The notes below the pieces were generated by a model. The model made no database searches. It was not told the origin of the DNA and saw nothing but the letters and a program-made list of their open reading frames with translations. This document shows, piece by piece, positions 1 through 64,000 of a stretch of DNA of 64,000 nucleotides (its first letter is position 1; the number at the start of each line of letters is the position of its first letter). The DNA is from Leucosporidium creatinivorum (taxonomy: Eukaryota > Basidiomycota > Microbotryomycetes > Leucosporidiales > Leucosporidiaceae). Position numbers and translations under genes: made by a program. The stretch is from contig BCKL01000002.1 in the NCBI GenBank assembly GCA_001600635.1, positions 685,425 through 749,424 on the forward strand. Reading direction: 5' to 3'.

Positions 1-3000
1 TAGTCGACATCTCTCTCCGCAGCGTCTTGCTGTAAGGGTCGTAAGGCGCCGAGGGCTCGTCGTAGCCCTGTCGATCATCGTAGCTTTGGCGACGTCCAGT
101 AGCGGCTCCGTAAGGCGCGTAGCTCGATCCCGAGTCGTAGGCTCCGTAGGTGGCGGGCGCGGTCTGGTTGCCATCCGCGCGAGCCGAGTACGGGTCGGCC
201 GAGAGCGTCGACTGAGGGTAATGGGCGTACGAGTCGGCAGTGGTCGGGGCAGGTGCGGGAGGTGGATGAGGAGGAGCGGCGGCGGCGGCGTAGGGATCGC
301 TGACGGCGCCAGTGAAGTAGTCGGGCTGCAGGGGAGCCGACGCAGGCTTGGTAGGCGAGCCAAAGTTGGACGTGGAGCGACTAGGAGGCGTGTAGGTCGA
401 CTCGCGTGAAGGGACGTCGGAGGGACCGTAGGAGTCTTGCTCGTCGGTCGTCGAGGGAAGGTCGTAAGACTCCTGCTCGCCCAAAGGCGCAGCGTAGGGA
501 TCATACTCACCCTCGCCCTGTTGCTGGTCGTCCTGCTGATCGTTGTTCTGGACATAGTCGTAGCCGTCCTGAGCATCGCTCTGTCCCGTCCATTCTCCGT
601 AGGTGGAGCCCGACGTCGAAGTGCTCATGCCTCCATCGAAGACGGCCGAGTCGTCGAATCCGTACTCCTCGACCCCCGCCGCTCCACTCGACCTGGCAGC
701 GGGAGGAGTCGATGCGCCCGACTCGACGCCCGTCCTCTTGGCGCCGAGGTGCTCCTCAAAGTAGTCGTCCTCTTGCTCGCCGTTCTCGTTGATGTAGATC
801 TCCTGCGGCTGCTCCTGCTCTTCGGCTTGATCGACGTTGTCGCCATCGAAGTCGTCCACCGGTTGCTCCTGATCGTACTGCTCCTGAGGGCGGAACTCGG
901 GGCTTGGCGCCTCGAAGCTCAACTCGGGGATAGGGCTCTTCTGCGCCTGCTCCTGATCGAGTTGCTGCTGCTCCTCCGAGACCCACGAATCGTGCTGGTA
1001 CTCGTGCTGGAACTGGTCTTGAGGCTGCGCATCGTACTCGCCCGTCTCCTGATCGTACTGCTGCTGCTCCTCGGGCTCGTATCCGCCTTGCCCCTCGTAT
1101 TGGCCGTACTCCTGCTGCTCGTACTCGTGCTGAGCTTCGGGCTCGGGCTCGGGCTCGTGTTGAGGCTCAGGCTCGGCCTCGACGATAGGTTGAGGGGGAG
1201 GAGGAGGTTGCTGACGTTGTTGCGGAGGAGGGGGCGGGCGAGCGGCGACAGCTTGCGGGGGAGGAGGTTGCCGGCGAGGCGCCGCGGGAGCAGGGGCGGG
1301 GCGAGTCGCGGGAGGAGGAGGCGCACGAGCAGATGCAGGAGGAGGAGGGACGCGGTCTGTCGAAGCGGGAGGAGGAGGAGGACGGGCTGCAGCTGGAGGG
1401 GGAGGCTGGCGAGCGGCGGCGACGGCGGGAGGAGGGGCTTGAAGCGCTCTCTGCTGCTGGCGAGGGGGAGGAGCTCCTGCGCCTTGCTGCTTGGGCTCGC
1501 GAGCGTATTGGTCTTGCGACTGAGCGCGGTTGAAGGCGGGAGGAGGAGGGGGAGCGGCGGCGGCTGCCTGCGAGGGAGTCCGAGGGCGCGAGTCGTACAT
1601 CGAGGTAGCGGGCGAATCATAGCTCGACTCCTGCTCTTGGTAAGACTGAGGAGCGGTGGAGCCACTCGCCGAGTCGTCCTCCCACGATTGAGCTGCGAGA
1701 GAAGAGTCAGCAAGCGATCTGTCGAAAGCGAGAAGACCGACGACATACCTGGTGCACGACCTTGCTGCTGCTGTTGCTGCTGTTCCCAGCTCGGTTGCTG
1801 CTGCTGGCCGTATCCCTGCGCGCTCGGAGGCGCCTGTCCGGCCTGCTTCGGCTGAGCTTCCCTCGGCGCAGCCCTCTCGGGAGGAGGGGCGTACTTGCTC
1901 CTTTGCTGCTGCTGTTGGGCAGGGGGAGGAGCATACGCATTCCTCTGCTGCTGACTCGGCGGCGCCGGAGCGAACTGCTGCCTCGGAGCCTCGACCTTGG
2001 GCGGCTCGGGCCTGGTCTGCTGCTCGGGCTTGGGCTCCTCCTGCTCTGGCACCACCGGCACGGGAGGCATGTCGGGGATGGTGGCGTAGGGCGAGTCACC
2101 GGCGAAGGCTGAGATGCCGCGTTGATGCGGTGCGCGTCGAGGTTGGACGGGCGGGGGAAGACGAGATGAGGGAGGAGGCTGCTGGCGAGGACGGGCAGAG
2201 GCGCCGACTGGAGGAGGCTCGTAGGTCGCGTAGAGAGGCTTCTTGGTGGGAGGAGGGCTGTAAGGAGTGGGCGCCTTGGAGAGGGCTGAAGCCTTGGAGG
2301 GAGGGGAGCTCATTGAAGGCGCCGACGACTGCTGTTGGGGTTGCTGAGGCGGGGCTTGCGAGCGTTGGCTCGATTGATAGCGAGTCGCTTGCTCGGGAGC
2401 AGCAGCGGGAGTCGCCTGAGCAGGGGGAGCGGTCGAGCGCGCCGGGGGAGGAGCAGCGTAGCTCGTAGATGGCGCTTGAGTCGATCGGGAGGGAGGAGGG
2501 GCCGAGACGTTTGATCTCGCGGAGGAAGGAGGGGCTGCTACTGCTGCACCGGTGCGGGGAGGAGCTCTTGATGCGGGAGGAGCGTTGCTCGAAGCTGATC
2601 CCGTCCGAGGAGGAGCGGCCTGTCCCTGCGCCGAGCTCGTTCGAGGAGGGGGAGCGTGCTGACCGCTGGCTGACGTCGTTCGGGGAGGGGGAGCGTTGGA
2701 AGCCGCCGAGCCCGAACGAGGAGGAGGTGCGACTGCAGCAGCGGGGCTCGAGCGAGGAGGGGGAACGGTTCCAGCGCCTTGAGCGACGGAAGACCGCCGA
2801 GGAGCAGCTCTTGAACTGCCTACCGAGGAGGTGCGAGGAGGAGGGGAGAAGGCTGAGCGGTACGGCGCAGCTGGAGGCGAGGTGATGGGAGGTGGTGATG
2901 TCGCAGGGTTGGAGTAGGTGGGAGTGGGAGGAGCGTAGGGCGTGGGCTGCTGAGGAGCGTAGGAGCCGAATGAAGCTTGTTGAGGCGAGTAGGGGTCGTA

Positions 3001-4493
3001 AGGAGCGGCCTGCTGGGGTTGCTCGTAGCTCTGAGGCCGCTCGTAGGTGGATTGAGGATGCTGGTAGCCCGACTGAGCTTGCTGGTAGCCCGACTGGTCG
3101 TAGCTCGTCGGCGAGGGTTGCTGGTAGCCCTGCTCTGATCCGTAGGTCGACTGGCCGTAATTCGACTGCTGATCGTAGCTCGACTGCTGATCGTAGTTCG
3201 ACTGCTGGTCGTAAGGCGCCTGCTGATCGTAGCTCGGGTGCTGCCCAAACTGCTCGACCTGCTCCTCGTAGCTCGGCCATTGCTCGTCCTGAGCCGGCTG
3301 CTGCTGGTAAGCGGGCTCCTTCTGCTGCTGTCGGGTGAAGAGATCAGCTCCCAGACTCAAACTCTACTCCAAAGCGAGAAACTCACGTAGTCGGTCGCAG
3401 GCGGAGGCGAAGCGAAGGACGACTGCGGCGGAGGAGGGGCGCGCGAAGAAGCGGCGGGAGGAGGAGGTGCGGTGTGCTGCGATGCAGCAGGAGGAGGAGG
3501 AGCGACCTCGGTGGGGGCGGGAGCGGGAGCGTCGTAGGAGGAAGCGTAGGGATCCTGGCGTTGCGAGGCCGACGAGGTAGCGTACTGATCAGCGACGGCC
3601 TGGTGTTGCTGCTGCTCCTGCTGGTACTGCTGCTCCTGCTGGGCGTAGGGATCCTCCTGATCGGCATAAGGATCCTGACCCTCGTGATACTGATCCCAGC
3701 TCTGCGCGTTGGCTCCCTCCTCGTCGCCAGCACTCGGCTGCTGGTCCCAAGTGCCCGCGTAGCTTCCCTGAGGCTGCTCTTGGTCGTGCTGCTGAGGCGT
3801 GATGTCCGCCTCGTGCTGCTCATGCTGCTCATCATACTGTCCTCCCCAACTCTGCTGCTGCTGCTCCTCGCTCGCCTCGCCACCCCATCCTTCTGCCGCG
3901 GCGGCTTGAGCTGCCGTGTCGGGGAGGTACGAGTTGGTGACGGGGTCGTAGCGGAATCCAGGGTAGTAGGGAGGTTCGATGTAGTCGGTGGGCTGCTGCT
4001 GCGACGCGTCGTTAGAAGCATAGGGATCCGCCTGAGCGGCCGAGGATGAGTAGCCGCCGTCGGAATAGCCCTGCTGTTGCGCTCCGTATTGCGAGTAGTC
4101 GTAGTTGGCCTGATGCTGGTCGTATCCTTGGTGTTCTGTAGCGTATTGCTGCTGATGCTGAGGCGCTCCGGCCTGCTGAAGCCAGTCGTTGGACGAGTCG
4201 TCACCAAACAACGACTGGCTCCCCTGCTGGCTGCCTTGACCATGATGGCCTCGACGTCGGCCTAGCTCTGGTGATTCCGGTTCGTCCTCCTCTGGTACGG
4301 TGCTGATACCGCCGTGCTGCTGAGCCGAGTTGGGGTAGCCCGAAGGCGAGTGCTGAGGCTGCGAGTTGAAGAGGTCGCCGCCGTTCGAGTCGTCTGCTGA
4401 GGAGCCAAAGAGGGAAGCAGCGTTGCCGACTGACGACAAGGCTCGTTGATGCCCTTGACCCTGCTGGCGCCCAGGAGGGGGCATTCCACTCAT
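1..4493 (-). CDS. Sec16-like COPII scaffold protein, N-terminal part (partial)
   Basis: The gene starts at the ATG at 4493 and runs off the left edge. Exons are 4493-3387, 3327-1749 and 1692 to beyond 1, with GTGAGT and GTATGT donors. About 1,450 residues are visible. They are almost wholly disordered: Q/Y-rich repeats (YDQQS type) early in exon 2, then many APPPRTSSA-like repeats, then acidic stretches and repeated DPYA/YDPY motifs. A segment near residue 180 reads PPYYPGFRYDPVTNSYLPD and an early one SLFGDDSSNDWL. These resemble the N-terminal half of fungal Sec16, which organises COPII budding at ER exit sites. The conserved Sec16 central domain would lie outside the window, so the call is tentative. 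Any other large low-complexity scaffold would fit the composition. Confidence 0.5.
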
Positions 4494-5061
4494 CTACAGA
4501 CGGCGACCACAGCCAGAGGGAGAGGGAGAGAAACAGCGCGTGAGCCGTGTTCCGGTTTGTGGGGTGGGAGAGGGCTGTAGGACGGTAGTGCTACAGTACT
4601 CACGTTTACTGCTCGCGAAGAAGTGCCGAGCCTCGCTGATGGTTTGAGCTCAAGACGAATCGCGAGCTTGGTCGGCCTCTCTCGTCTCGCTCGACGTGTC
4701 GGTGAGACCCTTTCATCGACTTTCCATTCGACCTCGGGAAGGCTCTACAGCGAAGGTGCAGTAGGCTGTAGAACGATGCGAACTCGACCTACACCCTCTT
4801 TCGCAGCCCAAACGACTCCTTTCGCTTGCTCTCTCTCTCGCCGAGTCGATATGAAGCCCGAGATTAAGAAGTTGGATTTTTGAGCCAAAGCAGCGGGGTG
4901 GTTCGGGGGGTCTACAGCTATAGAATAAACAGAACGGCGGGAAAGAGGAAGAAGGAAGGTAAAGTAGGCAAAGCACTTCACAGTGTGGTCAACGCGAAAC
5001 GAAAAAGAAAAGAAAAGGACTCCCTCCACCGAGATCTCATACTCGACTCTACTGCCTCCAT
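4494..5061. other. Intergenic: 5' flank of the Sec16-like gene, 3' flank of the glycogen-binding-domain gene
   Basis: No credible coding exon is seen here. The short open frames lack the C/G-ending codon bias of the neighbours. The stretch should hold the promoter and leader of the leftward Sec16-like gene and the 3' UTR of the next leftward gene. Confidence 0.5.
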
Positions 5062-7120
5062 CTACTTCTCCTTGTGGAACAACTTCTTGAAGAACGAGCT
5101 CTTCCTCTTGCTGCTTGCGGGCGACTGTCCGGGCGCATCGCCGTTGCCCAAGCCCTCGGCAACCTTCTTCTTGAGGTTGGTGCCGAGGTCCTTTGCTGGG
5201 GTGGAGGGAGCCGAGGGCGCAGGGGAGGAAGTAGGGGTAGCCTCCGAGAGAGGAATGGTAGGAGCGACGGCCTGGACGGGGACAGCGGGCTGCGAGGAGA
5301 TGACCGAGGGAGTCGAGCTGGAAAGGGCGGCGGCGCTCGAGGGCAGAGCGGCGCTCGAGGCGAGAGGAGTCGACTCGTTGAGGGGGATGACGGGGGCGAC
5401 CGACTCGAGGGGGACCTTGGGAGCGGCGGGGAGGGGCTCGGAAGGAGCGGGAGAAGGGGCGGCGGCCGACAGGGGGATCACGGGCGCGATTGAGGCGGCG
5501 GGAACGATAGGTTCGGGGGCGGCCTTGACGATGGTGTTAGCCTGGATGGGGCTAGCCTGGACGACGGGGCTAGCCTCAGGCTCCTTGCTGAGTCCGAGAG
5601 CTCCGAGTACGGAAGCGCCGAAACCGGTGGCAGCGACCTTCTCGTAGGCGTCGTGAGCCAACCTCTCGCCCTCGGCGTAAGCCTTGTTGGCCTCGACGAT
5701 GGCCTGGTCCTTGAGCTTGTCGGCCTCGACGGCGAGCTCGTGAGCCTTAGCCTCGGCCTGCTGGAAGGTCTGGCTCTGCTGGATCGACGAGGCGGTGGTG
5801 GAGGCGGTCTCTCCGGCCTTGCTGACGCCGACGGATGCCGACTCGGAGGTTTTCGAGGCGAGAGCAGCCGCTCCAGCGCCAACGGCGGTAGCTCCAGCAA
5901 CGGCAGCTCCGAGGAAGGGAGCTCCGGTGGACTTGTCCTGCTGGTGGGCCTCGCTAACGGGGGCCGAAGGTGCAGCGGGGAGGGTGTTAGTCGTCGTCTG
6001 GATGGGGGTGACGTCCGAGGTGGTGGTGGAGGTCTGAACGGGGCTGACGACGGCCGTGGCCTTGGCCTCCTCCTCTTGCGACGAGACTAGGGTAAGGGGC
6101 GAACTTCCAGTGACCGAGGTGATAGCAGCACCGGCGAGTCCAGCAGCTCCAGTAACGGCAGCGGCGACTCCAGCAGCTAGAAGGGAGAGCTCGAGTCAGC
6201 TAAGCGAAGTCGGCGGGCGAACCGAGCGAGACTCACTGGCTCCAGCGAAGAGGCCGGCCGACTCCTCCTCCCTCTTCGCCTCGACAACGGGAGCAGTCAC
6301 GGGCTCGACGATGACAGCGGGCGTAACGACGGCGGCATCGGTGGTAGCAATCGACTCGGGAACGGGGAGGATGGCCTCCTTCTTCTGTCCCTCGCCGGTG
6401 GGAACAACGACGGGCGCAACGGGCGCCTCGGGGGCTGTATAGAGGTGAAAAGTTAGTCTGAATCTAGCTCTACACGACCAGCTTGATCCTCACCGGTGTA
6501 GACGTTGTTGATGTTGCCCGAACCGTCCGACTCATGGGGCTCATCGGGGTTGTGCTGCCATGCTCCATCGACGATGTACTGTGGGGAAGTGAGAGTCAAT
6601 TCTGCTGCTCCACAGCCCTGCGAATGCTTCAATACACACCTTGAAGGTGATCTTCTCGCCGTACTTGATCGGCAAAGTGGCCGTGAGCTTGCCCTCGTTG
6701 TTGCGGGTGAGAGGGAGAGTCCTACGCGGAGATGTAGCCCGTCAGCTGAGCTCTCGGTAGCACACCAGTGAGGAGCAGAGTACTCACGACTTCCACTACA
6801 GAATCGCACAGCAGCAGGTCAAGCAGAATCAAAGTCAGCCCTTCCCTTCTCCCCCAAACAAAGCTCTGGCATCATCGAGCAGAAGGGGAGACAAACCTCG
6901 TCGAAGGATCCAGTGGCCTGTAGTGATACAGCAGGGTCAGCTCTCTGTTCAACTGCAAAGACGACCGCATGCACTCACAATGACAGACTCGGCTTGGCCA
7001 GCCCTGTTGGATGCGAGAAGAGGGAAGGGGAGGGAGAGTCAGTCGCTGTGCTTCTGTAGGGCTACAGAGCGAGCAAGGTAGGACTCACCAGGTGAATACG
7101 TGTGCGTAGAGATCAGACAT
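5062..7120 (-). CDS. AMPK1-type glycogen-binding domain (CBM48-like) protein, Crp1/Mdg1 family
   Basis: Eight exons: 7120-7089, 7003-6979, 6917-6897, 6795-6788, 6721-6640, 6578-6494, 6434-6237 and 6176-5062, giving 521 aa. Every junction closes in frame. Residues 1-84 form an AMPK1_CBM domain with HVFTWAGQAESVIATGSFDE, then WKSTLPLTRNNEGKLTATLP and YIVDGAWQHNPDEPHESDG, ending GNINNVYTA. This is the signature of the yeast Crp1/Mdg1 proteins and the AMPK beta subunit. The remaining 430 residues are Ala/Val/Thr/Pro-rich and disordered, with a possible helix before a strongly basic C-terminus KRKSSFFKKLFHKEK. The domain is cut by seven introns; one exon is only 8 nt and two are 21 and 25 nt. The sequence does not settle whether it binds glycogen, membranes or DNA junctions. 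Confidence 0.85.
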
Positions 7121-7623
7121 TTGATGTATAGTACGAAGGCGAGTCGACAAAGTAGGAGGAAGAGAGGGCCAGCAAGCTGAGCGGGCGGAGATGGCAATTG
7201 GGCTCGAAATGGGCGAAGGCTGACAAGGGGGCGGGCTTGGGTTCAAGACTGTGAGGACAAGCGAGCGAGGGTAGTAGCTAGCAGAAGCTCGAAGATGTAC
7301 CAGAGTAAAGAGCGAGTCCGCTTGTGAGGTCAAGCAGCGCAGAGACAGGATGAAGGGGCTGGGCCGAGTCGTCGCCGAGTCTCGTTCAACCTGAGTCTCA
7401 CCTCACTTACGGACTCGAAAACGCTGTGCAGCCATCTGTCGGGGATTGAATCGAGCAGTTGCGAAAGCTCGCAAGTGCGGTGCAGGCGGCGCTCTCTCGG
7501 CTCTCGCATGTCGTCCTCGGTGGACTCTCGCTCGCTAAAGACTGCCGCTGCTGCTAATCAATCACCCAAATGTTACAACAGGAGACATCAGACTGCTAAA
7601 CCAGACATTGAGTACTATCACCA
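7121..7623. other. Intergenic: promoter side of the glycogen-binding-domain gene
   Basis: This lies between two leftward genes. No exon or RNA gene is recognised. It should contain the promoter and leader of the gene starting at 7120 and the 3' UTR of the RhoGEF gene. Confidence 0.45.
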
Positions 7624-10600
7624 CTACAGAGTCCCTCTTTCCCTTCCACTCTCTACAGCCAGCACCTCCGTCTCTCCCTCTCCCAACCCGCTCGGCACGC
7701 CCATGGACCGAATCCTCCTCTTGACAGCCACGTTCGTCGTCGCCTTGCCATCCACCGAACTCTTGAGATGCGTCTCCATCTCCCTCTTGACCTTCTGCAG
7801 CCTTCCCGCCCAGTAGATCCTCTCCTCCCTCTCCGCCTCCTTCTCTTCCTGACTCTCGGCATCCTCCATCTCGCTCAACGCAAGCGCCGATCCTTGTCCA
7901 TCCCTCCTCGGTCCACCAAATCGCATGAGGTACATATCACCCGGGCTCTTGGAGAGATTGCCCAGCCCTGGAGGAGCGCCGAGCGAGTTGCGACGATTGC
8001 GGTCGACGAAGGAGGTCTGGCCGTCGCCGGCGGAGAGGTGCTCGGTGTGGGTGATGGGGACGACGAGGGAGTTGAGGAGGGAAGAGTGAGAGTACGAGCG
8101 GTAGGCGTAGAGGTATGATCGCTCGAAGCATTGGAGCCAGTGCACGCGGGATTGGAAGGAGAGGTCGAGGGCAGGCGGGCGAGGAGAGATGGGAGGCGTA
8201 GAGGCGGGAGAGGAGTTGAGCGAGGCAGATAGGGGTGGGAGAGTAAGGTAGAGGTCGAGAGTTGCGGCGGTGAAGGCGCCGAGGGAGAGGGGAGTGAGGC
8301 GCTCCGAGCTGGTCGAGAGAGGTAGCAGTTCGAGCTTGATGAGGTGGTCATGCTCTGATGTAAGAGTGATAGAGTCAGCTTAGACCGAGCAGCGCAAGCA
8401 ACGCCGTCGACTCACCAGTCTTGCCCGACAAGTCGGCCACTCCAAGGACTCTCGCGATCCCTACTCCCTCCAACACTCTCAATACTCCATCTTCGCCCGT
8501 AACAGACGATCTCCTCCTGGTAGATCCCATCTTGGGTGTCCATCTGCCCGCCTCACTACCCTTCGGCGCAGCAATGACGACCATGTCCGAGAAGACAAAC
8601 ACCTGCACGCTCGTCTCCTTGGCCTTGGTCTTGACAACTCGCCTGGAAGAGCGTCGAACGGGCATAGTATCGGAGAAGGCGGAAGGAGAGCCTTGCGGGG
8701 CGGAAGCGGAAGGGCGAGATGTGGCGGTGGAGGAAGCGACGGTGTTGGAATCATCGCTGTTGCTGTTGCTGGTGGAAGAGGTGTTGGAGACCATCGAGTT
8801 TGGCCGCAGGAAGTTGGTGAAAGGAGGAGGTGCGATCGAGGAAGGCTCGCTTGTGAGGGCGGAGGCGAAGGTGCTGTGTCGCGAGTTGGCCGAGTCGGGA
8901 GTGGTGAGGGGCGAAGGCCAGACTCCGAGCTCGCCAGAATCGTATGCGCCAGCAGAGCTCGATCCCGAGTCGTCCGAGACGTAGGATTGGGGTCGCGAGT
9001 TGTCGGGCGAGAAGCGAAGGACGGGAGGCGAGTCGAGTCCAAAGGCTCCTCCGCCGACCCTCCCGCCGCCAGCTGCACGGCGCCTTCCATCAGCCTCAAG
9101 CGCCTGTCGATCCTTGTCACTGATGAGGACGCGCCGAAGCTGACCCTGGTAGATGAGGCGACGATCCCGTCTCGCCAGCTGGAAGTCGGAGGGAAGGCCG
9201 CGAAGGCGAGCAGCGATCTGCTTGATTTGCTCGTATTCGTCCTCGCGGGTCTTGACTTCTTGCATGACGCGGATGATGGTGTCGGTGGATTCGAGTAGAG
9301 CGAGGGTGTCGAGGTAGTCGGGGTGAGAAGGAGGCGTAAGGTCGGCGAGTTGCTGAAGAAGGGAAGCGACGTTAGCGCTGAGCTCTAGGGCTACGACCAC
9401 CTCGAACTCACCTTGAAAAACAGGGTATACTTCATCAGCCTCTGCACCGGCTTCAGCAGGTAGCTGCTGAGCGACATGCCTCTGCACTCGGGCAGCGCGC
9501 TCTGCATCCTCATAAACTCGCCGAAGTCGCTGCTGGGGTCCACCGTCATGACGTCGATCATCTTGGTGACGGCCTCGAAGCGAACGAGGTAAGGCTGGTG
9601 GATTTCGAGGCGGAGGACGTAAGGGATGAACGCTGAGGCGACTTGGAGGACGACGGAGGATGGCGAGGCGCGCCGAGCTGCTTGAAGAGCTGAGGAGATC
9701 TCCGAGTGAAGCTGTGGCGGATCAAGTCAGCGAAAGCGCTTTGCTACGCTAGAGGACGACTTACGTATACGATATCTGTCGCCCAATCGAGCAGTCTCGA
9801 TACCGGCACTGGCACGCCCTTGATCCAACCCCCTTGCTCCCTCCTCAATGGCAAAGCAAACAACTCCATCACACTCTTCAACCCCTCGACGAAGCTCTTC
9901 TCCGTCTCGCACAACTCCCAAATGACCTCCTGCCTCCTCAGCTCGGTAGCGCCGAACTGAGCGAGCAGCGACTCGTATTCCTCGGTCGAGATGGTGGAGC
10001 GCCAAGTGCGCATGGAGAGAGGTGCGGGTGACATGGCGCTGGGTGAGGAGGAGAGGGAAGCTGGACTGGGAGAGGGTTGATAGCTGGGAGAGGCGGGGGA
10101 GGAGAGGAAGGAGGTGGTCGATGCTCGAGAAGCGAGACGAGGGGAGGGTGTCGGCGGACCAGATTGACGACGAGGAGGGGTCGGACTGAATGGTGAAGAA
10201 GGACCTGGCGACTCGGATGGGGAGGCCATGGATTCGGGAGCGGTGTTGTACGAGGTATTGTCCGATCCGCCCCTCTTCGCCGGAGGTCGACTCATGCTGC
10301 CGTACTGCTGCGACGGCCTCCGCTGCAGCACCGACGCCTGTCGCTTCTCATTCTCCTCGCGCTTCTCCTCCGCCTCGGCCATCTCCTTCAGACTCTGTAC
10401 CGACGTCGACCTGCTCCGCCCAATCGTCGTGAAGACACTCGAAAGCCTTCTCATCGACTTGGAGGACGACATGCCTCCCGAGGTCCTAGGTCTTGGTTTG
10501 GCGAGGCCTTGCCCACCGCTCGCGTCCATCGAGTTGCGGCGATTCAGAGTCGAGTCCACGGGCGAAGGGACCGGACTTCCCTCGCGAGAGATGGGAGTCG

Positions 10601-11861
10601 AAGAGGGAGGGGTCTGGAGAGAGGGGGACGGTGCTGGAGAGCTGCGAGTCGAGGATGTACGAGAGCGCGAGGGGGCGGTGTTGACGCGCATGAGGGAGCT
10701 CTTGCGCCGAGGAGGTTCTGGTCGGTCGAAGGGGGTGGGAGAGTTGAACGATGTGCGAATGGAGGGCGGGATGGGAGTTGATGAGGATGGGAGAGAGCGA
10801 TGGCTGGAGTCTTGAATGTCTGTGGGTGATGCAACGGCATGAGATTGGGATGGGAAGGGGTAGGAGGGCGAGTCGGTGCTGGAGGAGGCGGTCGGGCCGA
10901 GGGGAGTCGACGCGGGGGGGTTGCCTTCGAGCGAGGTGGTCCTTCGAGTGAGCAGAGGCCTCGAGATCGAATCGTAGCCCGACCCCGCGAACATCTCTAG
11001 ACTCAAGCCCAGCCCGTCGTTACGCCGCTCGGCGACCCTGCTCGACAGCCGCTGCTCGTCCTGCAGCGTGAACTCGCGCGAGCCCGATCGCGAGAGATTG
11101 CGATGAGCTTGCACGAGTTGACGGATGGATGTCGGCGCTTCGTCGTCGTGTGCGCCGTCTGCAGGCGAATCCTCGGCGGAGTCGAAAGTCGACGGCCCCT
11201 CCCCTGGCGTTCGGTCGTCGTCGCTGTAGCGGAACGAGATGGGGATCTCGTCGGGGTCGGTGATTCGGAGCGTCCGTAGGGTGCGCGACATGGTGGGGGA
11301 GTTGTCGAGGATGGTGGGCATCGGCGGTGGGAAGTCGTCTCTTGAAGTCCGCCGAGAGACCCTTCCCTTCTTTCCACCCGAGTTCGGCGCTCCGTCGTCT
11401 TCGTCGGCGGTAACGAAGCTGTCCGTCTCGCTGGCTAGTCCATCGACGTCGAATGTCGAGGCTGTCGGCGAGACGGGGTTCGAGTGAAGCGAGCTCTCCC
11501 GGACGGGCAAAGCTGCCAAGAGATCGCCTGAGCCCCGACGACTCGAGAGACGTCTCTCCCCGATGCTGGATCCCAAGCTCGATAGCGAGCTCCTCCTAGC
11601 CTCTGCCCATACGACAGCCGGGTCTTGCGCCCCGCCTTCCCCTTCGCTGCTCCTTCTCGAAGTCGCCGCGAGCCCTCTCGGCGTAGAGAGCACAGGGTCG
11701 TCCATCGAGTCGGTTGAAGTTGATGCTGGTAATGAAGGGTGCGACTTCTTATTGGAGGTGGGAAAGATGGCGCGGCGAGGAGAGCGAAGGGGGCGCGGAG
11801 GAGGAGTGCGAGAGGAAGAGCGTAGAGAGGAGCGAGAGGAGGACCGAGGTGGGCTCTCCAT
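7624..11861 (-). CDS. Rho guanine nucleotide exchange factor (DH domain plus PH-like region)
   Basis: Exons are 11861-9765, 9711-9412, 9352-8416 and 8354-7624 (1,354 aa; all phases close). Residues 1 to about 630 are Ser/Pro/Arg-rich and disordered. A Dbl-homology domain spans roughly 640-865: it opens with RRQEVIWELCETEKSFVEGL and contains the conserved helix SSYLLKPVQRLMKYTLFFK. The following 150-250 residues, with QLARRDRRLIYQGQLRRVL and later VQVFVFSDMVVIAAPKG, fit a PH domain broken by a Ser-rich insert. DH-PH proteins load GTP onto Rho/Cdc42 GTPases at the cortex to direct polarity and cell-wall growth. The start is the first in-frame ATG of the long exon; an upstream coding exon cannot be excluded. 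Confidence 0.85.
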
Positions 11862-12816
11862 TGTTGCTGCTTCTGGATCGAGCGTGAGGAATGATAGGCC
11901 CGAGAGTAGCGCTGGACGAGGCCCGACAGCTGTTGGCGGCGAGGAGGGTCAGATTATGCACCCGACGGAGCTCATTTGAAGCGAGCTGTGCTACAGCAGA
12001 AGAGGCTCAACATCCACTTACAGTCCTGCTGCTGCTGTCTCCGCTCTGCTAGCCCATTCGCCCCGCTGCCATCCTCAAGAGGCCGCTCGCTCGTGCTGGC
12101 CAAGGGTTCTCCGTCTCGCATCCCAGTCCTGATCGACTAGGGGAGCAAGACGAGATTGTAGTCGTGTAGAGTTCCTCTTGCTGCTAGAGGGCCTTGGTGC
12201 TGGTCGATGTGAGGTTTTGGTCGAGCAGCCGCCCGCGCGGGGGTGACCTGAGGCTGGGCGCACGGCGAAGGGGCGAGATGCGCTAGTATTCCTGAGTGGT
12301 CCTGGCTGCAGGACGATAGCTAGAGGGGTGATTCTCTGCTGTAACGAACGTCGGTGTGAGGAGAGCAGGCAATGACGAGGTGATGGGCGGAGGACGAAGA
12401 GCGAAGGCACTTGGTCGCTCGGCGGCAGTCGAGCTCTCAGAACTCTCGTGTCATCGCTCAATTAACCCGTGGTTTGCTCGAACGGGTAGGTTGCTTATTC
12501 TCCTGCAATTGGCGCTATACCTTGACCAGCTTGCCATCCAGCGGAGCAGCTCCGACCTCGCAGGCGGCGGGGCTTCGCTCGCCCGAGGCAGATGTGAGTG
12601 AAACAAGTACAAAAGCCTTTGCAGGGCCGTACAGCCGTCGTCGTCGAAATACAAGTCCTCTCTCCTCCGCCTCCTCCGAGTCCGAACCCTCCCTCCTTCT
12701 CTCCAGCGCCGAAGCTCCGCGACCCTTCCCCTTGCTGCCATCCGAAGCGGTCGTATCGAGGTGATGTAGGATCGTGTGAGGGTCGGAGGAGGGTGCGAAG
12801 GGTGTGTGAATGTTGC
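11862..12816. other. Intergenic: RhoGEF promoter and RPB12 3' flank
   Basis: This is about 950 bp between the RhoGEF start and the RPB12 stop, both leftward. A short acidic/basic open frame (about 12780-12530 on the minus strand) has no recognisable family and is not called. No RNA gene is recognised. Confidence 0.4.
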
Positions 12817-13312
12817 TTAGCGAGCCTCGAATTGTACCTGTACGCGCAGAAGGTCAGCAAAGCCGATCGAAGATGGGCTGAGCAAAGTCCAGTCCAACTC
12901 ACCACTGCGAAGCGATGAAGAGACCGCAGAGAATGGCGCAGGGTGTAGCGATGAGTGTGAAGCATCGACGGTCAGCTTCCTGCTCTTGTACAGCGCTCCG
13001 ACGAGCTACAGCGGCCCTTCCCAGCTGCCGCATCGCAACAAGGTCTGCCCTCGGCTCAAATTCCCACTCACTTCGCTTGATACGCTTCTTGTACATCATC
13101 CTGCACCCGCACTCCCTGCAACGAATGGGCTCGCGCGCCTTGATCTCGTTGCTCGAAGCGCAATCTGAGGCAGAAGGTTAAGTTCAGCGTTTTGAAGCCG
13201 AGTAAGCAGCGGAGAGCTGTAGGAGAACAAGAGACTTACCAGCGCAGAGATACTCGACTGCTACAGGTGCAGCGCGAGGGACGAAACCCTGTCCTTGAGG
13301 CGGGGCGTTCAT
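12817..13312 (-). CDS. RPB12: RNA polymerases I, II and III shared subunit RPABC4 (Rpb12)
   Basis: Predicted exons are 13312-13240 (73 nt), 13164-13072 (93 nt), 12904-12903 (2 nt) and 12837-12817 (21 nt), giving 62 aa, normal for a family of about 58-70. The N-terminus is short and proline-rich. The zinc ribbon is complete: YLCADC then CRECGC, followed by [10 protein letters not shown] and the C-terminus MVQFEAR. Yeast and human homologues end KRLVQFEAR and KRLVVFDAR. To reach this ending the mRNA must join the terminal A of exon 2, a TG, and GTACAATTC. The only TG flanked by splice signals is at 12904-12903 (CGCAG|TG|GTGAGT). Skipping it shifts the frame and loses the conserved tail. The subunit sits in the core of all three nuclear polymerases. 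The next gene is divergent, 129 bp away. Confidence 0.9.
12903..12904 (-). other. RPB12: Predicted 2-nucleotide exon of RPB12
   Basis: The minus strand reads TTCGCAG|TG|GTGAGTTGG. It joins the A ending exon 2 to make the ATG (Met) codon between KR and VQFEAR. The upstream intron is 167 nt and the downstream one 65 nt; the downstream intron has a CTGAC 18 nt before its AG. Inference from sequence and family conservation; no transcript was seen. Confidence 0.75.
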
Positions 13313-13441
13313 CGCGGAGATGGTGGCAGAAGGAGACCTTCGACCTCTCGGCTCGCTTCGAAGCCCTCGCTTCGACGTTACCGGCTGCTTGCTCGTTTTC
13401 CCTGCTTCTTGACCGCCTGCGGACGTGTAACACAACTCAGG
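13313..13441. promoter_or_regulatory. 129-bp divergent promoter between RPB12 and cystinosin
   Basis: The two start codons, 13312 on the minus strand and 13442 on the plus strand, face away from each other with only 129 bp between them. All 5' UTR and core promoter elements of both genes must fit here or overlap coding sequence. I see no clear TATA box. Confidence 0.5.
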
Positions 13442-14774
13442 ATGCTCTACATTGCCGTCGCCATCTCCCAGTGAGCTCTGCATCTCTTGCGCCTCTCCGC
13501 ATCGCGTGCGAAGCTGACTGATTGTCGCGAGCAGCCTCTTGGGATGGCTGTACACAGCCGCTTGGTCTCTATCGTGAGTGGGCAGTATCTTGATGTATGC
13601 GTGTCTCAGCTGACCCCTTCTGCAGCTTCTATCCTCAGGCGCTGCTCAACTACCGCCGGAAGACGGTGTCGGGGCTCTCGCTGGACTTCCTCGTCCTCAA
13701 CCCATTAGGCTTTGCTTGCTACAGCGTGAGCACCTTCCTCTATCTTACAATGTCCCATACGCGCCACAACGAGTGCTGACTATGCTTCCTCGCTCTTTCG
13801 CAGACCTACAACCTCGTCCTCCTCTCGTCGCCGGTCGCTCGGAATCAGTACGCTAGGCGGCATCATGGCCACCTGCCAGAGGTCCGATACAACGACGTCG
13901 CGTTCGCTCTACACGCGCTCGTCCTTTCACTCCTCACTCTCGGTCAAGCTTACGTCTACAAGGTTCGCCGAGCCGTCCTTTTGCGCCGAGTCCTCTCAGA
14001 CTGACCTCTTTGCCTATCACACAGCGGGACCCGGGTCAACGAGTCAGCCCTTATACTCGACTGCTGGTCGGCGTCGCCCTCACTGGCATCGTCGTGGCCA
14101 CCATCATCTCCTCGACAACGACTCTGCTCGAGTGGCTCGACCTGCTATACCTTCTCTCGTACATCAAGCTAGCTCTTTCGCTTCTCAAGCTACTGCCTCA
14201 GGTGTGTAGTATACCAGGCATTTTTTGCAGCTCTCCTCTGCGGTCCATTCTCGGCGCCAAATTGCTGATCCGACTCGCTCGCAGGCCTGGCTCAACTACA
14301 AGCGAAAGTCGACCATCGGCTGGAGCATCGAGAACGTCTTCCTCGACTTCTCTGGAGGAGTTCTTTCACTGTGCGTAAATACGCCGATTGCGCCGCTTTG
14401 AGTCGAAGCTGACCTTTGTCTTCTCGGCGCAGGATTCAACTCGTCCTCGACTCGTGGACTTCAGGCGACTGGAGGGGAATCACGGGTAACCCTGGGAAGC
14501 TGTGAGTTGATGGACCATCTCGTTTTCTACGGGCCCATCTCCGCCTGTGCGGACGTCGCTCATCCTCCCATCTCCGTTTCGCAGAGGGCTGAGCTTCCTC
14601 GCCATCGGCTTCGACTCCCTCTTCCTCCTCCAACACTACGTCTGGTACAAGAACTCGACGTTGACTCTACTAGATACAGTCGACTCACATCGGCCCACAG
14701 CTGGCGACGAGGAGGAGAACGAACGGCGACCCCTGCTCGGCGCCGAGGCTGGAGGAGGGGAGCGGGCTGTCTGA
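13442..14774 (+). CDS. Cystinosin-type lysosomal/vacuolar cystine transporter (PQ-loop)
   Basis: Eight exons: 13442-13470, 13535-13573, 13626-13725, 13804-13962, 14025-14201, 14285-14370, 14433-14501 and 14585-14774, giving 282 aa. Two PQ-loop repeats are clear: [19 protein letters not shown] with [10 protein letters not shown], and [20 protein letters not shown] with [13 protein letters not shown] final helix [10 protein letters not shown] follows. The order matches cystinosin (CTNS; yeast Ers1), a seven-helix H+/cystine exporter of the lysosome or vacuole. Compared with animal cystinosin it lacks the long glycosylated lumenal N-terminus, as fungal members do. The tail ends [22 protein letters not shown] resembles an acidic-dileucine sorting signal. 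The donor after exon 4 is GTTCGC. Confidence 0.93.
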
Positions 14775-15504
14775 GCCAAGAACGTGGGCTCGCTTAGACC
14801 TCTCTCGTGTGCGGTGCAGGAGGTCGATTTGTTCCGCCCTCGGATGTAAACCAAACCTCTGTGACATGTAGGAAAGAATTCGATTGGCAGAGAAGAGCTG
14901 GCAGGAGGGAAGGCTGGCGCCGAGCTGGTGCGGAGAGGCAGAGAGAGTTCGGCGATGGGATCGCATGCCTCGCAAGCTGTACCCGCGAGATCCGACCTCC
15001 GACGGCGTCACGATCTGCTGGTAAACATGTCTCGTCGCCTGCCACGCTCAAGAAGCTGGGGTAGACTCGGACTCGGCGGAGGGGGCTGAGCTGAAGGAGG
15101 AAGCCACCCTCGATGGCCATCGCTGCACTTTTCTTTCTCTCCTTTCTCTTCCTTCCTCTTACTTCGTTCTTCGTACTTTCGCTCAGCCCTCTCTGCCTGT
15201 AGGTGAGTACTCCTGTGCTGCTATCGTCGCTGGTCGGATCAGGTCCGGGCGACTTTTAAACGGACTTTGAACTTCGCGCTGAAGCATCGCCCAACTTCTT
15301 GTCTTCCTCCCCTCTCGCCAGCTCTCAGCTTCAGCTCGTCCTCTCGTTTCTCCCTCGTCTTCACCTTTTACTTTTCTGTGAGTAGCGCTACAGCCCTGCA
15401 CTACTACAGCACTGTCGGCCTCTCCGCGCACCGCTTCGCCTTCGCTCGACACGTCCGCTAACGCTCCTTCCTGCTCCTTACAGCTCGCTTCCCATTTCAC
15501 CAAC
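14775..15504. other. Intergenic: cystinosin 3' flank and MPG1 promoter/5' UTR
   Basis: About 730 bp with no supported coding exon. A pyrimidine-rich run lies at 15130-15175. A donor-like GTGAGT at 15202 and an acceptor CTTACAG at 15477-15483, just before the MPG1 ATG, suggest a 5' UTR intron. Bases 15423-15575 recur inverted at 18361-18513. Confidence 0.45.
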
Positions 15505-15575
15505 ATGTCAGGGGAACTTAAAGCTCTCATCCTCGTTGGGGGTACGTCCTTTTCCCGCCCTCTCGAATCCCCTGC
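15423..15575 (+). repeat. 153-bp inverted repeat, copy A (MPG1 5' end)
   Basis: It covers the end of the 5' UTR intron, MPG1 exon 1 and the first 34 nt of intron 1. By eye it matches the reverse complement of 18361-18513 at every base, and both flanks diverge abruptly. Confidence 0.85.
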
Positions 15576-18018
15576 AGAAGCCGAGACGAGGACCCCAGTC
15601 TTGGAATGGCGCGTCACCCTCAAACAACGATCTTGCACGCTTGGGAGAGCTCTACAGCATGCGCCAGGTGGCAGGGGCACGCTAGGATGATGCAGGATCA
15701 TACTGGGGTGCAGCGCCGAGCCAAACGACGAGCAACAGAGGACGAACGGCAGGGCCGAAGCAACGGGAACGTGCTGAGCTGGAGCGTACGAGCTGACTTG
15801 GAGCGCGTATCGTTGTACAGGCTTCGGAACTCGTCTCCGTCCTCTTACCCTCACCCTCCCCAAGCCCCTCGTCGAGTTCGTGAGTCCTAAAACCGAGCTT
15901 CGCGTTGTTTTCTCTCGCTGTTGGATCGACCAGCTGATCGGCATCGCGATGCATTTGCTTCTCTGCAGGCCAACAAGGTAGGTCGGTGCACAGGTGATAT
16001 GGTACAGTGCGTGTGGAGGTAGCTGATACTCGATATTCCGCTTCGCAGCCCATGATCCTTCACCAGATTGAGGCGCTCGTCAAGGTGCGCAGGGCAGTGT
16101 AGACTTCGGCTGAAGCATTCAGCTAATCTCGGCGTGTCCTATTATTACTCTCTACAGGCTGGAGTTAAGCACATTGTCCTCGCCGTCAACTAGTGAGTTC
16201 TACGACGTCGCGGCGTTGAAACGAGGCCAGCTCGCTGATGCTCGTTCCTCATACCAGCCGTCCCGAGGTCATGGTCGCTCTCTTGAGCAAGGTCGAGGAG
16301 CAGTACGATGTCAAGATCACCTTCTCGGTCGAGACTGAGCCTCTCGGAACTGGTGAGCAGTGCCATTCGATTCAGCTCGACACGACGCGCAAGGCTGACG
16401 CGCCATCTCTCTACAGCTGGTCCCCTCGCTCTCGCCAAGGAGATCCTCGGCAAGGATGATGCTCCTTTCTTCGTTCTCAACTCGGATGTTACCTGCACGT
16501 GAGTAGGAGAAGCTTGAACGCCGGATCGGAGTTTCGAGCTGACCTGCTCGCCTTCGTTTAGCTACCCCTTCGAGGAGCTTAGGGACTTCCACGTTGCCCA
16601 CGGAGGAGAGGGAACCATCATGGTGAGTAATCGGTGCTTCCCGGCACTGCATATCACCCTCGCTGACCCTTGATTCGGCTCGCAGGTGACCAAGGTCGAG
16701 GACCCGTCCAAGTACGGTGTCGTCCTCCAGGTTCCCGGATCATCTGCCATCGACCGCTTCGTCGAGAAGCCCAAGGACTTTGTCGGCAACCGCATCAACG
16801 CCGGAATCTACATCTTCAACCCCTCAATCCTCAACCGCATCGAGGTTCGTTTCGCGCCGTCTCGCTCATGTATCGCAGCGCTGACCGCTTCTGCTACAGC
16901 CCAAGCCCACTTCCATCGAGAGCGAGATCTTCCCCGCCATGGTCCTCGACAGGCAGCTCCACACTTTCGACCTCCCCGGCTTCTGGATGGACATTGGACA
17001 GCCCAAGGGTGAGCCTTACTGCATCCTTCTCGCCTCGGACTGCTCGCTGACGATATCTCACTACAACAGATTACCTTATCGGCACATGTCTCTACCTTTC
17101 CCACCTGGTACGCCGAGAACTTCCAGCATCGAGATCTCGAAGCTGACCTTCTGCTCTCTGAAGACTGCTATCAAGTCGCCTCTGATTGCCGATCCCGCCA
17201 AGAACCCCTTCGTCTTCAAGGGCAACGTCATCATCGACCCTACCGCCGAGGTTGACCCTACCGCCGTCATCGGCCCCAACGTCGTCGTCGGACCCGGAGT
17301 CAAGGTCGGCGCTGGCGCCAGGCTGCAACGTTGCGTCATCATGGAGGTGAGTTGGAAATGGAGAGATGAGCTCGAGGCTTCTGGCGATGGAGTCGGAGTC
17401 AGAGCCCTAGCCTCGAAACCCGCCGTAAACGAGGCCTCCGCTGACTTCTGAGCCCCTCTATAGAACGCTCGCATCAAAGACTACGCATGGGTGCAATCCT
17501 CCATTGTCGGCTGGAACTCCACCGTCGGACGCTGGGTACGTAGCGATATCTGGATCTTCACGCCGCCTTCACGCTTCCTCGTTGCCGTTTTGTCGGCTCG
17601 GCGACGCCTTGACTTGCCTTCACCTCGCTGACCTTCACCTTTCTCTCTCTCAATTTTCTCATCGCTACTCCTACTTTTGCCTCTGCTCTATACAGACCCG
17701 TCTCGACAACAGTGAGCTTCGACTTCATCGCCTCGCTCGGCCTTCTCCAACTTAGCTGAGCCCTCCCCTCCTTTGCAGCCACCGTCCTCGGAGACGATGT
17801 CAACGTCAAGGATGAGCTCACCATCAATGGAGCCTCGGTCCTGCCACACAAGTCCCTGAGGTGAGCTTCTTCTCCCTTGCTCGGCGCCGATTGCCCCGCT
17901 AACTCGCTTTCTTCCGTCTCTCAGCGCAAGCATCTACGAGCCTGCGATTGTCATGGTGAGCAACGTTCGTACAGCTTCTGCCGTTGCAAGAAACTGACCT
18001 CGCTTCGTGACGCAGTAA
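15505..18018 (+). CDS. MPG1: Mannose-1-phosphate guanylyltransferase (GDP-mannose pyrophosphorylase)
   Basis: Seventeen exons: 15505-15541, 15821-15879, 15969-15977, 16049-16084, 16158-16192, 16258-16352, 16417-16498, 16562-16622, 16686-16844, 16900-17008, 17070-17107, 17164-17346, 17464-17535, 17696-17711, 17779-17860, 17925-17955 and 18016-18018; 368 aa (yeast Psa1 has 361). The signature [20 protein letters not shown] is assembled across the first intron. RFVEKP and NAGIYIFN complete the nucleotidyltransferase core, and a hexapeptide left-handed beta helix follows from about residue 250. The C-terminus is [10 protein letters not shown]. The enzyme makes GDP-mannose for glycosylation, GPI anchors and wall mannan. 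Oddities: a 9-nt exon (Ala-Asn-Lys), a 16-nt exon, a final exon consisting of the stop codon alone, and a 279-nt first intron. Confidence 0.95.
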
Positions 18019-19451
18019 AAACCTCCCATCCCGCGGCATTGCCCTCCCTTCGCAACTTCTCGATTTCGCACCTCTAGATTCCACTTCCTCCTCCTCTCTC
18101 CCCCATCATCCCCAAAGGCGACAGCTGTCGTTCTAACGGAACGGACACTTCAACTCTCTCCCTCTCTTTTCCCTTGTCAAACCCACCCCTCCCCGTTCTC
18201 CTCGCTTTTCTTTTTTTGGGCGGCTGTGTATCGTCGCTCAGCATCTAGCAACTCGAGTTTGATTGCACGAGCTTCTCCGCGTTTGGGAGAGCCACGAGAG
18301 CTCGCGAAAGTTTGAGGGAGAGGACTGCCAGAAACGGACCGAGATCTCAAGACTTCGAAGGCAGGGGATTCGAGAGGGCGGGAAAAGGACGTACCCCCAA
18401 CGAGGATGAGAGCTTTAAGTTCCCCTGACATGTTGGTGAAATGGGAAGCGAGCTGTAAGGAGCAGGAAGGAGCGTTAGCGGACGTGTCGAGCGAAGGCGA
18501 AGCGGTGCGCGGACCGAACGCCGAGAACAGCTCAAGCCGGCATGGCATGGTTGGCCGATGAACCAGGAGTCCCGTCGAGAGTTGTAAGGTCTCAGCTGCG
18601 CTGCCGGACTCTGCCCGCTGCTTGAAAGTCTCCAACGGGCTGCCTCCGCACAGCACGCCCTGCTCGGCGGTGGCTCTCCAGGGAGAAGGTAGAGCTCGTG
18701 GAGACCTGCGCGAGCAGGATAGGTTCTTCGACGGAGTATGATGCAGCTGCATCCCCTCAGATGCTGTCGAGCCGCTATAGGAAAGCCCAGCGGGCGAACA
18801 GGCGCTGATATCTTCCCCCTGGTCCATTCGAGTTGCGCCGAGAGACTCGGTGGGAGCATTCAAAAGTCCATCTAACCCCGACAGAAATGTGTACTGAGCT
18901 TGGACTCATCAGAGCAGCACCCTGTACGGCCAGCCCGGTTTGCATTCGGGGGAAGTCCCCTTCGTCGTCGCCGAGGTCGAAGGAGGGGTCCTGCTGGACC
19001 GCCGAGCGGGCACAAGACTTCCCTTGACCTGTGCAGTCGACCCCTGATTTCAACCTGAACCACCAATGGGTGAGAGGAGCAGGCTACCGAGGTGTGAGCC
19101 GGCTGCGAAGGGGTCACTTTTCGTCGTCGAGTGGTCCAGCTCGCTTGCTGGTTGTACAGAGCTGTAGGTGCTCGCTCTGTACCCCTGATAGACCGCTCTA
19201 GACTCTGTAACACGCTCGACTTGAGGGAACAAAGCTGTCAGCCATCTCTCCTGCGCCGAAGGGTAGAAAAGGTCGAGTCGGCGCTCGTTTCTCCCTTTCC
19301 TTCCTACTTCTCCCTGCTCTCTTCAGCTCGCTCTCAGCTCTCTCAGCTCTCAGCGTTCTGTAGCTCTTCTTCTCACCCTCCTACTTAGCACACCCTACCA
19401 CCCTAACATACCCCTACACCCCTACACATTCCTCCCAGCTCGCTCGCAGAA
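18019..19451. other. Intergenic: MPG1 3' flank, inverted MPG1 fragment, outer part of inverted-repeat arm 1
   Basis: There is no independent gene. From 18361 to 18513 is the antisense MPG1 fragment; from about 18656 onward the sequence belongs to inverted-repeat arm 1 and is the upstream region of the coiled-coil gene. Several open frames here are by-products of the repeat. Confidence 0.5.
18361..18513 (-). repeat. 153-bp inverted repeat, copy B (antisense MPG1 5' end)
   Basis: This is an exact reverse-complement copy of 15423-15575, lying 343 bp past the MPG1 stop. It carries the MPG1 ATG, exon 1 and the donor site, so it derives from DNA rather than spliced mRNA. Read leftwards it encodes [13 protein letters not shown], then leaves the gene. 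It could be an inversion or duplication scar or an assembly artefact. Confidence 0.85.
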
Positions 19452-21066
19452 ATGCTCGCCGCTCGCACCCTCGTCCGCAAGGTCTCTGGCTCGCTCCAGC
19501 AGCTCAAGCGCAAGCTGACTGGCAAGGAAAGGAAAGATAAGAGGAGTATCAAGGTACAGAGCTCGCTCATCGTCGCTGAACAGGTGAGCCTACGCTTCTG
19601 CCAGCTCGCTTCGCCGCTGATTTTTTTCGTCTGACCTGGTCGCTGACGCCCTGCTCCTGCCTTCGCTACAGCCCGCCGAGTCGATCACTACCATCAGCAC
19701 CAACCTCGAGCTCGTTTCGGCCCCCTCCGCCTCCTCCATCACCCTCAACACCTCCGAGACTGCTGCCATCCTCGCCGAACAGCCAACGACCTCGCCTTCG
19801 CCCGCCAACGAGCTCAAGGAGGCCCTCGCTCAGCTNGCTCAGGAGTCTCTACCCGTCATCGAGGAGCAGGAGGAGCCCGAGGAGGTCATCACTACCATCA
19901 ACATCGAGGAGCACCTGTCGACCAGCAGCTCCCTCGCCGCCCAGGACGCACGCTCGCTCGGCCTCTCCTTCCTCGCCGAGGATGCTACCTCCACCGCAGC
20001 CAGCACTCCCAGCGCCATCGAGCTTGACTCTCTCGCCCCGTCGCACACCTCTACCATGTCCCACCCCACCACCGAACTTCTCAGCGCCGAGCCCTCCGCC
20101 GAACTTGCTCCCAGTACTCCCTCGGCACANCTCACCGTCGAGGAGCGTATCGCCAAGGGCAACAGGATTCTTCAGCGCATCAAGGAGAACCTCGCTCGTC
20201 AGCAGGAGGAGAAGGACAGAAAGCAGCGCGAGGAGCAGGAGATGAGGGAGGCTGAAGAGCGCGCTGCCTCGGTCAAGCTGGTCGAGGAGGAGAAGGGCAG
20301 CGAGTCCGTCGACGATGACACCCCGGACGAGTCGCTCGTCTCGTCAGACGAGGAGGTCAGCTTCATCGACTCCATCTCGCCCTCTCCGTCCCCTCCTTCC
20401 TCGCCCGAGCCCGAGTCGCCTTCCTCCTTCTCCATCGCCGATACCTCCTACTCCCTCGAATCCACCAACGTCACCTACCGCCGTCGTCGCACCCCTACCC
20501 GTGCCGTCATGGACTCCGCCCTGCTCGCCCCTCGCGCCGAGTTTGGAGCGGGCCAACTCGCCATCGTCGAGGAGGAGGAGCAGGAGGAGGACTTCACCCT
20601 CGACCCTCGCTTCACCAGCTTCGCCTCCCTTCGCAAGCCTCGGCCTACCTTCCGCCCTACGCCTCGCACGCTCGAGAAGGACGACGAGGACTTGCGCCGC
20701 GATGCTATCACCGAAAGGTTGAGGCTCAAGATTGCCGCCGAGAGGGAGCGGCAGGGGAGGGGACCTGTAGTCGAGGAGGAGGATGAGAGTGAGGATGAGT
20801 TTGAGGAGGACGATGATGCCATCTACGAGCGGCCAGTTTCGCGTATGAGCTTTTACGAGGAGGATGATGAGTAGGGGACGGAGGGCGAGGTTCGGCGTTC
20901 GGGTCGCTTAGTCTTAGGGATAGAGTGCACCTTCTTTATTAATCTTGTAGACTAGACATTATGATAGCATGTTGTTGCAAAGGCTGATTGACTCCACATC
21001 GAGCGAGCAGGCGCCTGAGAGACAGGGAGAGCAGAACGCCGAGCCTTCGCCGAGCCTTCGCCGAGG
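18656..21066 (+). repeat. Inverted-repeat arm 1 (about 2.4 kb)
   Basis: It is homologous to the reverse complement of 46666-48972. It contains the upstream region, the whole coiled-coil gene and about 190 bp of its 3' flank. Identity is about 90% in the flanks and apparently 100% in the middle of the coding exon. The inner end stops at a repeated CCGAGCCTTCGCCGAG motif. Confidence 0.85.
19452..20874 (+). CDS. Coiled-coil, acidic protein of unknown function (copy 1)
   Basis: Two exons, 19452-19583 and 19672-20874, give 444 aa. The N-terminus is basic (LVRKVSGSLQQLKRKLTGKE). A Ser/Thr/Ala-rich middle follows, then a charged coiled coil around residues 208-250 (RILQRIKENLARQQEEKDRK) and a second helix, AITERLRLKIAAERERQGRG. 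The end is very acidic, closing with RMSFYEEDDE. I recognise no family. Two undetermined bases lie in the coding exon (19836 and 20130). The gene and its promoter are duplicated in inverted orientation at 46842-48169. The charged, low-complexity make-up fits a cytosolic scaffold, but no function can be assigned. Confidence 0.7.
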
Positions 21067-21172
21067 TGGGGTAAACGACCACGAGCAGGTCTACCTCGAC
21101 TTCCACAAAGATGACAACACGTCATAGATACCACGAGCCCTGCTCTATATCCATCCCATCTCTCATACGCTT

Positions 21173-22981
21173 TCAAATGTCGTACACTGAGGAAAGGCAA
21201 GGTCAGCTCAAAGCTCCGACGGCGTCAAGCGGAAGGAGAGGCGTCCGTACCTTTGATGTAGTTGACGTCAAAGTATCTAAGAAGCGATATCAACCGCTGG
21301 GATCAGCCGAGAGTCCCTACTACCACTACAAGTGCAGAAACTCACGCCTCGGCGAAGTTGCTCGGATCCTGATTCGCCGAAGCGCACGTCGGGTACTCGC
21401 TCGAGTAGCAAGAGCCAGACTCCGTAACAGAAGACCACAGATTTTGATCTCCGGCCCAGTCACCGCATGTGCTGCATGTGGGGCGGGTCAGTCAGGCTTC
21501 GCCGAGGGAGAAGGGTTCGGAGGGAAGACAAACGTGATGTCCTGCAACGAGAGAGGTCTCAGGAGGGTTTCCAGCTTTCAAGCCGTAGCCGGCCGGCACT
21601 CACAAAAATGATCCGCTGATCCTTGAAGAACGAAGGCGCGCAAGTGGAGGCGCCCCAGTGAGCCACGGGAGTACCCCAGGACGAGGGGTTCGGCGCCGAC
21701 GAGGCGATGTCAGCGGGGATGGCTGAGCGCTTCCAACGCCAGATGGAGATTCTGAACGAGTACAACTGAGTCAGATCAGCTTGAAGACGGCATAATGAGG
21801 AGGACAGCTCACCCAGACGTCTCGATAGCGACGGCAAAGACTCCGCCTCCAGCGGCGTTGAACCCTGCTCCGAAGCTTGTAGGGTCGCGATCCAGTACAG
21901 AGCATCCTGAGTTACCAGTGTTGTAGACTGAGCAATCGGAGAAGGTTGAAGAGGTGTCTCCGGTCTGCGCAGCGCTCGTATCGCGCGAGCAGCCATCTGG
22001 AAATGGAAGGTGGATCAGCGAGAGGCTTGCGTCGAGTCGCACAGCTAAGGGTGGCTCACTGGCGGTGTGAAGGGTGTATCCGTTGAATGTGCGGTCGTTG
22101 ACACCTGAGAAGATGTAGAGCCGTCAGCCTCGGCGATTCCCCTTCCTTCTCGGCGATCGCAGACTGACCCTCGTAGATATCAATTTCGCCTTGGTTGGGC
22201 CAGTTAGCCCCCGTGGTCCAAGCGGCCGACCAGACTGAGCATCCATGAGGTGCGTGTGCCATGTCGAGGAGCAGCAGCGAGCCGGCGTTGAGAGAATCGT
22301 TGAGGGGGGTGGTCACTCGAACGCTGTTGCGGTACTGCTCGGCGGACAACCACGAAGTGCGGTCGATGGAGAGGCGAGCGACGTTGTTGGGGGAGGAGAC
22401 AAGAGTAGGCCCATCGACACAGCTGAGAGAGATGAGGTCATTTCTGGTACTGCTCGGCGACGGCTGCGAGGCTCACTTGACGCGACCATGAGTAGGCTCT
22501 GCTCCATCAAAAGTCTCAAAGATCCACTCGTTCTCGTTGAAGAGATCAGCGCCGGTGTAGGACCTCCGAAGGACGGGTCCGTTGGAGCTGGTCCTGGCGC
22601 CCACCGAGCTCGGCGCAGAGTTCGAAGCGGAGGTTGCGGAGGTGACAGTCTTGACGCAAGCTCCAGAGATGAGGGAGTAGTTTCGGTTGCTATCTAAAGA
22701 CAGCAAGTCAGTCATGGATCTTCTTGGCGAAGGCTGGACGACAGATGGAGGGCGAGGAGAAAGTGGAAGAAGGAGAGCTCACTGAACGAGCAGCTTCCAC
22801 TCCTACAGTACTGGTGAGAGTTGAAAGGGATATATACACTCGCAGCAGAGCAGTCGGCCGTTTTGCTGCAGCTCAGAGCTCGACGGGAGAGGTGAGAAGG
22901 CCTGAGCGAGGAGTCGTGGGCGGCGAGAGCGACTCCAGTACACGCAAGGAGGCAGGCGAGCTGAGTGAGCGAGAAACGCAT
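21173..22981 (-). CDS. Secreted glycoside hydrolase family 16 (endo-beta-glucanase type)
   Basis: Ten exons: 22981-22783, 22693-22477, 22422-22169, 22104-22060, 21996-21813, 21751-21604, 21541-21534, 21471-21346, 21276-21251 and 21186-21173; 406 aa, all phases closing. A signal peptide MRFSLTQLACLLACTGVALA comes first. The GH16 catalytic motif is NQGEIDIYEGVND (E-x-D-x-x-E at about residues 217-222). Later family landmarks are VAIETSGISIWRWKRSAIPA, DITTCGDWAG and AYFDVNYIKVYDI at the C-terminus. Fungal GH16 enzymes of this type cleave beta-1,3 or 1,3/1,4-glucans, or remodel wall glucan. Cys-rich residues 40-60 may form a small extra module. Exon 7 is only 8 nt, and one donor is GTCAGT. Confidence 0.92.
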
Positions 22982-23799
22982 TCTTGCTTTGGAGCTGACG
23001 TGAGTCGATAGTCGAAGAGAGTAGAAGAGAGACGGCGTGAGGCAGAGTTTCAAGAAGGAGAGCTCGCTCGGCGCTCCCTTTCTCCTTTGTCCCCGCCAGC
23101 TCTTCGAAGCGGCCCGTCTGTGGAGGACTTTGCGCAAGCAGGGGTGAGCTTGATTAAGCCAAGAAATCACCTCCGACTCCTGTACGTGAGCAGAAGTCCT
23201 GCTTCAGTGCTCGGCGAAAGCGAGTTGGAGTGCTCGGCGAGCCTTGCGAGCAATCTGGAAGAGGCGTGGGAGCAAGAGTGATTCTACAAGAGTATCAACT
23301 AGCTGTATAGCTCATTCTAGACTGACTGTACTCTTGTACATCAGCGAAAGTCAACCCACTTCCTTCGTCGACGCTGCTTTCACTCTCCTCCTTTCCGCTC
23401 GCTCATCTCCTGCCTCAACCGACGATCGTCGCGGTGGTTATGTATTGCGCCAATCACCCACAGAGCTACCCGGGCAATCCCTCAACTCGCCCGCATTCGC
23501 TGCAGGAGCGGTAGATCACCGACTCACACACCTCCCGCTCTCGTCGTCGCCAATTCTCTCTCCTCTCCCGGCGCGCCGGCTACGGGCTCAGCATCACACC
23601 TAACAAGCACGTCGCTGCAGTCGGGTAGAGCAGCGTTACTGCACCGAGACGCTCGGAGGAAATGAGGCCGGATGCGGCAGGTCGTGCCTCCACCGCTTTC
23701 ATTCGAGCCCCCGGTTGCGACTGAGGTGTGAGGGCTCTCCGCAGAGGGCCTTCCTGCTCATTTACCTTGGTTCCCTTGCTACCGTCGAACAAGCCAGCC
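22982..23799. other. Intergenic: divergent promoter region of GH16 and the disordered-protein gene
   Basis: About 820 bp between divergent starts at 22981 (-) and 23800 (+). No exon or RNA gene is seen. It should hold both promoters. Confidence 0.45.
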
Positions 23800-26673
23800 A
23801 TGTCACTCGCAAAGCGCCTCCGAGGCAGCTTCTCTCTCGACTCGCCCGCTGGTCCTCCTCCCGCCGACGTCGACGCTTCGCACCCTATGCTTCGCTTGGA
23901 CTTTGGCAACAACCGCTCTCAGCCCAAGATGGAGGCGCCTGCAGTGGCTCGGTTGAAGAAGCAGGATAAGAAGGACACTAAGCTAAAGAACCGAGTGAGT
24001 TGCTGCTGCTCTCGCCTTCAGTGCTCCGCCGACGCTTGCTAACCTGGAGCCCGTCCTCTGCAGATGTCGACCGCCTTCCGCAACTTTGGCTCGTCGTCCA
24101 AGTCGCCCCCTCCTCCCGTGAACGACAGGCATTCGCCGCCTCGCCAGCACCAGGAGCAGCCTCAATACTACCCTTCGCACCCGCATCAGCACTTCCACCC
24201 TTCCTACCAGCCCTCGCATCAGCAGCAGCCCCAGCAGCACCGTCATCAACCGTCTCGGGGCTTCTCCATCCCTACTCCCGGGCCCTCCCCCATCGTCAAG
24301 CGCACCAACTCTGCGCCTGACCGCCAGAGTGCCAGCCTAGCGCCGAAGTCTCATCGCGAGTCGAAGCCACCTCGTCGCTCCCACACGGTCTACGCTCCCG
24401 GCGCGTCTCCTCCCCTTCCTCCGTTACCTCGCAACCGCTCCATCGAAGGACCCGAGGATCCACGGACACAGGCGCTACAGACTACCAAACGTCGCAGCGG
24501 CTTCCTCCCTTCCAACGTTCTCGGGGACGGCATGGACGGACTCGGACTCGGCTTCGAGCAGGAGGAGGTCATTCTAGACCCCCAACCTCCCATGCCGATG
24601 CCTTCGCCCGGGGAGTACTCGAGCGCGACCGCCTCCCCAGCCTCCTCGGTCGAGCCTCCATCGCCCTCCCTCTACGTTCCTCCCACGCCCGTCGCCAACA
24701 AGCGGATCTCGTTCATGCGCAAGAACCACCAGCCGATCACTCGGCCGAACAGCATGGCGGTCCTCGAGTCGATGGCAGGGACAGCGGCGTCGCTGGAGGC
24801 TAAGCTCGAGCTGGAGGGAGAGCTGTCGCCGCTACCTGAGCTGGACAATAGTCGGGCACGAGTAGCGGTGCTGAGGAAGCGAGGTAGCGTCTCGGCACAG
24901 GGTTCAGAGGCGGCGCCAATCTCGCAGCCCAAGCCCAAGCCCAAGCCCGAAGCTTTCAAACTTCTCGCCGTTCCCGAGGGCAGGAAGAAGGCCAACAAGC
25001 GACACACCATCATGGACATGAGCTCGCCCAGCTCCTACGACCAAGTCCAGCGCATCGAGGCCAAGATGGAGCCCATCGAGTCGACCTACAAGCCTCTCCC
25101 TTCCGCCGACGCATACGTCCTTCGCCCCACCGTCTCGGTGTCCACGCAAACGCCCGTCTGGGAGACGCTCTCACCTCCGCTGCGGGGTCCTCTCACTCGC
25201 GCATCGCCCAAAAACGTCGGAGCCTGGTCCAACACCCCTCCACAAGCCTACACCTCCTTCCCTCTCGCCGTTGTCGACGAGATCCCTCCTCCTCCGCCAG
25301 CCCACACGCCTCCCTACCAACCCGTCTCGCCCTCCATCTACTCCTTCGTATCGCACGCTCCCCAGCAACATGGCTGGTCGGCTCCTGCCGCAAGGCGCTC
25401 CTCCTACTACGCGCCCGCTGGTCCCAGCGAGATCTACGAGGAGGTCTACCAGCCGTCAACTTTCGCAGCCGACGACTACCGGAGTGCGGTCCCCGCTGCT
25501 GCCGAAGTGGAGAACGATACGGCAGAAGGCTACAAGGCGCTCGCGACTTCGCCTTCGCCCCAGCTCTACGCCATCCCGGACTTCACTCGTCGTCGCTCCT
25601 CGGTCGCTCCGCTTCCTTCGGTTCCCGGCCGCTCGTCGCTCCCTTTGGATCCGACGATGCAGCTCCGACCTCCAGTGCAGCAAAAGGCGAGGCCGATGAC
25701 CGTCTTCAACCCCACCTACGCACCCATGGCGCCCGCCAAGCCGCCTCAAGAGGTCGTCGACTACGACACGCCCTACCTCAACCCCGACGGATCGACTGGT
25801 CTCGGCGCTTACGCCGAAGGGACAAAGACCCTCGCTCCAACATCGTACAGCACTCCAGTGGCGAGTCCCGCCGTTTCGCCTGCTCCTTACTCGGCACCGG
25901 CCTTCGGTACCCCCAACCCCTTCTCGACCCCCATCCCCGAGCAGCGCACTCCAAACCCTTCCGACTCTCTCTCTGCGACCGAAGAGCTCTACGCGCCCCA
26001 CTCCCCCGTTCCCGTTCGCCGCTCTCCTCGCCCTCTCTCGTCATCTCTCCCGCCTCGCTCTCCCTCCCCAGCTCCCGGCGGCAGGCGTTCGTCTCCTCCT
26101 CCTTCCGCTCGCTCCGCCCGTTCGACCAACACCCTCACTTCGGACGAGGAGTACGAGCCTCTCACGCCCTTGGACGACGTGCACCCCAACATCGCCATTC
26201 GCAAGGCCTCGCTCGTCTCGGTCGCCTCGGAGGAGGCTTCAATTCGCCGTGCTTCCCTCGTCCGCGTCTCGCCTCCTTCCTCGCGCCCAAACTCGCTCGT
26301 CAACAATGGCAATGGCGAGTCCACTGCAACTCGGGTCATCCCCGAAGTCCCTCCCGTGCCACTCCTGCACAGGCGCACCTCGGAGATCATCGACCGAGTC
26401 GTCACTCGCCGCGCCTCGGAGCCAGGACTCGCAGATGGCGTAGTCCCTATCCCTGGAGGAGGAGGGGCGGTCCCTCGTCTGCGAGGAGAGGGAGCCATGT
26501 CGAGGGCGGACAGGATGAGCAAGGGGCGCTCCTTCTTCCTCGTGCAGGCGTTGAGCACCAAGCCCGAGGAGACGTTCAAGCGGGACTTTTTGGATCGGTC
26601 GGGGTCAGGCGAGGATTCCGACAGCGATCTGAGCAGTGATGAGGATGATGAGAGTGTGCTGGAAGTGAGGTAG
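23800..26673 (+). CDS. Long proline/serine-rich disordered protein, unknown function
   Basis: Two exons, 23800-23994 and 24064-26673, give 934 aa. The first exon gives MSLAKRLRGSFSLDSPAG and a basic KKQDKKDTKLKNR end; exon 2 opens with an in-frame ATG that could be an alternative start. The protein is Pro/Ser-rich throughout with many RRSS/RRAS sites (SIRRASLVRV, VTRRASEPGL), typical of kinase substrates. A conserved-looking segment near the C-terminus reads KGRSFFLVQALSTKPEETFK, before an acidic tail DSDSDLSSDEDDESVLEVR. No catalytic or binding domain is recognised. Codon use is strongly C/G-ending over the whole length, so it is a real gene. Confidence 0.75.
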
Positions 26674-27015
26674 CGGGCGAGTCTTGAGTGGAGTCGAGTG
26701 GAGAGCGCTGGTCGCCGGACTGTAGCTGTAGTCTGTTTCGCATTACCCATCTGTAGCCTAGCATGTAGCTCAAACTCATGAATCATTCTCGCGGTACTTC
26801 GTTGGCGCAAAGTGCGAATTACAGGCGGCGAACTCGGCGCGAAGGAGTGAGTGCAAAGACGAAGGGGGGAGGGAATTGTCCCTACATACTGGACGACGAG
26901 AAGCTAAGAACTAGTAGTGGTGAAAAGCGAAATGGGGAAAGAGGAAGCCGCTCGTGTGAATGAAGATGGTGATGATACAGATGAATGTCCGAGGGGTATG
27001 AGGCAGGCGACTCGC
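26674..27015. other. Convergent 3' intergenic
   Basis: This lies between the stop of the rightward disordered-protein gene and the stop of the leftward Cep57-like gene. It should hold both 3' UTRs; nothing else is seen. Confidence 0.5.
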
Positions 27016-30000
27016 TCAAACGACACACTCGCGCTGACGGCCAGCACCGAAAGAAGGGCGGCCAGAGTCGTTGGGAGCGGCGTTGGGGTCGTGGTAGCTA
27101 GAAGGAAAAAGTCAGCCTCGCCGTTGATGGAGAGCAGAACGTGCGAAGCTCACTGAAGGAGGTCGTGAAGGCGCTTGACTTGCTCGGCCTAGAGAAGGTG
27201 GTGGGGAAGTCAGCTCGGAAGTCCAAGGACAAGCAGATCGGAGCTCAAGACGCACCTTGATCTCGAGGGTATCAATGCTCTCCTTGAGGTGCTCAGCGAG
27301 AGCCCTCCGCTTGCCGCCGCCGAGCTTGGCGTCCATCGAGCGGTACTGGTCCGAGAGCTCGATGTAGATCCTGTAGGTCATATCAAGGTTAGCCGCATCC
27401 TCTTCGGAGCCGAGAACGTCAAACCCACCTCTTATGCAGCTCAAAGTCGTCCTCCAAGTCCCTCAACACATTCTCCAACGCCTGTTGAGGGTCGACCTTG
27501 GGCGCCGTCGCCTTGGCCTTCTCCGCCCTGGCCCTCTCCTTCTCCTTCATCTTCCTCTCCCCTCGCGTCCTCATCTCCTCCTCATACCTCTCCTCCTCCT
27601 CATCATCGCCCTCATGCCCTCCCCTCTCCCTCTCCTCCCACTGACCCCCAAGCTTCGGCGGCGCCGACACTGGCACTCCTCCAGCATTCTCCCTCTTCCT
27701 CCTCCTACACACTGAGCAAAGTCCCGGCGATCCTGGCACTCCAGCAGCCTTCTTGGGCGCCTCGACCCAGCGGAAAATCTCCTCTGCTCGGCGGAAATCC
27801 TGTGCGAGTTCCTCGTGCTCGTGCTCGTGCTCGGGGGCGCGAGCGTGGCGGCGCTGTGGAGCGGGAGCGGGTGCGGAGCTGGCGTACGAGTCATCGTAGG
27901 AGACGTGCGAGCGGGGAGGGGGAGCAGCGTAGTGCTGGCGGTGGGAGGGGAGGGGAGCGGTCGAAGGGCGAGCAGGGGCCGCGTGCTCATGATGGTGGGA
28001 ACGGCGGGGAGGGTTGGCGTCGCGCTGTTGTTGCTGCTGCTGGCGACGAGGTCGAGGGGAAGGGGAACGACGAGCCTCCTCGCGAGCGAGTTCGGCTTGA
28101 AGGCGTTGGATCTCGGCTCCCTGTGGGATGGAGAACGAGTCAGCGATGGAAGAGAGCCAAGAACTGCAAGTCAATTTACATCGATGAAGCTGCGACCCAT
28201 CTTTGGTGTCTCGGGACCAGCCCACTGCTGCTGGTGGTTCTTCCAGCTCTTCTCCCTCGCCCTCGGCGTCCTCTCCGGATCCTCGTCCTGCTGCTCGCCC
28301 TGCTCATACCTCTGCTGCTGCTCCACAAAAGCCGCGGCCTTAGCCTTGGCCCTAACCGTCTCGGGCGCAGGCGCAGGGGATCTCCTCCCCCTCTCAGCAG
28401 CAGCAGCGTTATCCCTCCTCGCCAACCCCGGCACCCTCGGCTCACTCGCAGCCGACTCCATGCTCCCCCTCCTCTCCTCCTCCTCCCTCTCCCACTGCTC
28501 GCCCCGGATCTTCTCACTCAACAATTCGTCCACCGCGCCTTTGACTAGCTCCATCTCTTGCCCAAGGGCATCGAGGCCGTGTCGCAGGGCGTCGACTTCG
28601 TGGTAGAGAGCGAGGTCGGGGGTGGGTTGAGTGGCGGCTTGGGGTTGGGGTTGGGAGCGGAGGGCGGAGAGGGTTGCGGAATGGGATTCGAGCGAGCGGG
28701 TGAGGTGGGCGATTTGGGAGTGGAGGCGATGGACTTGGGCCTCGAGGTCTGCGAGTGCATGAGAGAGCGGGATCAGCGAGTACTCAGATGCAGGCGTAAC
28801 GATCGAACTCACTCTCCCTCCTAGTCATCTCATCCCTCAGCCTCTCCTCCCACTCCTCACTACCCCTCTCGGGCTGACCCGCCTCCCTCGCCCTCTCCTC
28901 CTGCAATCGATCCTCCAACTCGCGCACCCTCTCGCGAGAAAGGGTGTTCTGTCTCTCGAGAGCAGCGAGTCGAGCGCGAAGGGTCGAAAAGTCGTCTGTT
29001 CGGGGGTTGAGGATCAGCGAAAGCTCGCCGAGCAGAGCGAGAGAAAGCAACTGACCGGCTCCCGCATCGGAAGCATCGTCCCCTCCCCTCCTCAGCCCGG
29101 GCGTCTGCAACCCATCGGTCAGACCGGTGATGTCGGGCAAACGCCTCGACGGCTCCTCGCCGTAATAATGGACGTTGGGCATCGCCGAAGCGGCGCTCGT
29201 GCCATACTCCTTCTTGGTGGTAGTCTGCTGAGGCTGAGGTTGAGTAGCTCGGGCGACAGGAGTGGGAGCTCGGACGCGCTGAGCTTGTTGCTGGGGCTGG
29301 GGCTGAGTTTGACGAGGCGGGGAAGCGAGCTTGGCGCCGTGAGCGAGGGAGGGCGAGGTGCGCGGGTAAGGGACGAGACGAGGGGCGTGGGAAGGTCGCT
29401 GGGCCTGGTGTTGAGGCTGAGGAGCGGCCTTGTGCTGCTGAGCTGCTGCGACGGCGGGGGAAGGGCGTCCATTGGCTTCGCCGAAGACCTGGCGTTGAGC
29501 TCCTTGAGTCTGAGCTTGAGCGCGTTCGAACTCCTTGCCGAGGCCGCGAAGGGTAGCCACAGCGGGCGAAGGAGCGACGGGAGCTGGAGCGGGTGCAGCA
29601 GCGGCGGCCGCTTGACGAGGGGGAGGGGAGGCAGGCGAGGCAGTCCGAGAGACGACGTAGCTGAGGTCGTTGGTCCAATCTGCCGCCTGTTGCGCATGGT
29701 TGTCGACCTCCTCGATGGGCGCCATGGGGTTGACGCGACTGCCCGTCATGCCGACGCGAAGGGAGAAATCGTCGCCGAACGACTGCTCGGACGAGCTGGA
29801 ACGACTCCTCGCCGAACCGCTGCTCCTCTGCTCCTCCTCCGATTCCGACTCGTCCTCGATCCTAGCCCTCAGATCCCTCATGGCGGCCGAATGAGGCTGA
29901 GGAGCATCCGCGTCGGAAAGGCCGCCGTAGCCGATCGACTCGCTGCTGTAGCCTCCGTCCGAAGGCAGACCGCCAGCGAGGTCCATAAATTCGTGTTCAA

Positions 30001-30319
30001 GTCTCCTACGATCTCGTTCGGTGTTGTCGAGGGGGATTTCGAGGTCGTCCAAGTCTAGTTCTTGGGTGGAGCATTCTGGGATGGTGTTGACCAAACGAGA
30101 AGCTTGACCCAGCGGTTGACGAGGTTGGGTGGATGTAAGCGAGTAGGAAGGGTGCTGCTGTTTGCGGTAGTCTGTAGTGAATGATTGGGAGCGAGAAGTG
30201 GGTTTGATGGAGGTGATCAAGGTGGAAGTGTGGCCAGAGGAAGGTGCGGGCGTGGGAGTTTCTAGAGGTTGGCGAGTCCTCCTGAGCTGAGAGGGAGTTT
30301 GTGCTACTGCTGCTGACAT
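27016..30319 (-). CDS. Cep57/PPC89-type spindle pole body or centrosome protein
   Basis: Seven exons: 30319-29056, 28995-28813, 28748-28180, 28120-27429, 27370-27256, 27188-27154 and 27097-27016 give 979 aa. The N-terminal 420 residues are disordered. Coiled coils follow (LEDRLQEERAREAG; NLEAQVHRLHSQIAHLTRSL; GAEIQRLQAELAREEARR). A CSVCRRRK motif lies near residue 820. The C-terminal region from about 880 to 953 (DPQQALENVLRDLEDDFELH, RIYIELSDQYRSMDAKLGGG, EHLKESIDTLEIKAEQVKRL) matches the Cep57 microtubule-binding domain, shared by fission yeast Ppc89, a spindle pole body core component. Intron 1 is 60 nt with no in-frame stop, so retention would add 20 residues. An SFM1 gene diverges 366 bp upstream. 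Confidence 0.85.
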
Positions 30320-30685
30320 GTTACTGTCGAGCTACAGAAAGCGACCGAAGGACTGAGAGCGACGTAGAGGGAGGAAGGAGAGCCCAGAGAGCGAGTTGAG
30401 CGAGGCTTTGTTTGTCGAGTCGGACAAGTTGAGCGATGCGGTCAAAGTCGAGTGAGAAAGGTACAGGATTGTGCTGTAGCCGTGTATTGATGGTCGTATA
30501 AGAGGTGATTCACGAGGGAGAAGCGAAGCAGAAGACGTGGGAGAAGGCAGAAGCTTAAGGGAAGAGTCGACGTTGCTCCCCCTCCTCAGCCTCTCGAGCC
30601 CAAGTCCCGTGACCTCACAGAGTCGACCAGAAATCTCGCTCGAGCCAGGTCTCCTTCTCGCCGTGCTGCACTACATTGAACCATC
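30320..30685. promoter_or_regulatory. Divergent promoter region, Cep57-like gene and SFM1
   Basis: 366 bp separate the start codons at 30319 (-) and 30686 (+). No coding exon is seen; both promoters and leaders must lie here. Confidence 0.45.
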
Positions 30686-32071
30686 ATGCCTTCTTACTGC
30701 ATCGGTAAGCTATTACATCGCACGTACGCTTCACCACACCCTCCTGCACTACTACAGCAGCCCCTCGAGCCCCGTCATCTCGCTCTTCTTCCTGCTCCTT
30801 CGCGCTTCTCTTACGCTGTCTGGAGGTAGACTGACGAGTGCAGGGTCTCGGGAAATGGTCGATTAGACTCTGTGCAGCTCGGCGACCGTCTAAACGACCT
30901 CGGCGACTCTGCAGAGCCCTCATCTCTCGCAACCCTCTCCGCCGTTTGCCTCGCTCCCAACTGACACCTCTACCCTCCTCTCACAGAACACATGGAATTC
31001 GACGAGTCGGACGGCACCTTCCCTCCCTGGGTTTCCCTCGAATACTTGCAAATGCTCAAAGTCGCCTCCCCCTCGACCGTCATCTTCTCTTCCCTCTCCT
31101 CCGCCTCGGTCAACTCGCTCGGCGGACTGCTCGAGCAGCGTGGTGCTACCAAGGAGCAGTACCGCGCCGAGACGGATAAGGTGTTGGATCTGATGAAGAA
31201 GGATGGGGTGCCGTTGGAGAGGGTTTGCTTGTTGGATCCCAAGGCTACCGAGGTCATCGCCCCTGAGGATGCTAAGGCGTTTGATTGGTTCTTGTGAGTT
31301 TCATGAGCTTATATCACCACCTTCCATACCGCTCGCTGACCTCTTTCTCGCTCCCTCGCAGGTTCGGCGGAATTCTCGGCGACGACCCTCCACGAGGTTT
31401 GTCCCGGTACACTCTCAGCCTACTTTCCACCTCGTACTCACTCCTGTTTTTCTTTTTTACCCCGGTCTTCTTATCTTGCTCCACCCCTCGACCATCACTC
31501 GTCTGCGCCGTCGCTCTTCGCCTCGCCCACCTCCTCCCTCTGTCTGAACAGACCGCACCGGCGAGCTTCGCAGGCTTGGATTCCCTTCCCGCCATCTCGG
31601 ACCCATCCAAATGACCACCGACACCGCTCTCGGCGTCACCAAAATCGTCGTGCAGGATGGCAGTGAGTTCGGTTCTCCCTCTCCCTGCTGGGTCGCTCTT
31701 CTCCTCGATAGTCGGGCGAGATGCAGTCCCTGACGTCGATAGCACCTCTCACTAAACTCGCCCTCTGGCCCTCAACAGTCCCCCTCGACAAGATCCCCTT
31801 CGTCGACCACCCTACGATCCGCTTCAACGAGACCGAGTCGGTCGAGATGCCTTTCCGCTACGTGACTGACAAGCAGGGCGAGCCCATCTTGCCTGATGGC
31901 ATGAGGGAGCTGCTGAGGTACGTTTCTATTTGCTCTCCTTGTCGTGGGAGGTAGCGACCTACGAAGCAGAAGGAGGAAGGACCGAGGGAGGAGCAGAGCT
32001 GACCCAATTTGAACGCTCGTAGGGACGACATGGACAAGGGATTCGATGCGCTGGACGACGAAGATATCTAG
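30686..32071 (+). CDS. SFM1: SPOUT-family protein arginine methyltransferase Sfm1
   Basis: Six exons: 30686-30704, 30987-31293, 31362-31396, 31552-31662, 31779-31917 and 32023-32071 give 219 aa (yeast Sfm1 has 213). The start reads MPSYCIEHMEFDESDG. Family blocks are VCLLDPKATEVIAPEDA, FDWFLFGGILGDDPPRDRTG, LGPIQMTTDTALGVTK and EMPFRYVTDKQGEPILPDGM. In yeast Sfm1 methylates an arginine of ribosomal protein uS3 (Rps3) using a trefoil-knot SPOUT fold, and the GGILGDDPPRDRT block belongs to that knot. The first exon is only 19 nt and is followed by a 282-nt intron, far longer than its neighbours. I found no convincing extra exon in it, since the family N-terminus is already complete. Confidence 0.92.
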
Positions 32072-32670
32072 AGATTCTGTAACCTATGCCTAGCAGCCTC
32101 TAAACCACTTCTCATCGGCTCGGCGACAGCCCTTTCACACGTGAGATCCATCGCCGGACGCTGTCCTGCGCCGAGTGGGGCTGTAGCAGAGGCTCAGCGA
32201 TACCTTTTATCGACCTGCAGAGGATACTGCAGGTCAGCTCTCATCTTCTGGTTCTCCGCAAGCCGGGGACGAGGCTCTCGGAGTCTTCTCGGCGTGCGTG
32301 CGAAGTGCGATCAAACTGATTGCCGACAGGCTCGGTCGGGAGATGGCAGCAACTGCGAAATGGGCTCGAACTGTAGAGAGAACACCCTGCTAGCAAGTCA
32401 CTAGCATCAGAAGAGCGGATAAGGTGATGCTCCTCGACGCGTTGCAAGTCGCGACCCATTGTGAGACTTAGCCCACTCCGAAGCTGAAGCTCGACGCTTC
32501 GCTTCCGCGACGACCTCTTTCTCGCTCTCTTCGTTTCTCTCAACTTCGGCTTCTATAGTACAGCAGAGCTCTTGCTTCAGCGCAGGCGCAACAGTAGAGC
32601 TACAATCCACCTCGACCAGCTCCTCAAGCGCGCTAGAGAAGCAACGGTTTGAGCTCTCTCGTCGTCGAGC
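32072..32670. other. Intergenic: SFM1 3' flank and GT90 promoter
   Basis: About 600 bp between tandem rightward genes. No exon or RNA gene is recognised. Confidence 0.45.
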
Positions 32671-35600
32671 ATGTACACGCCTCGCAAGGCGGGCACCCCA
32701 GGCCAACGACGGGACAGCAACTACCCTACAACACCAGGACGGAACTCGCCTCCTTCGCCTACACCCTTAACCAACCGCCAAACGCGCCGTCGCCTGGGAA
32801 TCCCCTTCGTCCGCACTCGCATCCACCCATTGTTCCTCATCCCCGTCTTCCTCGTCGGCGCCTACTTTTCGCCTTTTAAAGGACCACCAGAGCTCGTCTA
32901 CACGGGTCCAGCGTACAGGGAAGACTATGGCGACGCTGCCTTCTTACCACCAGACGCTCCTCCTTTGGCCGCCGATGGAAATGAGGAGCTGGGAGTCAAG
33001 CGCGCGAGGCTGTCGAAGGGCAAGGCGGTGGCAGGAGCTGAGGTACAGAAGGATACCAAGGTGCAGGAGGACGAGGAGGAAGGAGAATACTGGGACTTTA
33101 GCTACCAGGACGACGCAGCCGACGCGCCGACTTCGACTCCCCACCTCGTCGAGCGCGATGGCTACCTCTACTACCCTACATCCGTCCCATTAGTCGATAT
33201 CATCATCCCCAAAGCCCAACGACTACGCGCCCAACCCGTCCTCGACCCTTTGAAGCACCTCGGCTCTCTCTCCCCTCTCATGGCTCCCCCTCCTCCACCA
33301 CCTCACCACCCCCCCGGCTCGGCTTTCCGCGCGAAAGCTCACCCGAAACTCGCAGCTCAACCTATCACTGACCCTCTCCTCGCTGCTCATCCTCCTCCAC
33401 CGCCAGCTCGTGCCGCCGGCGCTCGAGGAGCTCCCCTCGGCGGCGCTGCTGCTCCTCGCGCCGCCAACCCCAACCCCGCCGCCAAAGGCCGCGCTCAGCT
33501 CCCCGCCTTCCTCCAAGCCGGCGGTCGACGAGTTCCCGGCGCCAACCCCGTCCTTCCCCCCGCCGACAAACCTCGAGCCAAACCACACAAGGTCGCCATC
33601 GTCCCCGAGCGGGGGCCTCAGGGTCAGATCCTCGGTCCTAATGCTGCTGCTATGGCTAAGGCAGCGAGGGAGGGGATCCCGTTCCGACCGAAGAAGCCTT
33701 CGGATCTGGTGGAGGAGGAGAAGGAGAAGGCGAGGCTGCGGGAGAAGGAGAGGGAGAAGGAGACGCATGAGAGGGAGAAGGAGATGGAGTGGGCGCCGGT
33801 GGCTGCTGCTGGGAGGTTTGCGCAGGATGGAGGAGCGGCAAGGAAGGAGAAGGAGAAGGAGGTGGTCGAGGCGGAGGGATTGTTCAAGGGCGATGCGAGT
33901 GGGGACGAGGAGGACGGCGGAGGCGAGGCGGATGTATGGACGAAGGTCGAGGAAGACGATGGGGAGGAGCCGCTTGAGGATGAGCTGGACGAGGACGAGG
34001 ACGACGACGACGACCGAGCGATTCTCGAAGGCCTCGTAGGCCTCAGCCCCGAGGAGCGGAGACACCTCTCGCCGGACGAGCGCGCCCTTCTCGCCGAGAT
34101 TGAGCAGGAGAAGGCCGACGAGGAGAAGGCCGAACCCGTCGTCAAGCCGCCAGTCTTCAAGGGAGTGCAGAAGCCCGCTCGAGCAGCACCGAGGGTCAAG
34201 GGAGGGAGGCCGCGCGTACCGCCCAAGGCGCCGAGGATGGCCATGGTCAAACGAGCAGCAATCGCCGAGCCGCCGCCAGAGGAAGACACCCTTTCCGACC
34301 CTCCATCTCCACCACAGCTCCTCGCCCGCGCCGAAGATTCCACTTCCGCCTCGTCCCCTTCTCGCGACCGACTTCATCCCATCGCCAAGCTCATCTCCGA
34401 CGCCGAGGAGCAGTGGCGGGACCTCCTCAGGCGACAAAGTCAGACGCTCGAGCACGCCGTTTTCGAGTACCAGCGCAGATATGGTCGGAAACCGCCTCTC
34501 GGCTTCGACAAATGGTGAGCTCTCCCCGCCTCTACTCCTCCCCGGGCGCAGAAGCTGACCTCGCTCGCTCTTCTACAGGTGGCGCTACGCCATGGAGAAC
34601 CGCGTCATCCTCGTCGACGAGTACGACCAGATCAACAGCGACATCGAACCCTTCCTCGCCCTCCCCTCCTCCGAAGTCCGCGCTCGCGCCCTCGCTCTCG
34701 CCACGGACCGCACTCTCCCTACCTTCGCCCAATCCTTCACTCTCACCGTCAAGGATGGCGCTCTCAAGGCCTCGGGTCCCGAAGCCAAGGCGCCCAAGTC
34801 GGAGGACATGCAGGACATTATGAGCGAGTTTGTGCAGGTCTTGCCCGATATGACGCTCACGTTCGCTAGTCATGGGGAGCCGAGTATCGCTATCTCGGGT
34901 GAGGCGAGGCAGCGACATGTCGATGCTGCTAGGAAGGGAGAGGGTACGTGTATCGCCGTCGACGCTTCTGATCCTCGCCGAAGCTAACCTCCTGCTCCCC
35001 CTCTCGTGTAGTCCTCGACCAAGCTCAGTCCTACGAGGTGCTCGAGAACCCCGGCTACGCTCCTTTCCAAGGCCTCTGCTCCCCCAACTCGACCGCTCGA
35101 CGATCCGCCGACGGCCGACCCCTCGACCGAGCTCCCTCTGGACCGAGCTTCGTCTCGACCGACCATGCTCCAGCGATGGACATGTGCACGCATCCCGAAA
35201 TTCAGCATCAGAACGGATTCACCTCTTGGTATGTCCCCTAAACCTCTCGTCGGCAACATCGCTGACTCGCTCCCCTCGCGCTTCACAGGGAAGGTCCTCG
35301 TCCTCACATCCTCTACCCTCTCTTCTCGTGGTCCAAGACTCGGATGCACGGCGACCTCCTCTGCGCACCTCTCGACGAGTACTTTGCGGAGGTCGGTCAA
35401 GACCCTGCATGGGAGAACAAGAAGCACAACAAGGTCCTTTGGCGCGGGTCGACCAAGGGAGCTTGGCACGACAAGACGTCGGGATGGAGGTCGTCTCATC
35501 GCGCTCGGTTGGTGCAGTGTGAGTATCTCGACTCTCCCTCTCTCGAGTTAGCCTGATCCTCTCCTCTCTCGCAGTGACCAACGACGTCGAAGGCCAACGC

Positions 35601-36479
35601 GAAGTCCGCTTCGCCGACCCTTCCTCCTCCGACTCGCTTCGACGCTTCATCGGCCCTACACCTGATATCAACGAATACTACTTTGACGTCGCCTACGCCA
35701 ACGCGCCCATCCAGTGCGATCAGATGGACCGCACTTGCGCCGTCATGCGCAAGGAGATGAGGTTCGAGAAGACGATGAGCAAGGATGAGGGTAACGAGTA
35801 CAAGCATGTACTTGATGTCGATGGGAATGGCTGGAGTGATAGGTTCCATCGCTTGATGTGAGTGGTGAACGATTGTGAGGACGAGCAGCAGGCTGACCTC
35901 TTGCTTTCGCCGAACAGGGCTTCGAGCTCCCTCGTCTTCAAGAGCACTATCTTCCCCGAGTGGTGGACTCAACGCGTCATGCCTGTACGTTATCTCCATA
36001 TAGCTGACTGTGACACTTCGCTGACTCGCCATACCTCGCGCAGTGGTTCCAGTACGCCACTTCTCCTTCTCGGCGATCTTTCCTCGACCTCGCTGACCCA
36101 CTTCTCCCCACAGCTACATCCCCGTCAAAAGCGACTACAGCGACCTGACGGACGCCGCTGCCTTCTTCATCGGTGCACCAGACGGTACAGGAGCACACGA
36201 CGCCTTAGCCAAGAAGATTGCCTTGAACGGCAAAAAGTGGGCCGCCGAGCATTGGCGAGAAGCAGACATGTACGTTTTGACGGCTCGCTACAGCTCTGCA
36301 CGCGCTAACGTTCTCGCGCTATCTCTTCAGGGCCGCATACCAATTCCGACTATGTGCGTTACCCTCGTCGTCGTACAGCAGCCGAGCCGAGCTGACCTCC
36401 TTCCTCACCCACAGACCTCGAGTTCTCCAGGCTCATCAATCGTGATGAAAAAGGGTCGCATGACTTCACGCTCAACTAG
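32671..36479 (+). CDS. GT90 (CAP10-like) glycosyltransferase, type II membrane protein
   Basis: Ten exons: 32671-34514, 34579-34943, 35012-35228, 35289-35518, 35575-35857, 35918-35984, 36044-36051, 36114-36269, 36331-36353 and 36415-36479 give 1,085 aa. A short cytosolic tail is followed by one membrane segment (residues 51-67, IHPLFLIPVFLVGAYF). A long Pro/Ala-rich then very acidic stalk follows to about residue 570. The CAP10/GT90 catalytic region spans about 590-1085: KPPLGFDKWWRYA, WSKTRMHGDLLCAP, KVLWRGSTKGAW, SSLVFKSTIFPEWW, WFHYIPVKSDYSDLTDAAAF and READMAAYQFRLYLEFSRL. In Cryptococcus such Golgi enzymes include CAP10 and the xylosyltransferase Cxt1, which act on capsule or glycolipid glycans; the donor sugar here is unknown. 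Exon 7 is 8 nt. The stalk is longer than in typical members. Confidence 0.9.
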
Positions 36480-36669
36480 CTGGCTATAGGATAGAGCTTA
36501 CACTGTAACTTACTCGCATGCATAGAGAATCGAGCTTGGGCGGAGCTTCGTCGAGAGCCAGCGAGCGAAATCCGGCTCTGCTTTCTACCAACTTGTCGTC
36601 TCTCGTCCGCCGACCTCTAGCATCTCGCTACTAGCTGTACCTCGTCAGGCCAGCTCTCTACCGCCCAGC

Positions 36670-38405
36670 ATGGTCCTCGCTGCCCCGCCGCTCGACCCAC
36701 AATATCAAGCTCCTTCGCTCTCCTTCTCCGTCACGCCCTCCTCGTCGCACAGTCATGCTCGCAGCGGTACCCTCGTCTTCATGCCAACCACTGCCGGTGC
36801 AGAGGGAGAGCAGCAGGCAGCTCCTCGTGTGATTGAGACGCCCGCCAGCATCGCCTACTCGAGGAAGGGCGCTTTGCCGCATCTCACAAGGGACAACGTG
36901 GCTCGTCTACCGAACGAGATGGTACACCTTTCGCTCGAGCATCTGTGAGTGCTCTGCTGGCTGCCTCGGCGAGCGAGACAGAGCTGACCCCCCGTTTGCC
37001 TTCTCGCTCGCTAGCATGGACTCCGCTAAGCCGACTTTCACCAAAGCGCCATTCTCGCTACACCGCTATGTCGGACTACAGCAGACGAGCAAGCAGAAGC
37101 AGCAGCTGTTGGCCATGGGCTTGCGAGATCCCGTCGACGAGCGCCCAGTTCCTCAGCCAACGGACGCCTTTCTTGTAGCCAATGCATTCCAAGGAGCGGT
37201 CAAGGTGAGTTTCGGAGTTTCTATTCCTCACCAGACTGGCTGACTCCGATGCCCTCAGGTCACGCCCCAAGTCTTCCTCGACGCGACCCTGCCTCGGCCG
37301 CCGGACATGCTCTTCGCTTTCGGAGACGACGTTGCGGGCGAACCGACCGCTAAACGGCTAGAGAAGAGCGTGAGGAGGAGCTTGACGTGGGCGGCAGAGG
37401 TGGCAGACGTCGCAAAGGTTCGGCGTTGCCTGATTCTCCTCGTGTGCGCCGAAATTGACTTCGAGCTCGATTTCACAGGAGCGTACCAACGTCTTCGCAC
37501 CCCTCGTCGGCTCGCACAGCCTACAGGCGAGAACCGAGTACTCCAAGGCGCTCAGAGGCAAGATCACCAGCCGCGCTGCCACCGCCGCCATTCGCGACCT
37601 CGGCGAGCTTCCTATCGACGACTCGATCAGCGGCTACACCCTCTCCATCCCCTCGCTCGAAGCTGGCGGACCTACCACCTCTGAGCTCTTTGTCGCCTCT
37701 CTCGCACCTCTCCCATCATCAAAACCTCGAGTGGTCCTCGCCGCTGCTGGACCTCACGAGATCCTCCGGCTCGTCAAGGACGTCGGTTTGGACCTCTTTA
37801 TCGACGAGTGGTCTTCCTACTGTGCGACTGTAGGCGTCGGACTCGACTTCACCTTCCCCGTTGCCTCCTTCGACTCTCCTTCGGCCTCCTCGCCTCCTCC
37901 CCTTCTTCCCTCCGGCAAGCGCGACATCGGACACTCCTTCTTTGATCTCCACTTCGACCGATCCTTCGTTCCCCTCTCCTCCTCTCCCCTTGCCGATATT
38001 GCAGAAGGCGCCGAGCACCCCTTCGGCCCCGAGCCACCTTCGCGAGCCTACGTCCACCACCTCCTACAAGCCCACGAAATGACTTCGCACGTCATCCTCG
38101 CTTTACACAACCACCTCGTGATGCAAGGCTTCTTCGCCTCGATTCGGAATCTGCTGGCGTTGGGCGACGAGTCGTTCGAGAGGGAGGTCGAGCGGTTCAT
38201 CACAACGTATGAAGAGGTCGAGGCGGATGGCTTGTATCCTTGCGTACGGAGTGCAAAGAGCGAGTGGGCAAGGGTCGACAAAGAGCGCGGGAAGGGTAGC
38301 TTGAAGGAAAAGCTGAGGCTCGACGAGGTTGAGGCTGAGATGATGGAGGGCAAGGAGCAGATGGCGGTCTCGGAAGCAGCTCTAAAGGCTCCCTTAGAAG
38401 CATAG
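36670..38405 (+). CDS. Queuine tRNA-ribosyltransferase accessory subunit 2 (QTRT2/QTRTD1)
   Basis: Exons 36670-36944, 37015-37204, 37259-37417 and 37479-38405 give 516 aa. Landmarks are TPASIAYSRKGALPHLTRDN, ERTNVFAPLVGSHSLQARTE, KPRVVLAAAGPHEILRLVKD, SRAYVHHLLQAHEMTSHVIL and ALHNHLVMQGFFASIRNLLA. These match QTRT2, which pairs with QTRT1 to swap guanine 34 for queuine in tRNAs with GUN anticodons; in other species it associates with the mitochondrial outer membrane. QTRT proteins usually carry a CxCxxC zinc motif just before the YTRAYLHHLL-like segment. Here the block between FVPL and SRAYVHHLL contains no cysteine at all, and it lies inside one uninterrupted exon. The His of ALHNH is kept. 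The protein may be structural only. Confidence 0.88.
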
Positions 38406-38542
38406 ACGTTAGACAGGATTTGAATGTTATCTATTAGAGCGCATCTACCGCTCACTGCTGAATACTGTATACGTCACGTCGGTCGAGCTCAGCTTGGCTT
38501 CCTTCGCCGAGGTGACTCCATCAGTGAGAACAACGAGGTGCT

Positions 38543-40119
38543 CTATTGCTTAGCGACGCGACTTCTTAGTACTCGCTGTCCCTCTACCTCTACACTCGTG
38601 CTCTCAGCCACTTCAGTGACTTCCTCCTTGCCCTTCGTCGCCTCACCCTCCTCCTTTCTCGGCTTATCATCGTCGCTGGCATCGTCGAACGCCCAGAGCT
38701 GAGCGATCTCGCCTCGTACGAGTGCACAGAGGGTCACGCTGCCGATACAGGCCGGCGAGAGGTACAGCAGGGCAGGTTGCGCCGCTTTGAAGGTGTGCAT
38801 CACGAAAACGGTCGTGACGAGCCCTGCAGAACGTTAGCGTCAGTAAGATTCGCGGAGAGGACCGAGGTCAAGCTCACCGAGAATGTAGGCGATGAAGACG
38901 GTGTAGAAGTAGGGACGAGCAAAGTTGGACGAGGGCCGAGGCGGAGGATTGGCCTTGAGCGCGCGAGAGTAGTCGAACCGCAGGGCGAGAGCGACAAAAA
39001 TACTGTAAGATGGGGTTAGGTAAGCTTGCGCATTAGATCTGATGCACCTGGTAGCTTACCCCGGCAGCACAATGTCGCCCAAGCCGAGCAGGGAGAAACC
39101 CGAGGCAGCAGCAAGATCTCGGGGGAAGGTGACCTTGATGGGCGCGTCGAGGTTGGTGGCGACGGTGACCATTACGTCCGCGCCGAAGACAGCTGTAGAC
39201 CCGAAGACCCACCTGCAGGAGGAAACAGAGGGAAGGGAGGAGAGGCAAGACAGCGACGAGAGGGTCAGCTTCGGTCGAGACAACACCGCTCAGCGTACAA
39301 GACAAGCTGCCGTGTTGCAACAGCGAGCTCCGCCCAGCGTGCACTCGACACCCGGTTCTATCCTCCACGCCAATACTCACCAAATGTCGTAGAGGAAGAG
39401 GAGAGCGAGCAGCGCCGAGCCAGTGAAGAACGAGTCCAAGCGAAGAAGGGAGATAGCGTTGAAGGCGAAGGACAGAGCGAGGAGGTTGGAAACGATCCAG
39501 TGTGGGTAGTAGTGCTGAGATGCCGCGAGAACGACAGCGAGGACGATAGCGCCGAGGTGAACGAGGTTGGCGCTGCCGGTGGCCTTCTCCTCCTTGTTCT
39601 TGTGCAGCGAGAGCTTCCACTGCGAAAGTAGGAGCGTGTGAGATATAGGCTCTTCCTTGCTGTAGGCTATAACTCACCATGCTCAGTCCCTTCCACCTCT
39701 CCTCGCTCGTCGCCGCCTGCACCGCAGCAATCGCCAGTCGAGCCGTCGCTCCTACACCCATGATGCTCATGTACCCTCCGATGATACGGTTGATCCAGAT
39801 CTTGGGAAGATATTGAAAGCAGAGATACAGGCCGAAGAGCACGACGCTGCCGAGGATGGGGAAGGTGTAGGCGTCCTCCTTGGTGAGGCGGTCAATCTCC
39901 TCGTCTTCCTCTTCCGCATCGTGCGAAGCGTCCTCCTTGATCCCCTGGTAAGCTCTGAGCCGCCTCTTGGCCTCCTTGGGCATCTGCAAGCGGAGGTCAG
40001 CCTGCGCTCGAAGCTTGAAAGGGCACGACGCGCACCCTGAGAGAACTATGAGCCCCTGCCACGATTGGGAGCAGTGCCATGACCAGCAGAGCACCATATG
40101 CTCGATATTCTCCCGTCAT
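38543..40119 (-). CDS. Signal peptide peptidase (presenilin-type intramembrane aspartyl protease)
   Basis: Exons 40119-40036, 39983-39678, 39619-39381, 39212-39060, 39002-38878 and 38823-38543 give 395 aa. All three family motifs are present: YDIWWVFG (catalytic Asp at about 208), GLGDIVLPG (GxGD, catalytic Asp at about 256) and QPALLYL (PAL motif at about 317). Multiple hydrophobic segments match the nine-helix SPP fold. SPP cleaves leftover signal peptides and tail-anchored substrates inside the ER membrane. A charged loop with EEEDEEIDRL lies near residue 50. The C-terminus is acidic then basic (QRVLRSRVAKQ) with no KKXX retrieval signal. The start at 40119 is the first in-frame ATG; a hydrophobic open stretch upstream to about 40200 has no ATG and follows a stop. 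Confidence 0.92.
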
Positions 40120-40370
40120 CGCGGCCGAGTCGAGGAAGAGCACGAGGAGAAGTGAGGAGAGGAAGCGAAGGAGCGGCGCGTCGATTCCGGCGTAGACCAC
40201 GTCGGTTCGACATTACTCTCATCAGCCTCGCACTTGCCAGTAAGTTCAGAGCCTAGTTGCGATATACGTGTACAACAAAATGAAGCTGCGTCCATAACCC
40301 CTAAAGTCCATTTTGATGTTGGCCCTGCCCTCCGCCGAGCCCGGTTGACCTCAACGCCGCACGTCCTGCC

Positions 40371-43300
40371 CTACTTGCCAATCATCGCCCATACCGCCGT
40401 AAAGCAGCTGACCGACTCAGGCTTGGCGAGTCGCTCGCCAGTGACCTGGTCGCGCCAGATGCCGTCCGTGTCGACTCGGCCGTACTTCTCGGTGGACTGG
40501 TTGGTGCGAAGCTGGTCCATCCAGTCGGCGACGAGTTGAGGGTCGTCAATCATGATGTTGGTCTCTTGCGAATGCATGAACGATTGCGTATCGCTGTCGG
40601 AGGAGAGGGAGGTCAGCGAGAAGAGCGAGGTCGTCAAGGAAGGAGTGACGAACAGGTTGCCGTTACCGACGATGGCGCACTGGCCGTCGACCGACATGAA
40701 CTTGACGTGGCAGTTGCGAGACTTGTGCACAGCGTTGAGCGGCTTCATTTGGTCCTTGCCTGCGGAGAGGGAGAAGATGGGTAAGTGACGAGCTCGACGA
40801 ATCGAAGTCGTGCAGCTCACCAGTGTACCAGAAGACGTGGAGGTTGTGCTGCTTGTTGAGCTTGGTCAAGCGCTTGTACAGACGGAATACGACCTCCTGC
40901 TCGGCGAAACTGGGTCAGCGAGTTGCTCTTCGGCTCTTGGCGCGGCCAACGCACCTCATTTGTTCCGCCTTGGAAGGGAACACTCTCCCCCTTGTCGTTG
41001 AAGCCCAATCCGAGAATCATAGTGACGGGGATACCCTTCTTGTCCTTCCCACCGCGCGAGCAGGCGTCGATGACCCCTCGGACGATGGGAGCGGCGTTGA
41101 GAGTCGGGGTTTGGCTGTAGCAGGTCAAAGTCAGCTCTCGACGGTCGGCGAGGCAAGCAGACACCTCTCGACTCACATGAAGACGTCCCGCTCGGCGTGG
41201 CGGAGGGCAGCCAGCCAAGCAGCGGCTTGGGGGACTCGGAAGTCATTGTGGCCGGGTGCACCGTGAGGACGTCGGTTGACGAGGGCGATGGCTGAGCACG
41301 AGAAAGCGAAGTCAGCTCGCGAAGTAAAACAGACGCCGAATAGGTCGCTCACGGAACGGCTCGTGCGCCCTGTGCAGCATGTGAGGCTTGAAGTCGTCGA
41401 TGAGACTGTCGTCGTGGATGGCGGCTTCGATCTTGGCAAGAGCTCCGGCGTTCAGCGACTTGGAGAGAGCTTGGAGGCGAACGCTGCCCCTCGACTGAAC
41501 ACGCTGAGCTAATTCCTCCGGCGTCAGCGAGGGAGAGCCTCCGGGCGAGCCAGGAGCGACTGAGGCGGGAGCGAGGTTAGCGACAGCGCGTCGAGCGAAG
41601 GTAAAGACGACAGCAACCTACGAAGAGTTGGTGAAGTCGCAGGTGGTGGGGATGCCGACTCGACGAGTGTAGACGGACCCGAAGCCTCGCTCGGCGGCGC
41701 CGTAAGCTCGTGCTCTTCCCTTCCGACATCGTCCGCTGCTGCTCCATGAGCCATCGCCGCCGCTGCTGGCGGGTGGTACGTCTCTCCCATCGCCCTTGCC
41801 TTCTCTTCCCTCGCCCTCTCCACCAAATGCTGCACGAGGTTGGCGAAACCTCCTCCTCCTTGCGGGCGGTGAGCTGCCTGACGGGTATGTGGCTGCGCAG
41901 ATCCATCGGGGTGGCGCTCCGCCTGCCACCAAGCGGGCGTCGAGGTATCGGTGGAATCGAGCTGAGCCTGTTGATCCGCCCTGCTCTGACGGCCGAGGAG
42001 GAGACGAGCTGCCTTGGCTGCTTTGGCGATGTCGATGTGCTCGAGGAAGGGGTTTTCGTCGGAGAAGGTGTACTTGAATGGTTTGGTGGGGTCGGAGTTG
42101 GGTGATGGCGAGGCGAGGCAAGGGAGCTTGGGGTTCAGCGACTCGTGCCAGCTGCGAAGGCTAAAGTCAGCGAACGAGCTGTCGTGGCGAAGAGTGCAGA
42201 CCTACGAGATGAGGAGGGTATCGTAGAGGGAGTCGACCACAGGCCCTTCGATGTGGACCATCATCTTCGAAACGCGAGAGTTCGTCAGCCAAGGTCGACG
42301 AGGAATTGGAATGGCAGGCTCGGCTCACCTCGACGTTCGGCCGATCTTGAATGTTGTTGCTGTTGAGAAGAGCAATCTTGCGATCCACGACCATAGCCTT
42401 CTGGTGGAAGGTACCTGCGAAAAGCTCCCACTGTCAGCTGCTGGCTCAGCGTCGCACAGAAGGGCGAGCACGGCTCACCGAGTAGCGGGCGATGGAAGTT
42501 GATGACTTCGAGCGAGAGGTTCGGTACCGCCTCCGGTGCGGGAAGGTTCAACTTGGTCCAGACAGCGGGCGAGACGAGGACGTGGTTGCTGTTGAGGATA
42601 TTGATCAGCGATTGCTTCCGCTTTCGGCGTTCGGGAGGGAGCTCACTGCCACAGCTGCTTCACGGCTCCACGATCCCACATGACCTTGACGACAATCTTC
42701 TCGCCGTTGCGCTTGCCGATACGCTCGTTGAGCTCGAGTAATGCGCCAGCGATAGCGTTGACCGAGTCTGAGGGTCTGCGCACGGACGAGGTTAGCATGA
42801 CGTTCGGCGGCGGAAATGGCGGGCTGGAGAAGGCTCACTGCCAGTAGTCTGTAAGAGGGCGCAGGGTCAGTCTATCTCAAACGCTCGAATCAAGCTGCAA
42901 GACTCACTGGTCACTAGGAAAATCTCCTTCTCGGCCAAGACGACTACGAAGGAGGAGCGAAGCGAAAGGTCGCAAGCGAGAGATGAGCTCAGGTCGAGCA
43001 CAGCAGAATAGCGGAAGCTCACTGCAATCAGCGTAGTGGCGCATAATGTCGGGAATGGTCGATACGATGGACAGCGGGATGGTTCCCGAAGTGCCGAGCA
43101 GCGCAGGGGAGACGACGCCGGCGAGAGGATCCCGAGTGAGGCACATGAGGACGTCGGCGTACATCTGAGTAGAGCAGGGATGTCAGCGAGGTTCTTTGTA
43201 CGATGTTGTGCTCGCTCACCTTCAGGAAGAGGTCACTCGGTCGTCGAGGGAAGTCGCCTCGTTGGGCGGCTTGGTCGAGCTCGTCCTGAGTCCACTCGCG

Positions 43301-43568
43301 GCCCTGTAGCTCGTTGAGGGTCAGCTACCGCTACAGCGAGGAGAGGGAAGGCAAAACTCACGTGTATCAGATCATACTTGATGTAGAATCGACGGTAGAA
43401 GCGCTTGAAGAACCAGGGCTTGGGAAACAGCTTGAGCGCGGCCTTCTTGGGCGAGAGATTCGAGTTCTGAGCTAACGCATGCGAGACCGTATGCTCCTTG
43501 TTACCAAATAGGCTCAACGGCGGGAACGGCAGCGGCGCTGGAAGATGAGGAGCGGCGGGAGCAGACAT
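40371..43568 (-). CDS. Phospholipase D-like protein with two HKD motifs
   Basis: Sixteen exons: 43568-43362, 43303-43220, 43164-43023, 42943-42908, 42848-42839, 42775-42647, 42588-42479, 42414-42329, 42264-42206, 42151-41622, 41559-41353, 41291-41177, 41114-40955, 40896-40821, 40759-40654 and 40593-40371 give 759 aa. Two complete HKD half-sites are visible: HQKAMVVD followed by SNNIQDRPNVE (about residue 243), and HVKFMSVD followed by GNGNLDTQSFMHSQETN (about 668). Between them lies a roughly 170-residue disordered insert (SEASGPSTLVESASPPPATS). There is no PX or PH domain, so it is not Spo14/PLD1. The family includes fungal PLD/nuclease and cardiolipin-synthase-like enzymes, and its substrate is unknown. 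Exon 5 is 10 nt (within NYWQPSDSV). Confidence 0.88.
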
Positions 43569-44352
43569 GGCTGGGCGGTGCTCCTCAGGGTCTTGAGTTG
43601 AGTGTGGGGGGTTGGCTGAGGCTCTGCTGAGGCGGGTACAGAGAGCAGCAGGTTGTGGGCGAGTGCGACTACTTGCAGAGCCGTGCAAGCCGAGTAACGG
43701 CGCGAGTCGAGAAGAGCGAAAACGAGGAGGAGGGAGAGAGACGGAGCGCGCTTCGAGCGCGGAGGGAGAGAGACGGAGCGCGCTTCGAGCGCCTCGCAGT
43801 GCGAAAGACGTCAAGAGGAGTGCGCAGCTCGGTTTTCATGAGCAAGTTCGACCGAGCTTTTTAGGCGCTGTAGCGCATGCTTCGAGGACTGAGCCTCCTT
43901 CCCTCGGACTCTTCCTCCAGACGAGCGCCGAACCTCCTGCGCATGACAGCTCGCGAGATACTTGGCGTAGCAAGACTTGTACAGCCGGTGAGCTTGGGGG
44001 CGTAGTAAGATTATTCAAATTAGATGGGCGAAAAGAAGCAGCCTGCACGCGCCCTTCTCTAGCCTCGCTCCTCCTTCGCCGACTCAAGCTCGGCGTTGCT
44101 GAGCGTACCGTGGCTGGCGATGGAGGAGCCAGCCCTTGACCCCAGGCGCTGGTAGGGAGGCTGGATATCAATTGAAAGAAACGTCCTCGTGTTCAAGCTG
44201 GTGCAGTGGAAGAGCTATGAGGAGCCGAGCCGACCGAGCCCAGCAGCTCTCCCTCGCCGTTCTGACACTTTCTCAGCACTGATGACCTGCCTTTGTTACA
44301 GATGGTGGTCCTGCTGTAGCTTTTCCCGAGAGTCCTTGTGTCTGTTGCTCTT
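43569..44352. other. Intergenic: PLD-like gene promoter and ATX1 3' flank
   Basis: About 780 bp between two leftward genes. It holds a perfect 32-bp tandem duplication at 43729-43792 and no recognisable gene. Confidence 0.45.
43729..43792. repeat. 32-bp perfect tandem duplication
   Basis: Units 43729-43760 and 43761-43792 are identical; each begins GGAGGGAGAGAGACGG and ends CTTCGAGCGC. It lies 160 bp upstream of the PLD-like start. Confidence 0.8.
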
Positions 44353-44776
44353 CTATGCCGTGATGGTCTCGCCTGACTTGACCTCCTTGCCCGTCTTCTT
44401 GATCTTGGCGAGGATATCGTCGTAGGGTACAGTGGTGGTGACGAGGACTTCTTGCTTCTCCAGCGAGATGTCGTACGAGCTGACGCCTGTAGTGAGGTGC
44501 GGCGGGTGAGTAAGCTGCTGCTGCTGCTGCACGGGCGAGGGAGCGAATGCAGCGTACCCTCAGTCTTCTTGAGGACACGGTCGACGGCGCCCGAGCAGCC
44601 GGAGCAGGTCATGACCTGTTGCATGAGCCGAGACACTCGTTAGCAGGCGTTTGAGCTTGTATGAGCTGACGAGACGGGCGACGGACGACGTTGAACTTGT
44701 AGGTGGCCTGTTGAAGAGCAGTCGAACGTTAGCTGAGCTACAGAGCTGTAGAAGAGTGAGAGCGCACCTCTGACAT
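44353..44776 (-). CDS. ATX1: Copper metallochaperone Atx1
   Basis: Four exons: 44776-44768 (9 nt), 44707-44687 (21 nt), 44615-44558 and 44486-44353 give 73 aa, the same length as yeast Atx1. The protein starts MSEATYKFNVVMTCSGCSGA, with the MTCSGC copper site, and continues VDRVLKK, YDISLEKQEVLV, PYDDILAKIKKTGKEVKSGE. It has a single ferredoxin-like HMA domain with the Lys-rich face (KKTGKEVK) that docks on its target. Atx1 carries Cu(I) through the cytosol to the Ccc2-type P-ATPase of the Golgi for multicopper oxidases. The second intron uses a GTCCGT donor, chosen because it alone gives the family sequence FNVVMTC. An Mso1-like gene diverges upstream. Confidence 0.93.
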
Positions 44777-45229
44777 GGTACTCTGCGACAAGTGAAGCGA
44801 TGTAGTCGGAGCTGAAGGAGCTGACCGAGCTGGCGACTTGCTCGCTTTCGCACAGGACCCCTCTCTTGTCTCCCGCGTCAAACCGCTCGTCTCGTCTCGT
44901 CTCTCGTACAGCAATCTCGGCCTCACAGTCTCGAACCGTCTGCCATGTCCCTCGTCGGCATGTCATCCACCAACAGGGCGGCAAGGGCTCTCGCTGGTGG
45001 ATTCCCTCTTCCGGCCAACTCCTCAATCCGGTCATTTCTTACTCGCCCTTCAACAAAGGAATAGTCGCCGAATAGTACTTTGTAACAGCAGCTCACAGAG
45101 CTCTCGATCCCAGCGCCTTGGAGCTGGGCCTCCAGCCCTCGCGGCCAGTCACTCGCATCGTGAGGCGACCCTCTTTCGCTTGGCTTCCTCCGCCTCTTGC
45201 CATCTCGCAACACACCACCGCTAGGCAGC
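44777..45229. promoter_or_regulatory. Divergent promoter region, ATX1 and Mso1-like gene
   Basis: About 450 bp between start codons at 44776 (-) and 45230 (+). No exon is supported here. Confidence 0.45.
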
Positions 45230-46529
45230 ATGTTCAACTCTAGCTATTCTGTCTCACCCAACGCGCCCCAGCACTCACGCTTCCACTACGACGAAGCGCC
45301 GGCGCCAGAGGAGCGTTCGGCTTCGAGTCGCTACCAGGACGACTACCAGCAAGGCGGAGATCGCTACCACCAACAGCAACAGCAACACTCGCAACACTCC
45401 TACTCCAACCGCCACAGCCCTCCATCTCGCCCTTCACGCGACGATCGCGCACCCCTCTCCTCATCATCTCCGATCCAATCCTCCATCTCCCTCCGCCGCA
45501 AATCCCAGCAAGACTGGGCTCGCCCTCGAGGAGCATCAGGATCTTCTCTTCGTCCCGGACCTCAGCCGACCCAGCGTCAAGCTCCACGGCCCGTCGACGA
45601 GAACTCGGCGGTCCTCGAAAGGATGGCGGCGGCTGGATGGACGGGCGTGGGTGGCGGATCGTCGAGCGGGCATGGAGATGATGATGGCTATAGCTATAGT
45701 GGGAGCATGGATTCGGGTTATGGGTCGGCTCATGGTGGTGATGAGGGAAAACTGGGAGGGCTTGGGAGTTGGTCGGCGCTGAAGAAGGCCGTCGGACTCG
45801 GTGATGAGGATGGTCGTAAGTTCCTTCCCCTTACCGAGCTATCTCCGCCTTCTCCGCTAGCACCAACGAAGTACCTTGCATGAGGAACGGCGACTGACCC
45901 TCGGTCACTACTCCCCTAAGCAGACGCTTCTGGTTACTCGACGCCCATCGCGGCACCCAAGTCGGCTCAAGGATCGCACTACTGGGACAAGCTTACCACC
46001 AAGCTCACGACGACCGTCTCTCAGTGGACGGACGAGGACGACAGCAAGGTCGGCGAGGATGGCGAGACGAAGCTCGGCCGAGCGATTCGAGAGTGAGTTT
46101 CGATAATGGTTGCCGAGCAACGACGCTCTGTGCTGATCTACTTCTGTCGCTCTCCCTGCATACAGATACCACTTCTCCCGCGCCCTCTCTATCGAAGACA
46201 TCCCCGAGTGGCTCTTCACCCCTGCCGAGCTCGCAGCCCGCCGCAACAGGCGCCAGCCTCCTCCCTCCCCCTCCTCCCGGCGAAAATCCACCTTCCGCAG
46301 CAGCCGCCACGACGACGGCGAGCCCTCCATGGCTGCCGTTCGCTCCGCAGGGAGGAAGGCATCTCGCGTTCCATTGACCAGGGAAGGAGGATCAGGCATG
46401 TCGGCGAGGACGAAGATGGAGAGCGCTGAGGAGGGGCCGACGGGGACGGGCGTGAGGGCCGGCGCGGGCGGGGGAGGGAGAGCGGCGGACAAGCTGAGGG
46501 CGATGAGGGAGGCGAAGAGGGTTCGTTGA
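45230..46529 (+). CDS. Mso1-like protein (Sec1-binding region type), tentative
   Basis: Exons 45230-45815, 45924-46092 and 46166-46529 give 372 aa. Residues 1-195 are disordered and Q/S/H/G-rich. A conserved core spans about 217-270: SHYWDKLTTKLTTTVSQWTD, DGETKLGRAIREYHFSRAL and IEDIPEWLFTPAEL. The pattern of a Trp-anchored helix, DGE..., a second helix and a final hydrophobic/Pro-Trp-Leu stop resembles the Sec1-binding region of Mso1, which works with the SM protein Sec1 at sites of exocytosis. The resemblance is by eye and could be wrong. The C-terminus is Gly/Arg-rich and basic (DKLRAMREAKRVR). Earlier start codons in the frame are not ATG, so the ATG at 45230 was chosen. Confidence 0.5.
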
Positions 46530-46841
46530 GCGGAGCGGAGAGGCTGCCGGTCAGCCTCAGACTCTCGGTGTACATGTTCTCGAGCGGGTTGTCGTAGTGC
46601 TCTTCTTACCCCTCCGTCTTTCTCTGCAAGGTGCGAATGCCCTCAGCTCATGGTCAAACGTCCCGCTCGGCGAAGGCTCGGCATTCTGCTCTCGCTGTTT
46701 CTCGCCTGCTCGTTCAATGTGGAGTCAATCAGCCTTTACAACAACATGCTATCTAAATGTCTAGTCTACAAGATCAATAAAGAAGGTGCACTCTATCCCT
46801 AAGACTAAGCAACCCGGTCGCCGAACCTCGCCCTCCGTCCC
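46530..46841. other. Convergent intergenic, includes inner end of inverted-repeat arm 2
   Basis: This is the 3' flank of the Mso1-like gene and of coiled-coil copy 2. From 46666 on it is homologous to the 3' flank of copy 1. Confidence 0.5.
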
Positions 46842-48169
46842 CTAATCATCATCCTCCTCGTAGAAGCTCATACACGACACTGGCCGCTGGTAGACCACAT
46901 CCTCTTCCTCCTCGAATTCCTCCTCAAACTCACTCTCATCCTCCTCCTCGACTACAGGTCCCCTCCCCTGCCGCTCCCTCTCGGCGGCAATCTTGAGCCT
47001 CAGCCTTTCGGTGATGGCATCGCGGCGCAGATCCTCGTCGTCCTTCTCGAGGGTGCGAGGACTAGGTCGGAAGGTAGGCCGAGGCTTGCGAAGGGAGGCG
47101 AAGCTGGTGAAGCGAGGGTCGAGGGTGAAGTCCTCCTCCTGCTCCTCCTCCTCGACGATGGCGAGTTGGCCCGCTCCAAACTCGGCGCGANNNNNNNNNN
47201 NNNNNNNNNNNNNNNNNNNNNNNNNNNNNNNNNNNNNNNNNNNNNNNNNNNNNNNNNNNNNNNNNNNNNNNNNNNNNNNNNNNNNNNNNNNNNNNNNNNN
47301 NNNNNNNNNNNNNNNNNNNNNNNNNNNNNNNNNNNNNNNNNNNNNNNNNNNNNNNNNNNNNNNNNNNNNNNNNNNNNNNNNNNNNNNNNNNNNNNNNNNN
47401 NNNNNNNNNNNNNNNNNNNNNNNNNNNNNNNNNNNNNNNNNNNNNNNNNNNNNNNNNNNNNNNNNNNNNNNNNNNNNNNNNNNNNNNNNNNNNNNNNNNN
47501 NNNNNNNNNNNNNNNNNNNNNNNNNNNNNNNNNNNNNNNNNNNNNNNNNNNNNNNNNNNNNNNNNNNNNNNNNNNNNNNNNNNNNNNNNNNNNNNNNNNN
47601 NNNNNNNNNNNNNNNNNNNNNNNNNNNNNNNNNNNNNNNNNNNNNNNNNNNNNNNNNNNNNNNNNGAGCGTGCGTCCTGGGCGGCGAGGGAGCTGCTGGT
47701 CGACAGGTGCTCCTCGATGTTGATGGTAGTGATGACCTCCTCGGGCTCCTCCTGCTCCTCGATGACGGGTAGAGACTCCTGAGCCAGCTGAGCGAGGGCC
47801 TCCTTGAGCTCGTNGGCGGGCGAAGGCGAGGTCGTTGGCTGTTCGGCGAGGATGGCAGCAGTCTCGGAGGTGTTGAGGGTGATGGAGGAGGCGGAGGGGG
47901 CCGAAACGAGCTCGAGGTTGGTGCTGATGGTAGTGATCGACTCGGCGGGCTGTAGCGAAGGCAGGAGCAGGGCGTCAGCGACCAGGTCAGACGAAAAAAA
48001 TCAGCGGCGAAGCGAGCTGGGAGAAGCGTAGACTCACCTGTTCAGCAACGATGAGCGAGCTCTGTACCTTGGTACTCCTCTTCTCCTTCCTTCCCTTGCC
48101 AGTCAATTTGCGCTTGAGCTGCTTGAGCGAGCCAGAGACCTTGCGGACGAGGGTGCAAGCGGCGAGCAT
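46842..48169 (-). CDS. Coiled-coil, acidic protein of unknown function (copy 2, interrupted by assembly gap)
   Basis: Exons are 48169-48038 and 47949-46842, the second containing 475 undetermined bases (47191-47665), so the length cannot be stated. Exon 1 differs from copy 1 at 5 of 44 residues (MLAACTLVRKVSGSLKQLKR versus MLAARTLVRKVSGSLQQLKR). The C-terminus also differs (VSCMSFYEEDDD versus VSRMSFYEEDDE, with an altered acidic run before it). Start, intron position and stop are all conserved, so the copy looks intact outside the gap. It is a diverged paralogue, not a simple repeat of the same reads. Function unknown. Confidence 0.65.
47191..47665. other. Assembly gap (475 N)
   Basis: A run of undetermined bases inside coiled-coil copy 2. 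The matching stretch of copy 1 is about 580 bp, so the gap size or content is uncertain. Confidence 0.99.
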
Positions 48170-49247
48170 TTCTGCGAGCGAGCTGGGAGGAATGTGTATA
48201 GGAGGGTAGGGGTGTAGTAGGGTGGTAGGATGTGCTAAGTAGGAGGGTGAGAAGAAGAGCTACAGAACGCTGAGAGGGCTGATAAGAGCTGAGAGCGAGC
48301 TGAAGAGAGCAGGGAGAAGTAGGAAGGAAAGGGAGAAACGAGCGCCGACTCGACCTTTTCTACCCTTCGGCGCAGGAGAGATGGCTGACAGCTTTGTTCC
48401 CTCAAGTCGAGCGTGTTACAGAGTCTAGAGCGGTCTATCAGGGGTACAGAGCGAGCACCTACAGCTCTGTACAACCAGCAAGCGAGCTGGACCACTCGAC
48501 GACGAAAAGTGACCCCTTCGCAGCCGGCTCACACCTCAATAGCCTGCTCCTCTCACCCATTGGTGGTTCAGGTTGACATCAGGGGTCGGCTGTACAGGTC
48601 CAGGGGAGTCCTGTGCCGGCTCGGCGCTCCAGCAGGACCCCTCCTTCAACCTCGGCGACGAAGAAGGGGGCTTTCTCGGAATGCAAACCAGGCTGGCTGT
48701 ACAGGGTGCTTTTCTGAAGAGCCCAAGCTCAGTACACATTTCTGTCGGGGTTAGATGGACTTTTGAATGCTCCCACCGAGTCTCTCGGCGCAACTCGAAT
48801 GGACAAGGGGCCCGAAGGCGGCGCCTGTTCGCCCGCTTGGCTCTCCTACAGCTGCTCGACAGCATCTGAGGGGCCACAGCTACATCTGACCACGTCGAAG
48901 AACCTATACTGCTTACGCAGGCCTTCACGAGCCCTGGCTCATGCCCTGTTTAGCCATCGCCGAGCAGGGCTGTCGGCGGTGCCCGGCCAATCAAGCCCTC
49001 TCGGTTGTTGCATAGCAGCTTAGCGAAAAGCGAGTACCATTGGAGACGTCGGGTTTCAACGTAGTTCGGAGTGTGTCTCGCCTGACACCTCTCGGTGCGA
49101 AATCTCGGCGTTTCAATGGAGAGATCCCGGTCCTCTCTGGGTGTGCCGCTTGCTCTCATAGACTCTCAATGCTCGTTCGCGCGAGCGGAGGTCTGGTACG
49201 ATATGACTTCCGTGACACATAGCGGATCTACTACACTACACCTCCAC
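48170..49247. other. Intergenic: coiled-coil copy 2 promoter (repeat arm) and TRM2 3' flank
   Basis: Up to about 48972 this is the outer part of inverted-repeat arm 2. From 48973 to 49247 it is unique. No gene is recognised. Confidence 0.5.
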
Positions 49248-51544
49248 CTACAGCTCCCTCCTCAACACGGCAACGCCCTCGGCGTGGTGAGTGTTGGCGA
49301 AGAGATCCGCCGCCCTCACGCTCTCAATCCAGAAGCCCTTCTTGCCAGTCCCTGCGGCCTTCTTCTCGCTCTCGCGGATGACCCATCCGATGTCGCGAGC
49401 TTGGGTGTGGACCTGCGAGAGGGTCAGTGGATCAGCATGAGGAGCGAAGAAGCGGGGGAGGATAGTGGGAGAGCATGAACGTACGTTGCAAGAGACGTAG
49501 ATGATGGTGGCAGGGTTGAAGGCGAGGAGTTGGGAAAGGAAGAGGTCGTCGCAGCCCTTGCGAGGAGGATCGATGAGAATGGTGGTCTGGTCGGCGGGAA
49601 ACTCGATGGTCTGAAGGGCGAGTGAGGTCAGCGTGGGCTCCTCAGACGACTCGGCGCGATCAGCTCACATCGAAGATAGCCTCGGCGTTACCAGCACGGA
49701 ACCCAATCTCTCCCCTTCCCTCGGCCTTGTTAAACTCGGCGTTCTTCTTGGCCCACTGCACGCTCTGCTTGTCAATCTCGACACCCTCGATCCTGTTAAA
49801 CTGATCCGCCAACGAGATGGCGAACAATCCTGATCCACAGTAGGCGTCGACGAGGTAGCTCTTGATGGTGGGGTCCCGTGGCGGTGCTCCGACCGGGCGA
49901 ACAGCGTCGGCGATGTAAGAGAGGAGGGAAGGGAGAATCGAGTTGTTGTTCTGGAAGAAGGAGCCAGCGATCTGCTCGAACTCGACGTCGCCGACTTGCT
50001 CGCGAACCGTGGCGTGATGGTCGGTGATGCAGACGTGGGCTTCGGTCGAAGGTGCGCCGGCAGGATCCTTGACAGTGCCTTCTGCCCGAGGAGGGAGGGA
50101 GTCGCGGAGAAGGAGGGTGGCGCCACGCTTGTAGTTGCCGATGGTACTGCGAGGGAGGTGAAAGAGGTCAGCTCGGCGAAGGCGCATGGAGCGAGCGAGT
50201 AGCTACGCACGCCTTGACCTTTTCCCGCTCGATGGTCATAGCATCGTTGATGACCTTGGTCGCGATAACACACTCCTCGATGTCCAGAATCCTCTTGCGA
50301 CCCTTCTGCTCGAATCCAATGGTGACCTCCCACTCCTTCTCCTCAACGGGCTCGGCCGGCTCGGGCGCAGCGACTCCCTTGCCCTTGCCCTTCCACTGGT
50401 TCTTCCTTCCTCCACTCTTGCCGTGCGCAGGAGGGACTTGGAAATGAGGCGTGAGCTTGGTGCGGTAGCCGTATTGGAGAGGCGAGGGAAGGGTAGGGCC
50501 GATCTCGGGGACGAGGGAAGGGTCGAGGAGGGAGAAGTTGGCGAAGGCCTTGCGGACAACGTTTTGCTTGAGAGTGAGCTGGTCGTCGTAGGAGAGGGGT
50601 TGGTACTGCGAGGAGGACGAGTGGAGGTGAGCTTCAACCCGAGTCGAGGACGGCGAGCAAAACTCACCTGGCATCCAGAGCAAAGACCGAAGTACTTGCA
50701 CTGCACACGATCTCCGAACTTCTGCTGGACGGCCTTGAGCTCCTCGCTGGGCACTGCGCGACCCGCCAGCTCTTCGGCGCTGGCCTTCCTCCTCTCGCTC
50801 GGCTCGACAATGGCGATGAGGTCTCCATGGCTCATGAGGAAGTCGGGCTCGTGGCGGGCGACGTGTACAGTGACGAGTTCGCTGGGAAGAGTGAAGGGTA
50901 CGCTGATGAGGCGAGAGGGTTGGCTATCGCCCGATAACGTAAGAAGTCCGAGTCCATCGCCTGCGAAAGAACGAGATCAGCTCAGGGCTCAAGAAAGCGC
51001 TAGGTAGCAGCTCAGACTCACCGTGACTGTTCATGCCGACGATCCTGACCTCAATGTCCTTGCCATTAGCGCCGAAGCCCCACTCCTCCTCGCTCTCCTT
51101 CTTCCAGTTGCGCTCCGACGCCTCGAGCTCCTTGACCCTCTCAGCGCCGAGGAACTCGACTACATCGAAAGCGCCCGCCTCTTCCACTCCTCCCGGCTTG
51201 GGCGCCTTGCCCTTGGCATTCTTCTTGCCCTTGCCTTTGCGACCCTTGTTGGCCTGCTCCTTCTTTTGCTCGCCTTGCGACTTGACGGCGCTGCCAGCGT
51301 TTGCTACAGCGACGAGAGCTTCGATGACTGCTGGTGCAGCGAGCTCTGGCTGGGCGGCGGAAGGAGTGTCGTCCCCTTCGATCTTGGCGCGTTTGACGGC
51401 AGGCTGAGAAGTTGTCGAAGCGGCAGCACCGACGCTGGAAGGAGGGGGCGAAGTCGAGTGAGCCCGCTTAGGGATGGCAGAAGTCGGTACAGACATGGCG
51501 ATGCGAGGGCGGAGCAAGGATAGAGCTGCTCGACGAAGGAGCAT
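49248..51544 (-). CDS. TRM2: tRNA (uracil-C5)-methyltransferase Trm2/TrmA family
   Basis: Exons 51544-51022, 50960-50668, 50605-50211, 50146-49669, 49610-49485 and 49412-49248 give 659 aa. Landmarks are QCKYFGLCSGCQYQPLSYDD (Cys-rich motif), YGYRTKLTPHF, GSFFQNNNSILPSLL, the SAM-binding motif YLVDAYCGSGLFAISLADQF, IDPPRKGCDDLF and the catalytic cysteine in IIYVSCNVHTQARD (about residue 604). The enzyme makes 5-methyluridine at tRNA position 54. The first residues MLLRRAALSLLRPRIAM are basic and amphipathic, and Met17 begins a second in-frame start (MSVPTSAIPKRAHS). Leaky initiation could give mitochondrial and nuclear forms. A Lys-rich stretch (KGRKGKGKKNAKGK) near residue 105 may be a nuclear signal. 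Confidence 0.93.
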
Positions 51545-52742
51545 GAGCGAGACCCGCGTTTCTCAGTCTCGCGGAGTGCCAGTCCAGCTCATTGGTCCGC
51601 GATTCGAGTAGAGGCTGAGGCTGGGTGCATCTCAGAATGATACAAGCGTCTGACAAAGCCCTTCTGAGCTCGCGCCCAGCTGCACCGAAGTCGACATCCT
51701 CCCTTCGCAGCCAGCGCCGAGCATGGGCGTAGCAGCAAGGAGAAGCCCAGACAGCTCGTGAAGCAAGGGCTCTACAATTGGAGGCTCAAAGAGCAAGAGC
51801 GAATGCCTCGCGGTATGTTTGGTCGCCTACAGCGCCTCCCAGGCTCTGAGCTCGGCGCTGGCCCACTTCGGCGACTCCTTAAACGCTCGCTTCGGCTGCT
51901 GTCGAGCTGCGAAAAGGTTTGAAAGGGCATTCGAAGTGCCCTTGGATGTGACTCAGCATCCCTACAGCTCTGCGAAACTCGCGAAGTAGGCCCGACGGCT
52001 TTGAATCAAGAGAGGCGACGCTCCACTTTCTCTCGTTTCAAACGCTTCGGTAGTGCTGATGGCTACGCAGTGCTCTACCGCCCCACACACGCCTCTTGCA
52101 CCACTTTGCCCCGCCCTACAACATCTTCACTCCTTCGAAACCCCCGTCACGCACTTCCCCGTCCAAGCAGCCGAAGCCCGAATCAAACAAGCCCTCGTCG
52201 GCCTGCTTACCAAGACATGCCGTGCTCCACCTTCCCTCTGCTCGCCCCAGCTCCCCCTCTTTTTCTCCAAGCTCGGGCCGAGCTCGATGAGGCCTTGAGC
52301 GGGCTCAGGAGCCAGGAAACGGAATACAGGTATAGAGAGCTTGTGCAAGCGGGAGGAGGTAGATTCGTATGTTGAGATTGTACTATGGAAATCTCAACGC
52401 TGTAGAACATCAGAAACAGGCGCTGGGGCAGCTCCCTTCTGCGCCGAGCTGAGGGGCGTGCACTGCTTGTCCGTCGCCAAGTCGAGTCATGTGCGGGAGC
52501 GGAGTGCACGTTCTGTACACGCGAAAGCTCGGACCACACTCTTTCGCGCCGGCGAGTGAAAAGCCTGAAGCACCTCTTGCTTCCCTTCTTCTTCTTCATC
52601 CACCTCGCTCGGCGCCTTCGTTGTTCCGAGTTCTCAGAGTCGCCATACTTGTGAGTTGCAGGCTCTCTGCTTATGATCACCTTCTTTTCCACAACTGCAC
52701 CGAGCCCAGCGCTGACCTCCTACCTTGCTCTCGCTGATGCAG
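51545..52742. other. Intergenic: TRM2 promoter and region upstream of a possible small gene
   Basis: No firm gene. An ATG-started frame at 52059-52298 encodes an 80-residue sequence with no recognised family (AEARIKQALVGLLTK). It might be an upstream exon of the candidate gene at 52743-53429, but I cannot link them. Confidence 0.35.
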
Positions 52743-53429
52743 GTGGAAGTGGTTCGACGACGAGTGCCCGTTCTGGCCACCTTACCTGCGGAGGAGGTGG
52801 TTCGAGGGGTGAGTACTTTGATTTAGTAGGATGCGAAGCCACACGAGCGTCGACAGAGGCTGACAATTGCGTTGCTTTCGCCGAGCAGGTTCGCCGAACG
52901 CCAAGTTGCTCGACGGTTGATCTTGACCGGAGGGTGCGAGGTTCGGTGACTGTTGAGGTGAGCTTAATTTCGTGTATCATGATCTGCTGCATTAGCTGAC
53001 TACTGCTGCTCCTCTGCAGGCTGCGCCCTTGAGCTTCGATGGGTCCTCTCCCGACCACCAAGTAAGTCTGAAGGTCGGACTCGAGCTCGGTAGGAGGTAG
53101 CTGACTGTTGTTGCAAGATCGGTGTACATACGTACATAGCAGGTGTATTCAAAAGTACACTTTGGAGGGCTGAGCCTGCGCTCGTCGCGGCACAGGCCCT
53201 CCTCGGGAAATGTGTGAGTTGTAGCAGAGTGAAATCTGTAGTCTGTTTGAGCAAGAGGCAGTACTGATCCTCCCCCCTCTTGCAGATCCCCGTGAGTCCG
53301 GCTTTATTTTGTGTGCTAGAAACGAGAGGGTGTTGACCGTAGCTCGTGATGCTTTTGGCGTGGAATAAGATCAAGAGTGAGCAGACAAGAGTCGCAGCCC
53401 GCCCCTTGGCTGGCGGCAAGAATTGGTAA
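52743..53429 (+). CDS. Possible spliced gene of unknown function (internal and terminal exons)
   Basis: Six exon-like blocks, each bounded by AG and GT(G/A)AGT with a CTGAC or TTGAC before most acceptors: 52743-52808, 52889-52957, 53020-53061, 53118-53213, 53286-53291 and 53343-53429. In phase 0 all stay open and read AAPLSFDGSSPDHQ, IGVHTYIAGVFKSTLWRAEP, ALVAAQALLGKC, then LVMLLAWNKIKSEQTRV, ending AGGKNW-stop. The first two blocks are also open in another frame with better codon bias (WFDDECPFWPPYLRRRWFEG). No start is identified and no family is recognised. AT content is higher than in the neighbours. It may be a small gene, a non-coding spliced RNA or a decaying gene. Confidence 0.35.
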
Positions 53430-54380
53430 GTAATTTGTAGCCTTTTGCGACAAGTTCCACTTTCCTGAAGTCCTCGACCGAGACCTTTCGTTGTTGCACA
53501 CGATACTAGAAGCCTACAGCGCCCCCGCTCGGCTCCTCTACCTACCAAGCACAATTTTCTCAAGGCCGAGGGACCTATTCGCGTGTATATTAGTCTAAAG
53601 AGCGCTGGCCTGATGTCCTGCAGCATTGCAACTTCGCCTGTGCTAAGATCTCACCCTCTTGAGAGCTGTACAAGACCGACTTGGGTCTCCGGCGATGTAG
53701 GAGAGTACAACCGGGCAAGTTCTCGGCGTTGGACTTAGCGGATTTCGCGGCGAGCGCCGCCAGCCAGGGGTGTTTCGACCTGGTGAGGTGCTGCAAGGAG
53801 CGGAGCGTCTTCGTGAGCGAGCGAGCGGCAAGAGGGTGCTTCCAGCACCTGTAGGAGAACAGGAGATGGGTTTGGGAGAATGGACGTTAGTCCTGAACGT
53901 GTCCCGGAGGGGCTGGTAAGGCCCCCGCCGGGACCGCAGGGGAGGAAACGACGGGGAGGCGGGCGGGCGCAAAGTCGAGCGGGAGGCTTATGCTCACTCT
54001 GTAGGCTACTGAGAAGCTGTATGCGAAGTAGCTGAAGCTGTAGGCGGAGTCGAGTCGAGAGACGAGACGAAGAGTGAGGGCAAGCCGTGAGCTCGGCTGG
54101 GCTGCGAAGGCAGCCCTCTTCGGCGAAGGGCGGTTCGACTCCGAAGGCGAGGAGCGAGTTCGGCGAAGACTGTGAGTCTCTGTAGGCACCTTCTAGGTCT
54201 CCACACCCCAACCAAGGCCTACCATTCGTCAGCCTCGCTCCTAGGCGGGCTGACTTGTGGCGAGCAGCAGCTCTCTCTCCTCCAACTTTCGCTCGTCTCG
54301 CACTTCATCACTACCAGGGCTCCTTAGCACCCTTTCTCTACCTCTCCCTTTCCCCTTAACCTACTCACCGCTTTCGTAAA
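53430..54380. other. Intergenic: upstream of seryl-tRNA synthetase
   Basis: About 950 bp without a supported exon. It includes a pyrimidine-rich leader just before the SerRS ATG (54285-54370). A GGTTCGACTCC string at 54131 looks like a tRNA T-loop but has no matching stems. Confidence 0.45.
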
Positions 54381-56463
54381 ATGGGAATCGACCTGCTGCT
54401 CCTCCAAGACGACAAGGGCGGAGACCTCAAGTCGGTCCAAGCCTCGCAGAAGAAGCGTTTCGCTTCCGAGGAGCTCGTCACCGAGGTGCTGGCAGAGTAC
54501 AAGGAGTGGACGAAGGGTACGCCTGTTCTACTATCCTTCAGCCTCTGCACGGCGGCCCACTGAACTTTTGCGGTTTTGTCGACGCGCTTCACTGCCTACA
54601 GTCTCGTTCGAGCGTGCTCAGGCAGCCAAGAAGATTAACGCCCTGCAAAAGGAGATTGGGCTCAAGAGGAAGGTGAGCAGTCTCGTGAGGACCGTGCTTT
54701 CAGCGAGATCAAAAGAGCTCACGTCTCGCTTCTCGGCTCGCGCAGAACAAGGAGGATGCTACCGAGCTCCAGGCAGAGAAGACTAGCATCGAGGCCGAGG
54801 CTGCTGCTCTCGTCACCCGTACGGCCGAGGCGGAGGCGTCCATGAGGAAGAAGGGAGGTCTGATCGGCAACATCGTCCACGAAAGCGTTCCCATCTCCGA
54901 GACCGAGGTGAGTAGGCTCCCTGAGACGCGTACAGGCTGTCAAGCTGACTGGGCGACCCCTGCAGGACGACAACAAGGTCGAGAGGACGTTCCACCCCGA
55001 CGGACTGACTCCCAACGGCGACATGACTGTCCCGACCAAAGGCGTTGGAAGGACCATGACCGAGAACCTCCTCTCCCACCACGAGGTCATGTACAAGCTC
55101 GACATTCTCGAGATGGAACGAGGTGCGTATTCTTTTCTCGGCCCGGTTGAACCTCGAGCAAGAACTGACCGCCGAGCTCTGCCGTCTCTCCTTCACCGCT
55201 CTCCGTCGAGCAGGAACCAAGGTTGCTGGTCACCGTGGATTCTACCTCACTGGCGACGGTGTCGACCTCAACCAGGCCATGATCACCTACGGCCTCGACT
55301 ACCTCCGCACCAAGGGCTTCAAGAAGGTCCAGCCTCCCTTCTTCATGAACAAGCCCGTCATGGCCAAGACTGCTCAACTCTCCGAGTTCGACGAGGCTCT
55401 GTACAAGGTGCGTCCGTAGCTACTGCCGGCTCTCAAAGAATAACCTCGGCGCTGACCTGCTTCGTCTGAACAGATCGAGGGAGACGGCGAGGACAACGAG
55501 AAGTACCTCATCGCCACCTCTGAGCAGCCCATCTCCGCCATGCACATGGACGAGTGGTTCGACAAGCCTTCCGAGCAGCTTCCCATCAAGTACGCCGGTT
55601 ACTCGACTTGCTTCCGGAAAGAGGCTGGATCCTCTGGTCGCGACGTGCTCGGTATCTTCCGTATTCATCAGTTCGAGAAGATTGAGCAGGTGAGTTGCAT
55701 TGCCTCGACCCGCTCCCTCTCGAGCGGGCTGTACCGATGTTCTCAAGGCAAGAACCTGACCTCGGTTCTCACCTCTCGCGCAGTTCTGCATCACCGACCC
55801 CTCTTCCTCGTGGGAGATGTTCGACCACATGATCGCCAACTCCGAGGGCTTCTATCAGTCCCTCGGCCTCCCCTACCAGCTCATCTCCATCGTTTCGGGC
55901 GCCCTCAACAACGCCGCTGCCAAGAAGTACGATCTCGAGGCATGGTTCCCCCACCAGGGAGAGTACAAGGAGCTTGTCTCGGTCTCTAACTGCACTGATT
56001 ACCGTAAGTCATCTGTCTCGTCGGCTCTCGTACCCCGTCGGCATCTCACTGACCCATCCGTCCGAACAGAGTCTCGCACTCTCGAGATCCGCTGCGGTAT
56101 CAAGAAGCAGGGCGACACCAAGAAGGTCTACACCCACATGCTCAACGGAACTCTCTGCGCCACCGAGCGTGCCCTGTGCTGCATCGTTGAGAACTACCAG
56201 ACTGCCGAGGTCAGTTCAGGGCTCCGCTTCTCGGCGCTCGGCGCTCGTCTGGGCAGGTTCGCTGATACCGCTCTCTCTCTTCGCTGCGCAGGGTCTCGTC
56301 ATCCCAGAAGTACTTCGCCCGTACATGCAGGGACGCGACTTCCTTCCTTATGGTGTGCCCCGGTTCCTCCGCTTGATCTCTTCGCAGCAGGCGAAGCTGA
56401 CCTCCCTATCTTCTCGCAGTCCGCGAGCTTCCTACCAACTCCAAGTTCTTCAACAAGAAGTAG
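54381..56463 (+). CDS. SES1: Seryl-tRNA synthetase, cytosolic
   Basis: Ten exons: 54381-54516, 54602-54672, 54746-54907, 54966-55122, 55214-55407, 55474-55689, 55784-56003, 56070-56209, 56292-56352 and 56420-56463 give 466 aa (yeast Ses1 has 462). The N-terminal antiparallel coiled-coil arm that grips tRNA-Ser is present ([33 protein letters not shown]). Class II motifs follow: motif 1 near [20 protein letters not shown], motif 2 as [20 protein letters not shown] and [11 protein letters not shown], and motif 3 as [19 protein letters not shown]. The tail is [13 protein letters not shown]. It charges tRNA-Ser and tRNA-Sec-like acceptors with serine. The donor of exon 8 is GTCAGT. Confidence 0.96.
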
Positions 56464-56639
56464 ACGGTTTGTGTACTGTTTGCAAGGGAGATTTCATTAC
56501 ATCAGCACCGATGCTTGGAAGCGCTTGGACGCTTGAGCTTGCACCGCGTTGAGCGAACTTGTCGCGCGCAGCTTCTCCCTTTATCTCTCGTCTCGCTCGT
56601 TTCTCGACTCCACCACACATCGTACAGCACAGCTAGATC

Positions 56640-57685
56640 ATGCTTTTCCGCAACTTTGCCCTCCTCGCCCTCGCCGCCACGGCTACAGCTCAGCTCTCCA
56701 GCGTCACCTCGTCGCTCTCTTCTAGCTGCCAAAACGCTGCCACCAGCTTGGTGTCCAGCGAGTTCGCATCGTGCGCGTCGCTTCTGAGCTTGGTTTCGGT
56801 CGTTACCGCCTCTGGATCCATCATCTCGCCTCGTGAGCTGCAGGCTTACAGAACCGCCACGGCTCCCGCGCGCGCTAACTCCCGCTCCCCTTCGCTACTA
56901 GTTGAGACGTGGCTGAACTCAGCCTGCACGAGCACATGCAGCAGCTCTGCCATTGATGCTGCCGTCAAGATCGTCGACGATGGATGCGCTTCCGACCTCG
57001 CCGCCGGCAACTCCATCGTTACGGTGAGCCCCCTCGCTCCTCCGGCGGAACTAAAACCGCCAATGATGGGTGCACGAGAGTCTACCGATGTCGCAGAAGC
57101 TGATCGATCAATTGCACTACAGGCCCTCAAGTTTGCCATCACCAACTACAACACCGAGCAGAAGGCCCTTTGCCTCCAGTCGACCAGCAACTCGACCTAC
57201 TGCATCTCGCAGCTCCTCACCAGCGTGCAGTCGGCCACTGGAACCGATTTGAGCGTCACCGACAGTGAGTCGCCTTCGCTGCGCATCGTGCGTGCCCGTC
57301 AACGAACGACCGAGGCCGCCCCCTCTCGCTCGGCAGTGCCGTTGCTAATCTCGCTCTCCTCCTCGCAGTCCAATCCATTTACAGCAACACCTCGATGCTC
57401 CAGCAGCTCACCCCCGCCGACCTCTGCACCGACTGCAATCACGCCCTCGTCTCGGCATACTCCTCCCTCGACAACGGCACCCTCACCTCGTACGCCTCCT
57501 CCGAATGCGGAGCCTCCTTCGCCGACGGACAGACCCCCTCGACTGTGTCGCTCAAGAGCAGCAGTGGATCGAACTCCTCCTCCTCGACCGAGAGCAAGCC
57601 TCTCAGCGGCGCTGGACGCCTGGGAGCTGGAGCAGTCGTCGCTGGAGCGGTCGCTGTTGCGCTCGGCGCTCTCTCCCTCATGTAG
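56640..57685 (+). CDS. Secreted cysteine-rich, probably GPI-anchored surface protein
   Basis: Exons 56640-56832, 56902-57023, 57123-57264 and 57369-57685 give 257 aa. A signal peptide (MLFRNFALLALAATATA) starts the protein. Spaced cysteines occur in SSSCQNAA, FASCASLL, NSACTSTCSSS, DDGCASDL, KALCLQ, TYCISQLL, DLCTDCNHAL and SECGAS. A Ser-rich stretch (SSSGSNSSSSTESKPLSGAG) precedes a C-terminal hydrophobic segment ending VAVALGALSLM, which fits a GPI-attachment signal. The Cys pattern is reminiscent of the fungal DUF7729-type surface proteins, but this is from memory and only tentative. Likely place: cell surface or wall. Function unknown. Confidence 0.75.
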
Positions 57686-57896
57686 ATGCGAGTATGGGAG
57701 GAGACTATATGACATGCTCTGAACTCGCCGCGACGAGTATAATGGACGCTTTCGCATTTGTAAAGAGCTGAGCCTGAAGCGGAGAGAGTGAGAAGCAAGC
57801 CTTTGGGCGCCGCTGTGCGAGAGTGAGAAATCATACAACCCTAACACCCTTACAACACCATCTAACCATCTAACGATTACGAGTCTAAGCGCACTA

Positions 57897-59538
57897 TTAC
57901 ATCTGCAACCCCAACCATTGCACCTGCGCCGTCTGACGCGGCTCGGTCGGCGCCTTCGGTCTCGGCTTCGTCGCAAAGACATCAGTCCTCAGCCCTCCCC
58001 CTCCATCCTTGTACCCCTCGCCTCCCGCACCTCCCATCTCGGACGGCGCAAGACTGCTCACATCACTCATCACGCTCATCCTCCTCGGATTCCTCGCCAT
58101 AGCCGCAGCAAGAGCATCGCTGTTCACGCTCGACGAGCTACACCCGAAACTCCCTCGTTGACCGGTCGGCGGTGCTCGACCAGGATTGGACCACGTCTGC
58201 GAAGTAGACAGCGCAGCATCGAGGATGGAAGCCGAGCCGCCTACTCGGCCAGGCGGAGCAGCAGGAGCTTTCGGCTTCTTCTTGAAGAACCGAGGGAGCG
58301 AGACGAGGTCGGTGATGGGTCGAGTCTTGTGCTCTGGGTTGGCGAAGATGGATTGAGGACCGTCGGAGAGGCGGGTGGAGGTGGTCTGCGTTGAGGGAGC
58401 GGAAGAGCGGAAGGAAGGGGCGACGGAGGAGCGGATGGAGGCCGAGGAGGATTTGAGCGAGTCGTTCGAGTCGGAGGTGGAGTTGGAGAAGCTGGATGAG
58501 ATGGTCGAGCTGGTGGAGGTGGTGACGATGGGTGGTGGGCGGGGTGCGCGCTGCTTGGGTGGTGGGCTGGACGCCGAGTGCTGGGATGAGGCGATGGAGG
58601 AAGGAGGGGAGTTGGAGCCGGCGGACTCGGGGGGCGGCTTGTAGCGGGAGGTGCGAACGGGTTGTATGGATTGGAACTTGGCGTTCTTGTTGATGGGAAA
58701 AACGGGACCTTTGCGAGGCTCGGAGGGTAGCGGAGGGGAGGCTGACTTGTCGCTCGAAGGCGACCGAGCCGCCGAGATGGTCGATACGCTGACCTCGGAC
58801 TCCCTCCTGCTCCCCATGACCATGCCGATACTGTCCTCGCTTCCTCGTCGTCTCGGTGCATCCCATTGGGGGGGCTCAGCTCTCGCTGAGCGCGAGTTGC
58901 TGCTTTGACTACCCCGCCGCTTCTCCTTGGTAGGAAAAACAGCCGCAGATGTTGGTGGCCTCGGTCCTGAGCTCTCTGCGAGACTGACCGGCGGTGGTAG
59001 GGTCGAGGAGGATCCATTCTCGGCGATGGGGGAAGTGGCTGAGGGAGGGCCGAGAGCGAGATCTCCCATGGCGGCGACGATGGAAGAGTTGCGAGAAGGA
59101 CGAGGAGTAGACGATGCCTTCCTGACGGGGAAGTAAGGATTGGGGAAGACGTCGTCGGCCTCGGAGAATGAGGGATCGGCTCGGCGAGCGCCGTCGACAG
59201 CGCCGCTGGGAGCTTCAGCGTCTGATCGAGGCGAGCGAGACTTGCTGCTGGCTCGCGGGAGAGTAGGGAATGTCTGTAGGTCGTACAACAGAGGTCAGCT
59301 CGCCAGCCAGTCTTATCCCACTACCGCGGTTCCAGATGCGGCGCTCGCTCATCGGCCGACCTCACTCGAGTGTACTCACCTGGAAGACGTTGGCAGCAGG
59401 CTGTGATAGATTCAACGTATCGTGTGGTCCTCCTGCTTCCCTTGCACTACTCCTAGCACCTCCTCCCTGTTCCGACATGGCTTGCGAGCGGCTTCCTTCT
59501 CGCGGCCCTTGCTGACTTCCATCGCCTGGTTCTGCCAT
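57897..59538 (-). CDS. Serine/proline-rich disordered protein, unknown function
   Basis: Exons 59538-59380 and 59273-57897 give 511 aa. It starts MAEPGDGSQQGPREGSRSQA; the first exon ends PAANVFQ and the second starts TFPTLPRASSK. It is nearly all low complexity with many Ser-Pro and RRxS sites. More conserved-looking islands are EADDVFPNPYFPVRKAS, GPVFPINKNAKFQSIQPVRT, PITDLVSLPRFFKKKPKAP and the C-terminus QTAQVQWLGLQM. No domain is recognised. The gene diverges from CDC20 (about 470 bp between starts). Confidence 0.7.
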
Positions 59539-60005
59539 GGGCTGAGGTTGGGCGAGGGGGAGTGTAGGAGTATAAGTAGCCCGTAGGCTGTTTGCTGTAC
59601 GACTCTGGCTGGGAGCGGAGGTCTAAAGCTCGAGGACGGTGTTTTGGAGGCCGCTGGGCTGATATCTTGTGCTCTGAGAGTGCTGAGGCGATAGTCGAGT
59701 GAGAGCAGTGAGATTGGACCGAGCGAGTTGGTCCGCTGTAGTCGAGTAGTGATTCGAGTAAGCACCAGCAAAAAGAAGAGAAGCTCGGGCTTTGAAAGGC
59801 TGGAGGATCGACCAGGAGAGGAAGGTGGAAATGGGTAAGGCTGCGTAATGAAGCGATTAGCAACCTATTTCCCACGATTCCTTATTCCGCAGTCGCCAAT
59901 TCCCGGCCGGCCTGGAGCTCTCAAAGTCTCGACTCTCTCTGCCGCCTTGCCGCCGCTCTCCTCGACTTTCTGACCTAGCGAGCTACAGCTCTTCAACTCG
60001 CCGAG
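59539..60005. promoter_or_regulatory. Divergent promoter region, disordered-protein gene and CDC20
   Basis: 467 bp separate starts at 59538 (-) and 60006 (+). No exon is supported. Confidence 0.45.
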
Positions 60006-62012
60006 ATGCCACCTTCACCTACCAAGCTGCACCAACCAGCAGCCTCTTCCCCTTCCCGCGCTCCCTTCTCTTCCCTCTCCAACTCACTCAACTCCGTCTC
60101 ACTCAACTCGCCCTCTCGCATCGGTTCAAAGCCATCAGCTGCCAGGACAAAGACTCTACTGTCGAGTACATCCACTGCTCCTACTACCACCACTAGGAAG
60201 AAGCACAGCAGCCCTTCCAAAGCAGCCAGAGCAACCACCGCTTTGTTTGATGATCAGCTCATCGCTTCTCAGGAATCGAGCAGGCGCTCCTCGCCCGTCA
60301 AGGGCTCGTCGCTAGCTGCTGGTGGAGGGATTGGAAGGACTGGTGTAGTCAGTCACGACTTTGAGGCGTCCAACGAGACGAGGAGGAGCCCGACAAAGAA
60401 GGGCAAGCATGTGAGTTGAGCGATGCGCTGGACGGCGAGATGTAGCTGGGGGTAAGAGCTAACGAGGGCTGGACTGCAGTACGACCGCTACATCCCTTCC
60501 CGCTCACGATCTACCAACGGCGACGGCGACCACACTGGACCCATCCTCGCCGCCGGAGGAGGAACCTCGTCCGCCAACAACACTGGCAACTTCACTGGCA
60601 TCATTCCCGACTCGGGCGACGCTGCGCACACCTCCGACCTCTCCGCCTCACTGGGCATCGATAACTCGAAGCGCATCCTCTCCTTCTTTGCCGAACCCCC
60701 CATGCCCCAAACCGAGCACTCGGCGCTCCTCTCCTCCTACGCTCGCCTCCCCAACAAGGGCTCTGCCGCCTCGGCCTCCTCTTCCGCCAACGCTTCCACT
60801 CGTCGTCGCATCGCCACCGCCCCGGAACGAGTCCTCGACGCCCCCGGCCTCGTCGACGACTACTACCTCAACCTCCTCGACTGGTCCTCAAGCAACCTCG
60901 TCGCCATTGGGCTCGGCGAGAGCGTCTACGTCTGGAACGCCGAGAGTGGCGAGGTCAATCTCCTTTGCTCGGTGGGGCCTGCAGAGGGAGAAGCGTCGGC
61001 AGAGGAGGGAGACGAGTACATCTGCAGCGTCAAGTTCACCGAGGATGGATCGCATCTCGCTGTGGGACTCTCGAGCGGACCGATCCAGGTGTACGACGTT
61101 GCGGCGGGAGTGCTGGTCAGGACGATGCACGGTCATCTCTCGAGGGTACCGGCGTTGAGTTGGAGTGGAGCGGTTTTGTCGAGCGGATGCAGGACGGGAG
61201 AGATTTGGAACAGCGATGTGAGGATCGCAGAGCACTGCGTCGCGCAGATGAGGGGTCACCGTGGTGAGGTGTGTGGGCTGGAGTGGAGGCCAGAGGTCGC
61301 TGGTGGACTCAGTGGAGGAGGTCAGGGAGTGAGTCGCCTTTTCTCCTTCTCGACGCCGAGCGCTAGCTGATTCCGCTCGCTCTACAGCTCCTCGCCAGCG
61401 GAGGAAACGACAACGTTGTCAACGTTTGGGATGGTCGCATGACCAACGCGCCCAAGATGTGCAAGACCAACCATACGGCCGCCGTCAAGGTCAGCTCTCG
61501 GCGCCGAGCCTTCCTTCCTACCTCGCAACTAACGTCCTCACCTCCCACAGGCCCTCGCATGGTGCCCATGGAACTCTTCCCTCCTCGCTTCGGGCGGAGG
61601 AACCTCGGACAAGACCATCCATTTCTGGAACACGACCACCTCGGCGCGCCTCAACTCCCTTATCACCCCCTCTCAAGTCACCTCCCTCGTCTTCAACCCT
61701 CACTCGAAGGAGCTCCTCTCCTCCCACGGCATCCCCGACCACCAGCTGTCCATCTGGTCCTACCCCTCCCTCACCAAGGTGACCGACATCCCCCAAGCGC
61801 ACGAGACGAGGATCCTCCACTCGTGCCTCAGTCCTGATGGCACGACGGTCGCGACGGCGAGTAGTGATGAGAACTTGAAGTTCTGGAAGGTGTTTGATGT
61901 GAGGAAGGGGGCGAAGGGGGCTGCCAGTGGGAGGGGAGCGATGGGAGCGAAGGAGGTGGATGAGGATCATGGGATTCAGAAGAAGGGCAAGACGGGCATC
62001 TCGGTTAGGTAG
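60006..62012 (+). CDS. Cdc20/Slp1-type APC/C activator (WD40)
   Basis: Exons 60006-60410, 60480-61328, 61388-61489 and 61551-62012 give 605 aa. The C-box DRYIPSRS is at residues 137-144. RILSFFAEPPMPQ and RIATAPERVLDAPGLVDDYY, followed by LNLLDWSSSNLVAIGLGESV, identify a Cdc20/Cdh1 WD40 propeller; RVLDAPGLVDDYYLNLLDW favours Cdc20/Slp1 over Cdh1. Seven repeats run to about residue 570 (LLASGGNDNVVNVWDGR; LSSHGIPDHQLSIWSYP; VATASSDENLKFWKVF). It activates the anaphase-promoting complex and is a target of the spindle checkpoint. The chain ends ISVR; family members usually end Ile-Arg, so the APC/C-docking IR tail is conservatively changed to Val-Arg. An insert of Gly/Ala/Lys lies just before it. 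Exon 3 uses a GTCAGC donor. Confidence 0.88.
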
Positions 62013-62908
62013 AGGTCGAGGCGGTGTCTCATGATGTGCATTTCGTTTTCTTTCCTCCCCTCCCTACTCGTTTATCCCCCCCTTCGCTCTGCTAGACAGC
62101 CCCTCCCTTCCCTTGCGTAGCTTCTTCTCGTTCGCAATCCAACAGAGCCAGCTTGATTTACTTAAAGTTGAGAGATGCAGTAGTGGCGAAGAGGATTGTG
62201 TCCACTTGAACGGAGCTCGGACGTGAGGGAGTCACCTGAGGGACAGTCGAGCTCGCCCGAAACCAGCGCCGAGCATCTGACAGGCTGAGTTGAGCTCGCT
62301 TGAGGAGCTCGCCTACGAAAGTGAGCTGCACTTCACCTAAAGAAGCGCCCAAGCAGGGTTCCTGCTGTGCAGCAGTCTCTCCTGCATCCCAGCACGCCAA
62401 GAGAGAGGTTGCTTGCGAAACGCTCAGGAGGCTCGCGACTGACTTGTTGTAGGGAGCTTGTGAGCGTGTCGCTGCAGGCTGTAGGAGTGTGAACTGGCTC
62501 TAACTGTTCCCTCCCCGTCTTGCCGAGCCCTCAGCGGGGCACGAGCGAGATCATACGAGTCGGTCGAACGAGTGAAGAGGAAGCAGCGAGCTCACTTCGT
62601 CTCTCTCCCTCCTACCACTCACTTCTCCCGCCCCCTCCCCTCGTTGACCGAGTTCCTCGTTAGGCAGCGCCTCAACAGTGAGCTACAGAGTACTCTTGCT
62701 TGCCTACACAACCAGCTAACACTCTTCCTGCACTCCTCCCTCCTTCTCTCCGCTCTCCCTCCCTTCTCGCCACTCGCCTGCTGCAGCTTTCACTAAGTTC
62801 TCACCCCCGCCTGCTGGACAGCCCTCTTCAATACACATACTCATCGCTACCCAACACCCCTCCTTTCACACCACACCACCACCTCGACTCTCAAATCACT
62901 CTCAAGAG
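62013..62908. other. Intergenic: CDC20 3' flank and promoter/leader of the cupredoxin gene
   Basis: About 900 bp between tandem rightward genes. A pyrimidine-rich leader occupies about 62720-62900. No exon or RNA gene is seen. Confidence 0.45.
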
Positions 62909-64000
62909 ATGAAGTCCGCTTTCGCCGTCTCCCTCGGCCTCGTCGTCGCTTCTGCGATTGCAGCCATCGACACCAAGGGTGAGTAGAGTGTCTTATCACC
63001 TTCAGTACAGCTTTGTGCGCCAAGAAGAGCAGAGCGAGGCGCAGAGAAGACCAGCTAGAGGCGAGCAGAGCTTCGAGAGCTGACGCGTCTCCTCCCTCCC
63101 CCCCCTCTCTTCGCAGGTCGCCCCGACCGCATCCAGCGTCGTCACGTCGCTCTCCGCCCTCGTGGTGACGGCTACTCTGGAGGTGGAGCGCCCTACGCCG
63201 CTGGTAGCTACGGCTCTGGCTCGGGCGCGGGCGCAGGAGCGTACGGCGGAGGATCCGGAGGCGACACGAGCTCGGCGGGCTGGGGAGAGACCACCTCGAC
63301 CGGATGGGCGTCCGATGCCGCCGCCTACACGAGCTCCAACTGGCAGGCGGCTCAGGCGACCACCTCGGCGGAGTCGGCTTCCACCACCTCGGCGGGCTGG
63401 GGCTACAACAGCGGATCGTACGGCAACAACCAGGGAGGATACGATTCCTGTGTGCAGCAGTGCCAGGCTCAGTACGAGTACGGAGGTAAGCTTCTTTTGG
63501 CTCTTGGTCGTTGCGAAGAGGCGAGGGGGAGTAACGCCGGCGATCGCCTTTTCGCTCTCGCAGGAGGAGCCATGACCTACGCGGCCACCACCGGAACCTA
63601 CAACACCGCCACCGCAACCTACAACACCGCCTACGCCACCGCCAGTGCTGCTCCTCCCGCCGTCAACGCCACCGGCACGCCCCTCATTGCTGGTCCGAAC
63701 CAAGTCGTCGTCGCGCCGATGAAGGGCGATCTTCGCATGGTGCCCTTCAGTGGGTTCATACCACTTCTTCTGTACAGCAATAGAGATCTCGACGCTGACC
63801 TCGCTGCCTCTCTTCCCTCTTCCTCTCGCTCGTTCGCCCGCCGCCTTGTGGTCGCTCGCCTCCCTCCCTCCTCGGCGCACAGACATCAACGTCAAGAAGG
63901 GCGTTACCATCGAATGGGTCTGGGGTGCAGGGCCCCACACGTGCGTAGGAGACTGTACTACGGCTCTTGCTCCACTTCGCTGACGCGACTTCGCCTCGAG
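62909..64000 (+). CDS. Secreted cupredoxin-type protein with Gly/Ser/Tyr-rich N-terminal region (partial)
   Basis: Exons 62909-62978, 63117-63485, 63564-63749 and 63883-63940 are visible; the next intron begins at 63941 (GTGCGT) and the gene leaves the window. A signal peptide MKSAFAVSLGLVVASAIA is followed by a basic RPDRIQRRHVALRPRG. A Gly/Ser/Tyr/Thr-rich stretch of about 100 residues contains SCVQQCQAQYEYG, and Tyr/Thr/Ala repeats (TYNTATATYNTAYATASA) follow. The last part, NQVVVAPMKGDLRMVPFNIN, VKKGVTIEWVWGAGPHT, is the start of a cupredoxin fold as in fungal extracellular plastocyanin-like proteins; the His of GPHT would be the first copper ligand. The rest of the site is outside the window, so copper binding is untested. 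Confidence 0.8.

Follow-up and report, generated by a model that had tools for sequence, protein, structure and literature searches.

The RPB12 locus of Leucosporidium creatinivorum

RPB12 (RPABC4) is a zinc-ribbon subunit common to RNA polymerases I, II and III. In Leucosporidium creatinivorum (Microbotryomycetes), the gene is located on the minus strand at 13312-12817 of the window, that is, of the whole 64-kb stretch of DNA that was analysed, and its segments are given in Table 1. A Pfam scan placed the PF03604 zinc ribbon at residues 21-52 of the product, scoring 56.5 bits (cut-off 24). The 27.7-Mb, 63-contig genome contains a single match to RPB12 (42-aa query), and a second copy with a plain gene structure, which according to the initial annotation would have spoken against its reading, was thus looked for and not found. 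The 234-nt double-intron stretch also has one match in the genome and, with one match each for the gene and the intron pair, nothing points to a repeated introner.

Elsewhere in the window, the ORF 9744-11948 (minus strand) finds its best matches in DH-domain (RhoGEF, PF00621) proteins, with 84% identity to a Leucosporidium creatinivorum DH-domain protein over 175 residues. A Pfam scan of 10 of the 20 window ORFs of at least 350 aa gave no match.

Table 1. Segments and splicing signals of RPB12 in the window (slashes in motifs, here and in the text, mark splice boundaries)
Feature	Position	Strand	Length	Remarks
Exon 1	13240..13312	-	73 nt	Start codon
Intron 1	13165..13239	-	75 nt	GTAAGT..CAG
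Exon 2	13072..13164	-	93 nt	Most of zinc ribbon and KKRIKR; last base is A of the Met codon
Intron 2	12905..13071	-	167 nt	Phase 1; GTGAGT..CGCAG
CTGAC, branch-point-like	12971..12975	-		At start of the intron 2 AG-free tract; putative assignment
AG-free tract	12907..12975	-	69 nt	5' of acceptor CAG/TG
Exon 3	12903..12904	-	2 nt	TG; completes Met codon of KR-M-VQFEAR
Intron 3	12838..12902	-	65 nt	Phase 0; GTGAGT..TACAG
Last exon	12817..12837	-	21 nt	VQFEAR-stop; length includes stop

A putative two-nucleotide exon restores the reading frame

The third exon consists of TG alone and is directly flanked by AG and GT signals (CGCAG/TG/GTGAGT). When it is included, translation yields a 62-aa RPB12 with the C-terminus KRMVQFEAR, while skipping leads to a frameshift that ends in KRSTIRGSL. 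The conserved [M/L/V]-VQFEAR-like tail was obtained only with the TG exon, and solved RPB12 chains, which we take to be those of fission yeast (3h0g) and of a mammal (28jc), end in KRMVQFEAR and KRLVVFDAR, respectively. The PF03604 score is the same for both tails and Pfam is therefore blind to the inclusion of TG. RPB12 is described as essential for yeast, where charge changes in the C-terminal domain are reported to have impaired growth or been lethal (Rubbi et al., cited in PMC2680338).

Introns were enumerated as GT-AG or GC-AG pairs of at least 30 nt, with donors taken from nucleotide 61 of exon 2 onwards and up to where the last exon begins. The 252 single introns that resulted all failed to give KR-(0 to 3 aa)-[VILM]QFEAR. 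Among the 21,921 ordered two-intron combinations, nested ones included, eight distinct products carried this pattern, and the TG exon was the only one of them with exactly one residue before VQFEAR, which is the conserved length. The position, flanking signals and frame that the initial annotation had given for the exon are thus confirmed in the sequence, together with the tail that it predicted and the frameshift on skipping, and the sequence offers no alternative canonical solution. Moreover, only two of the 12 GTs of the 234-nt stretch belong to a GTRAGT donor, and the TG-exon model uses both.

To estimate how likely such an arrangement is to arise by chance, the inner 222 of the 234 nt were dinucleotide-shuffled 20,000 times. 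A bare AG-NN-GT was found in 8,850 shuffles, which indicates that it is the strength of the flanking signals that matters. Indeed, CAG-NN-GTRAGT was found in 20 shuffles, the looser YAG-NN-GTRNGT in 71 and YAG-TG-GTRAGT in two. Across both strands of the window, YAG-NN-GTRNGT occurs four times and YAG-TG-GTRAGT once; the other three matches to the looser pattern are at 12589 (+), 31446 (-) and 19416 (-). Folding of the double-intron stretch revealed no special RNA structure (z +1.68, 192 of 200 shuffles folding at least as well).

The acceptor itself looks like a used site. Intron 2 has 12 AGs upstream of the 69-nt AG-free tract; when intron 2 was shuffled 20,000 times, a tract of at least this length appeared in 11 cases, and one this long precedes 45 of the 5,317 minus-strand AGs in the window. 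From this tract and the CTGAC at its start, the CAG/TG acceptor looks genuine. The branch A of this CTGAC is 67 nt from the intron end, and alternative branch-like sites, TTCAC, CTCAT and TTCAT, are found at 53, 47 and 11 nt. Intron 3 contains one CTGAC branch-like site, whose A (12854) lies 16 nt before the end of the intron.

RPB12 tails in Microbotryomycetes

A first protein search gathered 98 RPB12 rows (P numbers below), with a query that carried the Met tail and possibly favoured such rows. All 80 non-Microbotryomycete rows ended in MVQFEAR, against none of the 18 Microbotryomycete rows (14 of them named and the other 4 assigned to the class by sequence), a contrast that is drawn from this first search alone. 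After a profile search (120 of 921 matches listed), the named Microbotryomycete rows amounted to 16 from 14 species and none ended in MVQFEAR. The class was looked up for Leucosporidium, Meredithblackwellia, Sporobolomyces roseus, Microbotryum intermedium, Rhodotorula and Rhodosporidiobolus, and was extended to congeners. A Fisher test was set aside, as it pooled the search with the M-containing query and the profile search, whose rows include read-through models.

In the Microbotryomycete rows the mismatch sits at the Met codon of KR-M-VQFEAR. Six of the 16 named rows (P0002, P0005, P0012, P0040, P0063 and P0090) run from KR into what appears to be intron 2, their S corresponding to A/GT... 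Three others (P0019, P0093 and P0103) match, at seven of seven residues, the frameshift that results from joining exon 2 to the last exon and skipping TG. This frameshift fits none of the 133 other-group rows that could be compared (of 142, nine having too short a tail). As for the remaining named rows, P0035 shows the Met, P0006 starts from a different acceptor and P0068 ends at KR. Finally, P0001 (Rhodotorula graminis) and P0003 (R. toruloides) read KRKVQFEAR and KRSVQFEAR, with a single residue and no Met.

The DNA of these relatives was deduced at codon level from translated, and often wrong, gene models. The TG unit would account for P0005 and P0006, as would one plain intron, and the TG unit itself does not show in the tails of P0002, P0012, P0040, P0063, P0068, P0092 and P0101. 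A search for the RPB12 DNA of relatives in viral and genome contig collections returned pattern matches and no confirmed relative. In P0101 (Meredithblackwellia eburnea), the tail KR-RFNSRLG fits, by hand decoding, the last exon translated in a different frame and preceded or joined by one additional G; the split may lie differently in this species, perhaps around an even smaller exon.

At protein level, three cases are discriminating and suggest that the TG arrangement is visible in relatives. The ORF of P0105 stays open across both introns and gives S-K-Q..L-T-V, V-S-R-Y..S-S-Q and VQFEAR, as would be expected of A/GTAAGCAR..ACAG/TG/GTNAGY..CAG/GTNCAR, the two introns measuring 84 and 78 nt. 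Its tail matches that of Sporobolomyces roseus P0090, in which exactly the 26 codons of intron 3 are missing. In S. ruberrimus (P0035), KR-M-V-S..P-Q-VQFEAR corresponds to intron 2 removed at A/TG and a 72-nt intron 3 retained. The third case is the metagenomic P0102, identical to Leucosporidium creatinivorum RPB12 over the 30 exon-2 residues tested. It enters intron 2 and ends in Q-W 57 codons past KR, where L. creatinivorum reads Q-W-stop. The Q-W end implies CAR-TGG at this place, with TRR or TGA next in case the record terminates at a stop codon. As only 28 of the 57 read-through residues match L. creatinivorum, the surrounding intron would have diverged while CAR-TGG was kept. The expectation that related species share the AG-TG-GT arrangement is therefore borne out at protein level by P0105 with P0090, P0035 and P0102, and fails for P0001 and P0003. 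These two records are real counter-signals for their own species and, if they are transcript-based, splicing differs there.

In L. creatinivorum, exon 2 and intron 2 (12899-13177, minus strand) form one open frame of 92 aa with Q-W-stop at the 2-nt exon. An RPB12 isoform that retains intron 2 is conceivable; against it, P0094, P0100 and P0002 end at most three codons past KR.

Intron positions in other Basidiomycota

The two intron positions also seem to occur outside the Microbotryomycetes. In both searches taken together (the second with 120 of 921 matches listed), 19 of 142 other-group rows read KRS.., which fits a single phase-1 intron A/GT..AG/TG. P0122 reads through a 54-nt phase-1 intron to ..T-V-VQFEAR. 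In the Lentinula row P0127 (..LLQW-SNSKPAR), hand decoding gives CAG/TG followed by GTN-CAR-TTY in a shifted frame; here TG is contiguous with the last exon, in which it differs from P0102. In parallel, P0115, P0121, P0130 and P0138 read KRMV[SC].., as a phase-0 intron directly behind ATG, at the site of intron 3, would have it, and P0115 and P0130 continue to ..LQ-LHFEAR. These four rows are similar to P0111 and P0125, two named rows from smut fungi. Judging from these tails, the A/TG and ATG/GT positions each seem to occur singly elsewhere in Basidiomycota and to be both occupied in L. creatinivorum.

Alternative explanations

Other readings of the locus have to be weighed against the two-intron model. 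A single intron with non-canonical ends, for example GT-AC, which would produce AAG, or an AG donor, which would add no residue, would lead to KR-K-VQFEAR or KR-VQFEAR and is unlikely. In its favour, tails with one residue and no Met are annotated for R. graminis and R. toruloides. Nevertheless, such ends are needed because none of the 252 GT-AG or GC-AG introns solves the frame, and among the 111 rows with the tail pattern 108 have M and one has L, K and S being confined to the two Rhodotorula rows. This intron would also leave both CAG/TG/GTGAGT and the AG-free tract without explanation. The removal of all 234 nt as one intron, with either a frameshifted RPB12 tail or reliance on another copy, is very unlikely. 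The gene models P0019, P0093 and P0103 fit exactly this skip, but it destroys the VQFEAR that is kept in the 80 non-Microbotryomycete rows of the first search. A frameshifted tail is difficult to reconcile with the reported essentiality of RPB12 in yeast and the harmful or lethal charge changes in its C-terminal domain (PMC2680338), and reliance on another copy with the single genomic match.

Two further possibilities are extremely improbable. The first is a nested excision, similar to that of stwintrons, in which an inner intron lies within a splice site belonging to the outer one. One product, KRIQFEAR, does arise from eight nested combinations, but four of the eight, on inspection, have an inner intron with a weak GC donor. 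Furthermore, KRIQFEAR is one residue short with its V altered, and no nested combination has the conserved length. The second is an assembly or sequencing error creating a false frameshift that TG merely appears to correct. A single assembly was available, which leaves room for such an error; against it, independent records of relatives show trouble or the TG unit at the same codon.

Proposed splicing of the RPB12 transcript

We therefore favour, with a probability of about 90%, a RPB12 gene of four coding exons in which the third is TG and two U2-type introns 2 nt apart are removed one after another. Both introns, at A/TG (phase 1) and ATG/GT (phase 0), would be of the ordinary U2 type. The initial annotation, which suggested that stepwise or recursive splicing may be needed, saw a difficulty in the fact that so small an exon defies exon definition. 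This premise is of little weight, as the introns are short (167 and 65 nt) and intron definition is the expected mode of splicing in fungi with short introns. Introns 2 and 3 would thus be excised sequentially by intron definition and presumably without special factors. On steric grounds an ordered removal is likely, because two spliceosomes could not flank 2 nt simultaneously. Intron 2 would probably leave first since its acceptor is transcribed earlier, and the reverse order is possible. Excision of intron 2 would leave TG as the last two bases of a 95-nt exon, and the donor of this exon, GTGAGT, could then be used.

Relation to known very small exons

Exons of 1 nt have already been described in fungi and plants. 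In the Fusarium gene CYP621A, the available text of PMC12940212 describes a 1-nt exon between AG and GT that restores the frame in a conserved motif, is kept across many Fusarium species, was missed by annotation and is confirmed by RNA reads. It resembles RPB12 as a frame-restoring exon of less than 3 nt in a fungal nuclear gene, with AG/GT flanks and failed annotation. CYP621A, however, has 1 nt in a rarely expressed P450 of Ascomycota, whereas RPB12 has 2 nt in an essential housekeeping subunit. In addition, its authors propose a rescue by a cryptic exon (PMC12940212, same text), while in RPB12 two intron positions, each attested on its own elsewhere, both seem to be occupied. In plants, the accessible parts of the respective papers report a 1-nt exon of APC11, constitutive in Arabidopsis and demonstrated with cDNA and reporter constructs (PMC4674806), and a 1-nt exon of VPS55 with a conserved GTRAGT donor, demonstrated by RNA-seq and RT-PCR (PMC8831610). 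They share with RPB12 an ultra-small exon in a conserved gene and a systematic misannotation, but are plant exons of 1 nt. Closer in taxonomy, bglA of basidiomycetous yeasts comprises three microexon genes with shortest exons of 5, 6 and 18 bp, identified by cDNA comparison as far as PMC9142197 describes them. These are likewise microexons of intron-rich basidiomycetous yeasts, but longer, from 5 bp up. The same portion of that paper mentions GC-AG introns beside bglA microexons in yeasts including the Microbotryomycete Hamamotoa singularis, and a GC-AG intron is a conceivable route to the tails of P0001 and P0003.

Two other systems were compared with RPB12. Stwintrons, in the parts of PMC5639578 and PMC6616335 that were available, are also adjacent fungal introns that need consecutive excision; in these, a splice signal of the outer intron is interrupted by the inner one, whereas both RPB12 introns are complete with two coding nucleotides between them. 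As no nested combination preserves the length of the tail either, RPB12 was not classified as a stwintron. Ratchet points, as outlined in the accessible part of PMC8605326, also bring together an acceptor and a donor, the first splice joining a site that later serves as donor. They nevertheless have 0 nt between AG and GT, long introns and a cryptic exon, while in RPB12 the introns are short and 2 nt would remain in the mRNA. The TG was therefore not regarded as a ratchet point. Three marks of an ultra-small (1-2 nt) microexon are instead present, namely flanking AG and GT, a need for the frame and, in the three discriminating cases, protein-level conservation in relatives. No report of a 2-nt exon in RPB12 was found in the literature searched (open-licence PMC papers), and the available portion of a 2026 review (PMC13149111) contained nothing further on exons of 1-2 nt. 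The 2-nt exon of RPB12 is an addition to the already known 1-nt exons of plants and Fusarium.

Significance for the Microbotryomycetes

Among the matches listed, all 16 named RPB12 records from Microbotryomycetes fail to match at the same codon. It is somewhat favoured that the TG exon is old and fixed throughout the class, the ancient A/TG position (Agaricomycetes) and the ATG/GT position (Ustilaginomycotina-like) being both filled; the pair may even go back to the ancestor of Basidiomycota, one or the other intron having been lost later. This suggests a simple origin of ultra-small exons, in which two neighbouring intron positions become occupied together. If the exon is indeed fixed in the class, all three RNA polymerases of every Microbotryomycete cell would depend on a splicing event that spans 2 nt.
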